DNA from: Caballeronia turbans
Lineage (GTDB): Bacteria > Pseudomonadota > Gammaproteobacteria > Burkholderiales > Burkholderiaceae
Direction: 5' to 3'
NCBI GenBank assembly: GCA_001544655.2
Contig: FCOD02000008.1
Location: forward strand, 62,001 to 126,000
Length of the DNA: 64,000 nt
Shown piece after piece: positions 1 through 64,000 of this stretch. The notes under the pieces are model-generated. The model ran no database searches. It was given only the letters and a program-made list of their open reading frames with translations, and had not been told where the DNA came from. The position numbers and the translations under genes were made by a program. Every line of letters begins with the position of its first letter. Position 1 is the first letter of the stretch.

Positions 1-669
1 TTCACGTTCGGCGCGATGTACGGCTTCTCGAACACGGCCGGCGCCTTCGCGGGCACGCCCAACACGACGGTCGGGACCACGACGACCCAGGGCTCGTCGC
101 GCGCTTACAGCTTCGGCCTGAACTACAAGGCCGGCCCGCTCGGCATCGGTGCGGCGTACACGGACATTCGTTATCCGACGGCTGCGACGCCGGCATTCAG
201 CTCCACGATCGCCAACATCAACACGACCGGGACGACCAACAACGCGAAGGATCTGCGCACGTTCGGCATCGGCGCTAACTACGCGTTCGGCGCGGCGACG
301 GTTTTCGGCCTGTGGACGAACACGCGCTTCGAGCCGATCGTCGGTTCGAGCTCGCGCCTGAACGCGTTCGACATCGGCGGCAAGTACGCATTCACGTCCG
401 CGATGACGGCCGGTCTCGGCTATACCTACATGGACCTGTACGACAATTTCAAGGGCCACTGGCACCAGATCGACGCGAGCTTCGATTACGCGTTGAGCAA
501 GCGTACCGACGTGTACGCGCTCGCGGTCTATCAAAAGGCGTCGGGGTCGAACAACGGCGTCGAGAATCAGGCGTCGATCGGTTCGTCGTCGTCGAGCTAC
601 TTCGGCACGTCGGGACTGGGCGAAAACAACCAGCTCGCGTTCCGCGTCGGCATCCGCCACAAGTTCTAA
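1..669 (+). CDS. Gram-negative porin, C-terminal part (5' end outside window)
   Basis: Outer-membrane trimeric beta-barrel porin that lets small hydrophilic solutes diffuse into the periplasm. The reading frame is open from base 1, so the signal peptide and first strands lie to the left of the window; 222 residues remain. What is visible is typical of the Burkholderia-type porins: alternating aromatic/glycine strands (YSFGLNYKAGPLG, GIGANYAFGAATVFG, AGLGYTYMDLYDNFKGHWHQ), a late strand FDYALSKRTDVYALAVYQKA, and a last strand GIRHKF that ends in the terminal phenylalanine needed for BAM-dependent assembly. A strong terminator follows 27 bases after the stop. The specific solute selectivity cannot be read from the sequence. 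Confidence 0.92.
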   Translation, partial: FTFGAMYGFSNTAGAFAGTPNTTVGTTTTQGSSRAYSFGLNYKAGPLGIGAAYTDIRYPTAATPAFSSTIANINTTGTTNNAKDLRTFGIGANYAFGAATVFGLWTNTRFEPIVGSSSRLNAFDIGGKYAFTSAMTAGLGYTYMDLYDNFKGHWHQIDASFDYALSKRTDVYALAVYQKASGSNNGVENQASIGSSSSSYFGTSGLGENNQLAFRVGIRHKF

Positions 670-695
670 GCCTCGGCCGCTCGGCCGACATGAAT

Positions 696-723
696 CGGGC
701 CGCGTCGAGCGGCCCGTTTTTTT
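696..723 (+). terminator. Rho-independent terminator of the porin gene
   Basis: A perfect 8-bp stem (cgggccgc / gcggcccg), a 5-base loop (gtcga) and seven T residues directly after the stem. It lies 27 bases past the porin stop on the same strand. Confidence 0.9.
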
Positions 724-964
724 GCTTCGCGCGATTACTTGCCTTTCTTGCCTGGCCTTGTGATCGTCCATGGCGATGGCCGCGAGCAAGGTCGCCGTCA
801 CCGCGCCGAGGCTGAAGCCGCGAAAGCTCTTCTCCCCCGTGGTTCGTTCGGGGCCCTTCCTGGGTCGAAGATCGTCCGGTACGCTGCGACGAACGACGCG
901 CACTTACCTTAATTCGCAATCTTGACTACGCGGAATTTTTATCGATCCATGCTTTCACGATCCC
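724..964. other. Intergenic DNA with no recognised gene
   Basis: About 240 bases between the porin terminator and the terminator of the convergent Old Yellow Enzyme gene. Open frames here run through both flanking terminators and have no convincing start, so I see no gene and no clear regulatory element. Confidence 0.5.
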
Positions 965-994
965 AAAAAGCAAACAGCGGCCGAAGCCGCTGTT
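965..994 (-). terminator. Rho-independent terminator of the Old Yellow Enzyme gene
   Basis: Read on the minus strand: 9-bp stem aacagcggc / gccgctgtt closed by a stable ttcg tetraloop, then tgc and five T. It starts about 30 bases after the stop of the alkene reductase gene. Confidence 0.8.
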
Positions 995-1024
995 CTCACA
1001 TCGGGACGCAGACTGCCAGGCGTC

Positions 1025-2086
1025 TTATTCCGCCGTTTCGAGCAACGGATAATCCGTATAGCCCTCGGCACCGGCCGCATAGAACGTCGACGTATCCCAG
1101 TCGTTGAGCGCTGCGTCGAGTTCGAAGCGGCGCACGAGATCCGCATTCGCGATGAAGGGCTTGCCCCACGCGACCGCGTCCGCATCGCCGCGAGCGATGA
1201 TCGCTTCGGCGCTTGCCTTCGAGAAGCCTTCGTTGGCGATATAGACGCCGCCGAACGCCTTCTTCAATTGCGGCCCGAGGCTGTCCGCTGCTTCATGCTC
1301 GCGCGCCGCGATGAACGCGATCTTGCGGCGGCCGAGCTCACGCGCGACATGACCGAACGTCGCGGCGCGATCGCTGTCGCCCATCGTGTGGGAATCCGCA
1401 CGCGGCGCGAGATGCACGCCGACACGATCCGCACCCCACACATCGATACATTGATCGACGACCTCGAGAAGCAGACGAGCGCGATTCTCGATCGAACCGC
1501 CGTAAGCGTCGGCACGCTTGTTGGTGCTGTCCTGCAGGAACTGGTCGAGCAGATAGCCGTTCGCGCCATGCACTTCGACGCCGTCGAAGCCCGCGCGCTT
1601 CGCGTTCTCCGCACCCTTGCGGAATGCCGCGACGACACCGGCGATTTCATCGAGTTCGAGCGCGCGCGGCGTCACGTACGGACGCTGCGGACGCACGAGA
1701 CTCACATGCCCGCCGGCCGCGATCGCGCTGGGCGCCACCGGCAGCTCGCCATTCAGGAAGACCGGATCCGAGATACGGCCTACGTGCCACAACTGCAGGA
1801 AGATCTTGCCGCCCGCGTCATGTACGGCCTTCGTCACGAGCTTCCAGCCTTCGACTTGTTCGTCGGACCAGATGCCCGGCGTGTCCGCATAGCCGACGCC
1901 TTGCGGCGTGACGGAGGTCGCCTCGCTGAGAATGAGACCCGCCGCTGCGCGGTCCGCGTAGTACTGCGCCATCAGCGCGTTGGGCACGCGCTCGACGCCC
2001 GCGCGCTGACGCGTGAGCGGCGCCATGATGATGCGGTTCTTGAGCGTGAGTGCGCCGAGCTTGAGCGGATCGAAGAGTGTCGACAT
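1025..2086 (-). CDS. Alkene reductase, Old Yellow Enzyme family (NemA-like)
   Basis: FMN-dependent ene-reductase of the OYE family, a cytoplasmic TIM barrel that reduces activated C=C bonds (for example N-ethylmaleimide, enones, nitro compounds) with NAD(P)H. The N-terminus FDPLKLGALTLKNRIIMAPL is the family signature; the substrate-binding pair His-x-x-Asn is in EVHGANGYLLDQFLQ, followed by STNKRADAYGGSIENRAR. Length 353 residues is normal. The ATG at 2086 is chosen because homology begins there; the frame extends 79 codons upstream without family similarity. It lies 55 bases downstream of an ArsR-type regulator on the same strand, so the pair is probably one electrophile-responsive operon. 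Confidence 0.93.
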   Translation of the reverse strand: MSTLFDPLKLGALTLKNRIIMAPLTRQRAGVERVPNALMAQYYADRAAAGLILSEATSVTPQGVGYADTPGIWSDEQVEGWKLVTKAVHDAGGKIFLQLWHVGRISDPVFLNGELPVAPSAIAAGGHVSLVRPQRPYVTPRALELDEIAGVVAAFRKGAENAKRAGFDGVEVHGANGYLLDQFLQDSTNKRADAYGGSIENRARLLLEVVDQCIDVWGADRVGVHLAPRADSHTMGDSDRAATFGHVARELGRRKIAFIAAREHEAADSLGPQLKKAFGGVYIANEGFSKASAEAIIARGDADAVAWGKPFIANADLVRRFELDAALNDWDTSTFYAAGAEGYTDYPLLETAE

Positions 2087-2141
2087 GAATTGGTGTCCTA
2101 ATGAAGTTGAAAGAAGACTTTCACCGTGCGGTAAGCAAAAC

Positions 2142-2435
2142 TCAGAGATTCCGAATGGAATCGCGGAACGCCTGGATGACCGCTTCGTCGCGCTTGAAGA
2201 ACACCCACTGTCCAACGCGCTTCGTGGTGACGAGTCCGGCTTTTTGCAAGGTCGCGAGATGCGCGGAAACAGTGGACTGCGACATGCCGCAGCGCCCATC
2301 GATCTGGCCCGCGCAGACGCCATGCGACAACGGCAGTTCCTGATCAGGGAAATGCTGCTGGGGCTCCTTCAGCCATTCGAGAATCTCGCGGCGAAGGGGG
2401 TTGGCGAGGGCCTTGTGAATTGCGTCGATGTCCAT
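2142..2435 (-). CDS. ArsR-family transcriptional regulator
   Basis: 97-residue winged helix-turn-helix repressor. The sequence starts MDIDAIHKALANPLRREILEWL, a classic ArsR helix, and has the recognition helix CGMSQSTVSAHLATLQKAGL and the wing VTTKRVGQWVFFKRD. Cysteines in GVCAGQIDGRCGMSQ could be redox or electrophile sensors; that is inference. It is first in a minus-strand pair with the Old Yellow Enzyme gene, and a perfect inverted repeat lies 66-85 bases upstream of its start, the expected site of autorepression. The start at 2435 matches family N-termini; an upstream ATG at 2534 would translate through the palindrome and is less likely. Confidence 0.88.
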   Translation of the reverse strand: MDIDAIHKALANPLRREILEWLKEPQQHFPDQELPLSHGVCAGQIDGRCGMSQSTVSAHLATLQKAGLVTTKRVGQWVFFKRDEAVIQAFRDSIRNL

Positions 2436-2500
2436 TTCGTTGCTCGTGCGTCTGACGATTGGAACGCACAGGTTGTTCGAATCGTCTTGCGGCGAAGTAT

Positions 2501-2520
2501 ATATCGTAAATTCACGATAT
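2501..2520. promoter_or_regulatory. Palindromic operator, probably of the ArsR regulator
   Basis: Perfect inverted repeat atatcgt-(aaattc)-acgatat, in an AT-rich stretch just upstream of the ArsR gene and about 150 bases upstream of the plus-strand gene at 2654. Its position and symmetry fit an ArsR dimer site that represses the ArsR-alkene reductase operon. Confidence 0.65.
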
Positions 2521-2653
2521 GCAAATCGTGACATGACGAGCGTCGTGCAGAATATTGTCAGAAGTCGCTCCGCGCGTTGTCAGTAACTGCCGCCGCCCGG
2601 CACGGTCTGGTACGCTCCCGGGTTTCACCGGCCGTAAGAAACTACGAAACCTT

Positions 2654-3058
2654 ATGGATACTCCTTTCAACGAACGTGGCGTCACGCTCTCGCGCGCCGG
2701 CCTGTCGGCGTCGGGTCAGATGATTCCGCTGCGCGATTTGCGCGCCGCGCGCGTCGTGATGATTCCGCGCCAGAAGCCGCTGCCCGTCATCATTGCGCTG
2801 CTCGGCCTCGTCGCGCTCGGGGCGGGAATCATCACCGGCTCGGGTGCGGCGCTCGTGCTGGGCGTGATGACCACCGTGGTGGGTTATCTCACGTGGATCA
2901 CGCAGGACGTGATCTATCAGTTGATAGTCGCGACGCCCGACGGCGAGCGCGAAGTGCTCATCACGAAGGATCAGGAATTCGCGGACAAGGTGGCGGCGCT
3001 CGTCGGCGAGGCAGTCGCGAAACACGCGGCAAGCGCGGCGGCCAAGCCGCAAGCGTGA
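2654..3058 (+). CDS. Small membrane protein resembling DUF6232
   Basis: 134 residues. The layout is a short N-terminal beta-type domain (ERGVTLSRAGLSASGQMIPL...RDLRAARVV), two adjacent hydrophobic segments (about residues 49-64 and 67-85) forming a membrane hairpin, and a C-terminal cytoplasmic part (QLIVATPDGEREVLITKDQE) ending in an Ala/Lys tail. The pattern is like the DUF6232 family, whose function is unknown. The ATG at 2654 is taken because family-like sequence begins there; an in-frame ATG at 2555 would add 33 residues without such similarity. It is transcribed away from the ArsR gene and might share its operator region. Confidence 0.7.
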   Translation: MDTPFNERGVTLSRAGLSASGQMIPLRDLRAARVVMIPRQKPLPVIIALLGLVALGAGIITGSGAALVLGVMTTVVGYLTWITQDVIYQLIVATPDGEREVLITKDQEFADKVAALVGEAVAKHAASAAAKPQA

Positions 3059-3168
3059 TCTTGATACGGCGTTTATACGGCGGCGCACCACTTTAGCCCG
3101 GCCTTTAGGCGCGCGACGCTACAGTGCAAGCGTTGCCACTACGAGCCGTCATCGGACGGCTTACATCG

Positions 3169-3486
3169 ATGGACCTCCGCACATCCGATTCAGCCGGCCT
3201 TCCCCATACGCTCAGCGGCGGCTCGCCACGCCGCCGCGAAACGCGTCGTTGCGTCGCCTTCGATCTGACCGTTCCGGGACTCGACTCGTCAGCCGCGCGT
3301 GAAGTCCTCGCGTATGCATTCGGCGCGCGTGCGCAGGCGTATGTCGTCGAGACGAGCCGTCTTCACGACTGCACGACGCTCCATGTCGAGACCGACAGCG
3401 AAGACATCAACGACGTCATCGGCACGCTCACCGCACATTTCCCTCACGCAACGCTCGGCCGCGTGACGCGCGTCACGCGGCACTGA
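3169..3486 (+). CDS. Hypothetical protein, small alpha/beta domain
   Basis: About 105 residues; not recognised. The second half (VAFDLTVPGLDSSAAREVLA...HVETDSEDINDVIGTL) alternates strands and helices like a small ferredoxin-like fold, and the first 25 residues are low-complexity and charged. An in-frame ATG at 3124 would add 15 residues. The stop is 8 bases from the stop of the convergent glycogen phosphorylase gene. Coding nature is supported by G/C-ended codons and the fold-like pattern only. Confidence 0.5.
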   Translation: MDLRTSDSAGLPHTLSGGSPRRRETRRCVAFDLTVPGLDSSAAREVLAYAFGARAQAYVVETSRLHDCTTLHVETDSEDINDVIGTLTAHFPHATLGRVTRVTRH

Positions 3487-3494
3487 GCGCATCG

Positions 3495-5948
3495 TCAGGT
3501 CACCTGCAGCGGCTCGACGTGCCAGATGTCGCGCGCATATTCCGCGATCGTGCGATCCGACGAGAAGATGCCCATGCCCGCCACATTCTCGATCGCGCTT
3601 TTCGTCCAGGCTTCCTTGTCGCGGAACTTCAGATCGACTTCGGTTTGCGTCTTGTCGAAGCTGTCGAAATCGGCGAGCACCATGTAGTGATCGCCCCAAT
3701 CCACGAGCGTGTGGAAGATGTCGTAGAAACGATGCGGCTCTTCCGGCGAAAAATGCCCGAGGCGGATCTGGTCGAGCGCGAGCTTCAGTTCCGGGTTCTC
3801 CTCGTAGATCTGCCGCGGCCGATACCCCGCTGCGCGCAGCGATTCGATCTCATCGGTCGTGTTGCCGAAGATGAAGATGTTCTCGCGCCCGACCGCGTCG
3901 CAGATTTCGATGTTCGCGCCATCGAGCGTGCCGATGGTCAGCGCGCCGTTCAACGCGAGCTTCATGTTACCGGTACCCGATGCCTCGGTGCCCGCCATCG
4001 AAATCTGTTCGGACAGATCGGCCGCCGGAATGATGAGCTCGGCCACGCTCACCCCGTAGTTCGGAATGAAGCCGACCTTGAGCCGGTCGCCCACGAGGGG
4101 GTCCGCGTTGATTCGCTTCGAGACATCGTTGATGAGCTTGATGATGTTCTTCGCCATCTTGTATGCGGATGCCGCCTTGCCCGCGAACATCACGACGCGC
4201 GGCGTCCAGTCCTTCTCCGGATTCTCGCGGATGCGGTTGTAGCGCACGATCACGTACAGGATGTTGAGCAGTTGCCGCTTGTACTCGTGAATGCGCTTCA
4301 CCTGCAAGTCGAACAACGCTTCCGGATTGATGATCGCGTTGGCGTCGCGCTTCGCGCGTTCCACCAGGCGGAGCTTGCTGGCGAACTTCGCGTCGTGGAA
4401 GGCCTTGCAGAACTCCGGATCGTCACGCCATTCGCGCAGACGGCCGAGCTCGAAGAGATCGGTGCGCCAGCGCGGCCCCAGCCGCTTGTCGATCAGCGAA
4501 GACAGCGACGGACTCGCCTGCGCAAGCCAGCGTCGCGGCGTGACGCCGTTCGTTACGTTGGTAAAGCGCTCGGGATACATGCGCGCAAAGTCGGAGAAGA
4601 TGTTCTGCACCATCAGTTGCGAGTGCAGCTTCGACACCCCATTCACCTTGTGGCTCGCGACGATCGCGAGATGCGCCATGCGCACGCGCCGCTGACCATA
4701 CTCGTCGACGAGCGAGATGCGCCGAATCAGATCGACATCGCGTCCGAACTTCTCGGTGACCTGCTTCAGGAACTGCGCGTTGATCTCGAAGATGATCTCC
4801 AGATGCCGCGGCAGCAAACGCGCGAGCATCTCGACGTCCCACGTTTCGAGCGCCTCGGGCATCAGCGTGTGGTTCGTGTAAGAGAACATTTGCTGAATGA
4901 GCTTCCACGCCTTGTCCCACGGCAGATGATGCCTGTCCACGAGAAGACGCATCAGTTCGGGAATCGCGAGGACCGGGTGCGTGTCGTTCAGATGCACCGC
5001 GACCTTTTCCGCGAGCCGCCCGAAGTGCGTGTGCGTGCGCTGATAGCGGCGAATCAGATCCTGCATCGTCGCGGAGACGAAGAAGTACTCCTGACGCAGG
5101 CGCAGCTCGCGGCCAGCCTGCGTCGAGTCATCCGGATACAGCAGCCGCGAGACGTGCTCCGACGTGTTCTTCGCCTCCACCGCGCGGCGATAGTCGCCCT
5201 GATTGAACGCCGACAGGTCGAACTCATCGGTCGCGCGGGCGGACCACAGGCGCAGCGTATTCGTTGCGGTGGTCGCGAAGCCCGGGATGACCGTATCGTA
5301 GGCCATCGCATTCACGTGCTCGGTGTCGATCCAGTCGGTGCGATCGTCGTGCTGCACCGTGCGGCCGCCGAAATGCACGGTGTACACGACTTCGGGCCGC
5401 GGAAACTCCCACGGATTGCCCGCGCGCAGCCAGTAATCGGGCATCTCGACCTGATTGCCGTCGACGATCGTCTGGCGGAACATGCCGTATTCGTAACGGA
5501 TGCCGTAGCCGAAGCCCGGCACGCCGACGGTCGCCATCGAATCGAGAAAGCAGGCCGCGAGACGGCCGAGGCCGCCGTTGCCGAGCGCGGCGTCCGGCTC
5601 CAGGTCCTCGAGCGCCGCGAGATCGACGCCGAGCCCGGCCAGCGCATCGCGCACCTCGTCGTAGATGCCGAGCGCGAGCAGCGCATTGCTGAAAGTTCTG
5701 CCGATGAGAAACTCCATCGACAGGTAGTAGACGCGTTTCACGTCCTGTTCGTACTGCAGCCGCGTGGTGCGCATCCAGCGTGCGACGAGACGATCGCGCA
5801 CCGCCAGTTCGGCGGCATGGAGCCAGTCGCGCGGCTGCGCGGTGACCGCATCTTTGCCTACGCCGTACATCAGGCGGTTCGAGATGGAGCGCCTGAGCGC
5901 ATCGACAGTGCTGTTGAGCTGGTCGAATTCCAGGTCGACGGATGTCAT
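3495..5948 (-). CDS. glgP: Glycogen/starch/alpha-glucan phosphorylase
   Basis: Pyridoxal-phosphate enzyme that cleaves terminal alpha-1,4-glucosyl units of glycogen with phosphate to give glucose-1-phosphate; cytoplasmic. The 817-residue length and sequence are typical of bacterial glycogen phosphorylases: [17 protein letters not shown] and [15 protein letters not shown] near the N-terminus, [20 protein letters not shown] in the middle, and the PLP-lysine motif [16 protein letters not shown] followed by [10 protein letters not shown] near residue 650-670. The start at 5948 is set by a good ggaggt ribosome site 4 bases upstream; 15 extra codons are open above it. No other glycogen genes are nearby, so it stands alone after the phn operon. 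Confidence 0.95.
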
Positions 5949-5952
5949 CGGA

Positions 5953-5958
5953 ACCTCC
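5953..5958 (-). promoter_or_regulatory. Ribosome binding site of glgP
   Basis: Minus-strand ggaggt ending 4 bases before the ATG at 5948; it decides between this start and the upstream in-frame ATG at 5993. Confidence 0.75.
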
Positions 5959-6202
5959 GGTATTTGCGACATATGCAACGACCGCGAAAGCATGACGAGA
6001 GTTCACGCCGAGTGCCCCATATTGGCGCGCTGATCCGGTCGAGCGGGTGCGGACGTGCCTGAATGTGCAGGTTACGCCAGTTTTGTTTTTTTTGGTATGA
6101 CGAGGCGGAAACGGAGGCGAGGCCCGCGAATTGCTTGCAACAACGGCGAACCTGACATGACAAGGCGATTTATTTCGGATTCCAGATGTTTTTTTTGAGC
6201 GA

Positions 6203-7015
6203 TCAGCGGCGCGGTGCGCGAGCGGCGATCAGCAGAAGCGCCGCGAGCGATACGGCCAGCAGAATCAGCGAGAGCGCCGACGCAGGCAGATAGTAACCGC
6301 GATTGACCTGACCCACGACGACGATCGGCACGGTCGCGAATCCCGGCGGATAGACGGTGAGCGTCGCGCCCAGCTCACCGAGCGAGAGCGCGAAGCCGAG
6401 CGCGAGGCTCGCGCGGATCGCGGGCACGAGTTGCGGCAATACCACGCGCACGAGCACCATTCGCGGCGGTGCGCCGAGACTTGCGGCGGCCTCGCGCAAG
6501 ATCGTGAGCTCGGGACGCAGCGCGGCGGCCGCGCAGCGATAGCAGAACGGCAGCACGAGCGCGAGCTGCACCAGTACGACGATGGCGGCCGATCCGGACA
6601 AATCGAGCGGACGCTTGTGATACGCGATCAACACCGCGAGCCCGAGCACGACGCTCGGCACGCCGCTGCCCATCATCGCGACGGCATCGACGAGCGCGCC
6701 GAGGCCGCGCCGGTCGCGCCCTTCCAGCGCGAGCGCGAGCCACAAACCGAGCGCCGTGCCGATGAACGCGACGCCCACGCCGACTCCGAGACTCGTGCTC
6801 AACGCATCGAGATCGCTCGATGAAAGCCGCGCGAACCAGCGTGTGCTGACGCCATCCGGCAAGATCGTTCCCGACCAGTGCGACGCGACGCTCGACAAGG
6901 CAACGACGACCACCGGCAACACGAACAGCCAGAAGCACAGCAGCGCGACGAAGCCCGTGATCGCGAGGCGCAGGCACGCGCCGGGCGTGAATCGCGATGA
7001 ACCCGAAAGCTGCAT
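6203..7015 (-). CDS. phnV: 2-aminoethylphosphonate ABC transporter permease
   Basis: 270-residue inner-membrane permease with about six transmembrane helices, last gene of a four-gene importer operon (binding protein, ATPase, permease, permease). The EAA-type loop contacting the ATPase is visible as LTILREAAASLGAPPRMVLVRVVLPQLVPAI. The gene order and the binding-protein sequence fit the phnSTUV systems that import 2-aminoethylphosphonate, a natural organophosphonate. The start at 7015 lies one base after the stop of the preceding permease (TGA-C-ATG), showing tight coupling. The name rests on synteny and family resemblance; other small anionic substrates such as thiamine or iron are alternatives for this permease class. 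Confidence 0.82.
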   Translation of the reverse strand: MQLSGSSRFTPGACLRLAITGFVALLCFWLFVLPVVVVALSSVASHWSGTILPDGVSTRWFARLSSSDLDALSTSLGVGVGVAFIGTALGLWLALALEGRDRRGLGALVDAVAMMGSGVPSVVLGLAVLIAYHKRPLDLSGSAAIVVLVQLALVLPFCYRCAAAALRPELTILREAAASLGAPPRMVLVRVVLPQLVPAIRASLALGFALSLGELGATLTVYPPGFATVPIVVVGQVNRGYYLPASALSLILLAVSLAALLLIAARAPRR

Positions 7016-7016
7016 G

Positions 7017-7946
7017 TCAGCGGACTCCTGCGCGCCGGTTGACGCGCCTGTATAGCGCATAGAGCGATAGCGACATCAGCAGCATCACGACCGAGCCCGC
7101 GGCCGCGGTGGGAAGATCGAGATCGACGGTTGCCGCGCTGTAGATCGCGATCGGCAAGGTGATCAGATGCGCGCTGCCGAGCACGAGCAGAATGCCGAAT
7201 TCGTTCAGCGTGAGAAGGAAGCAGAGAATCGTGCCGGCGGCGATGCCCGGCCACGCGAGCGGCAACACGACCTTCGTCGCGACCATCCAGCCACCGGCGC
7301 CGAGGCTCCTCGCCGCCTCGACGAGCCGCATGTCGAGCGTCGCATACGATGCAAGCGTCGGGCGCACGACGAACGGCGCATAGAACACGACTTCCGCGAG
7401 AATCACGCCGCCGATGCCGAAGAGGAAATCGAGCGGCGTCGCATCGAGCGAAAAGAGCCGCTGCAAGCCGATGCTGACGGACCCTTGCGAACCGTAAAGA
7501 AAGATCAGCGTGAACGCGACCAGAAACGACGGAAACGCGACGAACAACTCGAGAAAGCGCGTAAGCAAACGCGCGCCCGCGAACGGTCTGAAGAACAACA
7601 TCGACGCGATCGCGACGCCGAGCAAAGAAGCGATGCTCGCGCTCGCGAAGAGAATGCCGAGCGTCGTGCCGATCATGCCGCGCGTTTCCGTATTGCCGAA
7701 GAACGCGGTGTACGCGTGCAGCGTGAAACCATGCGTGCCGGTCACGCTGAGCATCACGAGTCGCGCGAGCGGATAGACGACGAGCGGCCCGAGCACGAAC
7801 ACGAGTATGAAGAGCAGATGCCATTGCCCTTTGCGCTCGCGGCGTTTCGCGTGCGCGGCATGCGCGGCGAATTGCGCGCAGAGATCTGCGTCCGTGATGC
7901 CGCCTTCGTCGCGCACGGCGCTGTCAGGAACGAACAAGGACGACAT
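7017..7946 (-). CDS. phnU: 2-aminoethylphosphonate ABC transporter permease
   Basis: 309 residues, inner-membrane permease of the same importer. A cytoplasmic N-terminal segment (to about residue 45, with HAKRRERKGQ) precedes the first helix HLLFILVFVLGPLVVYPLA; five more helices follow, and the EAA loop is MRLVEAARSLGAGGWMVATKVVLPLAWP. The ATG at 7946 overlaps the end of the ATPase gene by 23 bases, which favours translational coupling. A longer version from 8000 is open but lacks family similarity. Confidence 0.82.
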   Translation of the reverse strand: MSSLFVPDSAVRDEGGITDADLCAQFAAHAAHAKRRERKGQWHLLFILVFVLGPLVVYPLARLVMLSVTGTHGFTLHAYTAFFGNTETRGMIGTTLGILFASASIASLLGVAIASMLFFRPFAGARLLTRFLELFVAFPSFLVAFTLIFLYGSQGSVSIGLQRLFSLDATPLDFLFGIGGVILAEVVFYAPFVVRPTLASYATLDMRLVEAARSLGAGGWMVATKVVLPLAWPGIAAGTILCFLLTLNEFGILLVLGSAHLITLPIAIYSAATVDLDLPTAAAGSVVMLLMSLSLYALYRRVNRRAGVR

Positions 7947-8985
7947 CGTCAGCCTCGAAGCGAAGGGACACGCGCGTGCCTTTCTCGGGCATGCGTGCAT
8001 GGCCGCGTTGCGTCGTCACGAGCACGGGTTCGCCCGGCGACGCATCGAGCGCGACCGTAATGGAAAGCGCCGCGCCATACCATTCGACGGACGCGATGGT
8101 GCCATGCAACGGACCTTCGCCCAGCGTGACGATCGTGAAGCGCTCGGGACGAATGCACGCGAGGCGCTCGCGCTCGTCGTGCCGCGCATCGCCGACGGGA
8201 TACACCACGCGCGGCGGCAGCAGATTCGCCGCGCCGAGATAGCGCGCGACGAACGCATCGTTGGGCGCGTCGTATAGTTCGCGCGGCGCGCCGAGTTGCG
8301 CGATGCGGCCATCGCGCATCAGGAGCGTGCGATCGGAGAGCACGAGGGCATCGTCCTGATCGTGCGTCACGCAGACGATCGTCAGATTCGGCAAGCGCTC
8401 ATGCAAGGCCTTCAGTTCGCTGCGCACCGAGGCGCGTAAGTTTGCATCGAGCGCGGAAAGCGGTTCGTCGAGCAGCAGCACATCCGGTTCGATGACGAGC
8501 GCGCGCGCCAGCGCAACGCGCTGCTGCATGCCGCCGGAAAGCTGCGCGGGCATGATGTGGCCGGCATCGGAAAGCTGCACGAGCTTGAGTGCATCGGCGA
8601 CGCGCCTTGCGACCTCGCCCGTCTTCAGCTTGCGTGCGCGCAGCCCGAACGCGACGTTGTCGAACACGGACAGATGTGGAAAGAGCGCATAGCTCTGGAA
8701 CAGCAGCCCGAGATTGCGCTGATGCGGCGGCGCGTGCGTGAGATCGCGACCCGCGATGGCGAGCGTGCCCGCCAGTGCATCGGCCTTGACGAAGCCCGCG
8801 ATGAAGCGCAGCAGCGTGGTCTTGCCGCAGCCGCTTCGGCCGAGCACGGTGAGGAATTCGCCGCGACCGATGCGCAGCGAGAGATCGTCGAGCACGGTGC
8901 GGGTACCGAAGCGCACCGTCAGACGATCGATGTGCACACCCGGCGTCGCGTGAACGCCGGACACTTCTTTGGGCAGAGCGCTCAC
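7924..8985 (-). CDS. phnT: 2-aminoethylphosphonate ABC transporter ATP-binding protein
   Basis: 353-residue ATPase subunit that powers the importer from the cytoplasmic face. Walker A GRSGCGKTT (about residue 50), signature LSGGMQQRVALARAL, Walker B VLLLDEPLSALD, and a C-terminal TOBE-like regulatory domain (CIRPERFTIV, then SLRFEADDVVLVRS). The start codon is GTG at 8985, one base from the TAA of the binding-protein gene. Its 3' end overlaps the next permease gene. Confidence 0.9.
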   Translation of the reverse strand: MSALPKEVSGVHATPGVHIDRLTVRFGTRTVLDDLSLRIGRGEFLTVLGRSGCGKTTLLRFIAGFVKADALAGTLAIAGRDLTHAPPHQRNLGLLFQSYALFPHLSVFDNVAFGLRARKLKTGEVARRVADALKLVQLSDAGHIMPAQLSGGMQQRVALARALVIEPDVLLLDEPLSALDANLRASVRSELKALHERLPNLTIVCVTHDQDDALVLSDRTLLMRDGRIAQLGAPRELYDAPNDAFVARYLGAANLLPPRVVYPVGDARHDERERLACIRPERFTIVTLGEGPLHGTIASVEWYGAALSITVALDASPGEPVLVTTQRGHARMPEKGTRVSLRFEADDVVLVRS

Positions 8986-8986
8986 T

Positions 8987-10057
8987 TTACGACTTCGGCT
9001 TGACGACTTCGGTCTGCTTGCCCGTATTGCCGATGACCTCGGTCTTCCAGCGCTCGGTCCAGCCGGCCTTCTTCCGCATGACTTCGTTCCAGTCGACGGA
9101 AATCAGCTTCACGCCCGAGATCGCCTGCCTGACGGCCTCGCCGTTCTTGCCGGCGAGCGGCACGTCGGTGCGGCCCGGAATGCCGTAAATATCGGGCACT
9201 CTCGACTGGACGTCCGACGACATCAGATAGTCGATCAGCTTCTTGCCCGCCGCCTGATTCGGACCGCTCTTGATGAGGCCGATCGCATACGGCAACTGGA
9301 AGGTGGTCGGCGCTTCGCCGGCCTTGTGCGACAGGAAGAGCGGCTTGATCGAGAGGCCGCCGTTCGCGGCGTCGTCGAGGTCCATCTGCAGATCGCCGTT
9401 GGCGAACGCGATCTCGTTACGCGAGAGCAGCACGTCGAGATAGCCCGTGCCTTTCGTATGGAACTTCGCGCTCTGCTCGAGCGATTTGAGGTAGTCGAAC
9501 GCCTTGTCCTCGCCCATCAGCGCGGAGGTCAGGATGATGACGGCCATGCCGTCGCCTGCCGTCGCCGGATTGGAATATGCGATCTTGCCCGAGTAGCTCG
9601 GATGCAGCAGATCGGCGAAGGTCTTCGGTGCGGCCTTCGTGACTTCCGGATTGATCGCGAACGAAAAGTAGTTGTTGACGAACGTGGCCCATGCGCCGTC
9701 CTGCGCCTTGGCGATGGCGGGCACGTTCTTGTAGTTCACGCTCTGATAGGGCTGCAGCAGGCCGCCTTGCTGCGCCTGCTGGATGAACGGCGGCAGCGTG
9801 ACGAGCACGTCGGCCTTGGGCGAATCCTTCTCGACGGTCGCGCGATTGACCACTTCGCCGCTGCCCGCCGTGACGATGTTGACCTTCACGCCTTCCTTCT
9901 TTTCGAATGCGGGAAGCACGTCCTTGTAGAGATTCTCGAGACCATCGGCGGTGTACAGGACGACGGCGTCGGTGGCGTGGGCGGGCATCGCGGCAAACAG
10001 GGTGATGGCGGCGAACGCCGGCAGCACGTGGCGCGCGAAGCGGAAATCGCGGGTCAT
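8987..10057 (-). CDS. phnS: 2-aminoethylphosphonate ABC transporter substrate-binding protein
   Basis: 356-residue periplasmic binding protein, first gene of the operon. A signal peptide (ALPAF-type hydrophobic core FARHVLPAFAAITLFAAMP, cleavage after AHA) precedes the mature domain, which starts DAVVLYTADGLENLYKDVLP and has the type-2 periplasmic binding fold of the iron/thiamine/phosphonate group. ALMGEDKAFDYLKSL and QLPYAIGLIKSGPNQAAGKK match what I know of PhnS proteins. The 205-base region upstream must carry the operon promoter; no phnR-type regulator or phosphonate-degrading enzyme (phnWX) is seen in the window. Confidence 0.85.
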   Translation of the reverse strand: MTRDFRFARHVLPAFAAITLFAAMPAHATDAVVLYTADGLENLYKDVLPAFEKKEGVKVNIVTAGSGEVVNRATVEKDSPKADVLVTLPPFIQQAQQGGLLQPYQSVNYKNVPAIAKAQDGAWATFVNNYFSFAINPEVTKAAPKTFADLLHPSYSGKIAYSNPATAGDGMAVIILTSALMGEDKAFDYLKSLEQSAKFHTKGTGYLDVLLSRNEIAFANGDLQMDLDDAANGGLSIKPLFLSHKAGEAPTTFQLPYAIGLIKSGPNQAAGKKLIDYLMSSDVQSRVPDIYGIPGRTDVPLAGKNGEAVRQAISGVKLISVDWNEVMRKKAGWTERWKTEVIGNTGKQTEVVKPKS

Positions 10058-10262
10058 TTATGGTGTCTCTTGTCGGGGTGGTGGATGGGCGGTGGCGACC
10101 TTCAACCGCCAAGCATTGCAGAGGTCTGTGACATCGATGTGAACCGGGTTTGGTTGTTTTGCCCGCCCAAAGCAATGCATTCTTTCCGCAGGGTAAGCAA
10201 TCCACGAGTACCTGTCCGCTAGACTATCTGGCTTCGCACGAAGCTCCGGACAAGGCACGAAG

Positions 10263-10448
10263 ATGTACAAAAAAGGCGTAGTGATCGAAATCCAGTTCCC
10301 TCCCGATCGCTTGAACGACGCTGCGGGCGATCCGTACTGGATCGATCTCACCCTCGACGAAGCAAAGCGGTTGCATGCGCAACTATCGCGCCGCTTCGAG
10401 GGCGATGCACGCGCGAATCAGCCGCTCGACACCTTCGCAATCGAATGA
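10263..10448 (+). CDS. Small conserved-looking hypothetical protein
   Basis: 61 residues, not recognised. The sequence (VVIEIQFPPDRLNDAAGDPYW...LDEAKRLHAQLSRRFEG) is compact, acidic at the C-terminus and looks like a small globular strand-helix protein. It is divergent from phnS with 205 bases between the starts and has a purine-rich stretch (aaggcacgaag) in front of the ATG. Function unknown. Confidence 0.55.
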   Translation: MYKKGVVIEIQFPPDRLNDAAGDPYWIDLTLDEAKRLHAQLSRRFEGDARANQPLDTFAIE

Positions 10449-10529
10449 CGCGCCCGCACCGGCGAGTGCACGGTTGAACAAGACGACTGCGGGCATCCGC
10501 ACCGATACTGCGGCATCTCATCTTGCCGC

Positions 10530-11423
10530 ATGCCTCACATGGTTTCGATCCTCGCCGCTCCCGTCTTCGTGTTTCTCTGGTCGACCGGCTTCATCGTCGC
10601 ACGGGCGATCACGCCTTACGTCGATCCGAATCTGTATCTGCTCGCGCGCTTCGCCGGCACGACGCTGTTGTTTCTCGTGATCGCCGTCATCACGCGGGCG
10701 CCCTGGCCGAAGGGCCGCGACATCGGCCGGCACCTCGTCGCTGGCGCGCTCCTGCAAGGGGTCTATCTCGGCGCGGGCTACTGGGCCGTCGCAGAGGGGC
10801 TGGGCGCGGGCGTCATGGCGCTGCTCGGCGCGCTGCAACCGCTCCTGACGGCCGCCGTCGCCGCGCGGCTCTTCGGTGAACGGCTCTCGCCACGCGCATG
10901 GGGCGGCCTCGCGCTGGGCCTCGCGGGCGTCGCGCTCGTACTCGCGCCGAAGATCGCGGCGAGCGGCGCGCACGTCCAACATGCAGCAAGCGGGCATGCC
11001 TCGCAGTGGATCATCGTGTCGATCGCGCTGCTCTCCGTCGTCGCCATCACCGCGGGCACGCTGTACCAGAAGACCTCCCTCGCACGCGCCGATATCCGCA
11101 GCGCCAGCGCGCTGCAGAACGCCGGCGCGGCGATCGTCGCGCTGGTGCTGGTCATGGCGCTCGGGGAGCATCGCTTCATTCCGTCGATGACGACGTGGCT
11201 CTCGCTCGCATGGGGCATCGCGATGCTCTCGGGCGTCGCGACGACGCTGCTCGTATGGATGGTCCGGCGCGGCGACGCATCGCGCGCGACCGCCCTGCTC
11301 TTTCTCGCGCCGCCACTCGCCGCACTCGAAAGCTTTCTCGCGTTCGGCGAGACGCTCGACGCCGTGCAACTCGCGGGCTTTGGCGTCGCGCTTGCGGGCG
11401 TGCTGCTCGCGCGCGCGAGATAG
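10530..11423 (+). CDS. DMT-family (EamA) drug/metabolite exporter
   Basis: 297-residue inner-membrane transporter with ten predicted helices arranged as two EamA repeats. Helix 1 is ILAAPVFVFLWSTGFIVAR, with the WSTGFI motif common in this group; the second repeat begins after the cytoplasmic loop near residue 150 (SQWIIVSIALLSVVAITAGT). Such proteins export amino acids or other metabolites; the substrate cannot be told from sequence. The start could also be the ATG at 10539. It is a single gene, convergent with the L,D-transpeptidase. Confidence 0.85.
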   Translation: MPHMVSILAAPVFVFLWSTGFIVARAITPYVDPNLYLLARFAGTTLLFLVIAVITRAPWPKGRDIGRHLVAGALLQGVYLGAGYWAVAEGLGAGVMALLGALQPLLTAAVAARLFGERLSPRAWGGLALGLAGVALVLAPKIAASGAHVQHAASGHASQWIIVSIALLSVVAITAGTLYQKTSLARADIRSASALQNAGAAIVALVLVMALGEHRFIPSMTTWLSLAWGIAMLSGVATTLLVWMVRRGDASRATALLFLAPPLAALESFLAFGETLDAVQLAGFGVALAGVLLARAR

Positions 11424-11490
11424 CCGCCTCGGGGTCTTTCTCGCGCGGTTCTATCCGCGCTTGCTCGCGCGCTCGAAACAGGCGCGCGGC

Positions 11491-12705
11491 TCAATCGACC
11501 GTGTTCGCGCCCGCCGGAATGTGCTCGCGCACCGCCTTCCCCGGGCCCGGCGACCACGCCGGCCGCGTTTTCCTTCCCGTATCGACGACAACGAGATAGT
11601 GGCCCGCCCAAGGCGTCGTCTTGCGCGTGGCCTTCAGGACCCACATGGACTCGCCTTCGGATGCGCGTGCCTCGTATTGCGCGTCGAGAATGCCGTAATG
11701 ATCGATGAACGTGTTGAGCGTCGACGGAATGCGCACACACCCCTTCGAATGCCGCATGCCGAGCAGCGGCTCCAGTTTCTCCGGATCGGTGGCGTGCATC
11801 TGGAAGCGCATCGGCGACTTGCCGCCCTTGCCCCAGCCGCGCTCGCCCTCGGCCCAGCCGAAATCGTAGATGCGCATGTCGCGCGCGCCGTAGCCGCGGA
11901 TCTTGAACTCGTTCAGCGTGCCCTCGGCCCGGAAGTCCATGTTGCCTGGCACGTGCTGGAAGACGCCGAGCGGCGTGACGAAGTGATCGTACGTGCCGGG
12001 ACGGCCCGTCGATACCGGCGACGCGCCGATCATCGACCACGCATCGCCCGCCTTCGCGCGGAAGTAGATGAAGATCGCCTGCACGTTCGCACTGCGATCG
12101 ACCAGCACGACGAACTCGTTGGCGAGATCGCCGTGGCCGTCATCGTCGAGCGCATGTTGGAGCAAACGGCCATACGCCTGCTGATCCGCGACGGGCACAG
12201 TGAGACGCCGGTCGACTTCCTTCGCGAAGTTCTGCCGCATCGCGTATGCGCCCGCCGGCGGTATCCCGGTACGCTGCGCAAGATTGGGTTCGGGCGGCTC
12301 CGGGGGCAGCGGCACTTCGGGCGCCTGTGCTTCGGATGCCGCGCTCGCGGCGCTTGCCGCCGATGCCGCCGACGCCGCGCTCGCGGCTGATGCGGCGGCA
12401 GCCTCGGAAGCCGCGGAAGCTGTGGGGGCCGGTTGCGCCGGCATCGGCACGGGCATGGCCGGCAGCCCGCGTTCAGGCGCGCTCGCGCCATGCGGGATGC
12501 TCGCGCTTTGCGGCATCGGCGGCACGGGCACCGCGGGCGCGACGGGCCGCGCCGTCACACGGCCCTGCCCGACCGTCCCCGATGCGCCCGACGCAGCCTG
12601 AGGCTGCGCATGAACCGCTGTCGCCATCGAAAGGAGCGCGCCCGCCGCCGCGCTCATGAAGATCCTTGCGCCGAGCGGCGTCTTGTTCTTTCCTGCCTGA
12701 TGCAT
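11491..12705 (-). CDS. L,D-transpeptidase (YkuD/ErfK family) with Ala/Ser-rich linker
   Basis: 404-residue exported peptidoglycan enzyme that can form 3-3 cross-links or attach proteins to peptidoglycan. Signal-type segment at residues 10-33 (ending VHA-Q), then a Pro/Ala-rich spacer with a run of SAA triplets (about residues 98-125), then a conserved region and the YkuD domain with the catalytic motif H-S-K-G-C-V-R (His319, Cys323). The start at 12705 is chosen because the signal sequence begins there. Members of this Burkholderia group often lack other domains; the long flexible spacer probably lets the catalytic domain span the periplasm. Confidence 0.88.
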   Translation of the reverse strand: MHQAGKNKTPLGARIFMSAAAGALLSMATAVHAQPQAASGASGTVGQGRVTARPVAPAVPVPPMPQSASIPHGASAPERGLPAMPVPMPAQPAPTASAASEAAAASAASAASAASAASAASAASEAQAPEVPLPPEPPEPNLAQRTGIPPAGAYAMRQNFAKEVDRRLTVPVADQQAYGRLLQHALDDDGHGDLANEFVVLVDRSANVQAIFIYFRAKAGDAWSMIGASPVSTGRPGTYDHFVTPLGVFQHVPGNMDFRAEGTLNEFKIRGYGARDMRIYDFGWAEGERGWGKGGKSPMRFQMHATDPEKLEPLLGMRHSKGCVRIPSTLNTFIDHYGILDAQYEARASEGESMWVLKATRKTTPWAGHYLVVVDTGRKTRPAWSPGPGKAVREHIPAGANTVD

Positions 12706-12769
12706 CGATATGAATGATCCGCTTTGCGTTCTGCCGACGAGCGGCGCCTGCGTCAAATCTCGCGCAGAC

Positions 12770-12800
12770 AAAAAAGCCGGTGCGCACGAGGCACCGGCTT
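12770..12800 (-). terminator. Rho-independent terminator
   Basis: Minus-strand 10-bp perfect stem aagccggtgc / gcaccggctt, 7-base loop and a run of six T. It ends transcription of the small RRM-like gene before the L,D-transpeptidase gene. Confidence 0.85.
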
Positions 12801-12881
12801 CGCCGCTACATAACGTTCGTCAGGGGAAATTCAGCAAAGTTCATTCCGGGCGCCGCGCGCCGTACGGCGCAGCGCAGGCGC

Positions 12882-13148
12882 TCAATGCAGGCGGATGGAC
12901 GCATCACCCGATGGCGATGCGCGCGCGCGCAAGGGCTCGTCGAGCAAGCGCTGATGACACAGCTTCTGCGCGATCGCCTCGCCGATGTAAGGCACATCGA
13001 TCGCGAGCCTGGCGGTCGCGTAGGCGTGAGCGGTGCCTGCGCCGTGGACTTCGATATCGCTCGCATAGCCGCCGAGCTCATGCTCCAGAAAGCGTCGCAC
13101 GTCGCGCGCGGCGCAGCGTTGCGGAAGATTCCAGACGATCAGGTTCAT
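12882..13148 (-). CDS. Small protein with RRM-like N-terminus
   Basis: 88 residues. MNLIVWNLPQRCAARDVRRFL resembles the first strand and helix of an RNA-recognition motif (strand ending in NLP, then a helix), and HAYATARLAI could be the central strand, but the RNP1 aromatic residues are not clear, so RNA binding is a guess. The ATG at 13148 is fixed by an excellent aaggaggtg ribosome site 7 bases upstream (13156-13163). A terminator follows 82 bases after the stop. Confidence 0.6.
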   Translation of the reverse strand: MNLIVWNLPQRCAARDVRRFLEHELGGYASDIEVHGAGTAHAYATARLAIDVPYIGEAIAQKLCHQRLLDEPLRARASPSGDASIRLH

Positions 13149-13153
13149 CGCCT

Positions 13154-13240
13154 TCACCTCCTTGCGCGCACGCGCACGGGCTGCCGGCGCTGCTTCACGA
13201 TCATGTGCGCCGCAAGCGTGCCGATGACCAGAAAGGACAC
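13154..13240 (-). CDS. Possible tiny membrane protein (28 codons), translationally coupled
   Basis: A GTG-started frame of 28 residues with one hydrophobic segment (SFLVIGTLAAHMIV) followed by a strongly basic tail. Its TGA overlaps the ribosome site of the RRM-like gene, as in coupled operons. A four-codon frame (ATG ATC GTT ACG TAG) with a ggag site sits directly upstream and its TAG overlaps the GTG. Start and reality are uncertain; it could also be the damaged end of a slightly longer gene. Confidence 0.28.
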   Translation of the reverse strand: MSFLVIGTLAAHMIVKQRRQPVRVRARR

Positions 13241-13375
13241 TACGTAACGATCATGGCAAGCTCCAGACGAATTTCGAGATAGCTCCATACTAATCCCGTA
13301 GACCATTCGCGTGCTGCGACATCGCGTCCTTTTTCAATAAATGTTCTAAATCGGACGGATGCCCCGGATCAATCG

Positions 13376-13909
13376 TCAGAAGCCGTTGCACGTCATGCTC
13401 GAAAGATTCGGATAGCGATTGGGCCAGTCGCCCGCCATCGCGCTCTGCGCACTCTTTAGCGTGATGTCGCCGGTGCAGACGCAGCGCTTCAGATAGACGG
13501 CGAGCCGTTCCTTGCGCCGCTGGCCCGCACGCCCTTCCCAGCGGCGCAGATCGAGATTCGCGGGAGAATTGGGCGAGCCGCCGAGCAGCACCGGCATGCG
13601 GTGATCGAGCGCATATTCCGACGCGAACGACGCATCGATGCTCCGCTGCTTCAAAAGCCGCTCCTTCTGGTGCATCTGAATCTCGAACGACGGCAGCACG
13701 CGGTCCACATAGCCCGGCACGCAGATCGTATCGACGATGGTCGCCTGCGTGACGCGCGCATCGAGCCATTCGGCGCGCTGGGCGCGCGGCGTGCCCGGCA
13801 TCAACGCGAACATCGCGCAGCAAAACGCCAGCGCCGCACGCGCGCGCCGGCTCCTGCGGCCCGCGCCCGGCTTCGTTTTCTCGGTGAACCGCGTATCCCT
13901 TCGACTCAT
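13376..13909 (-). CDS. Secreted HNH-nuclease-like protein
   Basis: 177 residues with a basic N-terminus and a hydrophobic signal segment (ARAALAFCCAMFALMPGTPRAQ). The mature part carries the pattern VCVPGYVDRVLPS-type followed by YALDHRMPVLLGGSPNSPANL, which matches the DH-x-PL-x-GG-x(3)-N core seen in small exported HNH-like proteins of proteobacteria. HNH proteins cut DNA with a bound metal; for this exported group an actual nuclease activity is not established. Four cysteines could form disulfides. It is alone, minus strand, downstream of the hybrid kinase gene (122 bases apart). Confidence 0.65.
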   Translation of the reverse strand: MSRRDTRFTEKTKPGAGRRSRRARAALAFCCAMFALMPGTPRAQRAEWLDARVTQATIVDTICVPGYVDRVLPSFEIQMHQKERLLKQRSIDASFASEYALDHRMPVLLGGSPNSPANLDLRRWEGRAGQRRKERLAVYLKRCVCTGDITLKSAQSAMAGDWPNRYPNLSSMTCNGF

Positions 13910-14031
13910 GCCTCTTTGCGCATCCATCGCGGCCACGGATAGCCGCGCGTTTTTTGAGATGATTGAGGTTCAATTAAAACACACGAAACGCACGCTGCAC
14001 GCGAAGCGTTCGTCACGAGCCTCGAAGCGCG

Positions 14032-17000
14032 TCATGTCGATGAGCCGGATGCGGACGACGCACAGGCGAGCGGATCGGCGAGCGCCGCATCGAGCGCCCC
14101 GGCCGCCGTGACGAATGCCGCGAACGATGCGGCGACAGGCGCATCGTCGTCGCCGTTGCGATCTTCGGCGACCGCGCGTTCGCAATCGCGCTGCAACGCG
14201 ACGCACGCGCGAATGAACGGCGCCGCCTTGATCACCGCGGCTGCACCCTTCATGCGATGCGCGATATCGCGCAGGCGGGCGTGGTCGCAGGCGTCGAATG
14301 CGGCGTGCGCATCGGCGAGGTCCTGTGCGTTGGCGGCTCTCAGCGTGTCGATGAGCGTGCCGGCCTGATCGCCGAAGCCTGCCAGCGCGGCGTGGTCGAA
14401 CACCGGCGTGTCCGGATCGGGCGCGGCCGTTGGCACTTTCGGCGACGCCGTCGATTCTCGGCCGCGGCGCGTCACCGCAAGTAACGCCTCGCGCAGATCG
14501 TCGAGGGCGAGCGGCTTCACGAGGCAGGCGTTCATGCCCGATGCGATCGCGCGCATGGCCGCGTCGGGCTGCGCATTCGCGGTCAGGCCGACGATCGGCA
14601 CGGCGCGCGGCCTCGACGGGTCTTTGGCTTCGTCGTCCCGGATCGTTCGCGTGAGTTCCTCGCCGCTCATTCGGGGCATCGAGCAATCGGTGACGATCAC
14701 GTCGAGCGCGCGTGGCTCGGCGCGCCAGCGTGCGAGCGCGCCCTGGCCGTCGACTGCCAGTTGCGCGACACCGCCAAGCAGCCTGATCTGCCGGTCGAGC
14801 ACGATGCGGTTGGCCGGATGATCGTCGACGACGAGCACGCGCAGGCCCGCGAGCGATGCCTCCATGGCATGCGCCTGTACCGGTCCCGTCTCGACGACGG
14901 ATGGGACAACGGATGCAACGGCTTGCGCCTGCGGCAAATCGAGCCGCACCGTGAAGCGCGTGCCGCGTCCGGGTGCGCTCGAGAATTCGATCGTGCCGCC
15001 CATCATCGTGACGAGCCGCTTGCTGATGGTGAGTCCGAGCCCGGTGCCGCCGACGCTGCGCGCGTGGCCATCGTGCGCCTGCACGAACGGCGTGAACAGC
15101 ATCGCCTGTTTCTCGGGCGCGATGCCGATGCCCGTGTCGGATACCGCGAGCGTCACCGCGCGCCTGTCGTCGCGGGGCGGGGCGACGCCGTATTCGAGCG
15201 TGACCGCGCCGGCATCGGTGAACTTGATCGCGTTCGAGAGCAGGTTGCCGACGATCTGCCGCAGACGCTGGCCATCGGCGAGGACCCAGGCGGGGCCGCC
15301 ATCGGACAGGCACTTCACGGCGAGCCCGACGCCCTTCGCGCGCGCGACGGGCTCATAGATCGCCGCGACGCCCGCGACCCACGCCTCGATCTCGAGCGGC
15401 GCAGGCGCGAGCACGAGGCGTGCGGCCTCGATCTTCGCCACGTCCAGCAAATCGTCGATCAGGCCGAGCAGATCGTGTGCGGCCCGGTGCGCGATCGACA
15501 GCGCGCGCTCGGTCGCGGCGCGCTCACCGGGTGCGCGCAGCTCCATTTCGAGCAGCCCGAGCACGGCGTTCATCGGCGTGCGGATTTCGTGGCTCATCGC
15601 CGCGAGGAAGGTGGACTTCGCGCGGTTCGCCGTCTCGGCTTCTTCCTTCGCGGCGCGCATTGCATTCTCGGCGGCAATCCGGCGGCCGACCTGCACGCGC
15701 AGCGTCAGCGCCCAGCCAGCGAGCACCAGCACGAGCGCGGCGCCCAGCAGCGCGCCGAGCGCGACTTGCGGGCGGCGGCGTTCCCACAGCAGCTCGGGAT
15801 GCTCGGAGAGGGCCCAGCGTGCGCGGATCGACTCCAGTTGCGGAAGCGGCAAGCTGGCGAGCGCACGATTGATGATGCCGAGCAGGATCGGCTCGTTGGC
15901 CGCAACGCTCAGCCTGTACGGGACCGGCTGCGTCGACAGCACACCGCTCACGACGAGCGAACCGCGGTACGGATTGCCCACCCGATAGTTTGCGAAGGTC
16001 AGATCGGTGACAGTTGCGTCGGCTTCCCCTCGCGCGACGGCGTGAAGCTGCTCTTCAAGCCGCGCCGTGTAGATGAAACGCGCGTCCGGAGCCTGCTGCC
16101 GCACGAGTGTTTGCAGCGGCGCATAGGCCGCGAGCGCGACCCGCTTGCCCGCGAGCGCGGCTGCGTCACGCCGCCGCGGCTGACCCGCCGCCGTCACGAT
16201 CGCGAAGATGCCCTCGCCGGTCGGCGCCGAGGATACCGTCCCGGCCATGGGCGCATCGCCTATGCCGTAAGGCACGATGGCGGATGTGCCGCTTTTCATG
16301 TCGGCCGTCAACTGATCGATCGAATCGCGCATGCGGGCTTCGAAGCGCAGCCCCGTGACGCGTCCGATCGCATTGAGCAGATCGACCGCGACGCCCGCTG
16401 GCTGGCCTTGCGAGTCGCGAAACGAGAGGGGCGCGCCTTGCGCGAGCATCGAGAAGTGAACGACGGGATGCGCCTTCACCCACGCGGCTTCCTCTTCGGA
16501 CAGCTCGATGGGTCTGCGCTGCGCGATCAAGTCCGCGCTCGGATTCCACCGTGCATACTCGAGCAGCAGAAATGCCGGCGGCAGCGCTGCGAGCGCGTCA
16601 TCGATCCGGTGCCGCAATGAAACGGCTCCGGGCCGGTCCGCCGCGAATGCGAAACGGTAACCGTCTTCGTCGGCAGCGGCGAAGTGGGTGACGGCCACGT
16701 TTGGCAACTTGAAATGCCTGAGGACGTAGGCGGCGGCGGTCATGTCGCCGACGAACGCGTCGGCATCGCCGAACGATACGGCCAGCAGCGCGCCGATCAG
16801 GTCGGGATAAGCGGCGGGCGTCATCGACGGATACGCGGCCCGCAAGCGCGCCGGCGAGGTTTGCGTGTCGACGTACGCGATCCGATGCGTCGGCGGGCGC
16901 GTCTCGATCGGTTCGATGAAGAGCTGCTTGCGCGGCAGATACGGGCGGCTGTAGGCGAGCGCCGCGCCGCTGTCCTCGCCCGTCGCGCCGGTCGCCATGT

Positions 17001-17328
17001 CGATCTCGCCGCGCTTGAGCGCTGCAATCATTGCGGCGCGGCTCGAATAGAGACGCCATTGCGTATCGGCCTTTAGCGCGCCCGCGACGGCGTTCACGTA
17101 GTCGACCGAGATGCCGCGCGGATCGCCCGCACGCGGATACGCCATGTCGAGCGGCGGCACGACGCCTGGTGCCACGCCGACGACGATGCGCTCTTTCGCG
17201 GCCGCCGTCGCGGACGCCGCGCATAGCACGCCTGTCATCAGGATGACGAAGAGGATCGCCACGCACGAGCGCCGTCGCGCGCGTGCGGCCCGCGCAACGT
17301 CGCTACCTGGCCCTGCATGATCGAACAA
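14032..17328 (-). CDS. BvgS-like hybrid sensor histidine kinase
   Basis: About 1,100 residues, inner membrane. Order: signal/transmembrane segment (VAILFVILMTGVL), two periplasmic venus-flytrap (SBP_bac_3) domains (about 50-270 and 285-510), a membrane helix (527-548), a short coiled link, HisKA with phospho-acceptor His585 in MSHEIRTPMN, HATPase_c (NLLSNAIKF, SDTGIGIA, GGTGLGL), receiver domain with Asp886 in VTDCSMP, and an Hpt domain with His1029 in AHRMKGAAA. (Numbering counts from an upstream TTG at 17343.) No PAS domain separates membrane helix and HisKA, unlike BvgS. The likely start is the TTG at 17328, placed 5 bases after ggaggt. No response-regulator gene lies next to it. Confidence 0.9.
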   Translation of the reverse strand: MFDHAGPGSDVARAARARRRSCVAILFVILMTGVLCAASATAAAKERIVVGVAPGVVPPLDMAYPRAGDPRGISVDYVNAVAGALKADTQWRLYSSRAAMIAALKRGEIDMATGATGEDSGAALAYSRPYLPRKQLFIEPIETRPPTHRIAYVDTQTSPARLRAAYPSMTPAAYPDLIGALLAVSFGDADAFVGDMTAAAYVLRHFKLPNVAVTHFAAADEDGYRFAFAADRPGAVSLRHRIDDALAALPPAFLLLEYARWNPSADLIAQRRPIELSEEEAAWVKAHPVVHFSMLAQGAPLSFRDSQGQPAGVAVDLLNAIGRVTGLRFEARMRDSIDQLTADMKSGTSAIVPYGIGDAPMAGTVSSAPTGEGIFAIVTAAGQPRRRDAAALAGKRVALAAYAPLQTLVRQQAPDARFIYTARLEEQLHAVARGEADATVTDLTFANYRVGNPYRGSLVVSGVLSTQPVPYRLSVAANEPILLGIINRALASLPLPQLESIRARWALSEHPELLWERRRPQVALGALLGAALVLVLAGWALTLRVQVGRRIAAENAMRAAKEEAETANRAKSTFLAAMSHEIRTPMNAVLGLLEMELRAPGERAATERALSIAHRAAHDLLGLIDDLLDVAKIEAARLVLAPAPLEIEAWVAGVAAIYEPVARAKGVGLAVKCLSDGGPAWVLADGQRLRQIVGNLLSNAIKFTDAGAVTLEYGVAPPRDDRRAVTLAVSDTGIGIAPEKQAMLFTPFVQAHDGHARSVGGTGLGLTISKRLVTMMGGTIEFSSAPGRGTRFTVRLDLPQAQAVASVVPSVVETGPVQAHAMEASLAGLRVLVVDDHPANRIVLDRQIRLLGGVAQLAVDGQGALARWRAEPRALDVIVTDCSMPRMSGEELTRTIRDDEAKDPSRPRAVPIVGLTANAQPDAAMRAIASGMNACLVKPLALDDLREALLAVTRRGRESTASPKVPTAAPDPDTPVFDHAALAGFGDQAGTLIDTLRAANAQDLADAHAAFDACDHARLRDIAHRMKGAAAVIKAAPFIRACVALQRDCERAVAEDRNGDDDAPVAASFAAFVTAAGALDAALADPLACASSASGSST

Positions 17329-17333
17329 GCCGC

Positions 17334-17339
17334 ACCTCC
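17334..17339 (-). promoter_or_regulatory. Ribosome binding site of the hybrid kinase gene
   Basis: Minus-strand ggaggt, 5 bases before a TTG codon at 17328. No ATG is in frame near it, so a TTG start, which would keep expression low, is the best reading. Confidence 0.6.
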
Positions 17340-17465
17340 GCAATAATCGGTGCGGTTAGTTTCTCAAAAAGGCCGCGGTGCGTATATCACCGGCCAGTGG
17401 CATGGTCGCCCGTACCGTTGCAACCGGCGAAACGCGACGCGCGGGCTTGTTTTGCGAACCTTGCG

Positions 17466-19592
17466 TCAGGCCGGGACCGATTCAGCCTTTTGCGCGCGCG
17501 ACCACACGCGATGCATGCTCATCGCTTCGATGAACCGCTTCAGTACCTGTTTCACATCGCTGCCGACGACGACGCCTTCCTCGCCGTTTGGCAGATGAGC
17601 GGCTGCGAGCAGATCCTCTCCGTCGCCGAGCGCGCCGATCGCTTTGAGATGCTTGAACGCTTCGAGCACGAAATGACGCGCGTCGCCGGATTCGGACAGC
17701 GTCTTCGCGCTCTCCTTGCCGCCCGCGACGATCACGCCGTCGAACATGATCGACGGCATGCCGAGAATGGTCGCGTCGGCCTCGATGCCTGGCGCCGGCG
17801 AGCCGAGCGTCGGCGAGATGACTTTCGCGTGCGCGCCTTCGGCCTTGAGCGCGTCCTGCACGGCCTTGATGCTCGCGGCGTCGGCGCCCCGTGCGGCGAG
17901 AATCGCGACCTTGCGCGTCTTGACCGAAGGCTTCGCCTTCGCGATGATCGACAAGGCCGGCGACTCCTTCACCGACGACTTGCCGAGCTCGTCGGCGTCG
18001 GCGCTCTTCTTCGGCGCGGGTAGCCCGAGATTGGCGGCAACGCGCGCGGCGAGCGTCTCGTCGATATTCGCGAGGATGCCGAGCTGGCGCTCGCGAATGG
18101 GCTTGCGCTCGACCTTCGAAAGCTCGAAAGAATAAGCGCCGACGATGTGATCCTTTTCGGGATCGGTCATGCTGTTCCAGAAGAGCGTCGCCTGCGAGTA
18201 GTGATCCCGGAACGACGGGCTGCGCACGCGGATCTTCGACCCTTCGACGCGTTCCGTATAAGTCTCGAAGCCGCCGCCCGCCGCGGCCGGCGCGGTTTCC
18301 TTCGGCCATCCGCCGTCGATCGAATTCGGCTCGTAGGAGGCCTGCCCCTTGTCGATCGTCTGGCGATGCATCGCGTCGCGCTGACCGTTATGCAGCGGCG
18401 CGAGCGGGCGGTTGATCGGAATCTCGTGGAAATTGGGACCGCCGAGTCTGCTGATCTGCGTGTCGGTGTACGAGAAGAGACGCCCTTGCAGCAGCGGATC
18501 GTTCGTGAAGTCGATGCCCGGCACGATATGCCCCGGGCAGAAGGCGACCTGCTCCGTCTCGGCGAAGAAGTTGTCCGGATTGCGATTCAACGTGAGCTTG
18601 CCGATCATCTTCAGCGGCACGAGTTCCTCGGGGATGATCTTGGTGGGATCGAGCAGATCGAAGTCGAACTTGTGCTCGTCCTCTTCCTCGACGATCTGCA
18701 CGCCGAGTTCCCACTCGGGATAGTCGCCGTTGTCGATCGCTTCCCATAGATCCCGCCGATGGAAGTCCGAGTCCTTGCCCGCGAGCTTCTGTGCTTCGTC
18801 CCACAGCAGCGACGCCGAGCCGATCGTCGGGCGCCAGTGGAACTTCACGAACCGTCCTTTTCCTTGCGCGTTGATGAACCGGAAGGTGTGGATGCCGAAG
18901 CCTTCCATCGTGCGCAGACTGCGGGGAATCGCGCGGTCGGACATCGTCCAGAGCACCATGTGCGCGGACTCGGGGACGAGTGAAACGAAATCCCAGAAGG
19001 TGTCGTGCGCGGATGCGCCTTGCGGCATTTCGTTATGCGGCTCGGGTTTGACGGCGTGGACGAAGTCGGGGAACTTGATCGCGTCCTGGATGAAGAACAC
19101 TGGCATGTTGTTGCCGACGAGATCGAAGTTGCCCTCTTCCGTATAGAACTTGACGGCGAAGCCGCGCACGTCGCGCACGGTATCGGCCGAGCCGCGCGAG
19201 CCTTGCACGGTTGAGAAACGCACATAGACAGGCGTTTCCTTCAATGGGTCTTGCAGGAACGCGGCCTTGGTGAGTTCGGCCTGCGATTCATACACTTTGA
19301 ATACGCCATGCGCGGCGGATCCACGGGCATGGACGATGCGTTCTGGAATGCGCTCGTGATCGAAGTGCGTGATTTTTTCACGCATGATGAAGTCTTCGAG
19401 CAGCGAGGGGCCGCGCTCGCCGGCGCGCAGCGTGTTCTGGTTATCGGCGACCTTGACGCCCTGGTTCGTCGTCAGGGCCTGGTTCGTGGCGTCGGTGCGG
19501 AAGGTTTCGAGGGCTTCGACTTTTTTGTTGGTGTTGCTTTGCGACGGGGTGCGGGCGACGCCGCTCGGGGGCGGCTGTTTGTTTGTTGCCAT
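17466..19592 (-). CDS. katE: Large-subunit catalase, HPII type
   Basis: 708-residue haem catalase that converts hydrogen peroxide to water and oxygen in the cytoplasm, typically in stationary phase. Catalytic His88 is in [15 protein letters not shown], Asn161 in [11 protein letters not shown], and the haem-ligand tyrosine in [17 protein letters not shown]-terminal flavodoxin-like (DJ-1/PfpI) domain from about residue 560 ([15 protein letters not shown]) is the mark of the large clade-II catalases. The Gln/Pro/Thr-rich N-terminal arm is normal for HPII. Minus strand, 137 bases upstream of the hybrid kinase; a long inverted repeat lies beyond its start. Confidence 0.95.
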
Positions 19593-19674
19593 TTGGGGGA
19601 CTCCGGGTTTGCGGGTGAGGTTTTGCGCTCAACCGGTCGCAATTGGTGTTCCTGCTTTTAGGTGGTGGGTCCCG

Positions 19675-19870
19675 GTTTGTTATTGGTCTATTAGCGTTGC
19701 CCCTATGCGGGGCGGCAGTCACTTTCTTTGCTGCTGCAAAGAAAGTAACCAAAGAAAGCAGCTCGAGACGCCCGCGGTCACACGCAGTTTGGCCACGCTT
19801 GCCAGCCGATCGTGGGCTGCCTAAGTGTCGCCCTCAAAGGTCTGACCGGGCTTGGCTCGCGCACGGTCTG
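19675..19870. repeat. Left arm of a 196-bp inverted repeat
   Basis: Begins gtttgttattggtctatta and runs through ctttctttgctgctgcaaag to cgcgcacggtctg. Its reverse complement reappears at 20087-20282 with only scattered differences (clusters at the middle, near ctcgagacgcccg versus ttgttaggcccg, and near the inner end). It includes the nested hairpin actttctttgctgctgcaaa-gaaagt. I recall similar intergenic elements in many Burkholderiaceae genomes, where they often produce spurious short protein calls. No transposase frame is present. Confidence 0.85.
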
Positions 19871-20086
19871 TCGCCTCGCACCGCTTGACTCACTGGCTCA
19901 GCGCCAAATGGCTCCGGCCCGCTTCGCGGCCGATGGGTTCATCGGGTTTGCGCGTGCTTCGTCGCTAACGCTTCCATCTCATTGCATGTGCGATAGGTTG
20001 GTTTCCCTTGTAGACCCAGCGGCAGCGCGCAGCGCTGTGCCGAAGCTATTTGGTGCTGAACCAGCACGCTCAGGGTACTAGCTTGT

Positions 20087-20282
20087 CAGACCGTGCGCGA
20101 GCCAAGCCGATTAGCCTTGTGAGGGCGACACTTAGGCAGCCCACGATCGCCTGGCAAGCATGGCCAAACTGCGTGTGACCGCGGGCCTAACAAGCTGCTT
20201 TCTTTGGTTACTTTCTTTGCAGCAGCAAAGAAAGTGACTGCCGCCCCGCATAGGGGCAACGCTAATAGACCAATAACAAAAC
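20087..20282. repeat. Right arm of a 196-bp inverted repeat
   Basis: Reverse-complement copy of 19675-19870, separated from it by 216 bases of unique sequence. Together the arms could form a very long hairpin or represent two insertions of one intergenic element in opposite orientation. The right arm ends 55 bases before the 3' end of the S10 peptidase gene, and an A-rich, GC-stem stretch (20300-20330) between them could act as that gene's terminator, but the stem is short. Confidence 0.85.
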
Positions 20283-20337
20283 GGGATCCGGCGAAAGCAA
20301 AAAAAACCCCCGCCGCCCGCGGCAAAAAACAAACCTT

Positions 20338-22035
20338 TCAACCCACCGGCGATAATGCCCCCAGCTTATCCGCAGTAACTTTCTGCAACGCAATGATCCG
20401 CCCCATCGCCGCATGATTGGCGGTCGCGTCGTCATACATCCTGGCAAGATCCGCCTTGAGCTGCGTCCTCGATCCGCCGTCGAGATAAACCATATGCCCC
20501 GACGGATAAAACGTCGCCGATAGATTCTGCCGCACGGTCTTGTCGATCAGCGGCATCTGCTGCAAATCGATGATCGTCTGATAGAACGGCGTCACGAAGT
20601 CATACATCCCATTCGCGGCAAGCACCTTCAAATCGACATTCAACGCCATCACCGCGGCGAGATCGCCCGCCGTATAGAGAATGATGTTGCCCTTCGAATC
20701 CACGCCCTTCTGCGCGCCCGTCGGGTCCGTGTGCTTGAAGTTCCAGTTGAGGAAAGCCTGATCGTTCAGATCGGTGAACGACGACGTCGACGTGAACTTC
20801 AAATGCTCGTTCAGATAGCTGTTCCACATCGTCGTATAGACGCCGCTTACCGCCGTCATCGTCGGGTCGTTGCCGCCGGAATTCGGGTCGATCTTGCCCG
20901 CGATGCCCGTCGAAATCGCCGTCACGCGCCCGTCGTAGGCACCGAGCGATTCGCCCTTCGCCTTTAGCAGCGTCGTCAAAAACAGCGAGTTGCCGCGGCT
21001 GTCGTACGCCGCGATATCGAGACTCCACGCGAGCAGCGTCGCCTTGTCGATGCCCGTGTATTCGGACAGCTTCTCGACCACTTCGTCGTCGGTTTGCGGG
21101 AACTTGCGCAGCGCGTTCAGATAATCCGTGCGCGAAAACTCCGCCACCTCTTCCGCAAAATTCAGAAGATTGGTCGGCGTCGGATGCACGCCGAGTTTCT
21201 TGTGATACCACGCGTCCGCCGCCGCGGTCGGCAGTGCGCCCACCGGATTGCCCGCCTGCCGGTAATCGAGAATCGACGACTGCAGCGTGACGCCGTTCAG
21301 ATCGATGCCGTCCTCATGCAGCTTGTACGCGAGCACGCAACTGCGCGCCGTGCCGTACGACTCGCCAAATAGAAACTTCGGCGAATTCCAGCGGTTGTTC
21401 TTCGTCAGATAGCGCTTGATGAACTGCGCGATCGACGCCGCATCCTCGTCGACGCCCCAGAAATCGCGGTTCTTGTTCGGCGCGATCGCGGCGGAATAGC
21501 CCGTGCCGACAGGATTGATGAAGATCAGGTCGCTTCGATCGAGCAGGCTGTCCGGGTTGTCCTCCATCTGATACGGCGCGGGCGGCGTGAAGCCCGGCAT
21601 CGCCGTCTTGATGCGGCGCGGCGCGAACGAGCCGAGCAGCACGAATACCGCCGACGAGCCCGGCCCGCCGTTATAGAAGAACGTGAGCGGACGCGCTTCC
21701 TCCTTCGCGCCGTCCTTCGTGAACGCGACATAGAACATCTTCGCGGTCGGCTTCGAGCTGCTCGGATCGACCGTCACGAGATGGCCGACCGTCGCGGTAT
21801 AGGCGATCTTCGCGCCGCCGATCGTCACGCTGTGATGGGTGATCGCCGCATTCTCGTCGGCTTCGGTCGCGGCGATCGCGTCGTCGGGGCCGTTGCCGTA
21901 TGCAACAGGGTCGAAGTACGGCTGGTCCTTCTTCGCCGTCGTGGTCTTCTTCGGCGCTTTCTTCGCGGCGGCCGCCGTGGCCGGTTCTTCCGCGCTGGAA
22001 GGTTTGTCGCTCGCTGCCAGTGGATCGGAGTTCAT
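20338..22035 (-). CDS. S10-family serine carboxypeptidase-like peptidase
   Basis: 565 residues, alpha/beta-hydrolase fold. The oxyanion segment TFFYNGGPGSSAVF (about 118-131), catalytic Ser226 in LFGESYGTARS, Asp479 in NGMYDFVTP and His514 in YPSGHMVYL are all present, so it should be active; S10 enzymes remove C-terminal residues at acid pH. The N-terminus is an Ala/Lys/Thr-rich stretch (residues 20-36) without a clear signal peptide, so its location is uncertain. The start at 22035 has a ggag site 8 bases upstream; the frame stays open far beyond it as an antisense artefact over the S53 gene. It follows the S53 peptidase gene by 65 bases, probably in one operon. Confidence 0.88.
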   Translation of the reverse strand: MNSDPLAASDKPSSAEEPATAAAAKKAPKKTTTAKKDQPYFDPVAYGNGPDDAIAATEADENAAITHHSVTIGGAKIAYTATVGHLVTVDPSSSKPTAKMFYVAFTKDGAKEEARPLTFFYNGGPGSSAVFVLLGSFAPRRIKTAMPGFTPPAPYQMEDNPDSLLDRSDLIFINPVGTGYSAAIAPNKNRDFWGVDEDAASIAQFIKRYLTKNNRWNSPKFLFGESYGTARSCVLAYKLHEDGIDLNGVTLQSSILDYRQAGNPVGALPTAAADAWYHKKLGVHPTPTNLLNFAEEVAEFSRTDYLNALRKFPQTDDEVVEKLSEYTGIDKATLLAWSLDIAAYDSRGNSLFLTTLLKAKGESLGAYDGRVTAISTGIAGKIDPNSGGNDPTMTAVSGVYTTMWNSYLNEHLKFTSTSSFTDLNDQAFLNWNFKHTDPTGAQKGVDSKGNIILYTAGDLAAVMALNVDLKVLAANGMYDFVTPFYQTIIDLQQMPLIDKTVRQNLSATFYPSGHMVYLDGGSRTQLKADLARMYDDATANHAAMGRIIALQKVTADKLGALSPVG

Positions 22036-22100
22036 CGTCGTCGCTCCAGAATCGTCGTCGTGGTTGTTGTTCACTGTCTTACGCCTTGCTGCATCTCGTT

Positions 22101-23675
22101 TCAACTCTTTGCGGGCTCGAGCGCGGCCGCGATCTTCGCGCCGTCGGGGCTGCCCATGCCGGTGCACGCGTCCCAGCCGGCCGCCGCCGAGAAGCTGCCA
22201 TTGTTGCCTTGCGTGATATCGCGGAACGCTGCCTTCGCCTTGTAGAGCTTCGGATTGACGAAGCCCGAAGGCGACGCGTTGATCGCGTTGATCCGCGCGA
22301 TCAACGCAGCCCACAGCGGCGCGACCGCGCTCGTGCCGCCGACGACCGTATCCTCGCCGTCGATCAGCACCTCGTAGCCGGTTTGCGGCGACGCATCGCC
22401 CGCCACGTCCGGCACGCCGCGCTTCGCGAGCGTCGTCGCCTTGCCGTTGCGCGTGACCGACAAGCCCGCCTGCCACGCCGGCAATGCGAAAACGCCCGAG
22501 ACGCCGCCGCCGCCCGCGCCGCCCTGGTCGCCGTCGTTCCACACGACTTCCTTCGCGATGCCCGAACCGGATGCCGCGAGGCTCGTGCCGCCGCAGCCGA
22601 GCACATACGGGCTCGACGCGGGGAAGTCGACGTGATCCGTGCCGTCGCCGGCGCCATCGGACGAGCCGCCGTCGCCCGAGGCGGCGCAGACCGTCACGCC
22701 GAGCGCCGCCGCGCTCTGCAGCACGTCATTGAACGCGCCGATCGACTGCGAGGACCAGTTCGACTCCGGGCCGCCCCAACTGATCGATATCACGGACGGC
22801 TTGTTGGTCGAGTCGTGCAGCGCGCGATTGACGGCATCGACGAAACCCGCGTCGCTGTTCGGCGCGAAGTACACGGCGATGCGCGCGCCCGGCGCGATGG
22901 CGCCCGCGATCTCGATATCGAGCGTCACTTCGCCATCGGGTCCGTTGGGGTTGCCCGTGGGCGCGTTCTTCGCGTTGTCGACGCCGACCGCGACGACTTT
23001 CGGCGCCTTCACGCCGAGCTTCGAGAAATACGCGGAGAGATCGGCGTCGCGATAACCGCCGCCCAGCTCGATGATCGCGATGCACTGGCCGGCGCCGTCG
23101 CCATCGGGGAAATCGTAGAGGCGCGCCAGATCGACCGGCGTGAAAGACGCGGGCGCCGCGCCGCGCGCGGGCTTGAACGGCGGACGGAAACGGAAATGCG
23201 GACGCGCCTGCGGCTTGCTGTCGAGGCCGAGGACGGCGGTGACGACATCGTGCATGTCCTCGGGCACCTTGACTGGCCCCGAGCGGCCGCGATATTCGCC
23301 GATGTTGTGATGTTGAAAGCGTTCGAGCTTGACGTCGAAAGCATTCTGAAACTGCTCGATGCTGCCCTTCAGCACCACGCTGCGCGTCTCGGTTTCGGCG
23401 CGCACGACTGTCAGGCCGTATTGCCTGGCGAAGGCCTTGACCTTCTCGACGTCCTGGTCGGATGCCGTGAAACGTTTGTCGAATTCCTCGCGCGAGACGG
23501 CTTGCGCTGGCGCCTCGCCGGCATCGATGCGCGACATCATCTGCTTGAATCCGGCTTCGTCCTTGCGTCGCAGCATCACGATCACTTCGATCTGCTGGGA
23601 AGGATCGCAGTCGCCGATGCATGTCGCGCCTTCGGGATGAATCTTGTCGCTGCCGCTGACCGGTTGCTTCATCAT
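22101..23675 (-). CDS. S53-family serine-carboxyl peptidase (sedolisin/kumamolisin type)
   Basis: 524 residues. An N-terminal activation (pro) domain (about 25-155, with VEKVKAFARQYGLTVVRAE and VKLERFQ) is followed by the catalytic domain, which has the E-x3-D pair (Glu249, Asp253 in GEVTLDIEIAG), the oxyanion aspartate in AASGDGGSSDG, Ser449 in GGTSAVAPL, and a C-terminal calcium site (FRDITQGNNG...GWDACTGMG). These enzymes cleave proteins at low pH after the propeptide is removed. No signal peptide is apparent, which is unusual for the family. Starts at 23675 or the next codon 23672, after an aggag site. The S10 peptidase gene follows. Confidence 0.92.
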   Translation of the reverse strand: MMKQPVSGSDKIHPEGATCIGDCDPSQQIEVIVMLRRKDEAGFKQMMSRIDAGEAPAQAVSREEFDKRFTASDQDVEKVKAFARQYGLTVVRAETETRSVVLKGSIEQFQNAFDVKLERFQHHNIGEYRGRSGPVKVPEDMHDVVTAVLGLDSKPQARPHFRFRPPFKPARGAAPASFTPVDLARLYDFPDGDGAGQCIAIIELGGGYRDADLSAYFSKLGVKAPKVVAVGVDNAKNAPTGNPNGPDGEVTLDIEIAGAIAPGARIAVYFAPNSDAGFVDAVNRALHDSTNKPSVISISWGGPESNWSSQSIGAFNDVLQSAAALGVTVCAASGDGGSSDGAGDGTDHVDFPASSPYVLGCGGTSLAASGSGIAKEVVWNDGDQGGAGGGGVSGVFALPAWQAGLSVTRNGKATTLAKRGVPDVAGDASPQTGYEVLIDGEDTVVGGTSAVAPLWAALIARINAINASPSGFVNPKLYKAKAAFRDITQGNNGSFSAAAGWDACTGMGSPDGAKIAAALEPAKS

Positions 23676-23862
23676 GGTATCGATGCTCCTCGCTGGCCAT
23701 GAAGTTCAAAGGTTCTCGATCCTGCCGCTGCCGCGCTTCCGGCGCTTTCGACAGCGTGCACAGCGCACGCCGCCTATCGTCTTATTTTCCGGGCGCGAAT
23801 GCAATTGCTCGGACCGTTGACGAGAGCATGCAGTTCCGGCGGGACAAAAGCTGTCCCGGTCT

Positions 23863-24774
23863 TCAACGGTGTGTCTCTATTGGATTACTGGCGCAAGGGC
23901 CAAGTCCGAGGCGTTCCATGAGACGGCGCGCATCGAACGGCGCGCGTACTTTCTGGTCGTTGTCGAAGTAGCAGAAGACGTCGCGTGCGGCGCGCGGGCG
24001 CGGTTTCGCCGAGGAAATCACACGCGCGTCGTCGATCTGTCCGCCCGCCGCCCAAGATGCGATGCGGCGCGCCCATTCATCGAGTGCCTCGTCTTTATAA
24101 CTGCCGCCGTAAAGCGTTTCGCTGCCGTGCAGCCGCAGATACATGAAATCAGCCGTCAGGTCTTCCGCATACGGCCAGCCGGCGACGGAATCCGAGACGA
24201 CGAGCGCCATGCGATGTTTGCGCAGGAGCCGCACGAACTCATCGGTGCAGAAGCTCGGATGACGAATCTCGATCGCGTGCCGCAATGCGCGCTTTTTCCC
24301 TGGCTCGAACCAAGGATTCTTCACACGCGTGTCATGGCCTTGAGCGAGACGCGCGGCGGCGACGGTGTCTGTCGGCAGCAGTTCGAGAAATCGCGCGAAG
24401 GCGTCCGGGCGGAATGCGAAGTTCGGCGGAAACTGCCAGAGAAATGGCCCGAGCTTGTCGCCGAGCGCGAGCACGCCGGAGGCGAAGAAGTTCGAGATCG
24501 CCGGGATGGCGGTTTCGTCGCGGAAACGCAGCATGTGCGTGAGGTAGCGCGGCCCCTTTACGCTGAAGACGAAGCCGGCGGGCGTCGCGTCATGCCAGGC
24601 GCGATAGCTCGCCACGCTTTGCAGCGAATAATGCGATCCGTTGATCTCGACTGTCTGTACCGCGCGCGACGCGAACTCGAGCTCGCGCGCCTGCGCGAGC
24701 TTCTTCGGATAGAAGACGCCGCGCCAGCCCGCATAGCGCCAGCCCGAAATGCCGATACGGATGCGTCCCGGCAT
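23863..24774 (-). CDS. DUF72 family protein (YecE-like)
   Basis: 303 residues, TIM-barrel protein of unknown enzymatic role. IRIGISGWRYAGWRGVFYPKKL at the N-terminus, VEINGSHYSLQS, and the C-terminal YFDNDQKVRAP are hallmarks of DUF72. The ATG at 24774 follows a taggagg site that overlaps the stop of the upstream GFA gene, so both are translated from one message, 8 bases apart. Confidence 0.88.
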   Translation of the reverse strand: MPGRIRIGISGWRYAGWRGVFYPKKLAQARELEFASRAVQTVEINGSHYSLQSVASYRAWHDATPAGFVFSVKGPRYLTHMLRFRDETAIPAISNFFASGVLALGDKLGPFLWQFPPNFAFRPDAFARFLELLPTDTVAAARLAQGHDTRVKNPWFEPGKKRALRHAIEIRHPSFCTDEFVRLLRKHRMALVVSDSVAGWPYAEDLTADFMYLRLHGSETLYGGSYKDEALDEWARRIASWAAGGQIDDARVISSAKPRPRAARDVFCYFDNDQKVRAPFDARRLMERLGLGPCASNPIETHR

Positions 24775-24782
24775 TTCGCCTC

Positions 24783-25205
24783 CTAGTGCGCGCGCTCTTC
24801 GTCGTACTCCGGACGGACGCCCTGGGGCAGCCACGGCTCGCGATGCTTGCACCACAGCTCGTAGTCCGGTTCGAAGAGCCCGGTTTCGTCGAACGCGCCG
24901 AGAGGCAGGTCCACTTCATCGCGCGTCGTGTATTCCATGTAAGCGACCGAGCCGCACACCGGGCAAAAATGCCGGCGGCCGTCCTCGGAACTGCGCCACG
25001 TCGAGAGGCTGCCGCTCATCATCACGTCGCCGCGCGCATAAATCGCATAAGCTCCAAAGGCGGAGCCGTGCACCTGCCGGCACGTCATGCAATGGCACAT
25101 CCCGACGCGCTTCGGCCCGCCCGCCGCGCGAAAGCGGAACGCGCCGCATGCGCACCCGCCTTCATGAACCGTAGCCGCCCGCTCATCATCCTTTTGAACG
25201 TTCAT
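24783..25205 (-). CDS. GFA-family zinc protein (glutathione-dependent formaldehyde-activating-like)
   Basis: About 140 residues. Zinc-binding cysteines are in GGCACGAFRF, CHCMTCRQVHG and FCPVCGSVAY, the standard GFA pattern, and a C-terminal EPWLP segment is also typical. Most GFA proteins have no proven link to formaldehyde, so only the fold is secure. The ATG at 25205 has a gggag site 8 bases upstream. It is the first gene of a pair with DUF72 and is divergent from the unknown 440-residue gene with 62 bases between starts. Confidence 0.85.
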   Translation of the reverse strand: MNVQKDDERAATVHEGGCACGAFRFRAAGGPKRVGMCHCMTCRQVHGSAFGAYAIYARGDVMMSGSLSTWRSSEDGRRHFCPVCGSVAYMEYTTRDEVDLPLGAFDETGLFEPDYELWCKHREPWLPQGVRPEYDEERAH

Positions 25206-25267
25206 CGATATCTCCCGTAAATCCGACGGTTTGTTACGATAACCCTCCACGATCGGAGATGGCATTC

Positions 25268-26590
25268 ATGAGCACATCGAGCACGACCGGCACCACGAGT
25301 ACCTTGTCCCTGCTGAAGCTGCTTCCCGGCGCCGGAGCGGAATTCGGTCCCGCCGCGTCAGACCTCGTCGCCCACGTGCTGTCGCATGACCGTTTCGATG
25401 CGGCCGCGAACGTGAGCGCGCCGCGCGAAACCTTCCGCGGCGTCACCGTCGACGACGCCATGAACGACGAGTACGTGTTTCCGCTCGGGCGCACCGGCCA
25501 GTCGATCGTGCTGACGGGCTACCGGATCGCAGCGGGTTTCATCGCCGAACGCGCCGCTGACGAATGGCTCGAACTCGCGCACAGGGAACGTCTCGCAAAA
25601 GGCTTGCCCGCCACGCCGCAGGGCAGCGAGCCGCACCTCGCGCCCGATCCCGCCGAAGCCGATCAACTCCTCGAGCGCGCCTACGATTGCGCGCAGCGCA
25701 TCCTCGATCCGGTCGCGGGCGGGCAGGTGCTCTCGCTCTTCGAGACGCACTATCGCGGCGGGCGGGAATTCCTGCGCCTCACGTGGGAAGGGTTGCCGGA
25801 AGATCTCGTGCCCGAGTCGCGCCGCCCGCTCGCGGCGCTTGCAGCCGCGGTGCAAAACGGCGAGCGGCGCGAGAAACGCGACTACGATCCCTACGGCCTC
25901 GACGGTGTCGATGATTACGATGTCGACCGGCCTCTCGCGTACCGGGAGAAGATCGGGCCGTTTCTCTTCACGATGACCTATCGCCACGAGTATCCCCAGG
26001 TCGATGACGAGCGGCTCGGCACCGCGTTCGCCGTGTTTCACGAAGCGGGCAGCGACATCGTCGCGGCGGCGGTGCGCCTGCAGCTCGTCAAGGTGCCGCC
26101 GCTCACGAGCAGCGCCGATCTCGTCTATACGCTCGACACGTACTCGGGCGAGATGCTCTCGCTCGCGCTCGCCGCCACCGAGGCGCTCGGCCCCGAGAAG
26201 CTGTGCGAGGTGTTCAATGCGCATCGCGTGATTTACATCAGCCTGTGGGAAGTGCGCAAGCCGTGGCGCGGCGAGGGACTAGGCGTCGCACTGCTGCATC
26301 AGGCGCTGGAGCGGCTTCCCCTCGATGTCGATGGCCGGCCCAACGCGCTGTGCGTCGCGCCCGAGCCGTATCAGACCGAGATGCGCCACTTCGAAAAACT
26401 CCCCGGCGTCCTGCGCGAGGAGCTGAAGACGCCGGCGAAACGGCTCGTTGCGCATCTGAACAGTTGGCTCGAACGCTCGAAGCTGCCGATCGCCACACAT
26501 TTCTTCGTGCCGATGGCCAAGCACGCGGGCATCGGCTCGGCGGGCGAGAACGCGCGGCTCATCGACAAGATCATGGAGAGCGAGGCTTAA
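25268..26590 (+). CDS. Unknown 440-residue protein with a GNAT-like motif
   Basis: Not recognised. The start at 25268 is preferred to 25259 because it lies 9 bases after cggag. Visible features: a Thr/Ser-rich N-terminus; a region with acidic/Tyr patches (KRDYDPYGLDGVDDYDVD, about 200-215); and, around residues 320-350, IYISLWEVRKPWRGEGLGVALL, where R-x-x-G-L-G after a strand looks like the acetyl-CoA loop of GNAT acetyltransferases. No signal peptide or membrane segment. The next gene begins 5 bases after its stop, so the two are co-expressed. An acyltransferase is possible but unproven. Confidence 0.72.
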   Translation: MSTSSTTGTTSTLSLLKLLPGAGAEFGPAASDLVAHVLSHDRFDAAANVSAPRETFRGVTVDDAMNDEYVFPLGRTGQSIVLTGYRIAAGFIAERAADEWLELAHRERLAKGLPATPQGSEPHLAPDPAEADQLLERAYDCAQRILDPVAGGQVLSLFETHYRGGREFLRLTWEGLPEDLVPESRRPLAALAAAVQNGERREKRDYDPYGLDGVDDYDVDRPLAYREKIGPFLFTMTYRHEYPQVDDERLGTAFAVFHEAGSDIVAAAVRLQLVKVPPLTSSADLVYTLDTYSGEMLSLALAATEALGPEKLCEVFNAHRVIYISLWEVRKPWRGEGLGVALLHQALERLPLDVDGRPNALCVAPEPYQTEMRHFEKLPGVLREELKTPAKRLVAHLNSWLERSKLPIATHFFVPMAKHAGIGSAGENARLIDKIMESEA

Positions 26591-26595
26591 GCGGC

Positions 26596-27111
26596 ATGCT
26601 CGTTATCGTCGACATGCAGGCGCGGCTGCTGCCGCATCTGGATGGCGCCGGGCGGGTGACGGCGCGCGTCGGCACGCTGCTGCGCGCGGCGAATCTGCTG
26701 GACGTGCCGGTGGTCGTCACGGAACAGAATCCGCACGGGCTCGGCGGGACGGTGGACGCGCTGCTCGCAGATATTGGGCTGGCAAAGGTGATCGAAAAGC
26801 ACACCTTCGATGCGACGCTCGCGCCCGCCTTCGTCGATGCACTGCCGCCCGCGCCCGCGACAATGTGGGTCGCCGGCGCGGAGGCGCATGTGTGCGTGCT
26901 GCTCACGGTGCTCGGGCTGCTGCGCCTCGGCTATCGCGTGGAATACGTGGCGGATGCGGTCGCGTCCCGCCGCGCGGAAGATCGCGCCGTCGCGCTCGAA
27001 CGGGCGAGGCAGGACGGCGCGCGGCTCACGACCGTCGAAACGGCGATCTTCGGCTGGCTCGGCAGTTTCAGGCATCCGCGCTTCAGGGACGCGCTCGCGC
27101 TCATCAAATGA
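26596..27111 (+). CDS. Isochorismatase-family cysteine hydrolase
   Basis: 171 residues, cytoplasmic. The family triad is present: Asp in MLVIVDMQARLLP, Lys in KVIEKHTFDA, and the nucleophilic Cys in AEAHVCVLLTVLGLL. Relatives are amidohydrolases (nicotinamidase-, maleamate- or YcaC-like); the substrate cannot be assigned. It starts 5 bases after the stop of the unknown 440-residue gene and so probably works with it. It converges with the TPR-glycosyltransferase gene, 15 bases between stops. Confidence 0.87.
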   Translation: MLVIVDMQARLLPHLDGAGRVTARVGTLLRAANLLDVPVVVTEQNPHGLGGTVDALLADIGLAKVIEKHTFDATLAPAFVDALPPAPATMWVAGAEAHVCVLLTVLGLLRLGYRVEYVADAVASRRAEDRAVALERARQDGARLTTVETAIFGWLGSFRHPRFRDALALIK

Positions 27112-27126
27112 TGCGCGGATCGGTGC

Positions 27127-29022
27127 TTAATTGCCATCGCGCCACCGGCCCAGCGCATCCGCGACGCGCGCGATCACATCGTCCCATTGGCCGGGTTTGG
27201 TCTGCCTGAACAGACGCGCTTTCGGGTACCAGACCGATTCTTCGCCGTCGATCAGCCAGCGCCAGCACGGGTTCGAAGGCAGTAGCATCCACACCGGCTT
27301 GCCCAGCGCGCCCGCGAGATGCGCGACCGACGTATCCACGGCGATGACGAGATCGAGCGAGGCGATGATCGCGGCCGTATCGGCGAAGTCCTGGACATCG
27401 TCCATCAGGTCGAGCGGCCGAAAATGCGGCGGCAGGGTGTCGAGTTGCGCGCGCGCGACCGGCGCCTTCTGCAGATTGACGAAGCGCACGCCGGACACGC
27501 CGAGCAATGGAACGCATGCTTGCGCACTGATCCAGCGGCGGGCGTCGAACACGGACGGCCGCGGCTCGGCCATCGCCGCGAAGCCTATCTTCGGCACCTG
27601 CGCGGGCAGCCGGCTGCGCCAGTGTGCGATGCGCTCTTCGTCCGCGGCGATATAGGGGGTGACGTTGGGAACGGTGTCGTACGTGGTTCCGAGCAGCGCC
27701 GGCAGGCTCATCAGCAAACACCAGTAGTCATGGTGCGCGAGGCTGTCGATGGCGTCGCCGCCGATGCAGATGTCGACGCCATCGATCGAGCTGAGCAGCG
27801 CGGGCGCTAACGGCGATGCGAACGAGAGCGTCGTTAGCCCTTGCGACTTCAGCATCGGCAGATAGCGGCAAAACTGGAAAGTGTCGCCGAATCCCTGTTC
27901 ATGGAGCACGAGTATCGACTTGCCGGCCAGCGGCTCGCCTTGCCACCGCGGAAAAGGGAAGCTCGGCGGGAACATGGGCCGCTGCCGCTCACTAGTGTCG
28001 TAGCGGGATTCCATCAACGGCCAGCCTTCCGCATACGCTCCAACGCGCAGCAGCGCTCCGCCCAGATTGAGCCGGGCTTCCCCCGAATCCGGATCGAGTT
28101 CCACGGCGCGCCGAAACGTCGCCAGCATTTCGTCCGCGCGCGCGGGGTCCTCCTTGAGCAGGTTGCCGAGCGCGATGTACGCCGGCAGGTAATCCGGCTG
28201 GACCTCGATCGCGCGACGGTATGCCGCTTCAGCCTCGTCGATACGCTCAAACCCGGCAAGGGCCGTGGTTCGATAAATCACCTGGCCCAGGTTGTAATGA
28301 GCGCCGCTCAACTCGGGCAATTGATCGGCCAGACGGCGATAGACGTCCTCCAGACCCGCGTCTCGTCCATCCGTTTCAAGTATTTCCGCCAGTCCCTGAT
28401 ATGCACTCGCCAGACGCGGATTCAATTCGATGGCCGCGCGATACGTGCGCTCGGCTTCCTCGCGGCGCTGCAAGGCGGCGAGTGCGCTACCCAAGCCAAA
28501 ATGCGCGTCGGCCCAGTTCGGGCGGTTGTAGATCGCAAGTCCAAAACATTCCCTCGCTTCTTCGGGGCGCGCCTGCTTCATCAGTAGCTTGCCCAGGCTG
28601 TAATGCGCCGACGCGAAGTCCGGCCGCAATTCGAGCGCCCGTCGCAGCGACTGCTCCGCGTCCGCGATCCGCTCCTGCAGCGCCAGCACATTGCCGAGGT
28701 TGTAATGCGCTTCGGCGAAATCAGGCTTCAGATCGAGCGAGCGCCGGAACATCGCTTCCGCTTCAGGAAACCGTTTCAGTTGCTCGTAGAGGTTGCCGAG
28801 ATTGTTGTGGACGCCCGGGTGCTGCGGATGGTCGGCGACCGCGCGCTGCCAGTACGCCTCGGCCAGATCCACGCGATTCATCGCATAAGCGCATCCGGCC
28901 GCGAGATTGAGCGCCTCGACATCGGCGTGAGGGCGATCGAGCAGCGGCGACAAAACGGCCAGTGCCTCGCCGTACTGATTCGCCGAATAGTGCTGCATCG
29001 CGCGATGATAAGGATCGAGCAT
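27127..29022 (-). CDS. TPR-repeat protein with C-terminal glycosyltransferase domain
   Basis: 631 residues. Residues 1 to about 330 hold some nine tetratricopeptide repeats (for example HNNLGNLYEQLKRFPEAEAM, HYNLGNVLALQERIADAEQS). The C-terminal 280 residues resemble the GT9/GT41-type domain often fused to TPRs: ILVLHEQGFGDTFQFCRYLP, then VIAVDTSVAHLAGALGKPVWMLLP, the nucleotide-sugar-binding loop. Such proteins are thought to glycosylate proteins or surface polymers. The ATG at 29022 has a gagg site 7 bases upstream. No clear partner gene is adjacent. Confidence 0.85.
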   Translation of the reverse strand: MLDPYHRAMQHYSANQYGEALAVLSPLLDRPHADVEALNLAAGCAYAMNRVDLAEAYWQRAVADHPQHPGVHNNLGNLYEQLKRFPEAEAMFRRSLDLKPDFAEAHYNLGNVLALQERIADAEQSLRRALELRPDFASAHYSLGKLLMKQARPEEARECFGLAIYNRPNWADAHFGLGSALAALQRREEAERTYRAAIELNPRLASAYQGLAEILETDGRDAGLEDVYRRLADQLPELSGAHYNLGQVIYRTTALAGFERIDEAEAAYRRAIEVQPDYLPAYIALGNLLKEDPARADEMLATFRRAVELDPDSGEARLNLGGALLRVGAYAEGWPLMESRYDTSERQRPMFPPSFPFPRWQGEPLAGKSILVLHEQGFGDTFQFCRYLPMLKSQGLTTLSFASPLAPALLSSIDGVDICIGGDAIDSLAHHDYWCLLMSLPALLGTTYDTVPNVTPYIAADEERIAHWRSRLPAQVPKIGFAAMAEPRPSVFDARRWISAQACVPLLGVSGVRFVNLQKAPVARAQLDTLPPHFRPLDLMDDVQDFADTAAIIASLDLVIAVDTSVAHLAGALGKPVWMLLPSNPCWRWLIDGEESVWYPKARLFRQTKPGQWDDVIARVADALGRWRDGN

Positions 29023-29150
29023 GACGGACCTCAGGGATTGAAAGGTGCTTGCGCGCCGCGATATCGCATGTCGGCGATCGCGGCGACGAAAATCATGCAA
29101 TTTTGAACCGCGCGCGCGCGTGCAGACGTCACAAAGCGTTGCTTACGCCG

Positions 29151-29170
29151 GATCGTTTAGCGAAACGATC
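29151..29170. promoter_or_regulatory. Perfect inverted repeat in the paoA upstream region
   Basis: gatcgttt-agcg-aaacgatc, 8-base arms, 4-base spacer, between the divergent TPR-glycosyltransferase (start 29022) and paoA (start 29448). The ATC-N-GAT symmetry looks like a LysR- or TetR-type operator. The rest of the 425-base gap holds no gene I can support. Confidence 0.45.
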
Positions 29171-29447
29171 GTCCCGTTTTCGAGCATGGGCGCGCATGAG
29201 CGCCGGAATCCCATCCGAGACGCCGCCGCATGGCATCGGACTTGCTGCACCTCACCGGTTGCGGGACGACGAACGTTCGGTTCCCTTACAGTCGACGAGC
29301 GATCGCGACCCCGCGCCTCATACGCCTCCCGTGAACTCGAACATCGGCGCTCCGCCCGATCCGTCGCAATCGGTCGCGAGCCAACAAGCCTATAAAGATT
29401 CGAGCCGGCGCGGCGTCCTTCCGAACGAGCGAGGAGAACCGATCCCC

Positions 29448-30140
29448 ATGTCCCCAGCCGATACCCATCCCCACGACGCCAGCGACACGGCGCAGAAGCC
29501 GTCGCGCCGGCGTTTCCTTCAGTCGGCCGCGGCGGCGGCGGCCGTGAGCGCCGCGCCGCTCGCGCATGCGCAACAGCAAGCCGCGGCGACGCCAGCCGCC
29601 GCACCGCCGCCCGCCGCCCTGCCGATGATGCCCGTGAAGCTCACCATCAACGGCCATCCGTATGAATTGCAAGTGGAAGCGCGCACGACGCTGCTCGACG
29701 CGCTGCGCGAATACGCGAACCTCACGGGCACGAAAAAAGGCTGCGACCGCGGACAGTGCGGCGCGTGCACGGTGATCGTAGCGGGCCGGCGCATCAACTC
29801 GTGCCTTACGCTCGCGGTGATGCACGACGGCGAATCCGTCACGACCATCGAAGGCCTCGCGCCCGATGGCGACACGCTCGCGCCCATTCAGCAGGCGTTC
29901 ATCGAGAAGGACGCCTTTCAGTGCGGCTACTGCACGCCGGGGCAACTATGCTCGGCGACGGCGCTCATCGACGAATACCGCAAAGGCGACGCGAGCGCCG
30001 TCACCGCCGACGTGCGCTTTCGCCCGGCGCAACTCTCCGACGATGAAATCCGCGAGCGCATGAGCGGCAACATCTGCCGCTGCGGCGCGTATCCGAACAT
30101 CGTCGCGGCGGTGAAAGCCGTCGCGTCGGGCAACGCCTAA
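29448..30140 (+). CDS. paoA: Aldehyde oxidoreductase, [2Fe-2S] subunit
   Basis: 230 residues, small electron-transfer subunit of a periplasmic molybdenum aldehyde oxidoreductase. A twin-arginine signal (SRRRFLQSA, residues 19-27, then an Ala-rich core ending AHA) sends the folded complex to the periplasm. Two [2Fe-2S] sites are visible: Cys99, Cys104, Cys107 and Cys119 in KKGCDRGQCGACTV...SCL, and Cys159, Cys162, Cys210, Cys212 in QCGYCTPGQL and GNICRCGAYPN. The ATG at 29448 follows a gaggag site. The FAD and molybdenum subunit genes follow at 11 bases and with overlap. Confidence 0.92.
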   Translation: MSPADTHPHDASDTAQKPSRRRFLQSAAAAAAVSAAPLAHAQQQAAATPAAAPPPAALPMMPVKLTINGHPYELQVEARTTLLDALREYANLTGTKKGCDRGQCGACTVIVAGRRINSCLTLAVMHDGESVTTIEGLAPDGDTLAPIQQAFIEKDAFQCGYCTPGQLCSATALIDEYRKGDASAVTADVRFRPAQLSDDEIRERMSGNICRCGAYPNIVAAVKAVASGNA

Positions 30141-30151
30141 GGGAGACGCAC

Positions 30152-31141
30152 ATGGACGCGATCTCCTATCAGCGCGCCGCGGACATCGGTTCCGCGCTCT
30201 CGGCGGCGGGCCAGCCGGGCACCATGTTCATCGGCGGCGGCACGAATCTGCTCGATCTCATGAAAGGCGGCGTGATGCGGCCGGTGAGACTCGTCGATAT
30301 CACGCACATCGACGCGCTCGACGGCATCACCGCGCTGCCCGACGGCGGCCTGCGGCTCGGCGCGCTCGTGCGCAACAGCGACGCCGCAAACCACGCCTGG
30401 GTGCGCGAGCGCTACCCGCTCTTGTCGCAGGCGCTGCTCTCGGGGGCGTCGGCGCAATTGCGCAACATGGCGACCGTCGGCGGCAATCTGATGCAGCGCA
30501 CGCGCTGCTCGTACTTCTACGATCCGGGCTTTCCCCAGTGCAACAAGCGCGCGCCCGGCAGCGGGTGCGCGGCCATCGATGGCATGAATCGCATGCACGC
30601 GATTCTCGGGGCGAGCCGTCAATGCATCGCGACGAATCCGTCCGACATGAGCGTCGCGCTCGCCGCGCTCGATGCCGTCGTGCGCGTCACCGGCCCGAAC
30701 GGCGAGCGGACGATTCCGTTCGCGGAATTTCATCGCCTGCCGGGCGACAGGCCCGATCTCGACACCACCTTGCAGGCGGGCGAGCTGATCACGTCCGTCG
30801 ATCTGCCGCCGCCGCTCTTCGCGGATCACTCGAAATATCTGAAGGTGCGCGACCGCGCGAGCTATGCGTTCGCGCTCGTGTCCGTCGCGGCGGCGTTGCA
30901 GATGGACGGCAACACCGTGAAAAGCGCGCGCATCGCGCTCGGCGGCGTCGCGCACAAGCCGTGGCGCGCGAACGCGACCGAACAGGCGCTCGCGGGCAAA
31001 TCGCTCGACAAATCGACGCTGCAAACCGCCGCCGCACTCGCCGTGCAAGGCGCGGCGCCGCAGCGCGACAACGCGTTCAAGATCGCGCTCGCGCAGCGTG
31101 CGATCGTGCGCGCGCTTCAACAGGCAGGAGGTGTCGCATGA
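30152..31141 (+). CDS. paoB: Aldehyde oxidoreductase, FAD-binding subunit
   Basis: 329 residues. FAD domain signature GTMFIGGGTNLLDLMKGG and QLRNMATVGGNLMQRTRCS. Cys119, Cys130, Cys139 and Cys158 (RTRC, PQCNKRAPGSGC, SRQC) form the extra [4Fe-4S] cluster known from E. coli PaoB, which separates this subclass from ordinary xanthine dehydrogenases. It transfers electrons from paoA clusters to the acceptor. Its last codons overlap the start of paoC (ATGA). Confidence 0.92.
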   Translation: MDAISYQRAADIGSALSAAGQPGTMFIGGGTNLLDLMKGGVMRPVRLVDITHIDALDGITALPDGGLRLGALVRNSDAANHAWVRERYPLLSQALLSGASAQLRNMATVGGNLMQRTRCSYFYDPGFPQCNKRAPGSGCAAIDGMNRMHAILGASRQCIATNPSDMSVALAALDAVVRVTGPNGERTIPFAEFHRLPGDRPDLDTTLQAGELITSVDLPPPLFADHSKYLKVRDRASYAFALVSVAAALQMDGNTVKSARIALGGVAHKPWRANATEQALAGKSLDKSTLQTAAALAVQGAAPQRDNAFKIALAQRAIVRALQQAGGVA

Positions 31142-33360
31142 CGTTCATCGGACAACCGCTCGATCGCACCGACGGCGTGCTCAAGGTCACCGGCCAGGCG
31201 CGTTATTCGGCCGACAACAGCGACGCGAAGCTCGCGCATGCGGTGCTCGTGACGAGCACCGTCGCGAGCGGCCGCATCGCTTCGATCGACACGAGCCGCG
31301 CGCAATCGATGCCCGGCGTGCTGCTCGTGATGACGTATCAGAACGCGATGCGTCTGCCCAACGGCGGCGTTCCCGACGCGCAGCCGCCCGCCGTGCGCAA
31401 GTTGACGCTCCTGCAAACCAACCAGGTGCGTTACAGCAACGAGCCGGTGGCGGTCGTCGTCGCCGATTCGCTGGAGCACGCGCAAGGCGCCGCGCGTTAC
31501 GTGGACGTGCGCTACGAGGCCGCGATGCCCAATGCCGATTTCGCACGCGCGAAGGCCTCCGCGTATCAGCCGGAAAAGATGATGGGCCGAGCGATCACGA
31601 CGAAGCGCGGCGACGTCGACGCCGGCTTGCGGCAAGGCCCGACGCGCCTCGACGCCGTCTACACGACGCCTTACGAGCATCACAACCCGATGGAGCCGCA
31701 CGCGACGGTCGCACGCTGGGACGGCCCGAAACTCACGCTCTACGACGCGACGCAAGGCGTGTCCGGCGCGAAAAGCGCGGTGGCGAAGTTCTTCGGTATC
31801 TCCGAGGACGACGTGCGCGTGATCTGTCCGTTCGTCGGCGGCGGCTTCGGCTGCAAGGGTTCGGTGTGGTCGCACGTCGTGCTGGCCGCGATGGCGTCCA
31901 AGCAGACGGGCCGGCCCGTCAAGCTCGTGCTCGAGCGTCCGCAGATGTTCGGCATAGTCGGCAACCGTCCGTACACGGAGCAGCGCATCCAGATCAGCGC
32001 GCGCGACGACGGCACCATGACCGGCATGCGTCACGACGTCATTTCGACCACATCGACATTCGAGGACTGGACCGAGAGCTCGGCCATCGTCACGCGCATG
32101 CTCTACGCGGTGCCGAACCAGTCGACGTCGCACAAGCTCGTGAAGCTCGACATCGGCACGCCGACCTTCATGCGCGCGCCCGGCGAGACGAGCGGCTCGT
32201 TCGCGCTCGAAACGGCGATGGACGAGATGGCGTATCAGTTGAAGATGGACCCGCTCGCGTTGCGCCTGAAGAACTACGCGAACATGGAGCCGCAGGAGAA
32301 GAAACCCTGGTCGAGCAAGGCGCTGATGGAGTGCTACACGCGCGGCGCTGAGAAGTTCGGCTGGGCGCGGCGCAGCGCGGCGCCGCGCTCGATGCGCGAA
32401 GGCAACACGCTCATCGGCTGGGGTGTGGCGACAGCGACATATCCGGCGAACCGCAGCGAGGCATCGGCGGTTGCGCGCATCCTGCCCGACGGCACCGCGA
32501 TGGTCGCCTCCGGCACACAGGATCTCGGCACCGGCACTTACACGATCATGACGCAGGTCGCCGCCGACGCGCTCGGCTTTCCGCTCGATTACGTGCGCTT
32601 CGCGCTCGGCGATTCGTCGCTGCCGAAGGCGCCAGTGTCGGGCGGCTCGCAATCGGCGGCGAGCGTGTCGCCGGCGGTGCGCGCGGCGTCCATAGAGGCG
32701 CGCGATCAGCTCATCTCGATGGCGTTGGCGGATCGCGGATCGCCCGTCGCCGGTCTCGCGCGCGAGGACGTGACGGTGTCCAACGGCTGGGTCGTGAGCC
32801 TCTCGAATCCGGACAAGCGCGATCCGGCGGCGGCCGTGATCGCGCGCAACGGCGGCCGCGCGATCGAAGCCGTCGCGACGACGCGCCCAGGCGATGAGAA
32901 AAAACAGTACTCGTTCCACTCGTTCGGCGCGGTGTTCGCCGAAGTGCATGTCGATGCCGATCTCGGGATCGTTCGCGTGCCGCGCATCGTCGGGGTGTAC
33001 GACGTCGGCACGCTCTTCAACGAGAAGACCGCGCACAGTCAGTTGATGGGCGGCATCGTGTGGGGCGTCGGCTCGGCGCTTCTCGAGAAAAGCGAGCTGG
33101 ATGCGCGCTACGGGCGCTACACCAACGCGAATCTCGCGGAGTACCACGTGCCGGTGAACGCGGATATCGGCACGCTGGATATTTCGTTCGTCGGCCAGCC
33201 CGATCCGCATATCAATCCGCACGGCGCGCGGGGCATCGGCGAAATCGGGATAACGGGCGTGGCGGGCGCGCTCGGCAACGCGGTGTATCACGCGACGGGC
33301 GTGCGCGTGCGCGACCTGCCGATCACACTCGACAAGATATTGCCGCCGACGACGGCCTGA
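31138..33360 (+). CDS. paoC: Aldehyde oxidoreductase, molybdenum-binding subunit
   Basis: 740 residues, catalytic subunit carrying the molybdopterin cytosine dinucleotide cofactor; oxidises aromatic and other aldehydes to acids in the periplasm, a detoxification role. Signatures: FVGGGFGCKGSVWSH, FMRAPGETSGSFALE, and GARGIGEIGITG with catalytic Glu702. The ATG at 31138 overlaps the paoB stop and has an aggaggt site. It carries no signal of its own and relies on the PaoA Tat signal. A perfect terminator follows 11 bases after the stop. The cofactor-insertion chaperone gene paoD is not in view. Confidence 0.93.
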   Translation: MTFIGQPLDRTDGVLKVTGQARYSADNSDAKLAHAVLVTSTVASGRIASIDTSRAQSMPGVLLVMTYQNAMRLPNGGVPDAQPPAVRKLTLLQTNQVRYSNEPVAVVVADSLEHAQGAARYVDVRYEAAMPNADFARAKASAYQPEKMMGRAITTKRGDVDAGLRQGPTRLDAVYTTPYEHHNPMEPHATVARWDGPKLTLYDATQGVSGAKSAVAKFFGISEDDVRVICPFVGGGFGCKGSVWSHVVLAAMASKQTGRPVKLVLERPQMFGIVGNRPYTEQRIQISARDDGTMTGMRHDVISTTSTFEDWTESSAIVTRMLYAVPNQSTSHKLVKLDIGTPTFMRAPGETSGSFALETAMDEMAYQLKMDPLALRLKNYANMEPQEKKPWSSKALMECYTRGAEKFGWARRSAAPRSMREGNTLIGWGVATATYPANRSEASAVARILPDGTAMVASGTQDLGTGTYTIMTQVAADALGFPLDYVRFALGDSSLPKAPVSGGSQSAASVSPAVRAASIEARDQLISMALADRGSPVAGLAREDVTVSNGWVVSLSNPDKRDPAAAVIARNGGRAIEAVATTRPGDEKKQYSFHSFGAVFAEVHVDADLGIVRVPRIVGVYDVGTLFNEKTAHSQLMGGIVWGVGSALLEKSELDARYGRYTNANLAEYHVPVNADIGTLDISFVGQPDPHINPHGARGIGEIGITGVAGALGNAVYHATGVRVRDLPITLDKILPPTTA

Positions 33361-33371
33361 CGTGAAACGAT

Positions 33372-33409
33372 GCACGCGGCGGTCATCACGACCGCCGCGT
33401 GCTTTTTTT
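33372..33409 (+). terminator. Rho-independent terminator of paoABC
   Basis: Perfect 13-bp stem gcacgcggcggtc / gaccgccgcgtgc with 5-base loop atcac and seven T. It separates paoC from the MocA-like gene downstream. Confidence 0.95.
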
Positions 33410-33472
33410 ATGCTTGCGACGATCTTCGATGCGCCGCACAATTCCTCTTCGATCCCCACACGAGCAGCCGCG

Positions 33473-34060
33473 ATGACCTATTCGTCGAACGCGACCGGCA
33501 TCCTGCTGGCAGCGGGTTTCGGCACCCGCTTCGACCCGTCCGGCCGCCACAACAAGCTGCTCGCCACCCTGCCCGACGGCACGCCCGTCGTGTTTCAATC
33601 GGCGCGCAGGCTGCTCGCGGTCGCCGCCGAAGTGATCGCGGTAGTGCGGCCCGGCGCGGAAAAGCTCGCCGATGTTTTGAACGAAGCGGGTTGCAATGTC
33701 ATTTTCAGCATCGATGCCGAGCGCGGCATGGGCGCGGCGCTCGCCGCGGCCGTGCGCGCGACATCGGAATCCGATGGCTGGCTCGTCGCGCTGGGCGACA
33801 TGCCGTGGATAGAAGCCGCGACGTATGAAGCGGTCGCGCGGGCGCTCGACGCCGGCGCCGGACTCGTCGCGCCGTTTTATCAGGGCACGCGGGGGCATCC
33901 GGTGGGATTCGGCATGGCGCATCGCGAGGCGCTCGCCGCGCTCGACGGCGATGCGGGCGCGCGCGGCATCCTTTCGACTCACGCGCCGTTCATCGTCGAG
34001 ATTGATGATCCGAATGTGCTGCGCGATGTGGATGTGCCGAGCGATCTCGGCCAGGTCTAA
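33473..34060 (+). CDS. MocA-like nucleotidyltransferase (molybdenum cofactor cytidylyltransferase)
   Basis: 195 residues, Rossmann-like NTP transferase. Nucleotide loop GILLAAGFGTRFDPSGRHNKLL (first 30 residues), GDMPWIEAATYEAV with the metal-binding aspartate, and GHPVGFG near residue 145. Enzymes of this type convert molybdopterin to the cytosine dinucleotide form that PaoC needs, which fits its place right after paoABC, although a strong terminator lies between. MobA-type guanylyltransferase activity is an alternative. The ATG at 33473 begins family similarity. Confidence 0.82.
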   Translation: MTYSSNATGILLAAGFGTRFDPSGRHNKLLATLPDGTPVVFQSARRLLAVAAEVIAVVRPGAEKLADVLNEAGCNVIFSIDAERGMGAALAAAVRATSESDGWLVALGDMPWIEAATYEAVARALDAGAGLVAPFYQGTRGHPVGFGMAHREALAALDGDAGARGILSTHAPFIVEIDDPNVLRDVDVPSDLGQV

Positions 34061-34136
34061 AGGCGGTTCGTCCGCGCCAGGTTGATTCGGATCATTAAAT
34101 AAATGTGCGCGGAGCGGCGAGCGTGGCCGGCCGCGC

Positions 34137-34847
34137 TCACGCCGCAATCGCCACCGAATCCGCCGAATCGGCGCCGTCCGTCCCGATCGGCAAATAACGC
34201 CTGCCGACTTCCAGCAGCGTCGCACCGAATCCTTTCTTCGCCCGAAAATCCGTCCGCGCACTCGTCACCACGCGCGGCGACGCGCTCCATTCGATCTTCG
34301 CGCCGATCGCCACCAGCGCCTCGACGAGCGCCACATCCTCGCTCGACTCGAGCGGCGCAAACCCGCCCGCCTGCATGTACGCCTTCGCCGACACGCCCAG
34401 GTTCGCGCCATGAATATGCCGATGCCCGTCCGCGTCGGTGTACGTGCGTCCGAAGTGCTCGCGCACCGCGCCGATATGCGGCGACCAGTCGTGCACGCCG
34501 ATCACGCCGCACACCGCATCCGCGCAGCAGTCGAGCTGGCGCACGAGCCAGTCTTCGGCAACGGTCGTATCGGCGTCGGTGAAGGCGAGCCAGCGCGCGC
34601 CCAGCGCGAGCGCCCGCTCGGCGCCATGCGCGCGCGCCACGCCGACGTTGCGCGCCTCGATGCACCACACGTGCGCACCCAGCGCCCGCGCGATGTCGGC
34701 GGTTTCGTCGGCGCAACTGTCGGCGACGACGATCACGCACGCCGCCTCGCCGAGCAACTGATGATGATCCGCAGCGCGCCGCGCGGCCGCTACGCACGCG
34801 CCGATATGCGCGGCTTCGTTGTGAGCGGGAATGACGATGGCAAGCAT
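34137..34847 (-). CDS. Family 2 glycosyltransferase
   Basis: 236 residues. GT2 signature: MLAIVIPAHNEAAHIGACV at the N-terminus, VVADSCADETADIA, and the metal-binding AFTDADTTVAEDWL. GANLGVSAKAYMQAGGFAPLESSEDVALVEAL is the acceptor-side region. No membrane helices, so it is a cytoplasmic transferase of unknown acceptor. The ATG at 34847 has a ggag site 6 bases upstream. It is divergent from the UdgX gene with 199 bases between starts, so the LexA box there could in principle affect both. Confidence 0.85.
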   Translation of the reverse strand: MLAIVIPAHNEAAHIGACVAAARRAADHHQLLGEAACVIVVADSCADETADIARALGAHVWCIEARNVGVARAHGAERALALGARWLAFTDADTTVAEDWLVRQLDCCADAVCGVIGVHDWSPHIGAVREHFGRTYTDADGHRHIHGANLGVSAKAYMQAGGFAPLESSEDVALVEALVAIGAKIEWSASPRVVTSARTDFRAKKGFGATLLEVGRRYLPIGTDGADSADSVAIAA

Positions 34848-35007
34848 TTCGGCTCCGTGTGTAAGTGTGTCCGCAGGCAATCGAACGCCGCGATGGATGA
34901 ATTTCAGCAATGAGCGTTCCCATGTTTCAGCGCCCGCCACATCGGCGGTCAAAGGGCACGATCGTCGCGAAATAGTTGCCGGAAAGCGCCGCACATCGCT
35001 AGAATCA

Positions 35008-35023
35008 CTGTATGGATATACAG
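35008..35023. promoter_or_regulatory. LexA (SOS) box upstream of the UdgX fusion gene
   Basis: ctgtatggatatacag, with outer bases giving cactgtatggatatacagta: 17 of 20 positions match the E. coli/beta-proteobacterial LexA consensus tactgtatatatatacagta, including both CTG/CAG ends. It lies 23 bases before the ATG of the UdgX fusion, where a bound repressor would block transcription. Confidence 0.88.
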
Positions 35024-35046
35024 TACTTTTCTGATTCCGCTCGCCG

Positions 35047-36546
35047 ATGAAATGCGTCACCATCGACCCGTCGTTTGCTGCCTGGCGTTCCGAGGCGCGC
35101 GCGCTCCTCATGGAGGGCGCGCATCCCGCGGACGTGCAGTGGCGCGAAACCGATGCCTCGGCCACGGTGTTCGGCTCCATCGATCCGCCCGCGCCCGGCT
35201 CGGTCGATCCGAACGCGAAGAAGCCCGTGAAGGTCGCGCGCGAATTCCTCGCCATGCTCGAAACGGCGGCGTGCTACCGCGCGCCGGACCGCTGGCCGTT
35301 TCTCTACAAGGCGTTGTGGCGCTGGACGCAGGGTGATCGCGCGATCGCATCGTCGGATGACGGGGACGGGCATCGGTTGCGCCGGATGATCGAATCGGTC
35401 GAGGCCGAGGAGCGTGAGATGCGCAGCAAGCTGCGCTTCCGTCATCGCGATTCCTCGCTCGGGCCGCCCGAGTTCATCAGCTGGTTCGAACCGGTGCACG
35501 ACCTGCTTGAGCACGCCGCGATGCACTTCGCCACCCGCATGGGCAGCGCCACGTGGATGATCGCCACGCCGCACGGCGCCGCTTTCTGGGACGGCGCGCT
35601 GTTGCGCGTGGACCGCACGAGCGAGCCGGAGGAAAAGCCGATGGACTTCGGCGACACCGCCATGAGCGGCGAGGCGGTGAGCGGCGACGCCATCGAGGCG
35701 CTCTGGCTCGCGTACTACGAAAGCACGTTCGCGCCTGCGCAGGCGAACGCCGCCGAAATGGCGTCGCATATGCCGGTGCGCTATTGGAAAAGCCCGCCGA
35801 ACGCGCGCACCGATCCCGCGCTGATCTCCCGCGCCGATCCTTATTCGCGGCGCGACCGCCATCCGCGCAACGTGCCGCCCGAGATGGAAGTGACCATCAA
35901 CACGGATCTGGAGCCGATCAAGGGCACGCTGCTGACGGAGCCGCCGTCGCTCGACGCGTGCAAGCGCTGCGCGCTCTGGCGCAACGCGACGCAGGCCGTG
36001 CCGGGCGTCGGTCCCGCCGATGCGCGCGTGATGCTGGTCGGCGAACAGCCGGGCGATCAGGAAGATCGCGAAGGCAAGCCGTTCGTCGGTGCGGCGGGCG
36101 CGCTGCTCGACGAAGTCCTCGCCGAGGCCGCGCTTCCCCGCGCGTCGCTCTATCTGACGAACGCGGTGAAGCACTTCAAATGGGAAGCGCACGGCGAGGA
36201 ACGCGCGCATCTCGCGCCCGCGCAGCGTGAACGCGAAGCCTGCCGCTACTGGCTCGAGGAAGAACTGAAGCGCATCGCGCCGAAAGTCGTCGTCGCGCTC
36301 GGGGCGACGGCGTTAAAGGCGCTCACGGGGCATCGCACGGCGTTGTCCGAGTATCTTGGCAAGACCATCGAGCACAAGGGTCACATCATCGTGCCGACCT
36401 ATCACCCCTCGTATCTGATGCGCCTGACCGACGACAAAGTGCGCGCGGAAGTTTTCGGGACGATCGTCGAAGCGCTCGTCTTCGCGCAGCAGATCGCGGA
36501 CGGCACCGCAACCATCCGCACGCCGGTCGGGGACCGGACGCGCTAG
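35047..36546 (+). CDS. UdgX-family uracil-DNA glycosylase fused to a TIGR03915-type DNA-repair domain
   Basis: 499 residues, two domains. Residues 1 to about 270 match the TIGR03915/DUF4130-type domain (FLYKALWRWTQG, RFRHRDSSLGPPEFISWFEPVHDLL, WDGALLRVDR), found next to radical-SAM DNA-modification proteins. Residues 300-490 are a UDG: motif I MLVGEQPGDQED, FVGAAGALLDEVL, TNAVKHFKWE, and motif III TYHPSYLMR (His453). Cluster cysteines: Cys305, Cys308 (CKRC), Cys399. The R-loop, KRRIH in Mycobacterium UdgX, reads EERAH here, keeping the histidine (His388) that forms the covalent bond to uracil DNA. A LexA box sits just upstream, so SOS induction is expected. No radical-SAM partner is adjacent. 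Confidence 0.9.
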   Translation: MKCVTIDPSFAAWRSEARALLMEGAHPADVQWRETDASATVFGSIDPPAPGSVDPNAKKPVKVAREFLAMLETAACYRAPDRWPFLYKALWRWTQGDRAIASSDDGDGHRLRRMIESVEAEEREMRSKLRFRHRDSSLGPPEFISWFEPVHDLLEHAAMHFATRMGSATWMIATPHGAAFWDGALLRVDRTSEPEEKPMDFGDTAMSGEAVSGDAIEALWLAYYESTFAPAQANAAEMASHMPVRYWKSPPNARTDPALISRADPYSRRDRHPRNVPPEMEVTINTDLEPIKGTLLTEPPSLDACKRCALWRNATQAVPGVGPADARVMLVGEQPGDQEDREGKPFVGAAGALLDEVLAEAALPRASLYLTNAVKHFKWEAHGEERAHLAPAQREREACRYWLEEELKRIAPKVVVALGATALKALTGHRTALSEYLGKTIEHKGHIIVPTYHPSYLMRLTDDKVRAEVFGTIVEALVFAQQIADGTATIRTPVGDRTR

Positions 36547-36644
36547 ATGCAACAGGACGAAACAGGCGCAACAAGACGAAAGCGCCGTCAACGTTCCTGT
36601 AAGCCGCGCGTTATACCGGTGTCGCGCCGCTTTGGCGCTCACCG

Positions 36645-37160
36645 ATGGTCCCGACGACAACCTCCATGGCCGCTCTCCCGCTCGAAGAACTCCGCCGTCA
36701 AGAATCTAACGTCGCCCTCGTGCCGAAATCGGCCGGGCAACTGCAGACCGAACGCGAGCGCATCATCGCGCGCCTGCAAATCCTGCTGAACGTGACCATC
36801 GCCGTGGCGCTCGCGGGCGTGGCGCTCATCGCATGGCTGCCGTTCTCGCCGGTGCCGCACGAATTTCGCTTCGGCGCGCAGGAAGTGCTCGGCGTCGCGG
36901 TGTTCGCGTCGTGTCTGTTCATCCTGCACGAGCGCGCCGAACTGGAACTCGGCCTGTACGACTACGAACCCGTCGAGCAGACGACGCAAGGCGAATTGCG
37001 CGCGCTGCTGCATCGCGTACCGGAAGGCATGTCCTATCAGGACGCGCTCGCCGCCGACAAGCGCACGTTCGTGACCGGCGAAGTCGAGCGCATCCGCCGC
37101 CGCGCCGAAGCGTTCACGCCGAAGACGCTGCCCGCCGACGACGGCAACGCGGAAACCTGA
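36645..37160 (+). CDS. Hypothetical inner-membrane protein
   Basis: 171 residues (a start at 36666 would give 164). Two hydrophobic segments, ILLNVTIAVALAGVALIAWLP (about 46-66) and VLGVAVFASCLFILH (about 81-95), flank a short loop; the N-terminal helix (QLQTERERIIARLQ) and the C-terminal 75 residues (EQTTQGELRALLHRVPEGMS) are soluble. No family recognised. It is followed by a strong terminator and may be in the same transcript as the UdgX gene, 98 bases upstream. Confidence 0.65.
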   Translation: MVPTTTSMAALPLEELRRQESNVALVPKSAGQLQTERERIIARLQILLNVTIAVALAGVALIAWLPFSPVPHEFRFGAQEVLGVAVFASCLFILHERAELELGLYDYEPVEQTTQGELRALLHRVPEGMSYQDALAADKRTFVTGEVERIRRRAEAFTPKTLPADDGNAET

Positions 37161-37201
37161 GCACCCCGCGCCGCGCCAAGTCAACGAAAGCAGCACGAAA
37201 G

Positions 37202-37236
37202 CCGCCGCCTCGCCATCCCGAGGCGGCGGTTTTTTT
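37202..37236 (+). terminator. Rho-independent terminator
   Basis: Perfect 11-bp stem ccgccgcctcg / cgaggcggcgg, 6-base loop, then seven T. It ends the transcript of the membrane-protein gene. Confidence 0.93.
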
Positions 37237-37474
37237 ACATCGACGCTGAACGTCGCTCGCCTTGACGAGTGCCGCCGCGCCTCCTTCAATACGTGACAGA
37301 TGCCGCAACCGACGGTCAAACTGTCACGCTTCAGGACGCAAGCTGTGTCCATCGCGTGGCGCTTGCAGGCTATCCGCGCGACAGGCGCCCCGGGCATGAC
37401 GGGTGCTTGCCAAATGCGCGGCCGCCGCGATTTTGCGGACATCGAACGAGGCCACGCCACTTGCAGGAGCCAGG
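37237..37474. other. Intergenic region with a gtgacag/ctgtcac inverted repeat
   Basis: No gene supported. It carries the inverted repeat gtgacag (37293-37299) and ctgtcac (37321-37327), possibly an operator or weak hairpin, and the promoter of the GT9-like gene should be here. Confidence 0.35.
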
Positions 37475-38083
37475 ATGCGAGCCAATCCCCTTTACACGTT
37501 GCGCGACGACCTCGCGAGCGCGCTCGTTCCCGACGCGCCGAGCGTGATCCCATGCGCGGACGCAGTGCCGCCCGCAGCCGATCACGACGACCCCGGCGCC
37601 TACGACGAACTCGCCGCGTTCCACGGCATCGAGCGCGAGCGCCTCGTGCTGATTCATCCGGGCAGCCACCACGCCGCGCCCGCGTGGCCCGCGCAGCGTT
37701 ATGCCGATGTCGCCGACCAGCTCGCCGCCGATGGCTGGCAGATCGCGATCGTCGGCGACGCGCCCGATCCCGAGCGCACCGCCGGCGTGCTCGGCGCGAT
37801 GCAGACGGCCGCGCTCTTTCTCGCGGGCGCGGTCGCGCCGGCCGCGCTGCCGCGTCTGATCGCCAATGCGCGCCTGCTCGTGTCCGACGACGCCGCCGCG
37901 TCCTCGCCCGTCGCCGCGGCCCGCGCGCTGGGCACGGCGCATATCGTCCTCGACGAGCATCCGCGCGACACGAACAGCGACGCGATCGTCGCCCGCGCAC
38001 GCGCCGCGCTGTCGAACACCGGCGACGCGCATCCGGGAGCGCCGTTCACGCTGCACATGCCGGCGGCGCACGAGTCCGTGTAG
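37475..38083 (+). CDS. Shortened GT9 (heptosyltransferase-like) glycosyltransferase-fold protein
   Basis: 202 residues. The region LVLIHPGSHHAAPAWPAQRYADVADQL, then VGDAPDPERTAGVL and LFLAGAVAPAALPRLIANARLLVSDD matches the C-terminal nucleotide-sugar-binding half of GT9 heptosyltransferases, but the N-terminal acceptor half is missing (full enzymes are about 340-400 residues) and the usual NDSG loop reads SDDAAAS. It may therefore bind a nucleotide or sugar without being a normal transferase. The ATG at 37475 is set by aggag six bases upstream. A tiny Pro/Asp-rich gene follows after 26 bases. Confidence 0.68.
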   Translation: MRANPLYTLRDDLASALVPDAPSVIPCADAVPPAADHDDPGAYDELAAFHGIERERLVLIHPGSHHAAPAWPAQRYADVADQLAADGWQIAIVGDAPDPERTAGVLGAMQTAALFLAGAVAPAALPRLIANARLLVSDDAAASSPVAAARALGTAHIVLDEHPRDTNSDAIVARARAALSNTGDAHPGAPFTLHMPAAHESV

Positions 38084-38109
38084 CGCCGGTCCACCTTGCG
38101 GGGAACATC

Positions 38110-38271
38110 ATGAAATTCGACATGCAGACCAGTCCCGTTCCGGATCCCATCGCGGACCCGAACCGCGATCCGGAAGCCGATCCGCTTACGCCGCCTTCGC
38201 CGGGTCATCGTCCGGAAGAGCCGCAGCATCCCGACGCGCCGCCCGACAAGGACCCGATCCGCCGTCTCTGA
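38110..38271 (+). CDS. Small Pro/Asp-rich hypothetical protein
   Basis: 53 residues, made mostly of Pro, Asp and Glu (VPDPIADPNRDPEADPLTPP, then PPDKDPIRRL). Likely disordered and cytoplasmic; no signal peptide. A gggga site precedes the ATG. It follows the GT9-like gene by 26 bases and is probably co-transcribed. Function unknown. Confidence 0.55.
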   Translation: MKFDMQTSPVPDPIADPNRDPEADPLTPPSPGHRPEEPQHPDAPPDKDPIRRL

Positions 38272-38389
38272 GCCGACGCTTTCCCTACGGGAATTCCCGC
38301 CCTACAACCGCCGCCCTTGCCTGCCGTAAAGCGGGCATGCGGCGGCGCGCGCCGTCGCACCAGACAACGCAAAGAGGCGACGGCGCAAC

Positions 38390-39940
38390 ATGAACAGAAT
38401 GACGTTGAACAAGAAGCTCGGCTCGCTGATCGCCGTGCTGTGGATCGGCCTGATCGCGATCGGGATCATCGGGGCGTGGCAGAACCGGACGTCGATGATC
38501 GACGACCGCAAGGAGCAGCTAAAGACCCTCGTCAACGAGGCGCACGCCGTGACGGCGCACTTCGCCGCGCTCGCCGCGAACAAGACGCTCACCGAAGAGG
38601 AAGCGAAGAAGCGCGCGCTCGAAGTGGTCGGCGCGATCCGCTACGGCACGGACGGCTATCTGTCCATCAACGATTCGCATCCGACGATGGTGATGCACCC
38701 GATCAAGCCCGCCATGAACGGCAAGGATCTTTCGTCCTATGCCGATCCGGCGGGCAATCGCCTGTTCGTCGATATCGTGAAGGCAGGCGATCAGCCGGGC
38801 GGCGGCTTCGTCAGCTATCTGTGGCCCAAGCCCGGCAGCGACAAGCCGGTCGGCAAGCTCTCCTACTCGCAGCGCTTCGCTGCGTGGGACTGGTATCTCG
38901 TCACCGGCATGTACATGGACGACGTGCAGAGCGCGTTCTGGGCGAGCGCGCTGCGCTGGCTCGGGATCACGGCGTTGCTCGGCGGCATCGCGACGGTCGC
39001 GATGCTGATCGTCCTGCGCAGCATCAAACGCAATCTGGGCGGCGAGCTGGAGCTCGCGGTCGACGCCGCGCATCGCATTGCGCGCGGCGATCTGACGAGC
39101 ACGGTCGATGTTCATCCGAACGACACGACGAGTCTCCTGCACGCGCTCGACACCATGCAGCGCGGTCTCGTCGAGACCGTCTCGCGCGTGCGCAACGGCA
39201 CGGAGAACATCAACGTGGGCGCATCGGAGATCGCGGCGGGCAATACCGATCTGTCGCAGCGCACCGAGGAGCAGGCCGCGTCGCTCGTGCAGACCGCGTC
39301 GAGCATGGACCAGATGACCGCCAACGTGAAGAACAACGCCGAAAGCGCGGCGCAGGCGGCGCGGCTCGCGGAGCAGGCGGCGGATGTGGCGACGCGCGGC
39401 AGCGGCGTCGTCGACGACGTGATCGACACGATGACGCGCATTACCGCGAGTTCGCAGCAGATCGGCGACATCATCGGCGTGATCGACGGCATCGCGTTCC
39501 AGACGAACATCCTCGCGCTCAATGCGGCCGTCGAAGCGGCGCGCGCGGGCGAACAGGGACGCGGCTTCGCGGTCGTGGCGGCCGAAGTGCGCAGTCTCGC
39601 GCAGCGCTCGGCGACGGCGGCCAAGGAGATCAAGGCGCTCATCGAGACATCGACGCAGACGGTGCAGCAAGGCGCGTCGCTCGTGACGAACGCGGGCGCG
39701 ACGATGACCGAGATCGTGCAATCGGTGCGCCGCGTGAACGAGATTCTCGACGAGATCAGCCACGCGTCGCACGAGCAGAGCGCGGGCATCGAGCAGGTGA
39801 ACCGTGCGGTCGTCGAGATGGATCAGGTGACGCAGCAGAACGCCGCGCTCGTCGAAGAGGCCGCCGCCGCCGCGCATTCTCTGAAAGATCAGGTGGATGT
39901 GCTGCGCGAGGCGATCGGAAGTTTCAGGTTGCCGGCGTAA
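38390..39940 (+). CDS. Methyl-accepting chemotaxis protein with sCache domain
   Basis: 516 residues, inner membrane. Helix 1 [18 protein letters not shown]; periplasmic single Cache domain (about 35-190, with [16 protein letters not shown] and [11 protein letters not shown]); helix 2 [22 protein letters not shown] ([16 protein letters not shown]); then the signalling hairpin with tip [38 protein letters not shown]-type sequence, the binding site of CheA/CheW. It ends [12 protein letters not shown] without the NWETF pentapeptide that tethers CheR/CheB. The ligand is unknown; sCache receptors often sense small carboxylates. No che genes are nearby. Confidence 0.93.
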
Positions 39941-39949
39941 GGCTTTCGG

Positions 39950-41143
39950 TCACGCGAGAAATCGTTCGACGAGCCGCGCCCAATACGCCGCGCCGCCCGG
40001 CAGGTTCTTGTCGTTGAAGTCGTAGTGCGGGTTGTGGACCATGCAGCCGTCCTCGCCCGCACCGTTGCCGAGGCGCAGGAACGAGCCGGGCCGCTGCTGC
40101 AACATGAACGCGAAATCCTCGCTGCCCATCAGCAAATCCGCGTGCGCGACGACGTTTTGCTCGCCGACCAGTTCGCGCGCCACCTGAATCGCGAACTCCG
40201 TCTCCGCGTCCGAATTGACGACGACCGGATAGCCTTCCAGATACTTCACCGTCGCGGTCGCGCCGTAGCTCGCGGCCTGCGATTCCACCAGTTCCTTGAT
40301 GCGGCGCTTGAGCAGTTCGCGCACGTGCGGATCGAACGAGCGCACCGAGAGTTCGAGCGTCGCGCGACTGGGGATGACGTTGTTCACCGTTCCGGCGTGC
40401 ATCGAGCCGACAGTGACGACGGCAGGCTGCGCCGGATCGACGTTGCGCGCGACGATCGTCTGCAGCGCCATCACGATGCCGGACGCCACGACGACCGGAT
40501 CGACGCTCAGATGCGGGCGCGCCGCGTGCCCGCCGACGCCGTCGATCACGATCGACACCTGATCGCCCGCCGCCATGAACGGCCCCTTGCGGAACAGGAA
40601 CGTGCCGGGCTGCGCGCCGGGATGGTTGTGCACGCCGAACACGGCGTCGCAATGAAAGCGTTCGAAGAGCCCTTCTTCGATCATTTTCTGCGCGCCGCTC
40701 GGCACGCCGTGCTCTTCCGCCGGCTGAAAATACAGATGCACCGTGCCGCTGAAGCGGCGCGTACGCGCGAGATGGCGAGCGGCGCCGAGCAGCATCGTCG
40801 TATGGCCGTCGTGGCCGCAGGCGTGCATCTTGCCGTGCGTCTCGCTCGCGTAGGGCTTGCCCGTCTGCTCGATGATCGGCAGCGCGTCCATGTCGGCGCG
40901 CAGGCCGATGCTCTTCGTGCCGTCGCCCGCTTTCAACGTGCCGACGACGCCCGTGCCGCCGACACCGCGCGTCACCTGCCAGCCCCACGCTTCGAGCCGG
41001 TCCGCGACGAGCGCCGCGGTGCGCGTCTCCTCGTAGGACAGCTCCGGATGACGGTGGATGTCATGGCGAATCTCGCGCAGCGAAGGCGCGTCGTCGGAGA
41101 GATCGGCGATGACGGTGAAGTGTTGGTCGGACGAAGTCGTCAT
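39950..41143 (-). CDS. M20-family amidohydrolase (hippurate hydrolase-like)
   Basis: 397 residues, two-zinc peptidase-fold amidohydrolase of the M20D group that releases N-acyl groups from amino acids (hippurate, N-acetyl or indole-acetyl amino acids). Metal motifs: RADMDALPI, HACGHDGHTTMLLGAA, FQPAEEHG, with catalytic Glu in that last motif; dimerisation-domain GVGGHAARPHLSVDP; and MGSEDFAFMLQQRPG. The ATG at 41143 is chosen for family length. Convergent with the chemoreceptor gene, 9 bases between stops. Confidence 0.9.
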   Translation of the reverse strand: MTTSSDQHFTVIADLSDDAPSLREIRHDIHRHPELSYEETRTAALVADRLEAWGWQVTRGVGGTGVVGTLKAGDGTKSIGLRADMDALPIIEQTGKPYASETHGKMHACGHDGHTTMLLGAARHLARTRRFSGTVHLYFQPAEEHGVPSGAQKMIEEGLFERFHCDAVFGVHNHPGAQPGTFLFRKGPFMAAGDQVSIVIDGVGGHAARPHLSVDPVVVASGIVMALQTIVARNVDPAQPAVVTVGSMHAGTVNNVIPSRATLELSVRSFDPHVRELLKRRIKELVESQAASYGATATVKYLEGYPVVVNSDAETEFAIQVARELVGEQNVVAHADLLMGSEDFAFMLQQRPGSFLRLGNGAGEDGCMVHNPHYDFNDKNLPGGAAYWARLVERFLA

Positions 41144-41306
41144 GGAGAAGCCCTTGCTGAGATGAGTCGTGCGGCGCGGCGTGCCGGCCGCGTGATGCGG
41201 ATACATGGAAAACGGCGCACATGATCCTCCACATGCGGCGCGGTTTCCAGTTCTTCGGGGATTTTTTTTGGTTGAACGAAAGCGAACCGTGAAGTTTCGC
41301 CCGGCT

Positions 41307-42794
41307 TCACTGCACAAAGCGGTCGATCACCCCGGCAAGCTTCCCGAAAGCCGGCGCGATTTCATCGTCCGGCACACACGCATAACCGATCAGCAAACCG
41401 GATTCCGCGTCGCGCCGACGCGCGTAGTACCCCGACAACGGCCGCACGACGATGTCCTCGGCGAGCGCCGCGGCGGCGAGCGCGCGATCATCGATCTCCT
41501 TCGGCAGCTTCAATACGAGATGCAGCCCGGCATCGCCGCCGGCGATGGCGAGCGTGTTGCCGTAGCGCCCGGCGATCGTCGCGAGCATCGCGTCGCGGCG
41601 CTGGCCATAGAGCGCGCGCATCCGCCGGATATGCGAGGTGAAATGTCCCTGCTCGATGAACTCCGCGAGCACCGCCTGCTGCAACAGCTGCCCCTCGCGA
41701 TACAGCTCGGCGCTCGCGGTCGCGAAGCTGTCCGCGAGCGCTTCCGGCACCACGACATAGCCGATGCGAAGCCCCGGAAACAGCGTCTTGCCGAAGCTGC
41801 CGACGTAGATCACCTGCCCCGCCGGATCCATGCCCTGCAGCGACGCGAGCGGCCGGCTGCCGTACCGGAACTCGCTGTCGTAATCGTCCTCGATGATCCA
41901 GCAGCGGTGCTGGCGCGCGTATTCGAGCAGCATGCGGCGGCGCGCGAGGCTCATCACCATGCCGAGCGGATATTGATGCGACGGCGTGACGAGCATCAGC
42001 TTCGGCGGCGACGCGATATCGGCGGGCGTCGGCGCGATGCCTTCGGCATCGACGGGAATCGCCTTCAGATCGAGGCCGGACACCTGCAACACGCTGCGCA
42101 CGCCCCAGTAGCACGGATCCTCGGTCCAGATCGTGTCGCCCGAATCCGCGAGCAGGCGCGCGGCGAGGTCGATCGACTGATGGATGCCCGTCGTCACGAC
42201 GATCTGCTCGGGCGTGCAGCGCACCGAGCGCGAGGTGCGCAGATAGTGAGCGAGCGCGTGGCGCAGCCCCGCGTGGCCGCCGCCGGGCGCATAAGTGAGC
42301 AGATCGGGCAGCGGCTTGCGCCAGTATTTCGCGTGCAGCCGGTTCCACACGCGTGACGGAAAGCGCGACACGTCCGGCACGCCCGGCATGAACGCCCCGC
42401 CCTGGCGCTTCGACACGCCCGCGCCCGAAATCAGCCGTGCGCCGCGCGTGGAAAGCGTCGATCGGGTATCGGCCGAAGCGGCGGCCGCGGGCGGCGCATC
42501 GTCGAAAAGGATCTCGTCGGGCGCGCTGTCCGCGACGAACGTGCCGCGCCCCGTCGCCGACGAGACGTAGCCTTCGAGCGCGAGTTGCTCGTAGACCTGC
42601 GTCACGGTATTGCGCCCGACGCCCAACTCCGCCGCGAGCAGCCTCGACGACGGCACTTTCGCGCCCGCCGCGAGCTCGCGCGTCAGGATCGCCTGCTGCA
42701 GGAGCCGATGCAATTGCCGGTAGATGGGCTGGCCACTCGTGCGGTCGATGCGCTGCGCCAGCCAGTCGGAGAGCACGCTCGCGCGGAGGGACAT
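41307..42794 (-). CDS. MocR/GabR-type PLP-dependent transcriptional regulator
   Basis: 495 residues. N-terminal GntR-like winged helix (QPIYRQLHRLLQQAILTREL, then GVGRNTVTQVYEQLALEGYV), linker, and an aminotransferase-fold domain with PLP lysine in YVGSFGKTLFPGLRIGY. GabR-type proteins activate gab genes when PLP reacts with GABA. It is divergent from gabT with 132 bases between starts, which contain a long-spaced inverted repeat, so it most likely controls gabT-gabD. The ATG at 42794 has an aggag site 9 bases upstream; an antisense frame continues far above it but is not coding. Confidence 0.9.
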   Translation of the reverse strand: MSLRASVLSDWLAQRIDRTSGQPIYRQLHRLLQQAILTRELAAGAKVPSSRLLAAELGVGRNTVTQVYEQLALEGYVSSATGRGTFVADSAPDEILFDDAPPAAAASADTRSTLSTRGARLISGAGVSKRQGGAFMPGVPDVSRFPSRVWNRLHAKYWRKPLPDLLTYAPGGGHAGLRHALAHYLRTSRSVRCTPEQIVVTTGIHQSIDLAARLLADSGDTIWTEDPCYWGVRSVLQVSGLDLKAIPVDAEGIAPTPADIASPPKLMLVTPSHQYPLGMVMSLARRRMLLEYARQHRCWIIEDDYDSEFRYGSRPLASLQGMDPAGQVIYVGSFGKTLFPGLRIGYVVVPEALADSFATASAELYREGQLLQQAVLAEFIEQGHFTSHIRRMRALYGQRRDAMLATIAGRYGNTLAIAGGDAGLHLVLKLPKEIDDRALAAAALAEDIVVRPLSGYYARRRDAESGLLIGYACVPDDEIAPAFGKLAGVIDRFVQ

Positions 42795-42827
42795 CGAATT
42801 GGCTCCTATAGATTTATTGAAATGGCT

Positions 42828-42872
42828 CTGAACTTGAGGGCCAAATCTTACTATAGTCGTCGTTAAGTTCAG
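42828..42872. promoter_or_regulatory. Inverted repeat in the gab divergent promoter region
   Basis: ctgaactt (42828-42835) and aagttcag (42865-42872), perfect 8-base arms 29 bases apart, surrounding a tatagt (42852-42857) that could be a -10 element of gabT. Likely binding sites of the MocR-type regulator, which needs two contact sites on one face of the helix. Confidence 0.5.
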
Positions 42873-42926
42873 TCGGCCGATGCGGCCAACCATCGACATG
42901 CGCTCTCGCGCGAAGGAGATTTCCCT

Positions 42927-44222
42927 GTGAGCACCAACCTCAAGAACGCCGACCTGCACGCCCGCAAGAATGCCGCGACTCCGCGCGGCGTGGGCGTGAT
43001 GTGCGACTTCTACGCGGCGCGCGCCGAGAACGCGGAATTGTGGGACGTCGAGGGCCGCCGTTTCATCGACTTTGCGGCGGGCATCGCGGTATGCAACACG
43101 GGGCATCGCCATCCGAAGATCGTCGAGGCGATCCGCGCGCAACTCGACTGCTTCACGCACACCGCGTATCAGATCGTGCCGTACGAGTCGTATGTGTCGC
43201 TCGCCGAGAAAATCAGCGCCCGGGCGCCGGGCTCGCACGCGAAGAAGACGGCGTTTTTCACGACCGGCGCGGAAGCCGTCGAGAACGCGGTGAAGATCGC
43301 GCGGGCGGCGACGGGCCGTCCCGGCGTCATCGCCTTTACGGGCGGCTTCCACGGCCGCACGCTGATGGGCATGGCGCTCACCGGCAAGGTCGCGCCGTAC
43401 AAGATCGGCTTCGGGCCGTTCCCGTCGGACGTCTATCACGCGCCGTTCCCGAATGCGCTGCACGGCGTGTCCGTCGCGGATTCGCTGCGCGCGATCGAGC
43501 ATCTGTTCAAGGCGGATATCGAGCCGACGCGCGTCGCCGCGATCATCTTCGAGCCGGTGCAGGGTGAAGGCGGTTTCAATGAGGCGCCCTCGGACTTCGT
43601 GCGCGGCCTGCGCAAGATCTGCGACGAGCACGGCATCCTGCTGATCGCCGATGAAGTGCAGACCGGCTTCGCGCGCACCGGCAAGCTTTTCGCGATGGAG
43701 CACCACGGCGTCGTGCCGGATCTGATGACGATCGCGAAGTCGCTCGCGGGCGGCATGCCGCTGTCGGGCGTCGTCGGGCGCGCCGAGATCATGGATGCGG
43801 CCGCGCCCGGCGGTCTCGGCGGCACGTATGCGGGCAATCCGCTGGCGGTGGCGGCGGCGCACGCGGTGCTCGACATCATCGACGATGAAAAGCTCTGCGA
43901 GCGCGCGACGGTGCTGGGCGACAAGCTCAAGGCAAAGCTCGAAGCGCTCAAGGGCGATGTGCCGCAAATCGCCGATGTGCGCGGGCCCGGCGCGATGATC
44001 GCCGTCGAGTTTTGCAAGCCTGGTTCGCATGACGCGGATGCGGCCTTCGCCAAGCTCGTGCAAACGCGTGCACTGGAGCGCGGTTTGCTGCTGCTCGTGT
44101 GTGGCGTCTATTCGAACGTTGTTCGGTTCCTGTTTCCGCTCACCATTCAGGAACAGGTCTTCGATGAAGCTATCGGGATTCTTGAAGAGGTGCTCGTCGA
44201 GACGGTTGGTGTTGCCGTTTGA
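42927..44222 (+). CDS. gabT: 4-aminobutyrate--2-oxoglutarate aminotransferase
   Basis: 431 residues, class-III PLP aminotransferase that converts GABA plus 2-oxoglutarate to succinate semialdehyde plus glutamate. Family signatures: FAAGIAVCNTGHRHPKIVEA, FTTGAEAVENAVKIARA, EPVQGEGGFNEAP, Asp242 in LLIADEVQTGFARTG, and PLP Lys271 in IAKSLAGGMPLSG. Start is GTG at 42927, 8 bases after aaggag. gabD follows after 135 bases and the pathway regulator is divergent. Confidence 0.95.
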   Translation: MSTNLKNADLHARKNAATPRGVGVMCDFYAARAENAELWDVEGRRFIDFAAGIAVCNTGHRHPKIVEAIRAQLDCFTHTAYQIVPYESYVSLAEKISARAPGSHAKKTAFFTTGAEAVENAVKIARAATGRPGVIAFTGGFHGRTLMGMALTGKVAPYKIGFGPFPSDVYHAPFPNALHGVSVADSLRAIEHLFKADIEPTRVAAIIFEPVQGEGGFNEAPSDFVRGLRKICDEHGILLIADEVQTGFARTGKLFAMEHHGVVPDLMTIAKSLAGGMPLSGVVGRAEIMDAAAPGGLGGTYAGNPLAVAAAHAVLDIIDDEKLCERATVLGDKLKAKLEALKGDVPQIADVRGPGAMIAVEFCKPGSHDADAAFAKLVQTRALERGLLLLVCGVYSNVVRFLFPLTIQEQVFDEAIGILEEVLVETVGVAV

Positions 44223-44238
44223 TTTCTGATTCTTGATG

Positions 44239-44266
44239 CGCGAGGCGCGGCTCTTGGTGCCTCGCG
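44239..44266. other. Hairpin between gabT and gabD
   Basis: cgcgaggc / gcctcgcg, 8-bp stem, 12-base loop, followed by taatgttttcgtttg. The T content is scattered, so it may attenuate or stabilise the message rather than fully terminate it. Confidence 0.35.
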
Positions 44267-44357
44267 TAATGTTTTCGTTTGTTTGCTTGGGATTTCGTGG
44301 AATCCGGCAACAACAACAAAAAAAGCCCCAAGAGCCAAACCAGGGACTCACAAAGAC

Positions 44358-45818
44358 ATGAACTTGAAAGACCAACTGAAGGATCCGACGCTGCTGCGTC
44401 ACGCTGCCTACATCGACGGTGAATGGCAGCAAGCCGACGACGGCGAGACCTTCGACGTCATCAACCCGGCGAATGGTGAATCGCTCGGCGCCGTACCGAA
44501 GATGGGCGCGAACGAAACGCGCCGCGCCATCGATGCTGCCAACGCCGCATGGCCCGCATGGCGCAAGAAAACCGCAAAAGAACGCGCAATCATCCTGCGC
44601 CGCTGGTTCGACCTGATGACCGCCAACGCCGATGATCTCGCGCTGATCCTCACGACCGAGCAAGGCAAGCCGCTCGCCGAGGCAAAGGGCGAGATCGGCT
44701 ATGCGGCGTCGTTCATCGAATGGTTCGCGGAAGAAGGCAAGCGCGTTGCCGGCGATACCCTCGCGACGCCCGCCGCCGACAAACGCATTGTCGTGACGAA
44801 GGAGCCGATCGGCGTGTGCGCCGCGATCACGCCGTGGAATTTCCCCGCCGCGATGATCACGCGCAAGGTTGGCCCGGCGATCGCGGCCGGCTGTCCGATC
44901 GTCGTGAAGCCCGCCGAAGCGACACCTTTCTCCGCTTTCGCGATGGCCGTGCTCGCCGAGCGCGCTGGCTTGCCGAAGGGCGTGCTCAACATCCTCACCG
45001 GCGACCCGAAGGCGATCGGCGGCGAAATGACGAGCAACCCGATCGTGCGCAAGCTGTCGTTCACCGGCTCGACCGCCGTGGGGCGTCTGCTGATGGCGCA
45101 AAGCGCGCCGACAGTCAAGAAGGTGACGCTGGAACTCGGCGGCAACGCACCGTTCATCGTGTTCGACGACGCCGATCTCGACGCCGCCGTGGAAGGCGCG
45201 GTTGCATCGAAGTATCGCAACAGCGGCCAGACCTGCGTGTGCACGAACCGCTTCTACGTGCACGAGCGCGTCTACGATGCGTTCGCGCAAAAGCTGGCGG
45301 CGGCTGTCGGCAAACTCAAGGTCGGGCTCGGAACCGAAAGCGGCGTGGCGCTCGGTCCGCTCATCAACGAAGCGGCGGTGAAAAAGGTCGAATCGCACAT
45401 TGAAGATGCAGTGGCGAAAGGCGCGTCGATCGCGTCGGGCGGCAAGCGTCACGCGCTCGGTCACGGATTTTTCGAGCCGACCGTGCTGACCGGCGTCACG
45501 CCCGACATGAAAGTCGCGAAAGAGGAAACGTTCGGTCCGCTTGCACCGATCTTCAAATTCTCGTCCGACGATGAAGTCGTGCGCCTCGCCAACGACACCG
45601 AGTTCGGTCTCGCGGCGTACTTCTATAGCCGCGACATCGGCCGCATCTGGCGCGTGGCCGAAGCGCTCGAATATGGCATGGTGGGCATCAACACCGGGCT
45701 GATTTCGAACGAAGTGGCGCCGTTCGGGGGCGTCAAGCAGTCCGGACTCGGACGCGAAGGCTCGCATTACGGCATCGACGATTACGTCGTCATCAAGTAT
45801 CTCTGCATGGCAGTCTGA
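44358..45818 (+). CDS. gabD: NADP-dependent succinate-semialdehyde dehydrogenase
   Basis: 486 residues, oxidises succinate semialdehyde from GabT to succinate, feeding the TCA cycle. Aldehyde dehydrogenase motifs: ITPWNFPAAMITRK, SFTGSTAVGRLL, general base Glu259 in VTLELGGNAP, nucleophile Cys293 in NSGQTCVCTNRFY with the nearby second cysteine usual in GabD, and VAKEETFGPLAPIF. The ATG at 44358 matches family N-termini (LKDPTLLRHAAYIDGEW). A bidirectional terminator follows. Confidence 0.95.
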   Translation: MNLKDQLKDPTLLRHAAYIDGEWQQADDGETFDVINPANGESLGAVPKMGANETRRAIDAANAAWPAWRKKTAKERAIILRRWFDLMTANADDLALILTTEQGKPLAEAKGEIGYAASFIEWFAEEGKRVAGDTLATPAADKRIVVTKEPIGVCAAITPWNFPAAMITRKVGPAIAAGCPIVVKPAEATPFSAFAMAVLAERAGLPKGVLNILTGDPKAIGGEMTSNPIVRKLSFTGSTAVGRLLMAQSAPTVKKVTLELGGNAPFIVFDDADLDAAVEGAVASKYRNSGQTCVCTNRFYVHERVYDAFAQKLAAAVGKLKVGLGTESGVALGPLINEAAVKKVESHIEDAVAKGASIASGGKRHALGHGFFEPTVLTGVTPDMKVAKEETFGPLAPIFKFSSDDEVVRLANDTEFGLAAYFYSRDIGRIWRVAEALEYGMVGINTGLISNEVAPFGGVKQSGLGREGSHYGIDDYVVIKYLCMAV

Positions 45819-45843
45819 TCGCGCGTTTCGCCTCGTGTGATAC

Positions 45844-45877
45844 AAAAAGCCTCGACACATGCGTGCCGAGGCTTTTT
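45844..45877. terminator. Bidirectional terminator between gabD and the exported protein gene
   Basis: aaaaagcctcg / cgaggcttttt, 11-bp stem and 12-base loop, with A and T runs on the two sides, so it can end both the gabD message (plus) and the convergent gene (minus). Confidence 0.88.
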
Positions 45878-45899
45878 GTTTGCGCCGATTCCCGGCGAG

Positions 45900-46499
45900 T
45901 TACTTCGCCGAGGCGACAGGCGTGACCTGCACCGCCGTCGCCGAGACGAACACGGCGTGGATCATGTCGCCCTTCTTGAGTTTCTGCGCCGCGAAGTCCG
46001 GCGTGAGATCGAATGTCTCCGTGCGCCACGGGCCGCGCAACGTGATCCTGCGCTTCTTGCTGTCGACGTTCTCGACCGTCGCGAGGACTTCGACCTGACG
46101 TGCCGCGTCGAAGCCCGTCACACCGTTCTCGCCCGACGTCGGCTGGTACGCCGTCGTATCGACACGCGCGCGCTCGCCCTTACCCTTCACCTTTTCGGCG
46201 CTCACGAGCAACGCGTTCTTGTAGAGCACATCGACCTTGTCGCCGACGTGCAGCTTGTCGAAGTTCGTGACTTCCTTGGTCACCAGCACGGTTGCGTCCC
46301 CGCGCGGACCGCGGACCATCAGCGTGCGGTTGGCGGCGTCGATACCGATGATCGTCGCCTCGACGCGTATCGGCTCGGCCACGCTGACGACCTTCTGGGC
46401 GGACGTTGCGAGCGGCTCGTTCTGAGCCATGGCAGCGCCCGTCGACGTGATGATTGCCGACGCGCAGAGAATCGATATCGCAAACAGTTTCACGTTCAT
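45900..46499 (-). CDS. Exported protein of unknown function
   Basis: 199 residues. A signal peptide (LFAISILCASAIITSTGAAMAQ) precedes two similar beta-rich segments: RVEATIIGIDAANRTLMVRGPRGDATVLV and VEVLATVENVDSKKRRITLRGPW, which look like OB-like repeats (an x-G-I-D-x-x-x-R-T-L pattern seen in proteins with conserved periplasmic beta barrels). The ATG at 46499 is favoured by the distance (9 bases) from gaggg. Function unknown; divergent from the metallophosphoesterase gene. Confidence 0.72.
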   Translation of the reverse strand: MNVKLFAISILCASAIITSTGAAMAQNEPLATSAQKVVSVAEPIRVEATIIGIDAANRTLMVRGPRGDATVLVTKEVTNFDKLHVGDKVDVLYKNALLVSAEKVKGKGERARVDTTAYQPTSGENGVTGFDAARQVEVLATVENVDSKKRRITLRGPWRTETFDLTPDFAAQKLKKGDMIHAVFVSATAVQVTPVASAK

Positions 46500-46754
46500 A
46501 GCATGCATCCCTCTTTTAGATTTGTAGTGCAGATTATTCAACTTTATTGACCACTGCCTTAGCGACGGGGCCGCGTTATATATACCGCGCGACACAGTGC
46601 GAATCCAACTCATCACACGATATGTTACGAGTCGACCTGCGCCTGACTGGAACTGTCAAAGGCAAGCATGGCGTCGAACCGGTAAAATCGGTCCCTATCC
46701 CGCACGGGCGCACGCCCGTCCGCCTGCCGCTTCTTCGATCCCTCCAGGGGTGTT

Positions 46755-47918
46755 ATGCGACGCTCGGCATTCTTTCTCCGCTTCATCGGCATCGGTGTTC
46801 TGTTTCATGTCTATGTCGGCATGCGGCTCATCCCGGACGCGCCCGTTGGCCTGCCGCTCAAGGTGCTGGCGGCGGTCCTGCTCGCGGCATCAGTCATCGT
46901 CATTCCTCTCGGCATGGCGGCCCGGCAGATCGAGCCGCAGTCGCTCGCGGATCGCCTGGCCTGGCTTGGGCTGACCGCACTGGGGTTTTTCTCGTCGCTG
47001 CTTTTATTGACCTTCGCGCGCGACGTGATTCTGTTCTTCGTGCATCTCGTCGACTGGATGCGCGGCGCGCCCGTCGGCTCGCCGGCGTTGGTCGCCTATA
47101 GCGCGCTCGCCGTGCCGCTCCTGGCCGTGCTCTTCTCGGCGATCGGCTTCTACAACGCGCGGCGGCGCGCGCCGGTCGTGAGTGTGGACGTGCCCATCGA
47201 CGATCTGCCGGCCGCGCTCGACGGCTTCACGATCGCGCAGATCAGCGACATTCACGTCGGGCCGACGATCAAGCGTCACTATGTCGAACGCATCGTGGCG
47301 GCCGTCAACGGGCTCAAACCGGATCTGATCGCCGTCACGGGCGATGTCGTCGATGGCACCGTGCCGAATCTCGCCGAACACACGCGCCCGCTCGCGGGCC
47401 TCAGCGCGCGGCATGGCACGTTTCTCGTGACCGGGAATCACGAGTATTACTCGGGCGCTGACAAGTGGATCGCCGAATTCCGGCGCCTGGGTCTGACCGT
47501 GCTGCTCAATCAGCATGTCGTGCTGAATCACGACGGCGCGCAGGCCGTGCTCGCGGGCGTCACGGATTTCAGCGCAGGCAGTTTCGATCCCGCGCATCGC
47601 AGCGACCCCGCGAAGGCGATCAGCGGCGCCCCCGCCGATGCCGCCGTGCGCGTGCTGCTCGCGCACCAGCCGCGCAGCGCCGTGGCGGCGGCCGAAGCGG
47701 GCTTCACGCTGCAGCTATCGGGACACACGCATGGCGGCCAGTTCCTGCCGTGGAATTTCTTCGTGCGACTGCAGCAACCCTTTGTTGCGGGGCTTGTGAA
47801 GTTCAACGGGCTTTGGGTTTATACGAGTCGGGGTACCGGGTATTGGGGACCGCCGAAGCGGCTGGGAGCGCCGTCGGAGATCACGCTTGTTCGGCTTGTG
47901 GCTTCGGCGGGTGGGTGA
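46755..47918 (+). CDS. Membrane-anchored metallophosphoesterase
   Basis: 387 residues. Four hydrophobic segments in the first 130 residues (for example VLAAVLLAASVIVIPLGMA) anchor a calcineurin-like phosphoesterase domain: ISDIHVGPT (metal Asp/His), VTGDVVDGT, VTGNHEYYSG, LAHQP and LSGHTHGGQF. The layout matches YaeI/YkuE-type enzymes, which act on lipid or membrane-linked phosphoesters such as UDP-diacylglucosamine-like substrates; the exact substrate is unknown. Single gene. Confidence 0.9.
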   Translation: MRRSAFFLRFIGIGVLFHVYVGMRLIPDAPVGLPLKVLAAVLLAASVIVIPLGMAARQIEPQSLADRLAWLGLTALGFFSSLLLLTFARDVILFFVHLVDWMRGAPVGSPALVAYSALAVPLLAVLFSAIGFYNARRRAPVVSVDVPIDDLPAALDGFTIAQISDIHVGPTIKRHYVERIVAAVNGLKPDLIAVTGDVVDGTVPNLAEHTRPLAGLSARHGTFLVTGNHEYYSGADKWIAEFRRLGLTVLLNQHVVLNHDGAQAVLAGVTDFSAGSFDPAHRSDPAKAISGAPADAAVRVLLAHQPRSAVAAAEAGFTLQLSGHTHGGQFLPWNFFVRLQQPFVAGLVKFNGLWVYTSRGTGYWGPPKRLGAPSEITLVRLVASAGG

Positions 47919-48065
47919 TGGGATTGGATAAAACGGTTCTTCGCGCAATGCCGGGGAACGGCGCCTGGCGCCCCAACTCAGCCACGCTACACGTCGCATC
48001 GTCAGGGTCTCTTCACGCCGACTAAAGCCTACCCACAACCGCTCTCCGAAAACCCACGAAGAACC

Positions 48066-48101
48066 AAAAAAAAGACGCGCGACGCTACCGCGCCGCGCGT
48101 C
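48066..48101 (-). terminator. Rho-independent terminator
   Basis: Minus-strand stem gacgcgcg / cgcgcgtc (8 bp), 12-base loop, then eight T. It ends either the candidate small RNA or the patatin-gene transcript. Confidence 0.8.
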
Positions 48102-48178
48102 CAGCGCTTGGGGAAAGCGCCGCGCCCGAACAGGGGGATGAACGGACGCGCTCGAACCGGCAGGCGGGGCCCCGCCGG
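48066..48178 (-). ncRNA. Candidate small RNA with three hairpins and its own terminator
   Basis: Within a 353-base gene-free stretch. Read on the minus strand: a possible promoter (ttggcc at 48208-48213, 17-base spacer, tgtagt at 48185-48190), then a GC hairpin built on the 14-base perfect palindrome ggcggggccccgcc (48163-48176), a second hairpin gcgctt-tcccc-aagcgc (near 48105-48121), and a rho-independent terminator at the end. The rest of the stretch holds no gene. It could instead be the 3' UTR of the patatin gene, whose stop is 94 bases upstream. Confidence 0.4.
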
Positions 48179-48271
48179 CGAGTGACTACAAAGTAAGGGA
48201 ACACAAAGGCCAAGGCCACAAGACCTTTCCTAAACGCCGGAGCATCGCATCGATATCACCGGTACGAATAT

Positions 48272-49321
48272 TCATCTTGCCTTAGCCGACATCGCCGCTG
48301 GCGTCGACGCATAGACGCATTTGTGCGGAGCCGTGCCTTCCCTCGGCCAGTCGGAGCGCGCATCGAAAAACCACTCCGCCCGCTCGCGTCCTTTGCGGAT
48401 CAACGCATGAATCAGCGCCGGATTGCGATCGAGCTTCGATGCATAGTCGAGCGGCCCGGGATAATCCCTTGCGTCGAGCTGCATCTGCACGACGCGAACT
48501 TTGATCGGCTTGTAGCGCTTCTCCAATGATTTGTCGGCTTTCAGCAGTTCGTTTACGCGCGTCGTGAAGTAAAGCTCCTGCCCGAGCGCGAGATTGCCGG
48601 AAAGTTCGTTGCGCCGGTCGATGATCTCGTTCGTCGATTCGGGCAACTCGCGACGATATTGCGGATTGATCTGCACGACCCAGATTTCGTCGGGCCGCGT
48701 GTCGAGCCCGAGATCGGTGAATTCGCGCACTGGCGGATTGCTGCTGAAGAGGCCGTCCCAGCACATGCGCCCGTCGGCTGCGACGGCGCGATACAGCGGC
48801 GGCACCGCGGCCGATGCGACCAGCTGATCCTGATCGAGCCTGTCGCCGGGAAAGATGACGCGATCGCCCGTACGCACATCGGTCGCGCCGACAAGAAGCG
48901 TCGGCTGCGCGCGTTGCTTCGGCTCCGTCGGCAGCGACGCGAACGGAAGATGCTTGTCGAGCAGTTCGCGCAGACGCTCCTCGGCGACCGGTGGATAGAG
49001 ATACGGGCTGATTTCCGCGTTGACGGGCAGGCGCGCATACCAGGTGCCGACCGCATTGGCGACGATGTCCGGCCCCTCGCGCGCCTCCAGATCCTTCCAG
49101 AAGCCGGCGAGGCGCCGCCTGGCATCGGGAGGGCCGCCGAGCAGCAGGCCCGCCCACGCGAGCGCGCCGCACATCGCGCCGCCCGACGTTCCCGACAGCG
49201 CCACGAGTTCGAAGCGGTTGAGGAACTCGCCGCTCAGCAGCCGGTCAAGGATGCCCGCGGCGAACGCCGCATGGCTGCCGCCGCCCTGACATGCGATCGC
49301 TACTTTCGGAATGGCCGCCAT
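48272..49321 (-). CDS. Patatin-like phospholipase
   Basis: 349 residues, cytoplasmic or peripheral lipid acyl hydrolase. Oxyanion hole GGGSHAAFAAGILD, nucleophile Ser in LSGTSGGAMCGAL, and the dyad Asp in WDGLFSSNPPV. No signal peptide. Patatin enzymes act on membrane phospholipids or storage lipids; no neighbouring gene specifies the role. A GTG (49324) directly before the ATG at 49321 could be the true start, given the gaggtg site. Confidence 0.88.
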   Translation of the reverse strand: MAAIPKVAIACQGGGSHAAFAAGILDRLLSGEFLNRFELVALSGTSGGAMCGALAWAGLLLGGPPDARRRLAGFWKDLEAREGPDIVANAVGTWYARLPVNAEISPYLYPPVAEERLRELLDKHLPFASLPTEPKQRAQPTLLVGATDVRTGDRVIFPGDRLDQDQLVASAAVPPLYRAVAADGRMCWDGLFSSNPPVREFTDLGLDTRPDEIWVVQINPQYRRELPESTNEIIDRRNELSGNLALGQELYFTTRVNELLKADKSLEKRYKPIKVRVVQMQLDARDYPGPLDYASKLDRNPALIHALIRKGRERAEWFFDARSDWPREGTAPHKCVYASTPAAMSAKAR

Positions 49322-49384
49322 CACCGCACCTCGCTTTCGTCCGTCGACATCGGACGTACGCTACAGGATAGGCGACGCGCGCCG

Positions 49385-49966
49385 CTATGCCAGCGCCGCG
49401 AGCACCTGCTGCGTCGAACGAATGCGACCGATGCGCGGGAAGATATAGCGGCAGGTCGATTCGTGCGTATCGGCGTGCAGGTCGCTCATCGCGTCTTCGA
49501 CGAATACCTGCTGATAGCCGCGCTCGTGCGCGCCGCGTGCAGTCGAATCCACGCCGATGGCCGTCGCGATGCCGCCCAGCACGATCGTGTCGATCCCGCG
49601 GCGGCGCAAATGCGAGTCGAGATCCGTGTTGTAGAACGCGCCCCATTGCCGCTTGGTGACGACGATATCGGACGCCTGCACGCCCAGTTCCGCGCTGAGC
49701 TCGCTCCAGCCCGCCGGCTCCGGCGCTTCCTGCGCCTGTCCCGCATCGGTGATCGGACGCAGGCCGCCCGGCCCGTTCGGAAACGCCACCTTGACCAGCA
49801 CGACCGGCGCGCCGAGCGTGCGAAAGCGATCGGCGAGCGCGCGCGCATTGGCAAGTACGCTCGCGGCGTCGTGAGGCTGCACGGGCAAGGCGGCGATGCC
49901 CGCCTGCAGATCGATCAGCACGAGCGCGGTCTTCGAGGGGTCGAGCTTGAGTTCAGGAGCGTTCAT
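49385..49966 (-). CDS. Isochorismatase-fold hydrolase lacking the nucleophilic cysteine
   Basis: 193 residues. Asp in LVLIDLQAGIAALP and Lys in IVVTKRQWGAF of the usual triad are present, but the site that normally reads T-x-x-CV-x-x-T is TAIGVDSTARGAHERG, with Gly in place of Cys. True isochorismatases (EntB, PhzD) also lack the cysteine, so activity on an enol-ether type substrate is possible; otherwise it is a non-catalytic member. No siderophore genes are nearby. It is the last gene of a minus-strand series after msrB (31 bases). Confidence 0.8.
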   Translation of the reverse strand: MNAPELKLDPSKTALVLIDLQAGIAALPVQPHDAASVLANARALADRFRTLGAPVVLVKVAFPNGPGGLRPITDAGQAQEAPEPAGWSELSAELGVQASDIVVTKRQWGAFYNTDLDSHLRRRGIDTIVLGGIATAIGVDSTARGAHERGYQQVFVEDAMSDLHADTHESTCRYIFPRIGRIRSTQQVLAALA

Positions 49967-49997
49967 GGTCGCGAGGAAGGTGGATGAATGCGTGGCC

Positions 49998-50480
49998 TCA
50001 GGCTTCGTCGTTCCGGAATTCGAGCGCCGCGCCGTTGATGCAGTAGCGCAGGCCCGTGGGCTTCGGTCCGTCGTCGAAGACATGGCCGAGATGTCCGCCG
50101 CAGCGCCGGCAATGCACCTCGTTGCGCATGTGACCGGTCGCGTCCGCGTGCATCGCGACGGCGCCATCGACAGGTTTCCAGAAGCTCGGCCAGCCGGTGC
50201 CGCTGTCGAACTTCGTCGCCGACGAAAACAGTGCGAGCCCGCATCCCGCGCACGCATACGTGCCGTCACGACGCTCCTTGAGCAGCGGGCTCGCGAACGG
50301 TGGCTCGGTGCCGCCGCGCCTGAGCACGCGGAATTGCTCCGACGATAGACGGCGGCGCCACTCCGCGCTGCTGTAGTCGATATCGTACGATCGGGCGGGC
50401 GCCGAAGTGCCCGCGCCGCCGGAGAATGCAGCGGCCATCACGCCGAGAAGATTGCGCTTCGTGCGTCCCATGATTTTCAT
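49998..50480 (-). CDS. msrB: Exported peptide-methionine (R)-S-oxide reductase
   Basis: 160 residues. Reduces methionine R-sulfoxide in damaged proteins. Zinc cysteines in YACAGCGLALF and HCRRCGGHLGHVF, catalytic Cys in LRYCINGAALEF, and the region KFDSGTGWPSFW that binds the substrate. A hydrophobic N-terminal stretch (RNLLGVMAAAFSGGAG) suggests export to the periplasm, unlike the common cytosolic form. Lies 43 bases after the ABC permease gene on the same strand. Confidence 0.88.
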   Translation of the reverse strand: MKIMGRTKRNLLGVMAAAFSGGAGTSAPARSYDIDYSSAEWRRRLSSEQFRVLRRGGTEPPFASPLLKERRDGTYACAGCGLALFSSATKFDSGTGWPSFWKPVDGAVAMHADATGHMRNEVHCRRCGGHLGHVFDDGPKPTGLRYCINGAALEFRNDEA

Positions 50481-50523
50481 CCGATGACCGCCCTCATGCC
50501 TGCATTCGCCGGCCGGCGCCGCG

Positions 50524-51281
50524 CTACGATTTGAGCCGGTATCCCGTCCTGAAGATCCACGCAACGATCGCGATAAATACCGCAAGAAACACCAGCGTCA
50601 TGCCGAGACTCACGCCGACCTGGACATCGGCGAGCCCGTAAAAGCTCCAGCGAAAGCCGCTGATCAGATAGACGACCGGATTGAACAGCGCAACGGCCTT
50701 CCAGAACGGCGGCAGGATGTTGATCGAATAGAAGCTGCCGCCGAGAAACGTGAGCGGCGTGACGATCAGAAGCGGAATGATCTGCAATTTCTCGAAGCCG
50801 TCCGCCCAGATGCCGATGATGAACCCAAGCAGGCTGAACGTCACGGATGTGAGCAGCAGGAACACGATCATCCAGACAGGATGATCGATCCTGAGCGGCA
50901 CGAATAATCGTGCGGTAAGAAGAATGATCAGGCCGAGGATGACGGATTTGGTCGCGGCCGCGCCCACGTAGCTGAGGACGAGCTCGAAGTGCGACACCGG
51001 CGCGGACAGCAATTCGTAGATCGTGCCCGTGAACTTCGGGAAATAGATGCCGAAGGACGCATTGGCGATGCTTTGCGTGAGCAGCGACAGCATCACGAGC
51101 CCGGGCACGATGAACGCGCCGTAGCTGATGCCGTCCACTTCCGGAATGCGCGAGCCGATGGCCGCTCCGAATACGACGAAATAAAGCGATGTCGAAATGA
51201 CGGGCGACACGATGCTCTGCATCAGCGTACGCCCGGCGCGCGCCATTTCGAAACGGTAGATCGCGCGAACGGCGTATAGAT

Positions 51282-51285
<4 letters not shown>
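50524..51285 (-). CDS. ABC-2 type transporter permease
   Basis: 253 residues with six membrane helices and the ABC-2 signature region ([20 protein letters not shown], then [19 protein letters not shown]). Forms an exporter with the ATPase upstream; relatives include NodJ- and YadH-like exporters, and this YadGH-type pair has no established substrate. The start overlaps the ATPase stop by 4 bases (ATGA). Confidence 0.88.
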
Positions 51286-52208
<923 letters not shown>

Positions 52209-52329
52209 GGCGTGGACGATATCAGATACCGCGCGATCCGGCTTGGACGAAAGGGGTCGTCCGTTCGGCCGATGTTCGCCGGGCCCGGCACTGCCTACAA
52301 TGCACTGCTGAATACCGGGAGCCGACATC

Positions 52330-52809
52330 ATGCTGTTCGAACAGATCCAGACCACCTGCCTCAACGACGCGGACCTGCCGTGGGTGCCGTTCACACCGTA
52401 TAGCGAGCGCGTGCTCGTCAAGTATTTCAAGCTGGATCCGATCCGCGGCGAGGTCATCGCGCTCATGAAGGCGCCGGCGAAAGGCCAGATGCCCCGGCAT
52501 CGGCATACGGGAACCGTGATCGTCTATACGGTCGAGGGGCGCTGGAAGTACCGCGAGCACGACTGGATCGCGGGGCCGGGGAGCATCGTGTACGAGACAG
52601 CGGGGTCGAGTCATACGCCGGAAGCGCTTGCGGGGGATTCGGGCAGCGCGGACATCGTCACGCTCAACATCATCCAGGGCGAACTGCTCTTCGTGAACGA
52701 CAGCGGCCACGTCCTCGCCGCTGAAAACTGGAAGAGCGGCTGGGAACGTTACGCCGCCTTCTGTCATGCAAACGGCATCGCCCCTAAAGATCTGACGGCT
52801 TTCGGGTAA
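52330..52809 (+). CDS. Cupin protein, acetylacetone/dihydroxyacetophenone dioxygenase-like
   Basis: 159 residues, one beta-barrel cupin domain. The metal-site region is [26 protein letters not shown], with two histidines, and the second motif is [12 protein letters not shown]. The opening [20 protein letters not shown] is typical of the 2,4'-dihydroxyacetophenone dioxygenase-like group. The true substrate is unknown. Divergent from the ABC ATPase, 121 bases between starts. Confidence 0.8.
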
Positions 52810-52924
52810 CGCCGCAGCCTTTTCCACTGGTTAGAATCGACGCCTGGATGCGCATCGCGCGCTTTCGACCCTTTCCGGTTTGCCGGCCGCTTCCGGCCGG
52901 CGCAGATCAAGGAGAAGCAAAAGC

Positions 52925-53776
52925 ATGAAGATTCAGACCGTCGGTATCGTCGGCGCGGGAACCATGGGCAACGGCATCGCGCAGGTCGCGGCCGTCGCGG
53001 GCTTCGAGGTCGTGCTGATCGACGTCACCGACGCCGCACTCGCCAAGGGCGTCGCCGCGCTCACGGGCAGCCTCGAGCGGCTCGTGTCGAAGGACAAGCT
53101 GGAAGCATCCGCGCGCGATGCAGCGTTAAAGCGCATCGAGACATCGACCGATTACGCGCGCCTCGCCAACGCCGACATCGTGATCGAAGCCGCGACGGAG
53201 AACGCCGAGCTCAAGAATCGCATCCTGAAGCAGATCGAAGGGGCTGCACGCGCCGATGCGATCATCGCGTCGAACACGTCGTCGATTTCGATCACCGCGC
53301 TCGCCGCGACGCTCGCCGCGCCCGAGCGCTTCATCGGCATGCACTTCTTCAATCCGGTGCCGCTGCTGCAACTCGTCGAAGTGATTCGCGGCGTGCAGAC
53401 GAGCGATGAAACCGCTGCCGCCGTGCGCGAACTCACCGAAAAACTCGACAAATCGCCGATCGGCGTGCGCAACTCTCCGGGCTTCGTCGTCAACCGCATT
53501 CTCGTGCCGATGATCAACGAAGCGTTCTTCGTGCTCTACGAAGGCGTCGCGAGCGCGGAGGAAATCGACGCGGGCATGAAGCTCGGCGCGAATCATCCGA
53601 TCGGCCCGCTTGCGCTCGCGGATCTGATCGGCCTCGACGTATGCCTCTCGGTGATGGACGTGTTCCTCAAGGACTTCGGCGATTCGAAGTACCGCGCGTG
53701 CCCGCTGCTGCGCGAACTCGTCTCGGCGGGGCGTCTCGGCCGCAAGACGAAGCGCGGCGTGTATCAGTACGATTGA
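52925..53776 (+). CDS. hbd: 3-hydroxybutyryl-CoA dehydrogenase
   Basis: 283 residues. NAD(P)-binding GIVGAGTMGNGIAQVAAVAG at the N-terminus, catalytic His in IGMHFFNPVPLLQLVEVI, Asn in NSPGFVVNRILVPMINEA, and GLDVCLSVMDVF in the C-terminal domain. Acts in short-chain fatty-acid or butanoate/PHB metabolism in the cytoplasm. ATG follows aaggag by about 10 bases. The stop codon overlaps the 3' end of the convergent GST gene by 13 bases. Confidence 0.93.
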   Translation: MKIQTVGIVGAGTMGNGIAQVAAVAGFEVVLIDVTDAALAKGVAALTGSLERLVSKDKLEASARDAALKRIETSTDYARLANADIVIEAATENAELKNRILKQIEGAARADAIIASNTSSISITALAATLAAPERFIGMHFFNPVPLLQLVEVIRGVQTSDETAAAVRELTEKLDKSPIGVRNSPGFVVNRILVPMINEAFFVLYEGVASAEEIDAGMKLGANHPIGPLALADLIGLDVCLSVMDVFLKDFGDSKYRACPLLRELVSAGRLGRKTKRGVYQYD

Positions 53777-54732
53777 GCTGCGTCGAAATCGAGCGCCGGT
53801 CCGGCGGGCACGATGCCCGTCGGATTGATCGTCCGATGACTCTCGTAGTAATGCCGCTTGATGTGCTCGAAGTTCACCGTGGCCGCGACGCCCGGCATCC
53901 GGTAGATCTCGCGCGCGAACCGCGAGAGATTCGGATAATCCGCGATGCGCCGCAGATTGCACTTGAAGTGGCCGACGTACACCGCGTCGAAGCGCACGAG
54001 CGTCGTGAAAAGGCGGATATCTGCTTCGGTGAAACGCTCGCCCGTAAGGTAGCGACGCGTGCTCAGGCGTTCTTCGAGAAAATCGAGCGTCTCGAAAAGC
54101 GGCATCACCGCTTCCTCGTACGCGGCTTGCGTCGTCGCGAAGCCCGCCTTGTAGACGCCGTTGTTCACCGTGTCGTAGATGCGGGCGTTGAGCGCGTCGA
54201 TGTCGTCCTGAAGCTTGCGCGGATAGTAGTCGCCGGGTTTCGCGCCGATGCCGTCGAACGCCGAATTCAGCATCCGGATGATCTCCGACGATTCGTTGCT
54301 GACGATCGTCCCGCGCGCCTTGTCCCACAGGATCGGCACGGTCACGCGGCCGCTGTAATGCGGATCGGCCGCCGTGTAGACCTGATGCAGATAGCGCGCG
54401 CCGTTGATCGTGTCCGGCACGACGCCCGGACCGTCGTCGAAGGTCCAGCCGTGTTCCAGCATCAGCCAGTTCACGACCGATACGTCGATCATGGCTTCCA
54501 GCCCCTTCAGGGCGCGCACGATGAGCGTGCGATGCGCCCACGGGCACGCGAGGCTGACATACAGGTGATAGCGACCGGCTTCAGCCTCGAAACCGCCCTC
54601 GCCGCTCGGCCCCGGCGCGCCATCGGCCGTCACCCAGTTGCGAAAGGCAGCGTCCTTGCGCACGAAGCGCCCGCCCGTCGACGCCGTTTCGTACCATTTG
54701 TCCTGCCATTTTCCGTCGACGAGAAGTCCCAT
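53764..54732 (-). CDS. Glutathionyl-hydroquinone reductase (xi-class glutathione transferase)
   Basis: 322 residues, YqjG/PcpF-like. Catalytic Cys63 in SLACPWAHRTLI and the C-terminal region NLSRFAREIYRMPGVAATVNF typical of xi-class enzymes, which reduce glutathionyl-hydroquinones with glutathione. The start at 54732 follows ggag, with MGLLVDGKWQDKWYET as the standard N-terminus. Overlaps hbd tail to tail. Confidence 0.92.
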   Translation of the reverse strand: MGLLVDGKWQDKWYETASTGGRFVRKDAAFRNWVTADGAPGPSGEGGFEAEAGRYHLYVSLACPWAHRTLIVRALKGLEAMIDVSVVNWLMLEHGWTFDDGPGVVPDTINGARYLHQVYTAADPHYSGRVTVPILWDKARGTIVSNESSEIIRMLNSAFDGIGAKPGDYYPRKLQDDIDALNARIYDTVNNGVYKAGFATTQAAYEEAVMPLFETLDFLEERLSTRRYLTGERFTEADIRLFTTLVRFDAVYVGHFKCNLRRIADYPNLSRFAREIYRMPGVAATVNFEHIKRHYYESHRTINPTGIVPAGPALDFDAAQSY

Positions 54733-54787
54733 TTCCGTTCTCCTTGAGCGCCGCTGCGCAAGACGCGCGCCGCGGCATCGCTGCATC

Positions 54788-55759
54788 TCAGTTCGATGAA
54801 GGCGCGTCGATGAAGCGCACGAGTTGCGCGATCGTCGCGTCCGGCGCTTCTTCCATCAGCCAGTGGCCCGCGCCCGGTACGACCACGCCCTGCACGTTGG
54901 TCGCGACGAGCTTCGCCTGATCGATCAGGAACGTGCCCGACGCGCGTTCGCCCGTGAGCACGAGCATCGGCATCTGCAGGGGCGTTCGGGCAAAGGCGGC
55001 GAAATCGTTCGCGTCCTGCGGGAACGCGTGAAAATACTCGAAGCCCGCGCGCATGCGGCCATTGCGCGCGTACTGGGCCGAATAGTAACGGCGATCCGCC
55101 TCGCTCACCGAACGCGCGGGATCGGCGGCGAAGTCGTTCCAGAAGTGCTCGAAGAAGATGCGCTCGCGGCCGCGCACGAGCTTTTCCGGCGTGTCGCCGT
55201 AGAAGTTGAAGTGCCATTTGTCGCGCAAGAGCCAGACTTTCTGCCAGTCGCCGACGCCGGGCAGGAACGCGTCCATCAGCACGATGCTGTCCACTTCGTC
55301 GGGATATTGCGCCGCGTACGCATACGCGACCATCAGCCCGATGTCGTGCCCGACGAGCTTGACCTTGCGAAACCCGAGCGCCTGGACCATCGCGTGAATG
55401 TCTTGCGCGAGCGTTTTCTTGTCGTAGCCGGAAGCCGGCATCGCCGAGCCCCCCGCGCCCGGGAGATCGGGCGCAATCACGACGCGCTCGCCCGCGAGAC
55501 GCGTCACGAGCGGCTGCCACATGCGGCTCGTCTCCGTGTAGCCGTGCAGCAGCACGACGGGCGTCGCGTCGCCGTGGCCGGCTTGCAGATAGTGAATCCC
55601 GACGCCGTTCGCATCGATCGTGCGGGACTGGATCGCGCTCGCGGCGGCGGCCGCCTGAGGCGCACGCGGCGCGTTTGCGGCATGCGCGACCGGCTGCAGG
55701 GCGGCGGCGGCGAGAAGCACGCCGGCGGCGCGGCGCATAGTGTGCAGGAAGGCGTTCAT
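54788..55759 (-). CDS. Exported alpha/beta hydrolase (epoxide hydrolase/haloalkane dehalogenase-like)
   Basis: 323 residues. Signal segment (VLLAAAALQPVAHA), oxyanion motif VLLHGYTETSRMW, nucleophile Asp in LVGHDIGLMVAYA (epoxide-hydrolase type rather than Ser), and a His in GAGHWLMEE. Homologs with this GHDIG elbow hydrolyse epoxides or halides; the substrate is not known. Divergent from a LysR regulator gene 107 bases away, which probably controls it. Confidence 0.85.
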   Translation of the reverse strand: MNAFLHTMRRAAGVLLAAAALQPVAHAANAPRAPQAAAAASAIQSRTIDANGVGIHYLQAGHGDATPVVLLHGYTETSRMWQPLVTRLAGERVVIAPDLPGAGGSAMPASGYDKKTLAQDIHAMVQALGFRKVKLVGHDIGLMVAYAYAAQYPDEVDSIVLMDAFLPGVGDWQKVWLLRDKWHFNFYGDTPEKLVRGRERIFFEHFWNDFAADPARSVSEADRRYYSAQYARNGRMRAGFEYFHAFPQDANDFAAFARTPLQMPMLVLTGERASGTFLIDQAKLVATNVQGVVVPGAGHWLMEEAPDATIAQLVRFIDAPSSN

Positions 55760-55866
55760 CGTTCAGCTCCATCGAAAGTTGGGTTATCCCGATGACGCTC
55801 ATGTTGATCCGCCGCACCGCTTTTGCCGTACGATCCGGACGATGAACTCGTTCGATGGAGTCGAAC

Positions 55867-56781
55867 ATGTTGTCAGAGGAAGAACTCTCGCTGCTCGACG
55901 CGATCCGCGAAACCGGCAGCCTTTCGCGCGCGGCGGCGCGTCTCGGCAAGGCGCCGTCCACGGTGTCGCATGCCGCGCGGCAACTGGAAACGCGCTTCGA
56001 CGCGCTGCTCTTCGACCGGCGCCGCTATCGTCTGGAACTGACGCCCGCCGGCCATCTTCTCGCCGATGAAGCATCGCGTCTCATGCTCGACGTATCGCGC
56101 CTCGCGCAGCGCGTGAAGCAGATCGCGAGCGGCTGGGAAGACCGGCTGTGGATCGTCTGCGACGAGATTCTCGAATTCGAAACGCTGCTGCCGGTCGTGC
56201 AGGCGTTCGATGCGCTCGATTCCGGCGTCGCGCTGCGCATCACCCATGAAGTGCTGGGCGGCACTTGGGAAGCCTTGCGCGACGGCCGCGCGGATCTGAT
56301 CATCGGCGCGACCAACGAGCCGCCGGCGATCCCCGGCCTGCGCTGGTTCGAGCTCGGCGTGATGCAATGGGCGTTCGCAGTGTCGCCGCGCCATCCGCTT
56401 GCGACGGTGCGCGGGCCGCTCAAGCGCGATCAGATCGCGGCGCATCGGGCGGTCGTCGTCGCGGATTCGTCGCGCTCGGCGGGGCGCGCATACGGGGTGC
56501 TCGGCGGCCAGGCCGCGTTCGCCGTGCCGACGATGCGCGCGAAAATTCTCGCGCAGCGGCAAGGGCTCGGCACGGGCTGGGTGCCACGGCATCGCGTGAA
56601 AACGCTGCTTGCGCGCGGCGAACTCGTCGAGAAGGAAACCGCCGATCCGCGCGAGCCGAACGTCCTGTACGTCGCATGGCGCGGCGATCACGAAGGGCGC
56701 GCGCTGCAATGGTGGACGCAGCAATTGCGGCAGCCGCGCCTCGCTGAGCGTCTCGTCGAAGGGATCGACGCGTTCGCGTAA
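55867..56781 (+). CDS. LysR-family transcriptional regulator
   Basis: 304 residues. N-terminal winged helix (SLLDAIRETGSLSRAAARLGKAPSTVSHAARQLE pattern), then a long linker and substrate-binding domain (WIVCDEILEFETLLPVVQAF, ADLIIGATNEPP). The start at 55867 is preferred to 55855 because it lies 7 bases after ggag and matches family N-termini. Divergent from the alpha/beta hydrolase gene, so probably its regulator. Confidence 0.88.
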   Translation: MLSEEELSLLDAIRETGSLSRAAARLGKAPSTVSHAARQLETRFDALLFDRRRYRLELTPAGHLLADEASRLMLDVSRLAQRVKQIASGWEDRLWIVCDEILEFETLLPVVQAFDALDSGVALRITHEVLGGTWEALRDGRADLIIGATNEPPAIPGLRWFELGVMQWAFAVSPRHPLATVRGPLKRDQIAAHRAVVVADSSRSAGRAYGVLGGQAAFAVPTMRAKILAQRQGLGTGWVPRHRVKTLLARGELVEKETADPREPNVLYVAWRGDHEGRALQWWTQQLRQPRLAERLVEGIDAFA

Positions 56782-56838
56782 GACCCGGTTATAACTGCGT
56801 TCGATGTCTCGTCGCAACCTGAATCGACGGGACACGTC

Positions 56839-57151
56839 ATGAGAAAAACACACTCGCCGCTGGGCGCGGCGCTTTCGGCCGCCGTGCTCGCGCCGGTCGT
56901 CGCGATTCCGCTCGCCGCCCTGCACATCAGCCCTGCCGACGCGCAGGCCATCGTCATCGCGCCCGCCGCGCCGCCGCGCGTCGAACCGCCTCCGCGCGCG
57001 GGCTACGCATGTGACCCGGGGCGCTGGCATCGCGGCCTCTGTCTGGGCGACGGGCCACTGGCGGCCGGTCCACGGGGGCTATCGCTGGATGCCGCGTCCA
57101 TGGGTGCAGCGCGGGCCGACCTGGCGTAGGGCCGAAGGGCATTGGGCATGA
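56839..57151 (+). pseudogene. YXWGXW-repeat protein, frameshifted
   Basis: The frame from ATG 56839 encodes a signal peptide (LSAAVLAPVVAIPLAAL...ADAQ) and GYACDPGRWHRG, then breaks from the family near base 57036 and ends at 57129. Reading one base later gives SVWATGHWRPVHGGYRWMPR and PTWRRAEGHWA with a stop at 57149-57151, which is the Trp-rich pattern of YXWGXW exported proteins. A single extra base in cggcctctg explains it. Either a true mutation or a sequencing error. Function of the family: unknown exported protein. Confidence 0.75.
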
Positions 57152-57163
57152 GCGCACGCGGCA

Positions 57164-57355
57164 TCACGATCGAACCAGGGTCATCCGAACCAGACGCGTG
57201 ACGGCTGCCTGATCGCCGTCGCGGGTGGCGGACAGCAGGCGTTCGTTGAGCGTGTAGGCGTCCTGCTGCGCGTAAGCGATCGTGCCCGCCACATCATCGA
57301 CAGCGAGAGCGCCGGCAAGCGAAGGGTTCTTGTCATCGTTATGTGCGCCTTCGAA
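57164..57355 (-). pseudogene. Ankyrin-repeat-like gene fragment
   Basis: On the minus strand, ending at a TGA (57164-57166), a frame without a usable start reads DDKNPSLAGALAVDDVAGTI... NERLLSATRDGDQAAVTRLV, the last part fitting an ankyrin helix pair. It follows the cytochrome c stop directly. Homologous loci may carry an ankyrin gene here; this would be its truncated start. Evidence is pattern only. Confidence 0.35.
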
Positions 57356-57359
57356 AGCG

Positions 57360-57968
57360 TCATTGCAGATTCGCGATGTAATTCGCCAGGTTCTCGATGT
57401 CCGCGTCCGTGAGATTCTTCGACACGCTCGTCATGTTGCCCGCGTCGTTGGTGCGCTTCCTGTCGCGGAAGTCCTGCAACTGCTTCACGATGTACGGATA
57501 CTGCTGCCCCGCGACGCGCGGAATTTCGTTCTGCCCTGAAAAGCCGCCGAGATGGCACATCGTGCAGCGAATCTCTTCGGACTTCTTCCTGCCCGCCTCG
57601 ACCTTCACCGGGTCCGCCTTGAAGTCGGTGGCGATCGGCTTTTGCGCGGCGAAGTAATCGGCGAGGTCGTGCATGTCGCCGGGTGTGAGATTCGCGGCCA
57701 TCGGCGACATGCGCGGATCGCTGCGGCGCCCCGCCTTGAAGTCGCGCAATTGCAGATAGAGATAGCGCGACGTCTGTCCCGCGAGCGAGGGATAGTCGCC
57801 CGTCGTCGAGTTGCCTCCGAGCCCGTGACACGACGTGCAGACGGCAGCCTTCGTGGCAGCCGCCCGCGCATCCGCGCGGGACCGCGAAGGCAGCGACAGC
57901 AGCAGGCACGCAACGATCCACAACACGTAGACGAGCCAGACCCGCAGACGTTTCGTGCGCGTCGGCAT
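57360..57968 (-). CDS. Dihaem cytochrome c
   Basis: About 202 residues. An N-terminal hydrophobic segment (WLVYVLWIVACLLLSL) is a signal or anchor, followed by two haem sites: CTSCH (Cys44-His48) and CTMCH (Cys135-His139), as in cytochrome c4-like proteins that take electrons from periplasmic dehydrogenases. Methionines in RMSPMAANL and GNMTSVSKNL are candidate axial ligands. The ATG at 57968 overlaps the stop of the PQQ dehydrogenase remnant, its usual electron donor. A GTG at 57971 is also possible. Confidence 0.88.
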   Translation of the reverse strand: MPTRTKRLRVWLVYVLWIVACLLLSLPSRSRADARAAATKAAVCTSCHGLGGNSTTGDYPSLAGQTSRYLYLQLRDFKAGRRSDPRMSPMAANLTPGDMHDLADYFAAQKPIATDFKADPVKVEAGRKKSEEIRCTMCHLGGFSGQNEIPRVAGQQYPYIVKQLQDFRDRKRTNDAGNMTSVSKNLTDADIENLANYIANLQ

Positions 57969-58632
57969 CACGGCAGCGCAAACACGAGCAGGCTATTGCC
58001 GCGCTTGAAGCCGAGCAGCGTATTGCCGCCCGCCGCGACCGCGATGTATTGCTTGCCGTTCAGCATATAGGGCACGGCCGGCGCATTGACGCCAGCGCCG
58101 CACTGGAACGCCCAGAGCTTGCGTCCGGTGGCGGCGCCGGGCAGCATGCGCGCGCCGGTCGGTGTCGGCAGGGTCCACACGCCTTCCGGCGGAATCATCG
58201 CGTCGGAAATGCGATTGTTCGGGCCGCCGCAGAAGGTCGTGACCGGTCCCATCTTGTGCTTGTAATGCCTGAACTCGTTGCCCGTCACCGCGTCGATCGC
58301 ATAGACGTGGTTGTACGACGGGGTGAGGAACATCACGCCGTTCGAGACGATCGGCGCGGTTTCCATCGACTCCATCACGGCCGTCTGGAAGATGAACGCG
58401 GGCTTGTGCTTCGCCACATTCCAGGTATTGATCTGCGTCGCAGGCGCATAGCGCGCTTCGGCATACGATCCGTTCGAATGCCGCCACGAGGCGCTGTCGC
58501 CCGCTGCGCCGTCGAGCTGCTGCTGCGAGGCGGATCGCAGCGGACTCGGCACCGGCCATGGGATGTCACGATACCGACAGCACCGCAGGCAACAGTCAGC
58601 GCAACGAGCGAGGTGCGGGAAAAACCGGCCAT
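57968..58632 (-). pseudogene. PQQ-dependent alcohol dehydrogenase, internally deleted and frameshifted
   Basis: Two family ends are fused: the N-terminal mature part (ASWRHSNGSYAEARYAPATQ, then SYNHVYAIDAVTGNEFRHY, TTFCGGPNNR) runs straight into a C-terminal part (GRKLWAFQCGAGVNAPAVPY, NGKQYIAVAAGGN, KRGNSLLVFALP). Full enzymes have about 550-600 residues; roughly 195 remain in this frame, so several hundred residues including most active-site blades are gone (junction near 58150-58210). The signal peptide (MAGFSRTSLVALTVACGAVG, from 58632) is in another frame. Such enzymes oxidise alcohols in the periplasm and reduce cytochrome c. Confidence 0.88.
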
Positions 58633-58972
58633 GTCAGTCTCCCAGATCGTTCTTGTGTTGTTCCTCGCGGTGCGCGGCGGAACATAGCCTGCCCTCTTCT
58701 GCGCCCGCACCAAAGAATAGGCAATTCAAAAAGGCATTTCCAGATTTCGTGCAAAGACTTCGTTCGACGCGTCACGCATCGACGAAAGGTATTTCAGGGG
58801 CAGGCGCACCCCGATTTTTAGTAGTATGGATTGGAGTGCCGTTATGATTGCGCCCGTTACGCGGTAGCGGCTTGCCGGACGCCGGCTTTCGCATGTCGCT
58901 TGTTCATCACGCGTTGCGCGCCATGCCCGTAGCCGGGCGCCGCATCGACCATCACTTTTATCCGGACGCACC
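58633..58972. other. Intergenic region, no gene recognised
   Basis: 340 bases between the remnant PQQ dehydrogenase signal peptide and the AI-2E permease gene. It is less GC-rich than its surroundings near 58714-58860 and carries a short imperfect ggggc...acccc hairpin followed by attttta, too weak to call a terminator. The permease promoter should lie here. Confidence 0.4.
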
Positions 58973-60145
58973 ATGCCAATCCTATCCAACGGGCAACCGA
59001 ATCCGAATCCCCGCCAGCCGGTGGATATCGCGCGGATCCTGCTCGTCATCACGATCCTGACCGCGCTCACGGTCGGCAGCCTGTACATCTTGCGCCCGTT
59101 TCTGCCGGGCCTCATCTGGGCCACGACGATCGTCGTCGCGACCTGGCCGCTCATGCTCGCCGTGCAGCGCCGCTGCGGCAACCGCCGCTGGATTGCGACG
59201 ACCGTGATGCTGCTGATCCTTCTGATCGTCATCGTGCTGCCGCTCTATGAAGCGATCTCGACACTCGCGTTGCACGGCGGCGAGATCATGGCGGCCATCA
59301 AGAGCCTGCCTTCCTACGCGCTGCCGCCGCCGCCGGGCTGGGTGCACGACATTCCGCTCGCGGGCGCGCGCATCGCGAGCGAATGGCAGTCGCTGTCCGA
59401 TGCGGGCCCGGGCGGCCTGCTCGCGAAACTCGAGCCCTACGTGACGATCGCCGCCCGCTGGATGCTGTCGCATGCCGCGGTCGTCGGCGTGTTCGTGATG
59501 CACATGGTCATCACCGTCATCATCTCCGGCATCCTGTACATGAACGGCGAGGCGGCGGGACGATTCGTCACGCGCTTCGCGACGCGCATCGCGGCACAGC
59601 GCGGCGCGGAAGCCGTCAAGCTCGCCGGTCTCGCCATCCGCGCGGTGGCGCTCGGCATCGTCGTGACGGCGGTCACGCAGTCGGCGCTAGGCGGCATCGG
59701 GCTCGCGGTCGCGGGCGTGCCGGCGGCGGGCATCATCACGGCCATCATGCTGATGCTGTGTCTGGCGCAGATCGGCCCGCTGCTGCCGTTGCTCGGCGGC
59801 GTCGCGTTTCTTTTCTGGCACGGCTCGAATATCGCCGCGTCGCTGCTGCTCGTGTGGTCGATCATGATTGCGATGCTCGATAACTTCCTGCGGCCCATTC
59901 TCATCAAACGCGGCGTGAATCTTTCGATGATGCTGATTCTTTCCGGCGTGCTCGGCGGCATGTTTGCGTTCGGAATAGTCGGATTATTTATCGGCCCAGT
60001 CATTCTCGCGGTGACGTCGACGATTCTGGATGCGTGGATCAATGAACAGCCGCCGCTTGCGCAAGTCGAGGCGATGAGCAATGAAGAAATCGCGAAAGCC
60101 CCGTCCACACGGGATCTTGCGGATGCATCGAGAAGACAGACCTGA
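58973..60145 (+). CDS. AI-2E family transporter (YdiK-like permease)
   Basis: 390 residues, about eight membrane helices, for example ILLVITILTALTVGSLYILRPF and VVGVFVMHMVITVIISGIL, with the family-typical motifs PLYEAISTL and GPVILAVTSTILDAW near the end. The family includes TqsA (AI-2 exporter) and several permeases with no fixed substrate; assignment of AI-2 is not supported by the sequence alone. Single gene. Confidence 0.88.
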   Translation: MPILSNGQPNPNPRQPVDIARILLVITILTALTVGSLYILRPFLPGLIWATTIVVATWPLMLAVQRRCGNRRWIATTVMLLILLIVIVLPLYEAISTLALHGGEIMAAIKSLPSYALPPPPGWVHDIPLAGARIASEWQSLSDAGPGGLLAKLEPYVTIAARWMLSHAAVVGVFVMHMVITVIISGILYMNGEAAGRFVTRFATRIAAQRGAEAVKLAGLAIRAVALGIVVTAVTQSALGGIGLAVAGVPAAGIITAIMLMLCLAQIGPLLPLLGGVAFLFWHGSNIAASLLLVWSIMIAMLDNFLRPILIKRGVNLSMMLILSGVLGGMFAFGIVGLFIGPVILAVTSTILDAWINEQPPLAQVEAMSNEEIAKAPSTRDLADASRRQT

Positions 60146-60335
60146 ATGATAAATATATTGGCGCTTTGTTGATTTTGTTCGCGACAATAAGATTCCACTT
60201 AAATCGAGAATTCGGACTCTTACGAAAATGAGACCTTCTCCCAGTTAATGCCGTGTTTCTCGATTAATTGGCAAGTTGAATCCGCTACAATGCAATCCAT
60301 CGTGATTTGCCCTTTGAGGGCGCAGGGGATTGACC
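60146..60335. promoter_or_regulatory. AT-rich upstream region of the DUF6572 gene
   Basis: 190 bases, clearly richer in A/T than the flanks, with a possible -10 element tacaat (60286-60291) about 45 bases before the ATG. No convincing -35 is paired to it. No gene within. Confidence 0.4.
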
Positions 60336-60878
60336 ATGTCTTTGCGTGACGTGGACGCCATCGATTACATCGGAGTGAATGTTCTTTACGGGCGCGTGTA
60401 TGTCGGACTCTTTGATGATCTCGACTGGCGCGACGAAAAGGAGCACCTGGATTTGCTCACGAAAAAGATCGACCGCTACATCCGTTACATTCGTTCAGGC
60501 AAATTGCTGCTGAACTATCCGAAAGTCCGCGGCTATGAAATCGTGGTCGAATACGTGTCGATGCATCCCATGACGCCGTCCGGGATCGAGTTCTGGAAAT
60601 CACGCGAACGCCTGCTCGCCGACGCCGGCTATAAGGCGCATATCCGTGGCGTGGATGTACGTCATTCGCTCGGCATCGCGGTCGACAAGCCGGAGCACGT
60701 CAATGCCGAGCCGGTCGAGCCGCCCGCGCTGGAAGTGCTCGACGCGGACCCGCACGCGCAAGAACTCGCCGATATCGCCGATATCTCGTATCTCCCGCCG
60801 CTGATGCGCAAAGCGCGCCGGCCGCAAGCGCTGCCCATGCTCAGGCGTCTCGTGATGCGCCAGGCGGCCAGTCACTGA
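60336..60878 (+). CDS. DUF6572-like protein
   Basis: 180 residues. The opening AIDYIGVNVLYGRVYVGLFDDLDW, then DEKEHLDLLTKKIDRYIRYIRSGKLL and KVRGYEIVVEYVSMHPM fit the DUF6572 pattern (a strand-rich start, a DW-DE-x-H motif and a helix of the KIN-Y-x-F-x-SG type). Function unknown. The C-terminal 60 residues are acidic then basic and not part of the family. The N-terminal codons are AT-richer than neighbouring genes. A TTG at 60330 is an alternative start. Confidence 0.72.
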   Translation: MSLRDVDAIDYIGVNVLYGRVYVGLFDDLDWRDEKEHLDLLTKKIDRYIRYIRSGKLLLNYPKVRGYEIVVEYVSMHPMTPSGIEFWKSRERLLADAGYKAHIRGVDVRHSLGIAVDKPEHVNAEPVEPPALEVLDADPHAQELADIADISYLPPLMRKARRPQALPMLRRLVMRQAASH

Positions 60879-60895
60879 GATCGTGCGGGATCAAT

Positions 60896-60931
60896 AAAAA
60901 GCGGCGTGGCCCGTCCCTGAGCCCGCCGCTT
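60896..60931 (-). terminator. Rho-independent terminator
   Basis: Minus-strand stem aagcggcg / cgccgctt, 17-base loop, then a T-rich tail (tttttatt). Ends the transcript of the secreted-protein gene at 60984. Confidence 0.7.
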
Positions 60932-60983
60932 CCCTTTGGCGCGGATCGCGGATGATTACCGCGCCGCACACGTCACGCACGCA

Positions 60984-61694
60984 TCACTTCACGCCGCTCA
61001 ATGCCGCTGAAGCGACGGACGGTACCGAAATGCCGTTGGTCTTCGCGTACTGCACCGCTTGCGAGAGCGTCTGCACCAGCGACTGCAACTGTCCGGGCGC
61101 GGATTGCGCGATATAGCTCGCAGCCTGCGCGGTCGCCGGATTCGAGCCGGCCTGCAACAGCGACGACATGTTCATCGAATTCGTCACCGAGCCGAGATCC
61201 GATTGCAGGCCGGCGTACTGCTTCACGCCCTGCCCGAGCGAGGCGAGACCGTCGCTGAAGCTTTGCTTGCTCGCAGCCGTCGGCGGCGGCGTGGAGCCGC
61301 TCGTGAACGCCTGCATCAGCGATTGCGACACGCTCTGCTGCGTGCCGCCGAGTTGCGACAGCACGCTCGTGCTCGGCACGCCGCTTCCGCCCGATGCCCC
61401 CGATAACAAGCCCGCCGCCGATTGCGCCTGACTCGCGACGCTCGACATGCCCATCGCCGATGCGAGAGTCGATTGTCCCGAGAGCACTTGCTGGTTCGCG
61501 CCGAGATAGCCCTGCACGAGCGAGTTCAACGCGGAGGGCTGCGTCGCGCCGTTCGCGCCTGCCGCCACATCGGCCTTGCCGCTGCCGAAGCCGAACTGCT
61601 GGAGATTGAGTTGTGCATACGATGCGGCCGGCGCGATCAACGCGAATGCGATGCCGGCCGACAAGACTGCGATCCGTGACGTACGGTTCGACAT
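60984..61694 (-). CDS. Exported Ser/Gln/Ala-rich protein
   Basis: 236 residues. A signal peptide (SRIAVLSAGIAFALIAPAASYAQ) precedes a sequence rich in Ser, Gln, Gly and Ala with repeated short helices (LGGTQQSVSQSLMQAFTSG, SALNSLVQGYLGANQQVL), few charges and no cysteine. It looks like a secreted or periplasmic disordered/helical protein. No family recognised; a terminator follows the stop. Confidence 0.7.
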   Translation of the reverse strand: MSNRTSRIAVLSAGIAFALIAPAASYAQLNLQQFGFGSGKADVAAGANGATQPSALNSLVQGYLGANQQVLSGQSTLASAMGMSSVASQAQSAAGLLSGASGGSGVPSTSVLSQLGGTQQSVSQSLMQAFTSGSTPPPTAASKQSFSDGLASLGQGVKQYAGLQSDLGSVTNSMNMSSLLQAGSNPATAQAASYIAQSAPGQLQSLVQTLSQAVQYAKTNGISVPSVASAALSGVK

Positions 61695-61801
61695 GGTCGG
61701 TTCCCCTCTTGAATTGTCCGATGGTCGATAAGCCCCGTTCGACCACCGGTCATTTCGCCGGTTCGCCGCAGATACATTTGCTTGCGATTTCCCTCAGACG
61801 A

Positions 61802-62920
61802 TCACGCGCCCAGGTCCGCGAGCGGATGCATGTCCCTGCGCCACGGCGATGAGAGAAAGTGCTGCACACGCTCCGCTCGCACCTGCGCGAGTGTCGTCGG
61901 CGCGAAACGCGGCCGCTCGTCCTTGTCGATGATGAGCGCGCGCACGCCTTCGATGAAATCGCCGTCGTCGATTGCGCGGTACACGACCCCCAACTCCATG
62001 CGAAAGCAATCCGCAAGCGTCATCTGACGGCCGCGCATGAGCGCGTGATACGTCACCTCGAGCATCGTCGGCGAATGGCTTTCGAGCGTGGCGAGCGTCG
62101 TGCGCGCCCAGTCCGATTCATCCATCGCCAGCGACGCGACGATGCGCTCCACGCCGCCCGTCGCGCACGCGGTGAAATGGCGCCTGATGTGCACGCGGAT
62201 ATCGTCGAGCGGCGCGTGACGTTCGATGTTCGCGGCCGGCACGAACACGCGCTTCAATTGCGTCATTGCGTCCTGCGTATCGTCCCAGCGCATGTTGTCG
62301 AGGCGCTCGACGAAGCCGCGCAGCCATGTCGATGGCACGCATTCGTCGGCGAGCCCGACGCGCTTCGCATCGGCGCCCGATAGACGCGCGCCCGTCAGGC
62401 CGACGTAGAGCGCGAGATCGCGCGGCAGCACGCGCAGAAAGTGCGTCGCGCCGACATCGGGCAACAGGCCGATGCGCGTCTCGGGCATCGCCATGCGCGT
62501 GCGCTCGGTCGCGATGCGCAGCGCCGCGCCTTGCGCGAGCCCCATGCCGCCGCCCATCACGATGCCGTCCATCAGCGCGATCACGGGCTTCGCAAAACGA
62601 TGCACCGTGAAATCGAGCCGATATTCGTCGATGAAGAATTTCAGCCACGGCGTGTCGTGATGCGGATCGCTGCGCGCCGCGTGATAGAGCTTGCGCACGT
62701 CGCCGCCCGCGCAGAACGCCTTGTCGCCCGCGCCGCGCAGCACGACCGCTGCGATCGACGCGTCCCCCGCGCACTGCGCGAAGCGTTCGGTGAGGCGCGC
62801 GATCATGTCGTGCGACAGCGCGTTCAACGCGTGCGGCCGGTCAAGCGTGACGATCGCCACGCGATTGACGATCTCGAAGCCGACTTCCGGCGCGTCATGC
62901 AACAGTCCCTGCGTGCTCAT
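61802..62920 (-). CDS. 3-hydroxyisobutyryl-CoA hydrolase (crotonase family)
   Basis: 372 residues, longer than enoyl-CoA hydratases and typical of HIBYL-CoA hydrolase in valine degradation. Crotonase features: FCAGGDVRKLYHA (oxyanion loop), MDGIVMGGGMGLAQGAALR, MPETRIGLLPDVGATHFL, and a C-terminal DERPRFAP-type segment characteristic of hydrolases. The ATG at 62920 overlaps the stop of the enoyl-CoA hydratase gene by 4 bases. Confidence 0.9.
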   Translation of the reverse strand: MSTQGLLHDAPEVGFEIVNRVAIVTLDRPHALNALSHDMIARLTERFAQCAGDASIAAVVLRGAGDKAFCAGGDVRKLYHAARSDPHHDTPWLKFFIDEYRLDFTVHRFAKPVIALMDGIVMGGGMGLAQGAALRIATERTRMAMPETRIGLLPDVGATHFLRVLPRDLALYVGLTGARLSGADAKRVGLADECVPSTWLRGFVERLDNMRWDDTQDAMTQLKRVFVPAANIERHAPLDDIRVHIRRHFTACATGGVERIVASLAMDESDWARTTLATLESHSPTMLEVTYHALMRGRQMTLADCFRMELGVVYRAIDDGDFIEGVRALIIDKDERPRFAPTTLAQVRAERVQHFLSSPWRRDMHPLADLGA

Positions 62921-63687
62921 GACGCGCCCCACTGCGGCTTGCGCTTTTCGAGAAACGCGGCCACCCCTTCGCGCTGATTCGCGCCGTCGAAAAGATCGAC
63001 GAAGCGCTCGCGTTCCAGCGCCAATGCAGCGCGGCGCGGTATGCCTTCGCGCGCGGCGTGAATCAGCGGCTTCGAGTACGCGACGGCGTCCGGGCTCATC
63101 GACGCGACGCGGGCCGCGATCTTCAGCGCGGCTTCGTATGCGCCGCCGCTCGCGACCACGTCCTCGACGAGACCGATGCGCAGTGCGGTCTGCGCATCCA
63201 CACGCTCGCCCGTCAGGATGATGCGCTTCGCCCAGCCTTCGCCGACGAGCCACGGCAGCGTCTGCGTGCCGCTTCCGCACGGCAGCAGTCCGACCGACGC
63301 TTCGGGCAGCGCCATCTGCGCATGTTCCTCGGCGATGCGGAGATCGCAGGCAAGCGCGCATTCGAGCCCGCCGCCCATCGCGTAGCCGTTGATCGCGGCG
63401 ATGGTCACCGCGCGCGCGTTCTGCAACGCCTCGAATGCCGCGCCGAAGCGCTGCGCGGCGACGCGCGCGTGAGCCTTGTCGCCATCGGCGAACTGATTGA
63501 GGTCAGCGCCCGCGCTGAAGAACTTCGGGCCCGTGCCGGTCACGACGATCGCGCGCACGTGGGCATCGCGGTTGAGGCCGTCGACGGTTTCCTGCAGCGT
63601 CGCGAGACCATCGGCCGTGAATGCGTTGGCCGGCGGGCGGGCGAGACGAATCGTGACGGTCGGACCGTCGCGCGTGACTTCGATCAT
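62917..63687 (-). CDS. Enoyl-CoA hydratase/isomerase family protein
   Basis: 256 residues. Oxyanion loop FFSAGADLNQF, GYAMGGGLECALACDLRIA, and catalytic-Glu region MALPEASVGLLPCGSGTQTLPWLVG. It hydrates 2-enoyl-CoA in the cytoplasm, here probably methacrylyl-CoA or a related short-chain intermediate because its partner hydrolyses 3-hydroxyisobutyryl-CoA. It lies 12 bases downstream of an acyl-CoA synthetase gene and upstream of the hydrolase gene. Confidence 0.9.
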   Translation of the reverse strand: MIEVTRDGPTVTIRLARPPANAFTADGLATLQETVDGLNRDAHVRAIVVTGTGPKFFSAGADLNQFADGDKAHARVAAQRFGAAFEALQNARAVTIAAINGYAMGGGLECALACDLRIAEEHAQMALPEASVGLLPCGSGTQTLPWLVGEGWAKRIILTGERVDAQTALRIGLVEDVVASGGAYEAALKIAARVASMSPDAVAYSKPLIHAAREGIPRRAALALERERFVDLFDGANQREGVAAFLEKRKPQWGAS

Positions 63688-63699
63688 CGTGGGATTCCT

Positions 63700-64000
63700 T
63701 TAGTCGGCTTTGCTGGTCTGACGCAGTTCCGGAAAGTCCTCTTCCCAGAACTCGAACTCGCCGCGCGCGCCATCCTGCGTGCGCGCGATCTCCTGCCTGC
63801 GCAGATCGACGCGGCGGATCTTGCCGGAAATCGTCTTCGGCAATTCCGCGAATTCCAGACGCCGGATGCGCTTGTAGGGTGCGAGCCGCTCGCGCGAGAA
63901 CGCGAACACGCTCTTGGCCAGCTCCGGCCCGATGGAATAGCCGTGCCGCAGCGTGACGAACGCCTTCGGCACCGACAGCCGCAGCGGATCGGGACTCGGC
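63700..64000 (-). CDS. AMP-binding acyl-CoA synthetase, C-terminal end (gene continues past window)
   Basis: Last 99 residues of an acyl/acetyl-CoA synthetase. The C-terminal swing domain is seen: APYKRIRRLEFAELPKTISGKIRRVDLR, with the catalytic Lys in TISGK needed for adenylation. It activates a carboxylic acid to its CoA ester; together with the next two genes this points to short branched-chain acid catabolism. The 5' part lies beyond base 64000. Confidence 0.88.
   Translation of the reverse strand, partial: PSPDPLRLSVPKAFVTLRHGYSIGPELAKSVFAFSRERLAPYKRIRRLEFAELPKTISGKIRRVDLRRQEIARTQDGARGEFEFWEEDFPELRQTSKAD

Follow-up and report, generated by a model that had tools for sequence, protein, structure and literature searches.

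The locus analysed here raises two questions: whether a gene that fuses a UdgX-type uracil-DNA glycosylase to a TIGR03915 domain is controlled by LexA as part of the SOS response, and whether its product can still be expected to form the covalent adduct with uracil-containing DNA described for UdgX. The window, i.e., the whole stretch of DNA that was analysed (64 kb), lies on contig C29 of a 7.35-Mb genome (G000). The gene is called an orphan below, being unlinked to the TIGR03916 radical-SAM (rSAM) gene which accompanies its paralogue.

The box, the promoter and the fusion gene

The relevant features, all on the plus strand, are the following.

34976..35005, +, sigma-70-like promoter TTGCCG-18-TAGAAT (consensus match), ending two bases before the core of the box
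35006..35025, +, LexA (SOS) box CACTGTATGGATATACAGTA, core 35008-35023, 15 of 16 specified bases
35047..36546, +, orphan TIGR03915-UdgX fusion gene, 499 aa (open reading frame, family matches, trees)
35059..35793, +, TIGR03915 / DUF4130 domain, residues 5-249 (family match), lacking the His123, Arg232 and Glu252 of rSAM-linked proteins
35929..36471, +, UdgX-type uracil-DNA glycosylase domain (TIGR03914), residues 295-475 (family match)
36196..36210, +, R-loop EERAH, residues 384-388, where M. smegmatis UdgX has KRRIH (R386 = R107, H388 = H109)
36645..37160, +, gene for a 171-aa protein downstream of the fusion gene (open reading frame)
37210..37236, +, terminator-like stem-loop with T run, 3' of the 171-aa gene; a weak call (3 such sites against 2.6 expected)

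The core of the candidate LexA site, CTGTATGGATATACAG (35008-35023), ends 23 bases before the ATG of the fusion gene at 35047, and the box as a whole (35006-35025) departs from the pattern TACTGTATNNNNATACAGTA, a consensus of our own with 16 specified bases, at only one of them. The first-pass annotation had placed a near-consensus LexA site here, 23 bases from the ATG; both position and spacing are correct, and the fit, at 15 of 16 specified bases, is better than it had claimed. Within the 64 kb this is the sole match to TACTGTATNNNNATACAGTA at three mismatches or fewer, none being found in 100 dinucleotide-shuffled windows; with its single mismatch, it is as good as the sites at lexA, uvrA and dinB of the same genome, and it shares the CTGT-N8-ACAG form with the lexA and recA sites there, better than chance would give.

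The box also lies where LexA-controlled genes carry it, i.e., at a promoter, the latter being recognised by consensus match only: a single promoter-like match occurs in 34800-37300 (0.2 +/- 0.4 in shuffles), and transcription would be expected to start within the box. Of 30 Caballeronia orphan loci, 29 have an element of the form TTG-16..19-TA.A[AT]T ahead of the box; none of it is seen at the nine orphan loci of two other genera (g13 and g20).

The intergenic region is shared with a divergent minus-strand gene, glycosyltransferase-like by reading of its translation, which starts near 34848, about 160 bases from the box, and which is found in 26 of 31 named orphan loci. That the box serves this gene instead of the UdgX fusion was considered, given the short distance, and was rejected as hardly credible: the sole promoter-like match near the box points toward the fusion gene, and in g13 and g20 the box still stands ahead of the fusion though neither the divergent gene nor the 171-aa gene was found (0 of 9 loci for each) in the stretches examined. 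The 171-aa gene, present by tblastn in all 31 named orphan loci, possibly belongs to the same transcript as the fusion gene; its product matches no NCBIfam or Pfam family at E 0.001.

The fusion itself, as described in the first-pass annotation, is borne out, both domains exceeding the curated cut-offs (144.7 bits against 112.25 for TIGR03915 and 227.7 against 189.95 for TIGR03914). In the alignment to 6AJO (M. smegmatis UdgX) and relatives, the UdgX signature Q53, R107, H109 (given in the available part of PMC10359453) is present as Q334, R386 and H388; indeed, of the eleven residues that the UdgX papers name for pocket and loop, each has a retained equivalent (E52, Q53, D56, D59, F65, N91, K94, R107, H109, H178, R184). 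The likeness to the M. smegmatis enzyme extends to motif A (GEQPG) and to motif B (HPS....R), the latter without its SLL; the differences are the loop, which reads EERAH and not KRRIH, the fused TIGR03915 domain, and the loss of H109 in some orthologues. An AlphaFold2 model built with 29 orphan sequences has a mean pLDDT of 52.7 and a pTM of 0.40, with residues 124-324 below 50. No PADLOC family matched any of the three proteins given; relatives were found at two loci of the viral contigs scanned (UDG part only), and the 16 matches in phage records are partial, none spanning 80 percent of the query.

The sister copy and the reach of the predicted LexA control

The genome has two TIGR03915-UdgX copies, the window fusion and a second one that is absent from the first-pass annotation. 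The TIGR03916 radical-SAM family, which we take to be COG4277, has a single match, at C54:282531, behind a LexA-type site with no mismatch, and the gene right after it is the second fusion; the two TIGR03915 matches of the genome are thus this linked copy on C54 and the window gene, which sits away from TIGR03916 on C29. The linked copy looks like the counterpart of the COG1573-COG4277 operon, a case of the same gene family under LexA, for which SOS control is described in Bacteroidetes and, by its citations, also in Verrucomicrobia and Alphaproteobacteria (PMC8565304, available part). The window gene differs from that operon in being unlinked, in having no radical-SAM gene and in lacking conserved TIGR03915 residues, and the available part of PMC8565304 has no mention of an orphan paralogue. 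DUF4130, the same N-terminal domain as that of the window protein, is predicted in the available part of PMC3765255 to be an enzyme related to mutagenesis and is said to go with SplB-like radical SAM proteins and UDGs, with mention of neither a LexA site nor an orphan paralogue.

Genome-wide, TACTGTATNNNNATACAGTA is matched at 16 places with up to three mismatches, against five for the reversed pattern, and at nine places with one mismatch at most. By reading of translations, these sites precede imuA (no mismatch), dinB, lexA and uvrA (one each), and recA and a helicase-like gene (two each), lexA having a second CTGTN8ACAG site; by family search, sites without mismatch precede genes for a PA0069-family radical-SAM protein, a DUF2471 protein and the TIGR03916 radical-SAM protein. 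In beta-proteobacteria, LexA has been predicted to control lexA, recA, uvrA, dinB, imuA-imuB-dnaE2, splB and a helicase (available part of PMC3323433); the main text of that account uses neither the word uracil nor the word radical.

Some of the other sites deserve a separate remark. The PA0069-family gene starts 9 bases past the core of its site (L014, G000:C60:11870-11889) and is perhaps the splB of the published regulon; the DUF2471 gene (118 aa), which starts 33 bases past the core of its site (L009, G000:C46:28024-28043), could be one of hypA/hypB of PMC3323433; and a frame of 78 aa that matches no NCBIfam or Pfam family starts 17 bases past the core of a one-mismatch site (L011, G000:C50:197391-197410). 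Sequence around 15 of the 16 places was retrieved; three of these (L038-L040), with three mismatches each, have no gene assignment, and L007 has no clear gene.

Among relatives, the site is conserved before the orthologues. TIGR03915 is matched in 32 of 41 genomes of the genus Caballeronia, and the box precedes 39 of 39 orphan loci in three genera with 0-2 mismatches of 16, a count of loci that share descent and are not independent: it is found with 0 or 1 mismatch at 30/30 Caballeronia loci, including two broken genes (L094 and L096), and with 0-2 mismatches in g13 (3/3) and g20 (6/6), which are other genera of the family. Outside the box, the best match in the rest of the Caballeronia orphan loci has 5-8 mismatches. 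The named set gives 31 of 31 (18, 12 and 1 at 0, 1 and 2 mismatches); its 24 Caballeronia and 7 Burkholderia or Candidatus names overlap the 39 loci, with at least 21 repeats (identical proteins).

The rSAM-linked loci of the family have the site in 56 of 56 rows (34, 18, 2, 1 and 1 at 0, 1, 2, 3 and 4 mismatches), which are 55 distinct loci, our own being counted twice, and among which the broken operons L095 and L097 do not figure. The latter, in G026, shows no site better than 6 mismatches, and the stretch examined around the former, in G038, ends short of the site position. The broken orphan genes L094 and L096 retain their LexA sites (1 and 0 mismatches, respectively); a box can thus outlast its gene.

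A third UdgX gene of the genome stands alone (L178, G000:C72:280320-280937): its 210-aa frame has the loop KRRLH, no TIGR03915 match and no LexA site. Among UdgX genes without TIGR03915, CTGTN8ACAG was found in 0 of the 21 stretches searched (this gene and 20 relatives among the matches listed, the g20-type partial matches G230 and G260 being left out), and the best match there has 7-9 mismatches. All 20 readable members of this set, 19 of them relatives of L178, have KRRLH or KRRMH as their loop.

Beyond the family, three overlapping draws of genomes were searched for TIGR03916 above its cut-off: the class gave 7 out of 274, the order 13 out of 250 and the phylum 53 out of 299. In all, 44 loci were examined, two of them from the family of the window gene and including the best-scoring 27 further loci of the 53 phylum genomes. 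Of 17 same-class loci outside the family, 8 carry CTGTN8ACAG at a distance of 250 bases or less, and the other 9 lack it there; since more than half go without that motif, SOS control outside the family would be either not universal in the class or exerted through another motif. In another class of the phylum, 25 of 25 loci have GTTCN7GTTC or its complement, a direct repeat that is the alpha-proteobacterial LexA motif; it starts 26 or 27 bases ahead of the predicted start in 17 of them, and the remaining sequence of all 25 loci, about 98 kb, contains four occurrences. On these two counts (8/17 and 25/25), the TIGR03916 module appears to follow LexA in much of the phylum, even where the motif differs, in agreement with the reports from Bacteroidetes, Verrucomicrobia and Alphaproteobacteria (available part of PMC8565304).

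The novelty of this control, for which the first-pass annotation knew of no report, has to be divided accordingly. SOS control of this gene family is already known from other groups, that of the sister operon being published (PMC8565304, available part). For the orphan paralogue, none was found: the literature searched, which covers a minority of subscription papers, contains no report joining UdgX with LexA; what it has on UdgX together with SOS concerns other subjects by title; that on LexA and Caballeronia includes none on SOS by title; and the main text of two Caulobacter SOS papers is without uracil, glycosylase or radical SAM. What is new is an orphan lineage with the opposite conservation pattern, of which no description was found in the literature searched.

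Divergence of the orphan lineage

A tree of 122 proteins places all 44 orphans on a single branch (SH-aLRT 100), adjoining most linked copies of the family with a joint branch of 90; the tree program warns that long branches meet at this junction. The 78 linked proteins counted are 54 of the family and 24 distant ones; 16 of the 40 distant loci, in which the frame with the UDG hit has 380 aa or fewer, were left out of tree and residue counts, as was one linked row of the family of less than 400 aa, and the residue counts also exclude the broken copies L094-L097.

The two groups are opposed at three positions of the TIGR03915 domain: His123 occurs in 78/78 rSAM-linked fusions and 0/44 orphans, Arg232 in 78/78 and 2/44 (six of the 42 losses are gaps), and Glu252 in 78/78 and 0/44, the window protein having R, Q and N. 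The domain is nevertheless not falling apart in the orphans, since F131, W146, P149, F161 and W170 are kept in 44/44; the lost residues may be catalytic or partner-facing.

That the orphan is a decaying duplicate and its box a relic is very improbable. Motifs are altered in both domains and two copies (L094, L096) are broken, as decay would have it, but the median pairwise dN/dS is near 0.23, which argues against it: the 28 orphans compared give 0.23 and the 25 linked proteins (4 of 29 left out) 0.19, alike in both domains, over pairs with dS of 0.1-2 (3 of 378 orphan and 0 of 300 linked pairs dropped). Among members of the clade without H109, dN/dS is about 0.06 to 0.33; moreover, frames are intact in 25 + 3 loci, and three genera have the orphan. 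An intact orphan occurs in G016, which has no TIGR03916 and whose orphan protein has the same sequence as that of C. glathei DSM 50014, and in G015 and G038, where TIGR03916 is broken into pieces. Five genomes (G013, G019, G020, G025, G028) have the linked copy only.

In the glycosylase domain, the eleven residues are complete in the 54 linked proteins of the family (55/56 rows, one being gapped and our own protein counted twice), and among the 24 distant ones, five deviate or are truncated there. At the loop, linked proteins have K at 105 in 74/78 and R at 106 in 71/78 (window positions 384 and 385), against E at 385 in 35/35 distinct Caballeronia orphans. The nucleophilic H109 is kept in 27 of these 35 and replaced by Gln in four, Pro in two and Leu in two, the fewest changes that account for this being three (tree without the loop columns); D56, D59 and N91 are kept in 35/35.

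The other two genera depart elsewhere. All six g20 orphans (L162-L166, L177) have Tyr for N91, the uracil-reading Asn, Glu for D56 and Asn for D59; all three g13 orphans have Glu for D56 and Ala or Glu for D59. The TIGR03915 cut-off is missed by one g20 member, that of UdgX by one g13 member.

For the M. smegmatis enzyme, H109Q and other mutants are described as losing cross-linking and gaining ordinary UDG activity (available part of PMC10359453), and D59A, N91A and R107A as inactive, D56A being still active (available part of PMC10776899). With these mutants in mind, it is unlikely, though less so than decay, that the orphan is an SOS DNA-binding or scaffold protein without glycosylase activity. 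The N91 and D59 changes of g20 and the D59 changes of g13 fall on positions where Ala abolishes activity, the accompanying D56E on one where it does not, and the retention of the H178 equivalent and of C305, C308 and C399 is likewise in keeping with such a role; the presence of D56, D59 and N91 in every distinct Caballeronia orphan speaks against it.

A somewhat stronger case, doubtful as it still is, can be made for a spare, second SOS-induced cross-linking UdgX whose loop changes are neutral, given that the window protein has 11/11 key residues intact and that most Caballeronia orphans retain H109. Such a spare copy is difficult to reconcile with the uniform E385 of the Caballeronia orphans where most linked proteins have R, with Tyr at N91 in all g20 orphans, with the absence of H123 and E252 from 44/44 orphans, and with the threefold loss of H109.

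Proposed mechanism and its meaning

The reading that we prefer, and consider likely, is that the orphan is a LexA-repressed SOS paralogue which has drifted from the rSAM-linked UdgX fusion and acts without a radical-SAM protein. LexA would sit on the box just 3' of the -10 element, over the likely transcription start, and block the promoter; upon DNA damage, RecA-driven self-cleavage of LexA would free it, and the gene would be induced. The product would have separated long ago, as a paralogue, from the UdgX fusion that accompanies the TIGR03916 radical-SAM protein; it probably arose once within the family, where it kept the SOS switch and dropped invariant TIGR03915 residues together with the strict cross-linking loop. 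Once induced, it would most likely work without a radical-SAM protein, recognising uracil, a related base or an abasic site, and in several lineages suicide cross-linking may have given way to ordinary turnover or plain lesion binding.

The first-pass annotation had proposed LexA control and, from the covalent adduct of UdgX, a tie between abasic/uracil handling and DNA-damage stress; of the two, the first is supported. Conservation of the site, its geometry at the promoter, the regulon around it and the negative control set all speak strongly for LexA control of the window gene, which, as a prediction from sequence, is close to certain; covalent adduct formation by the orphan lineage cannot be assumed, the adduct function being not simply transferable to a diverged paralogue with EERAH in its loop, whose Caballeronia orthologues lost H109 three times and whose relatives in two other genera changed further pocket residues. 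The window copy may still cross-link, because all 11 pocket and loop residues are kept. A more specific proposal is advanced tentatively, as one that may well prove wrong: that a UdgX paralogue kept under LexA has left the radical-SAM pathway and is shifting from suicide cross-linking to turnover as a glycosylase or to the reading of another base, a natural analogue of H109Q in which the nucleophile has been lost three times.

The association, in the family studied, of the LexA site with TIGR03915-fused UdgX, and not with the stand-alone form, implies that it is the fusion, not UdgX itself, that belongs to the damage response. The natural Gln109 orphans carry a direct prediction, namely no cross-linking and ordinary UDG activity, because H109Q in the M. 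smegmatis enzyme exchanges the one for the other (PMC10359453, available part). The orphan has the look of a repair protein that is taking on another role while still under the emergency switch, and the paralogue pair, with the same switch and opposite loop conservation in one genome, offers a ready comparison on the purpose of cross-linking.
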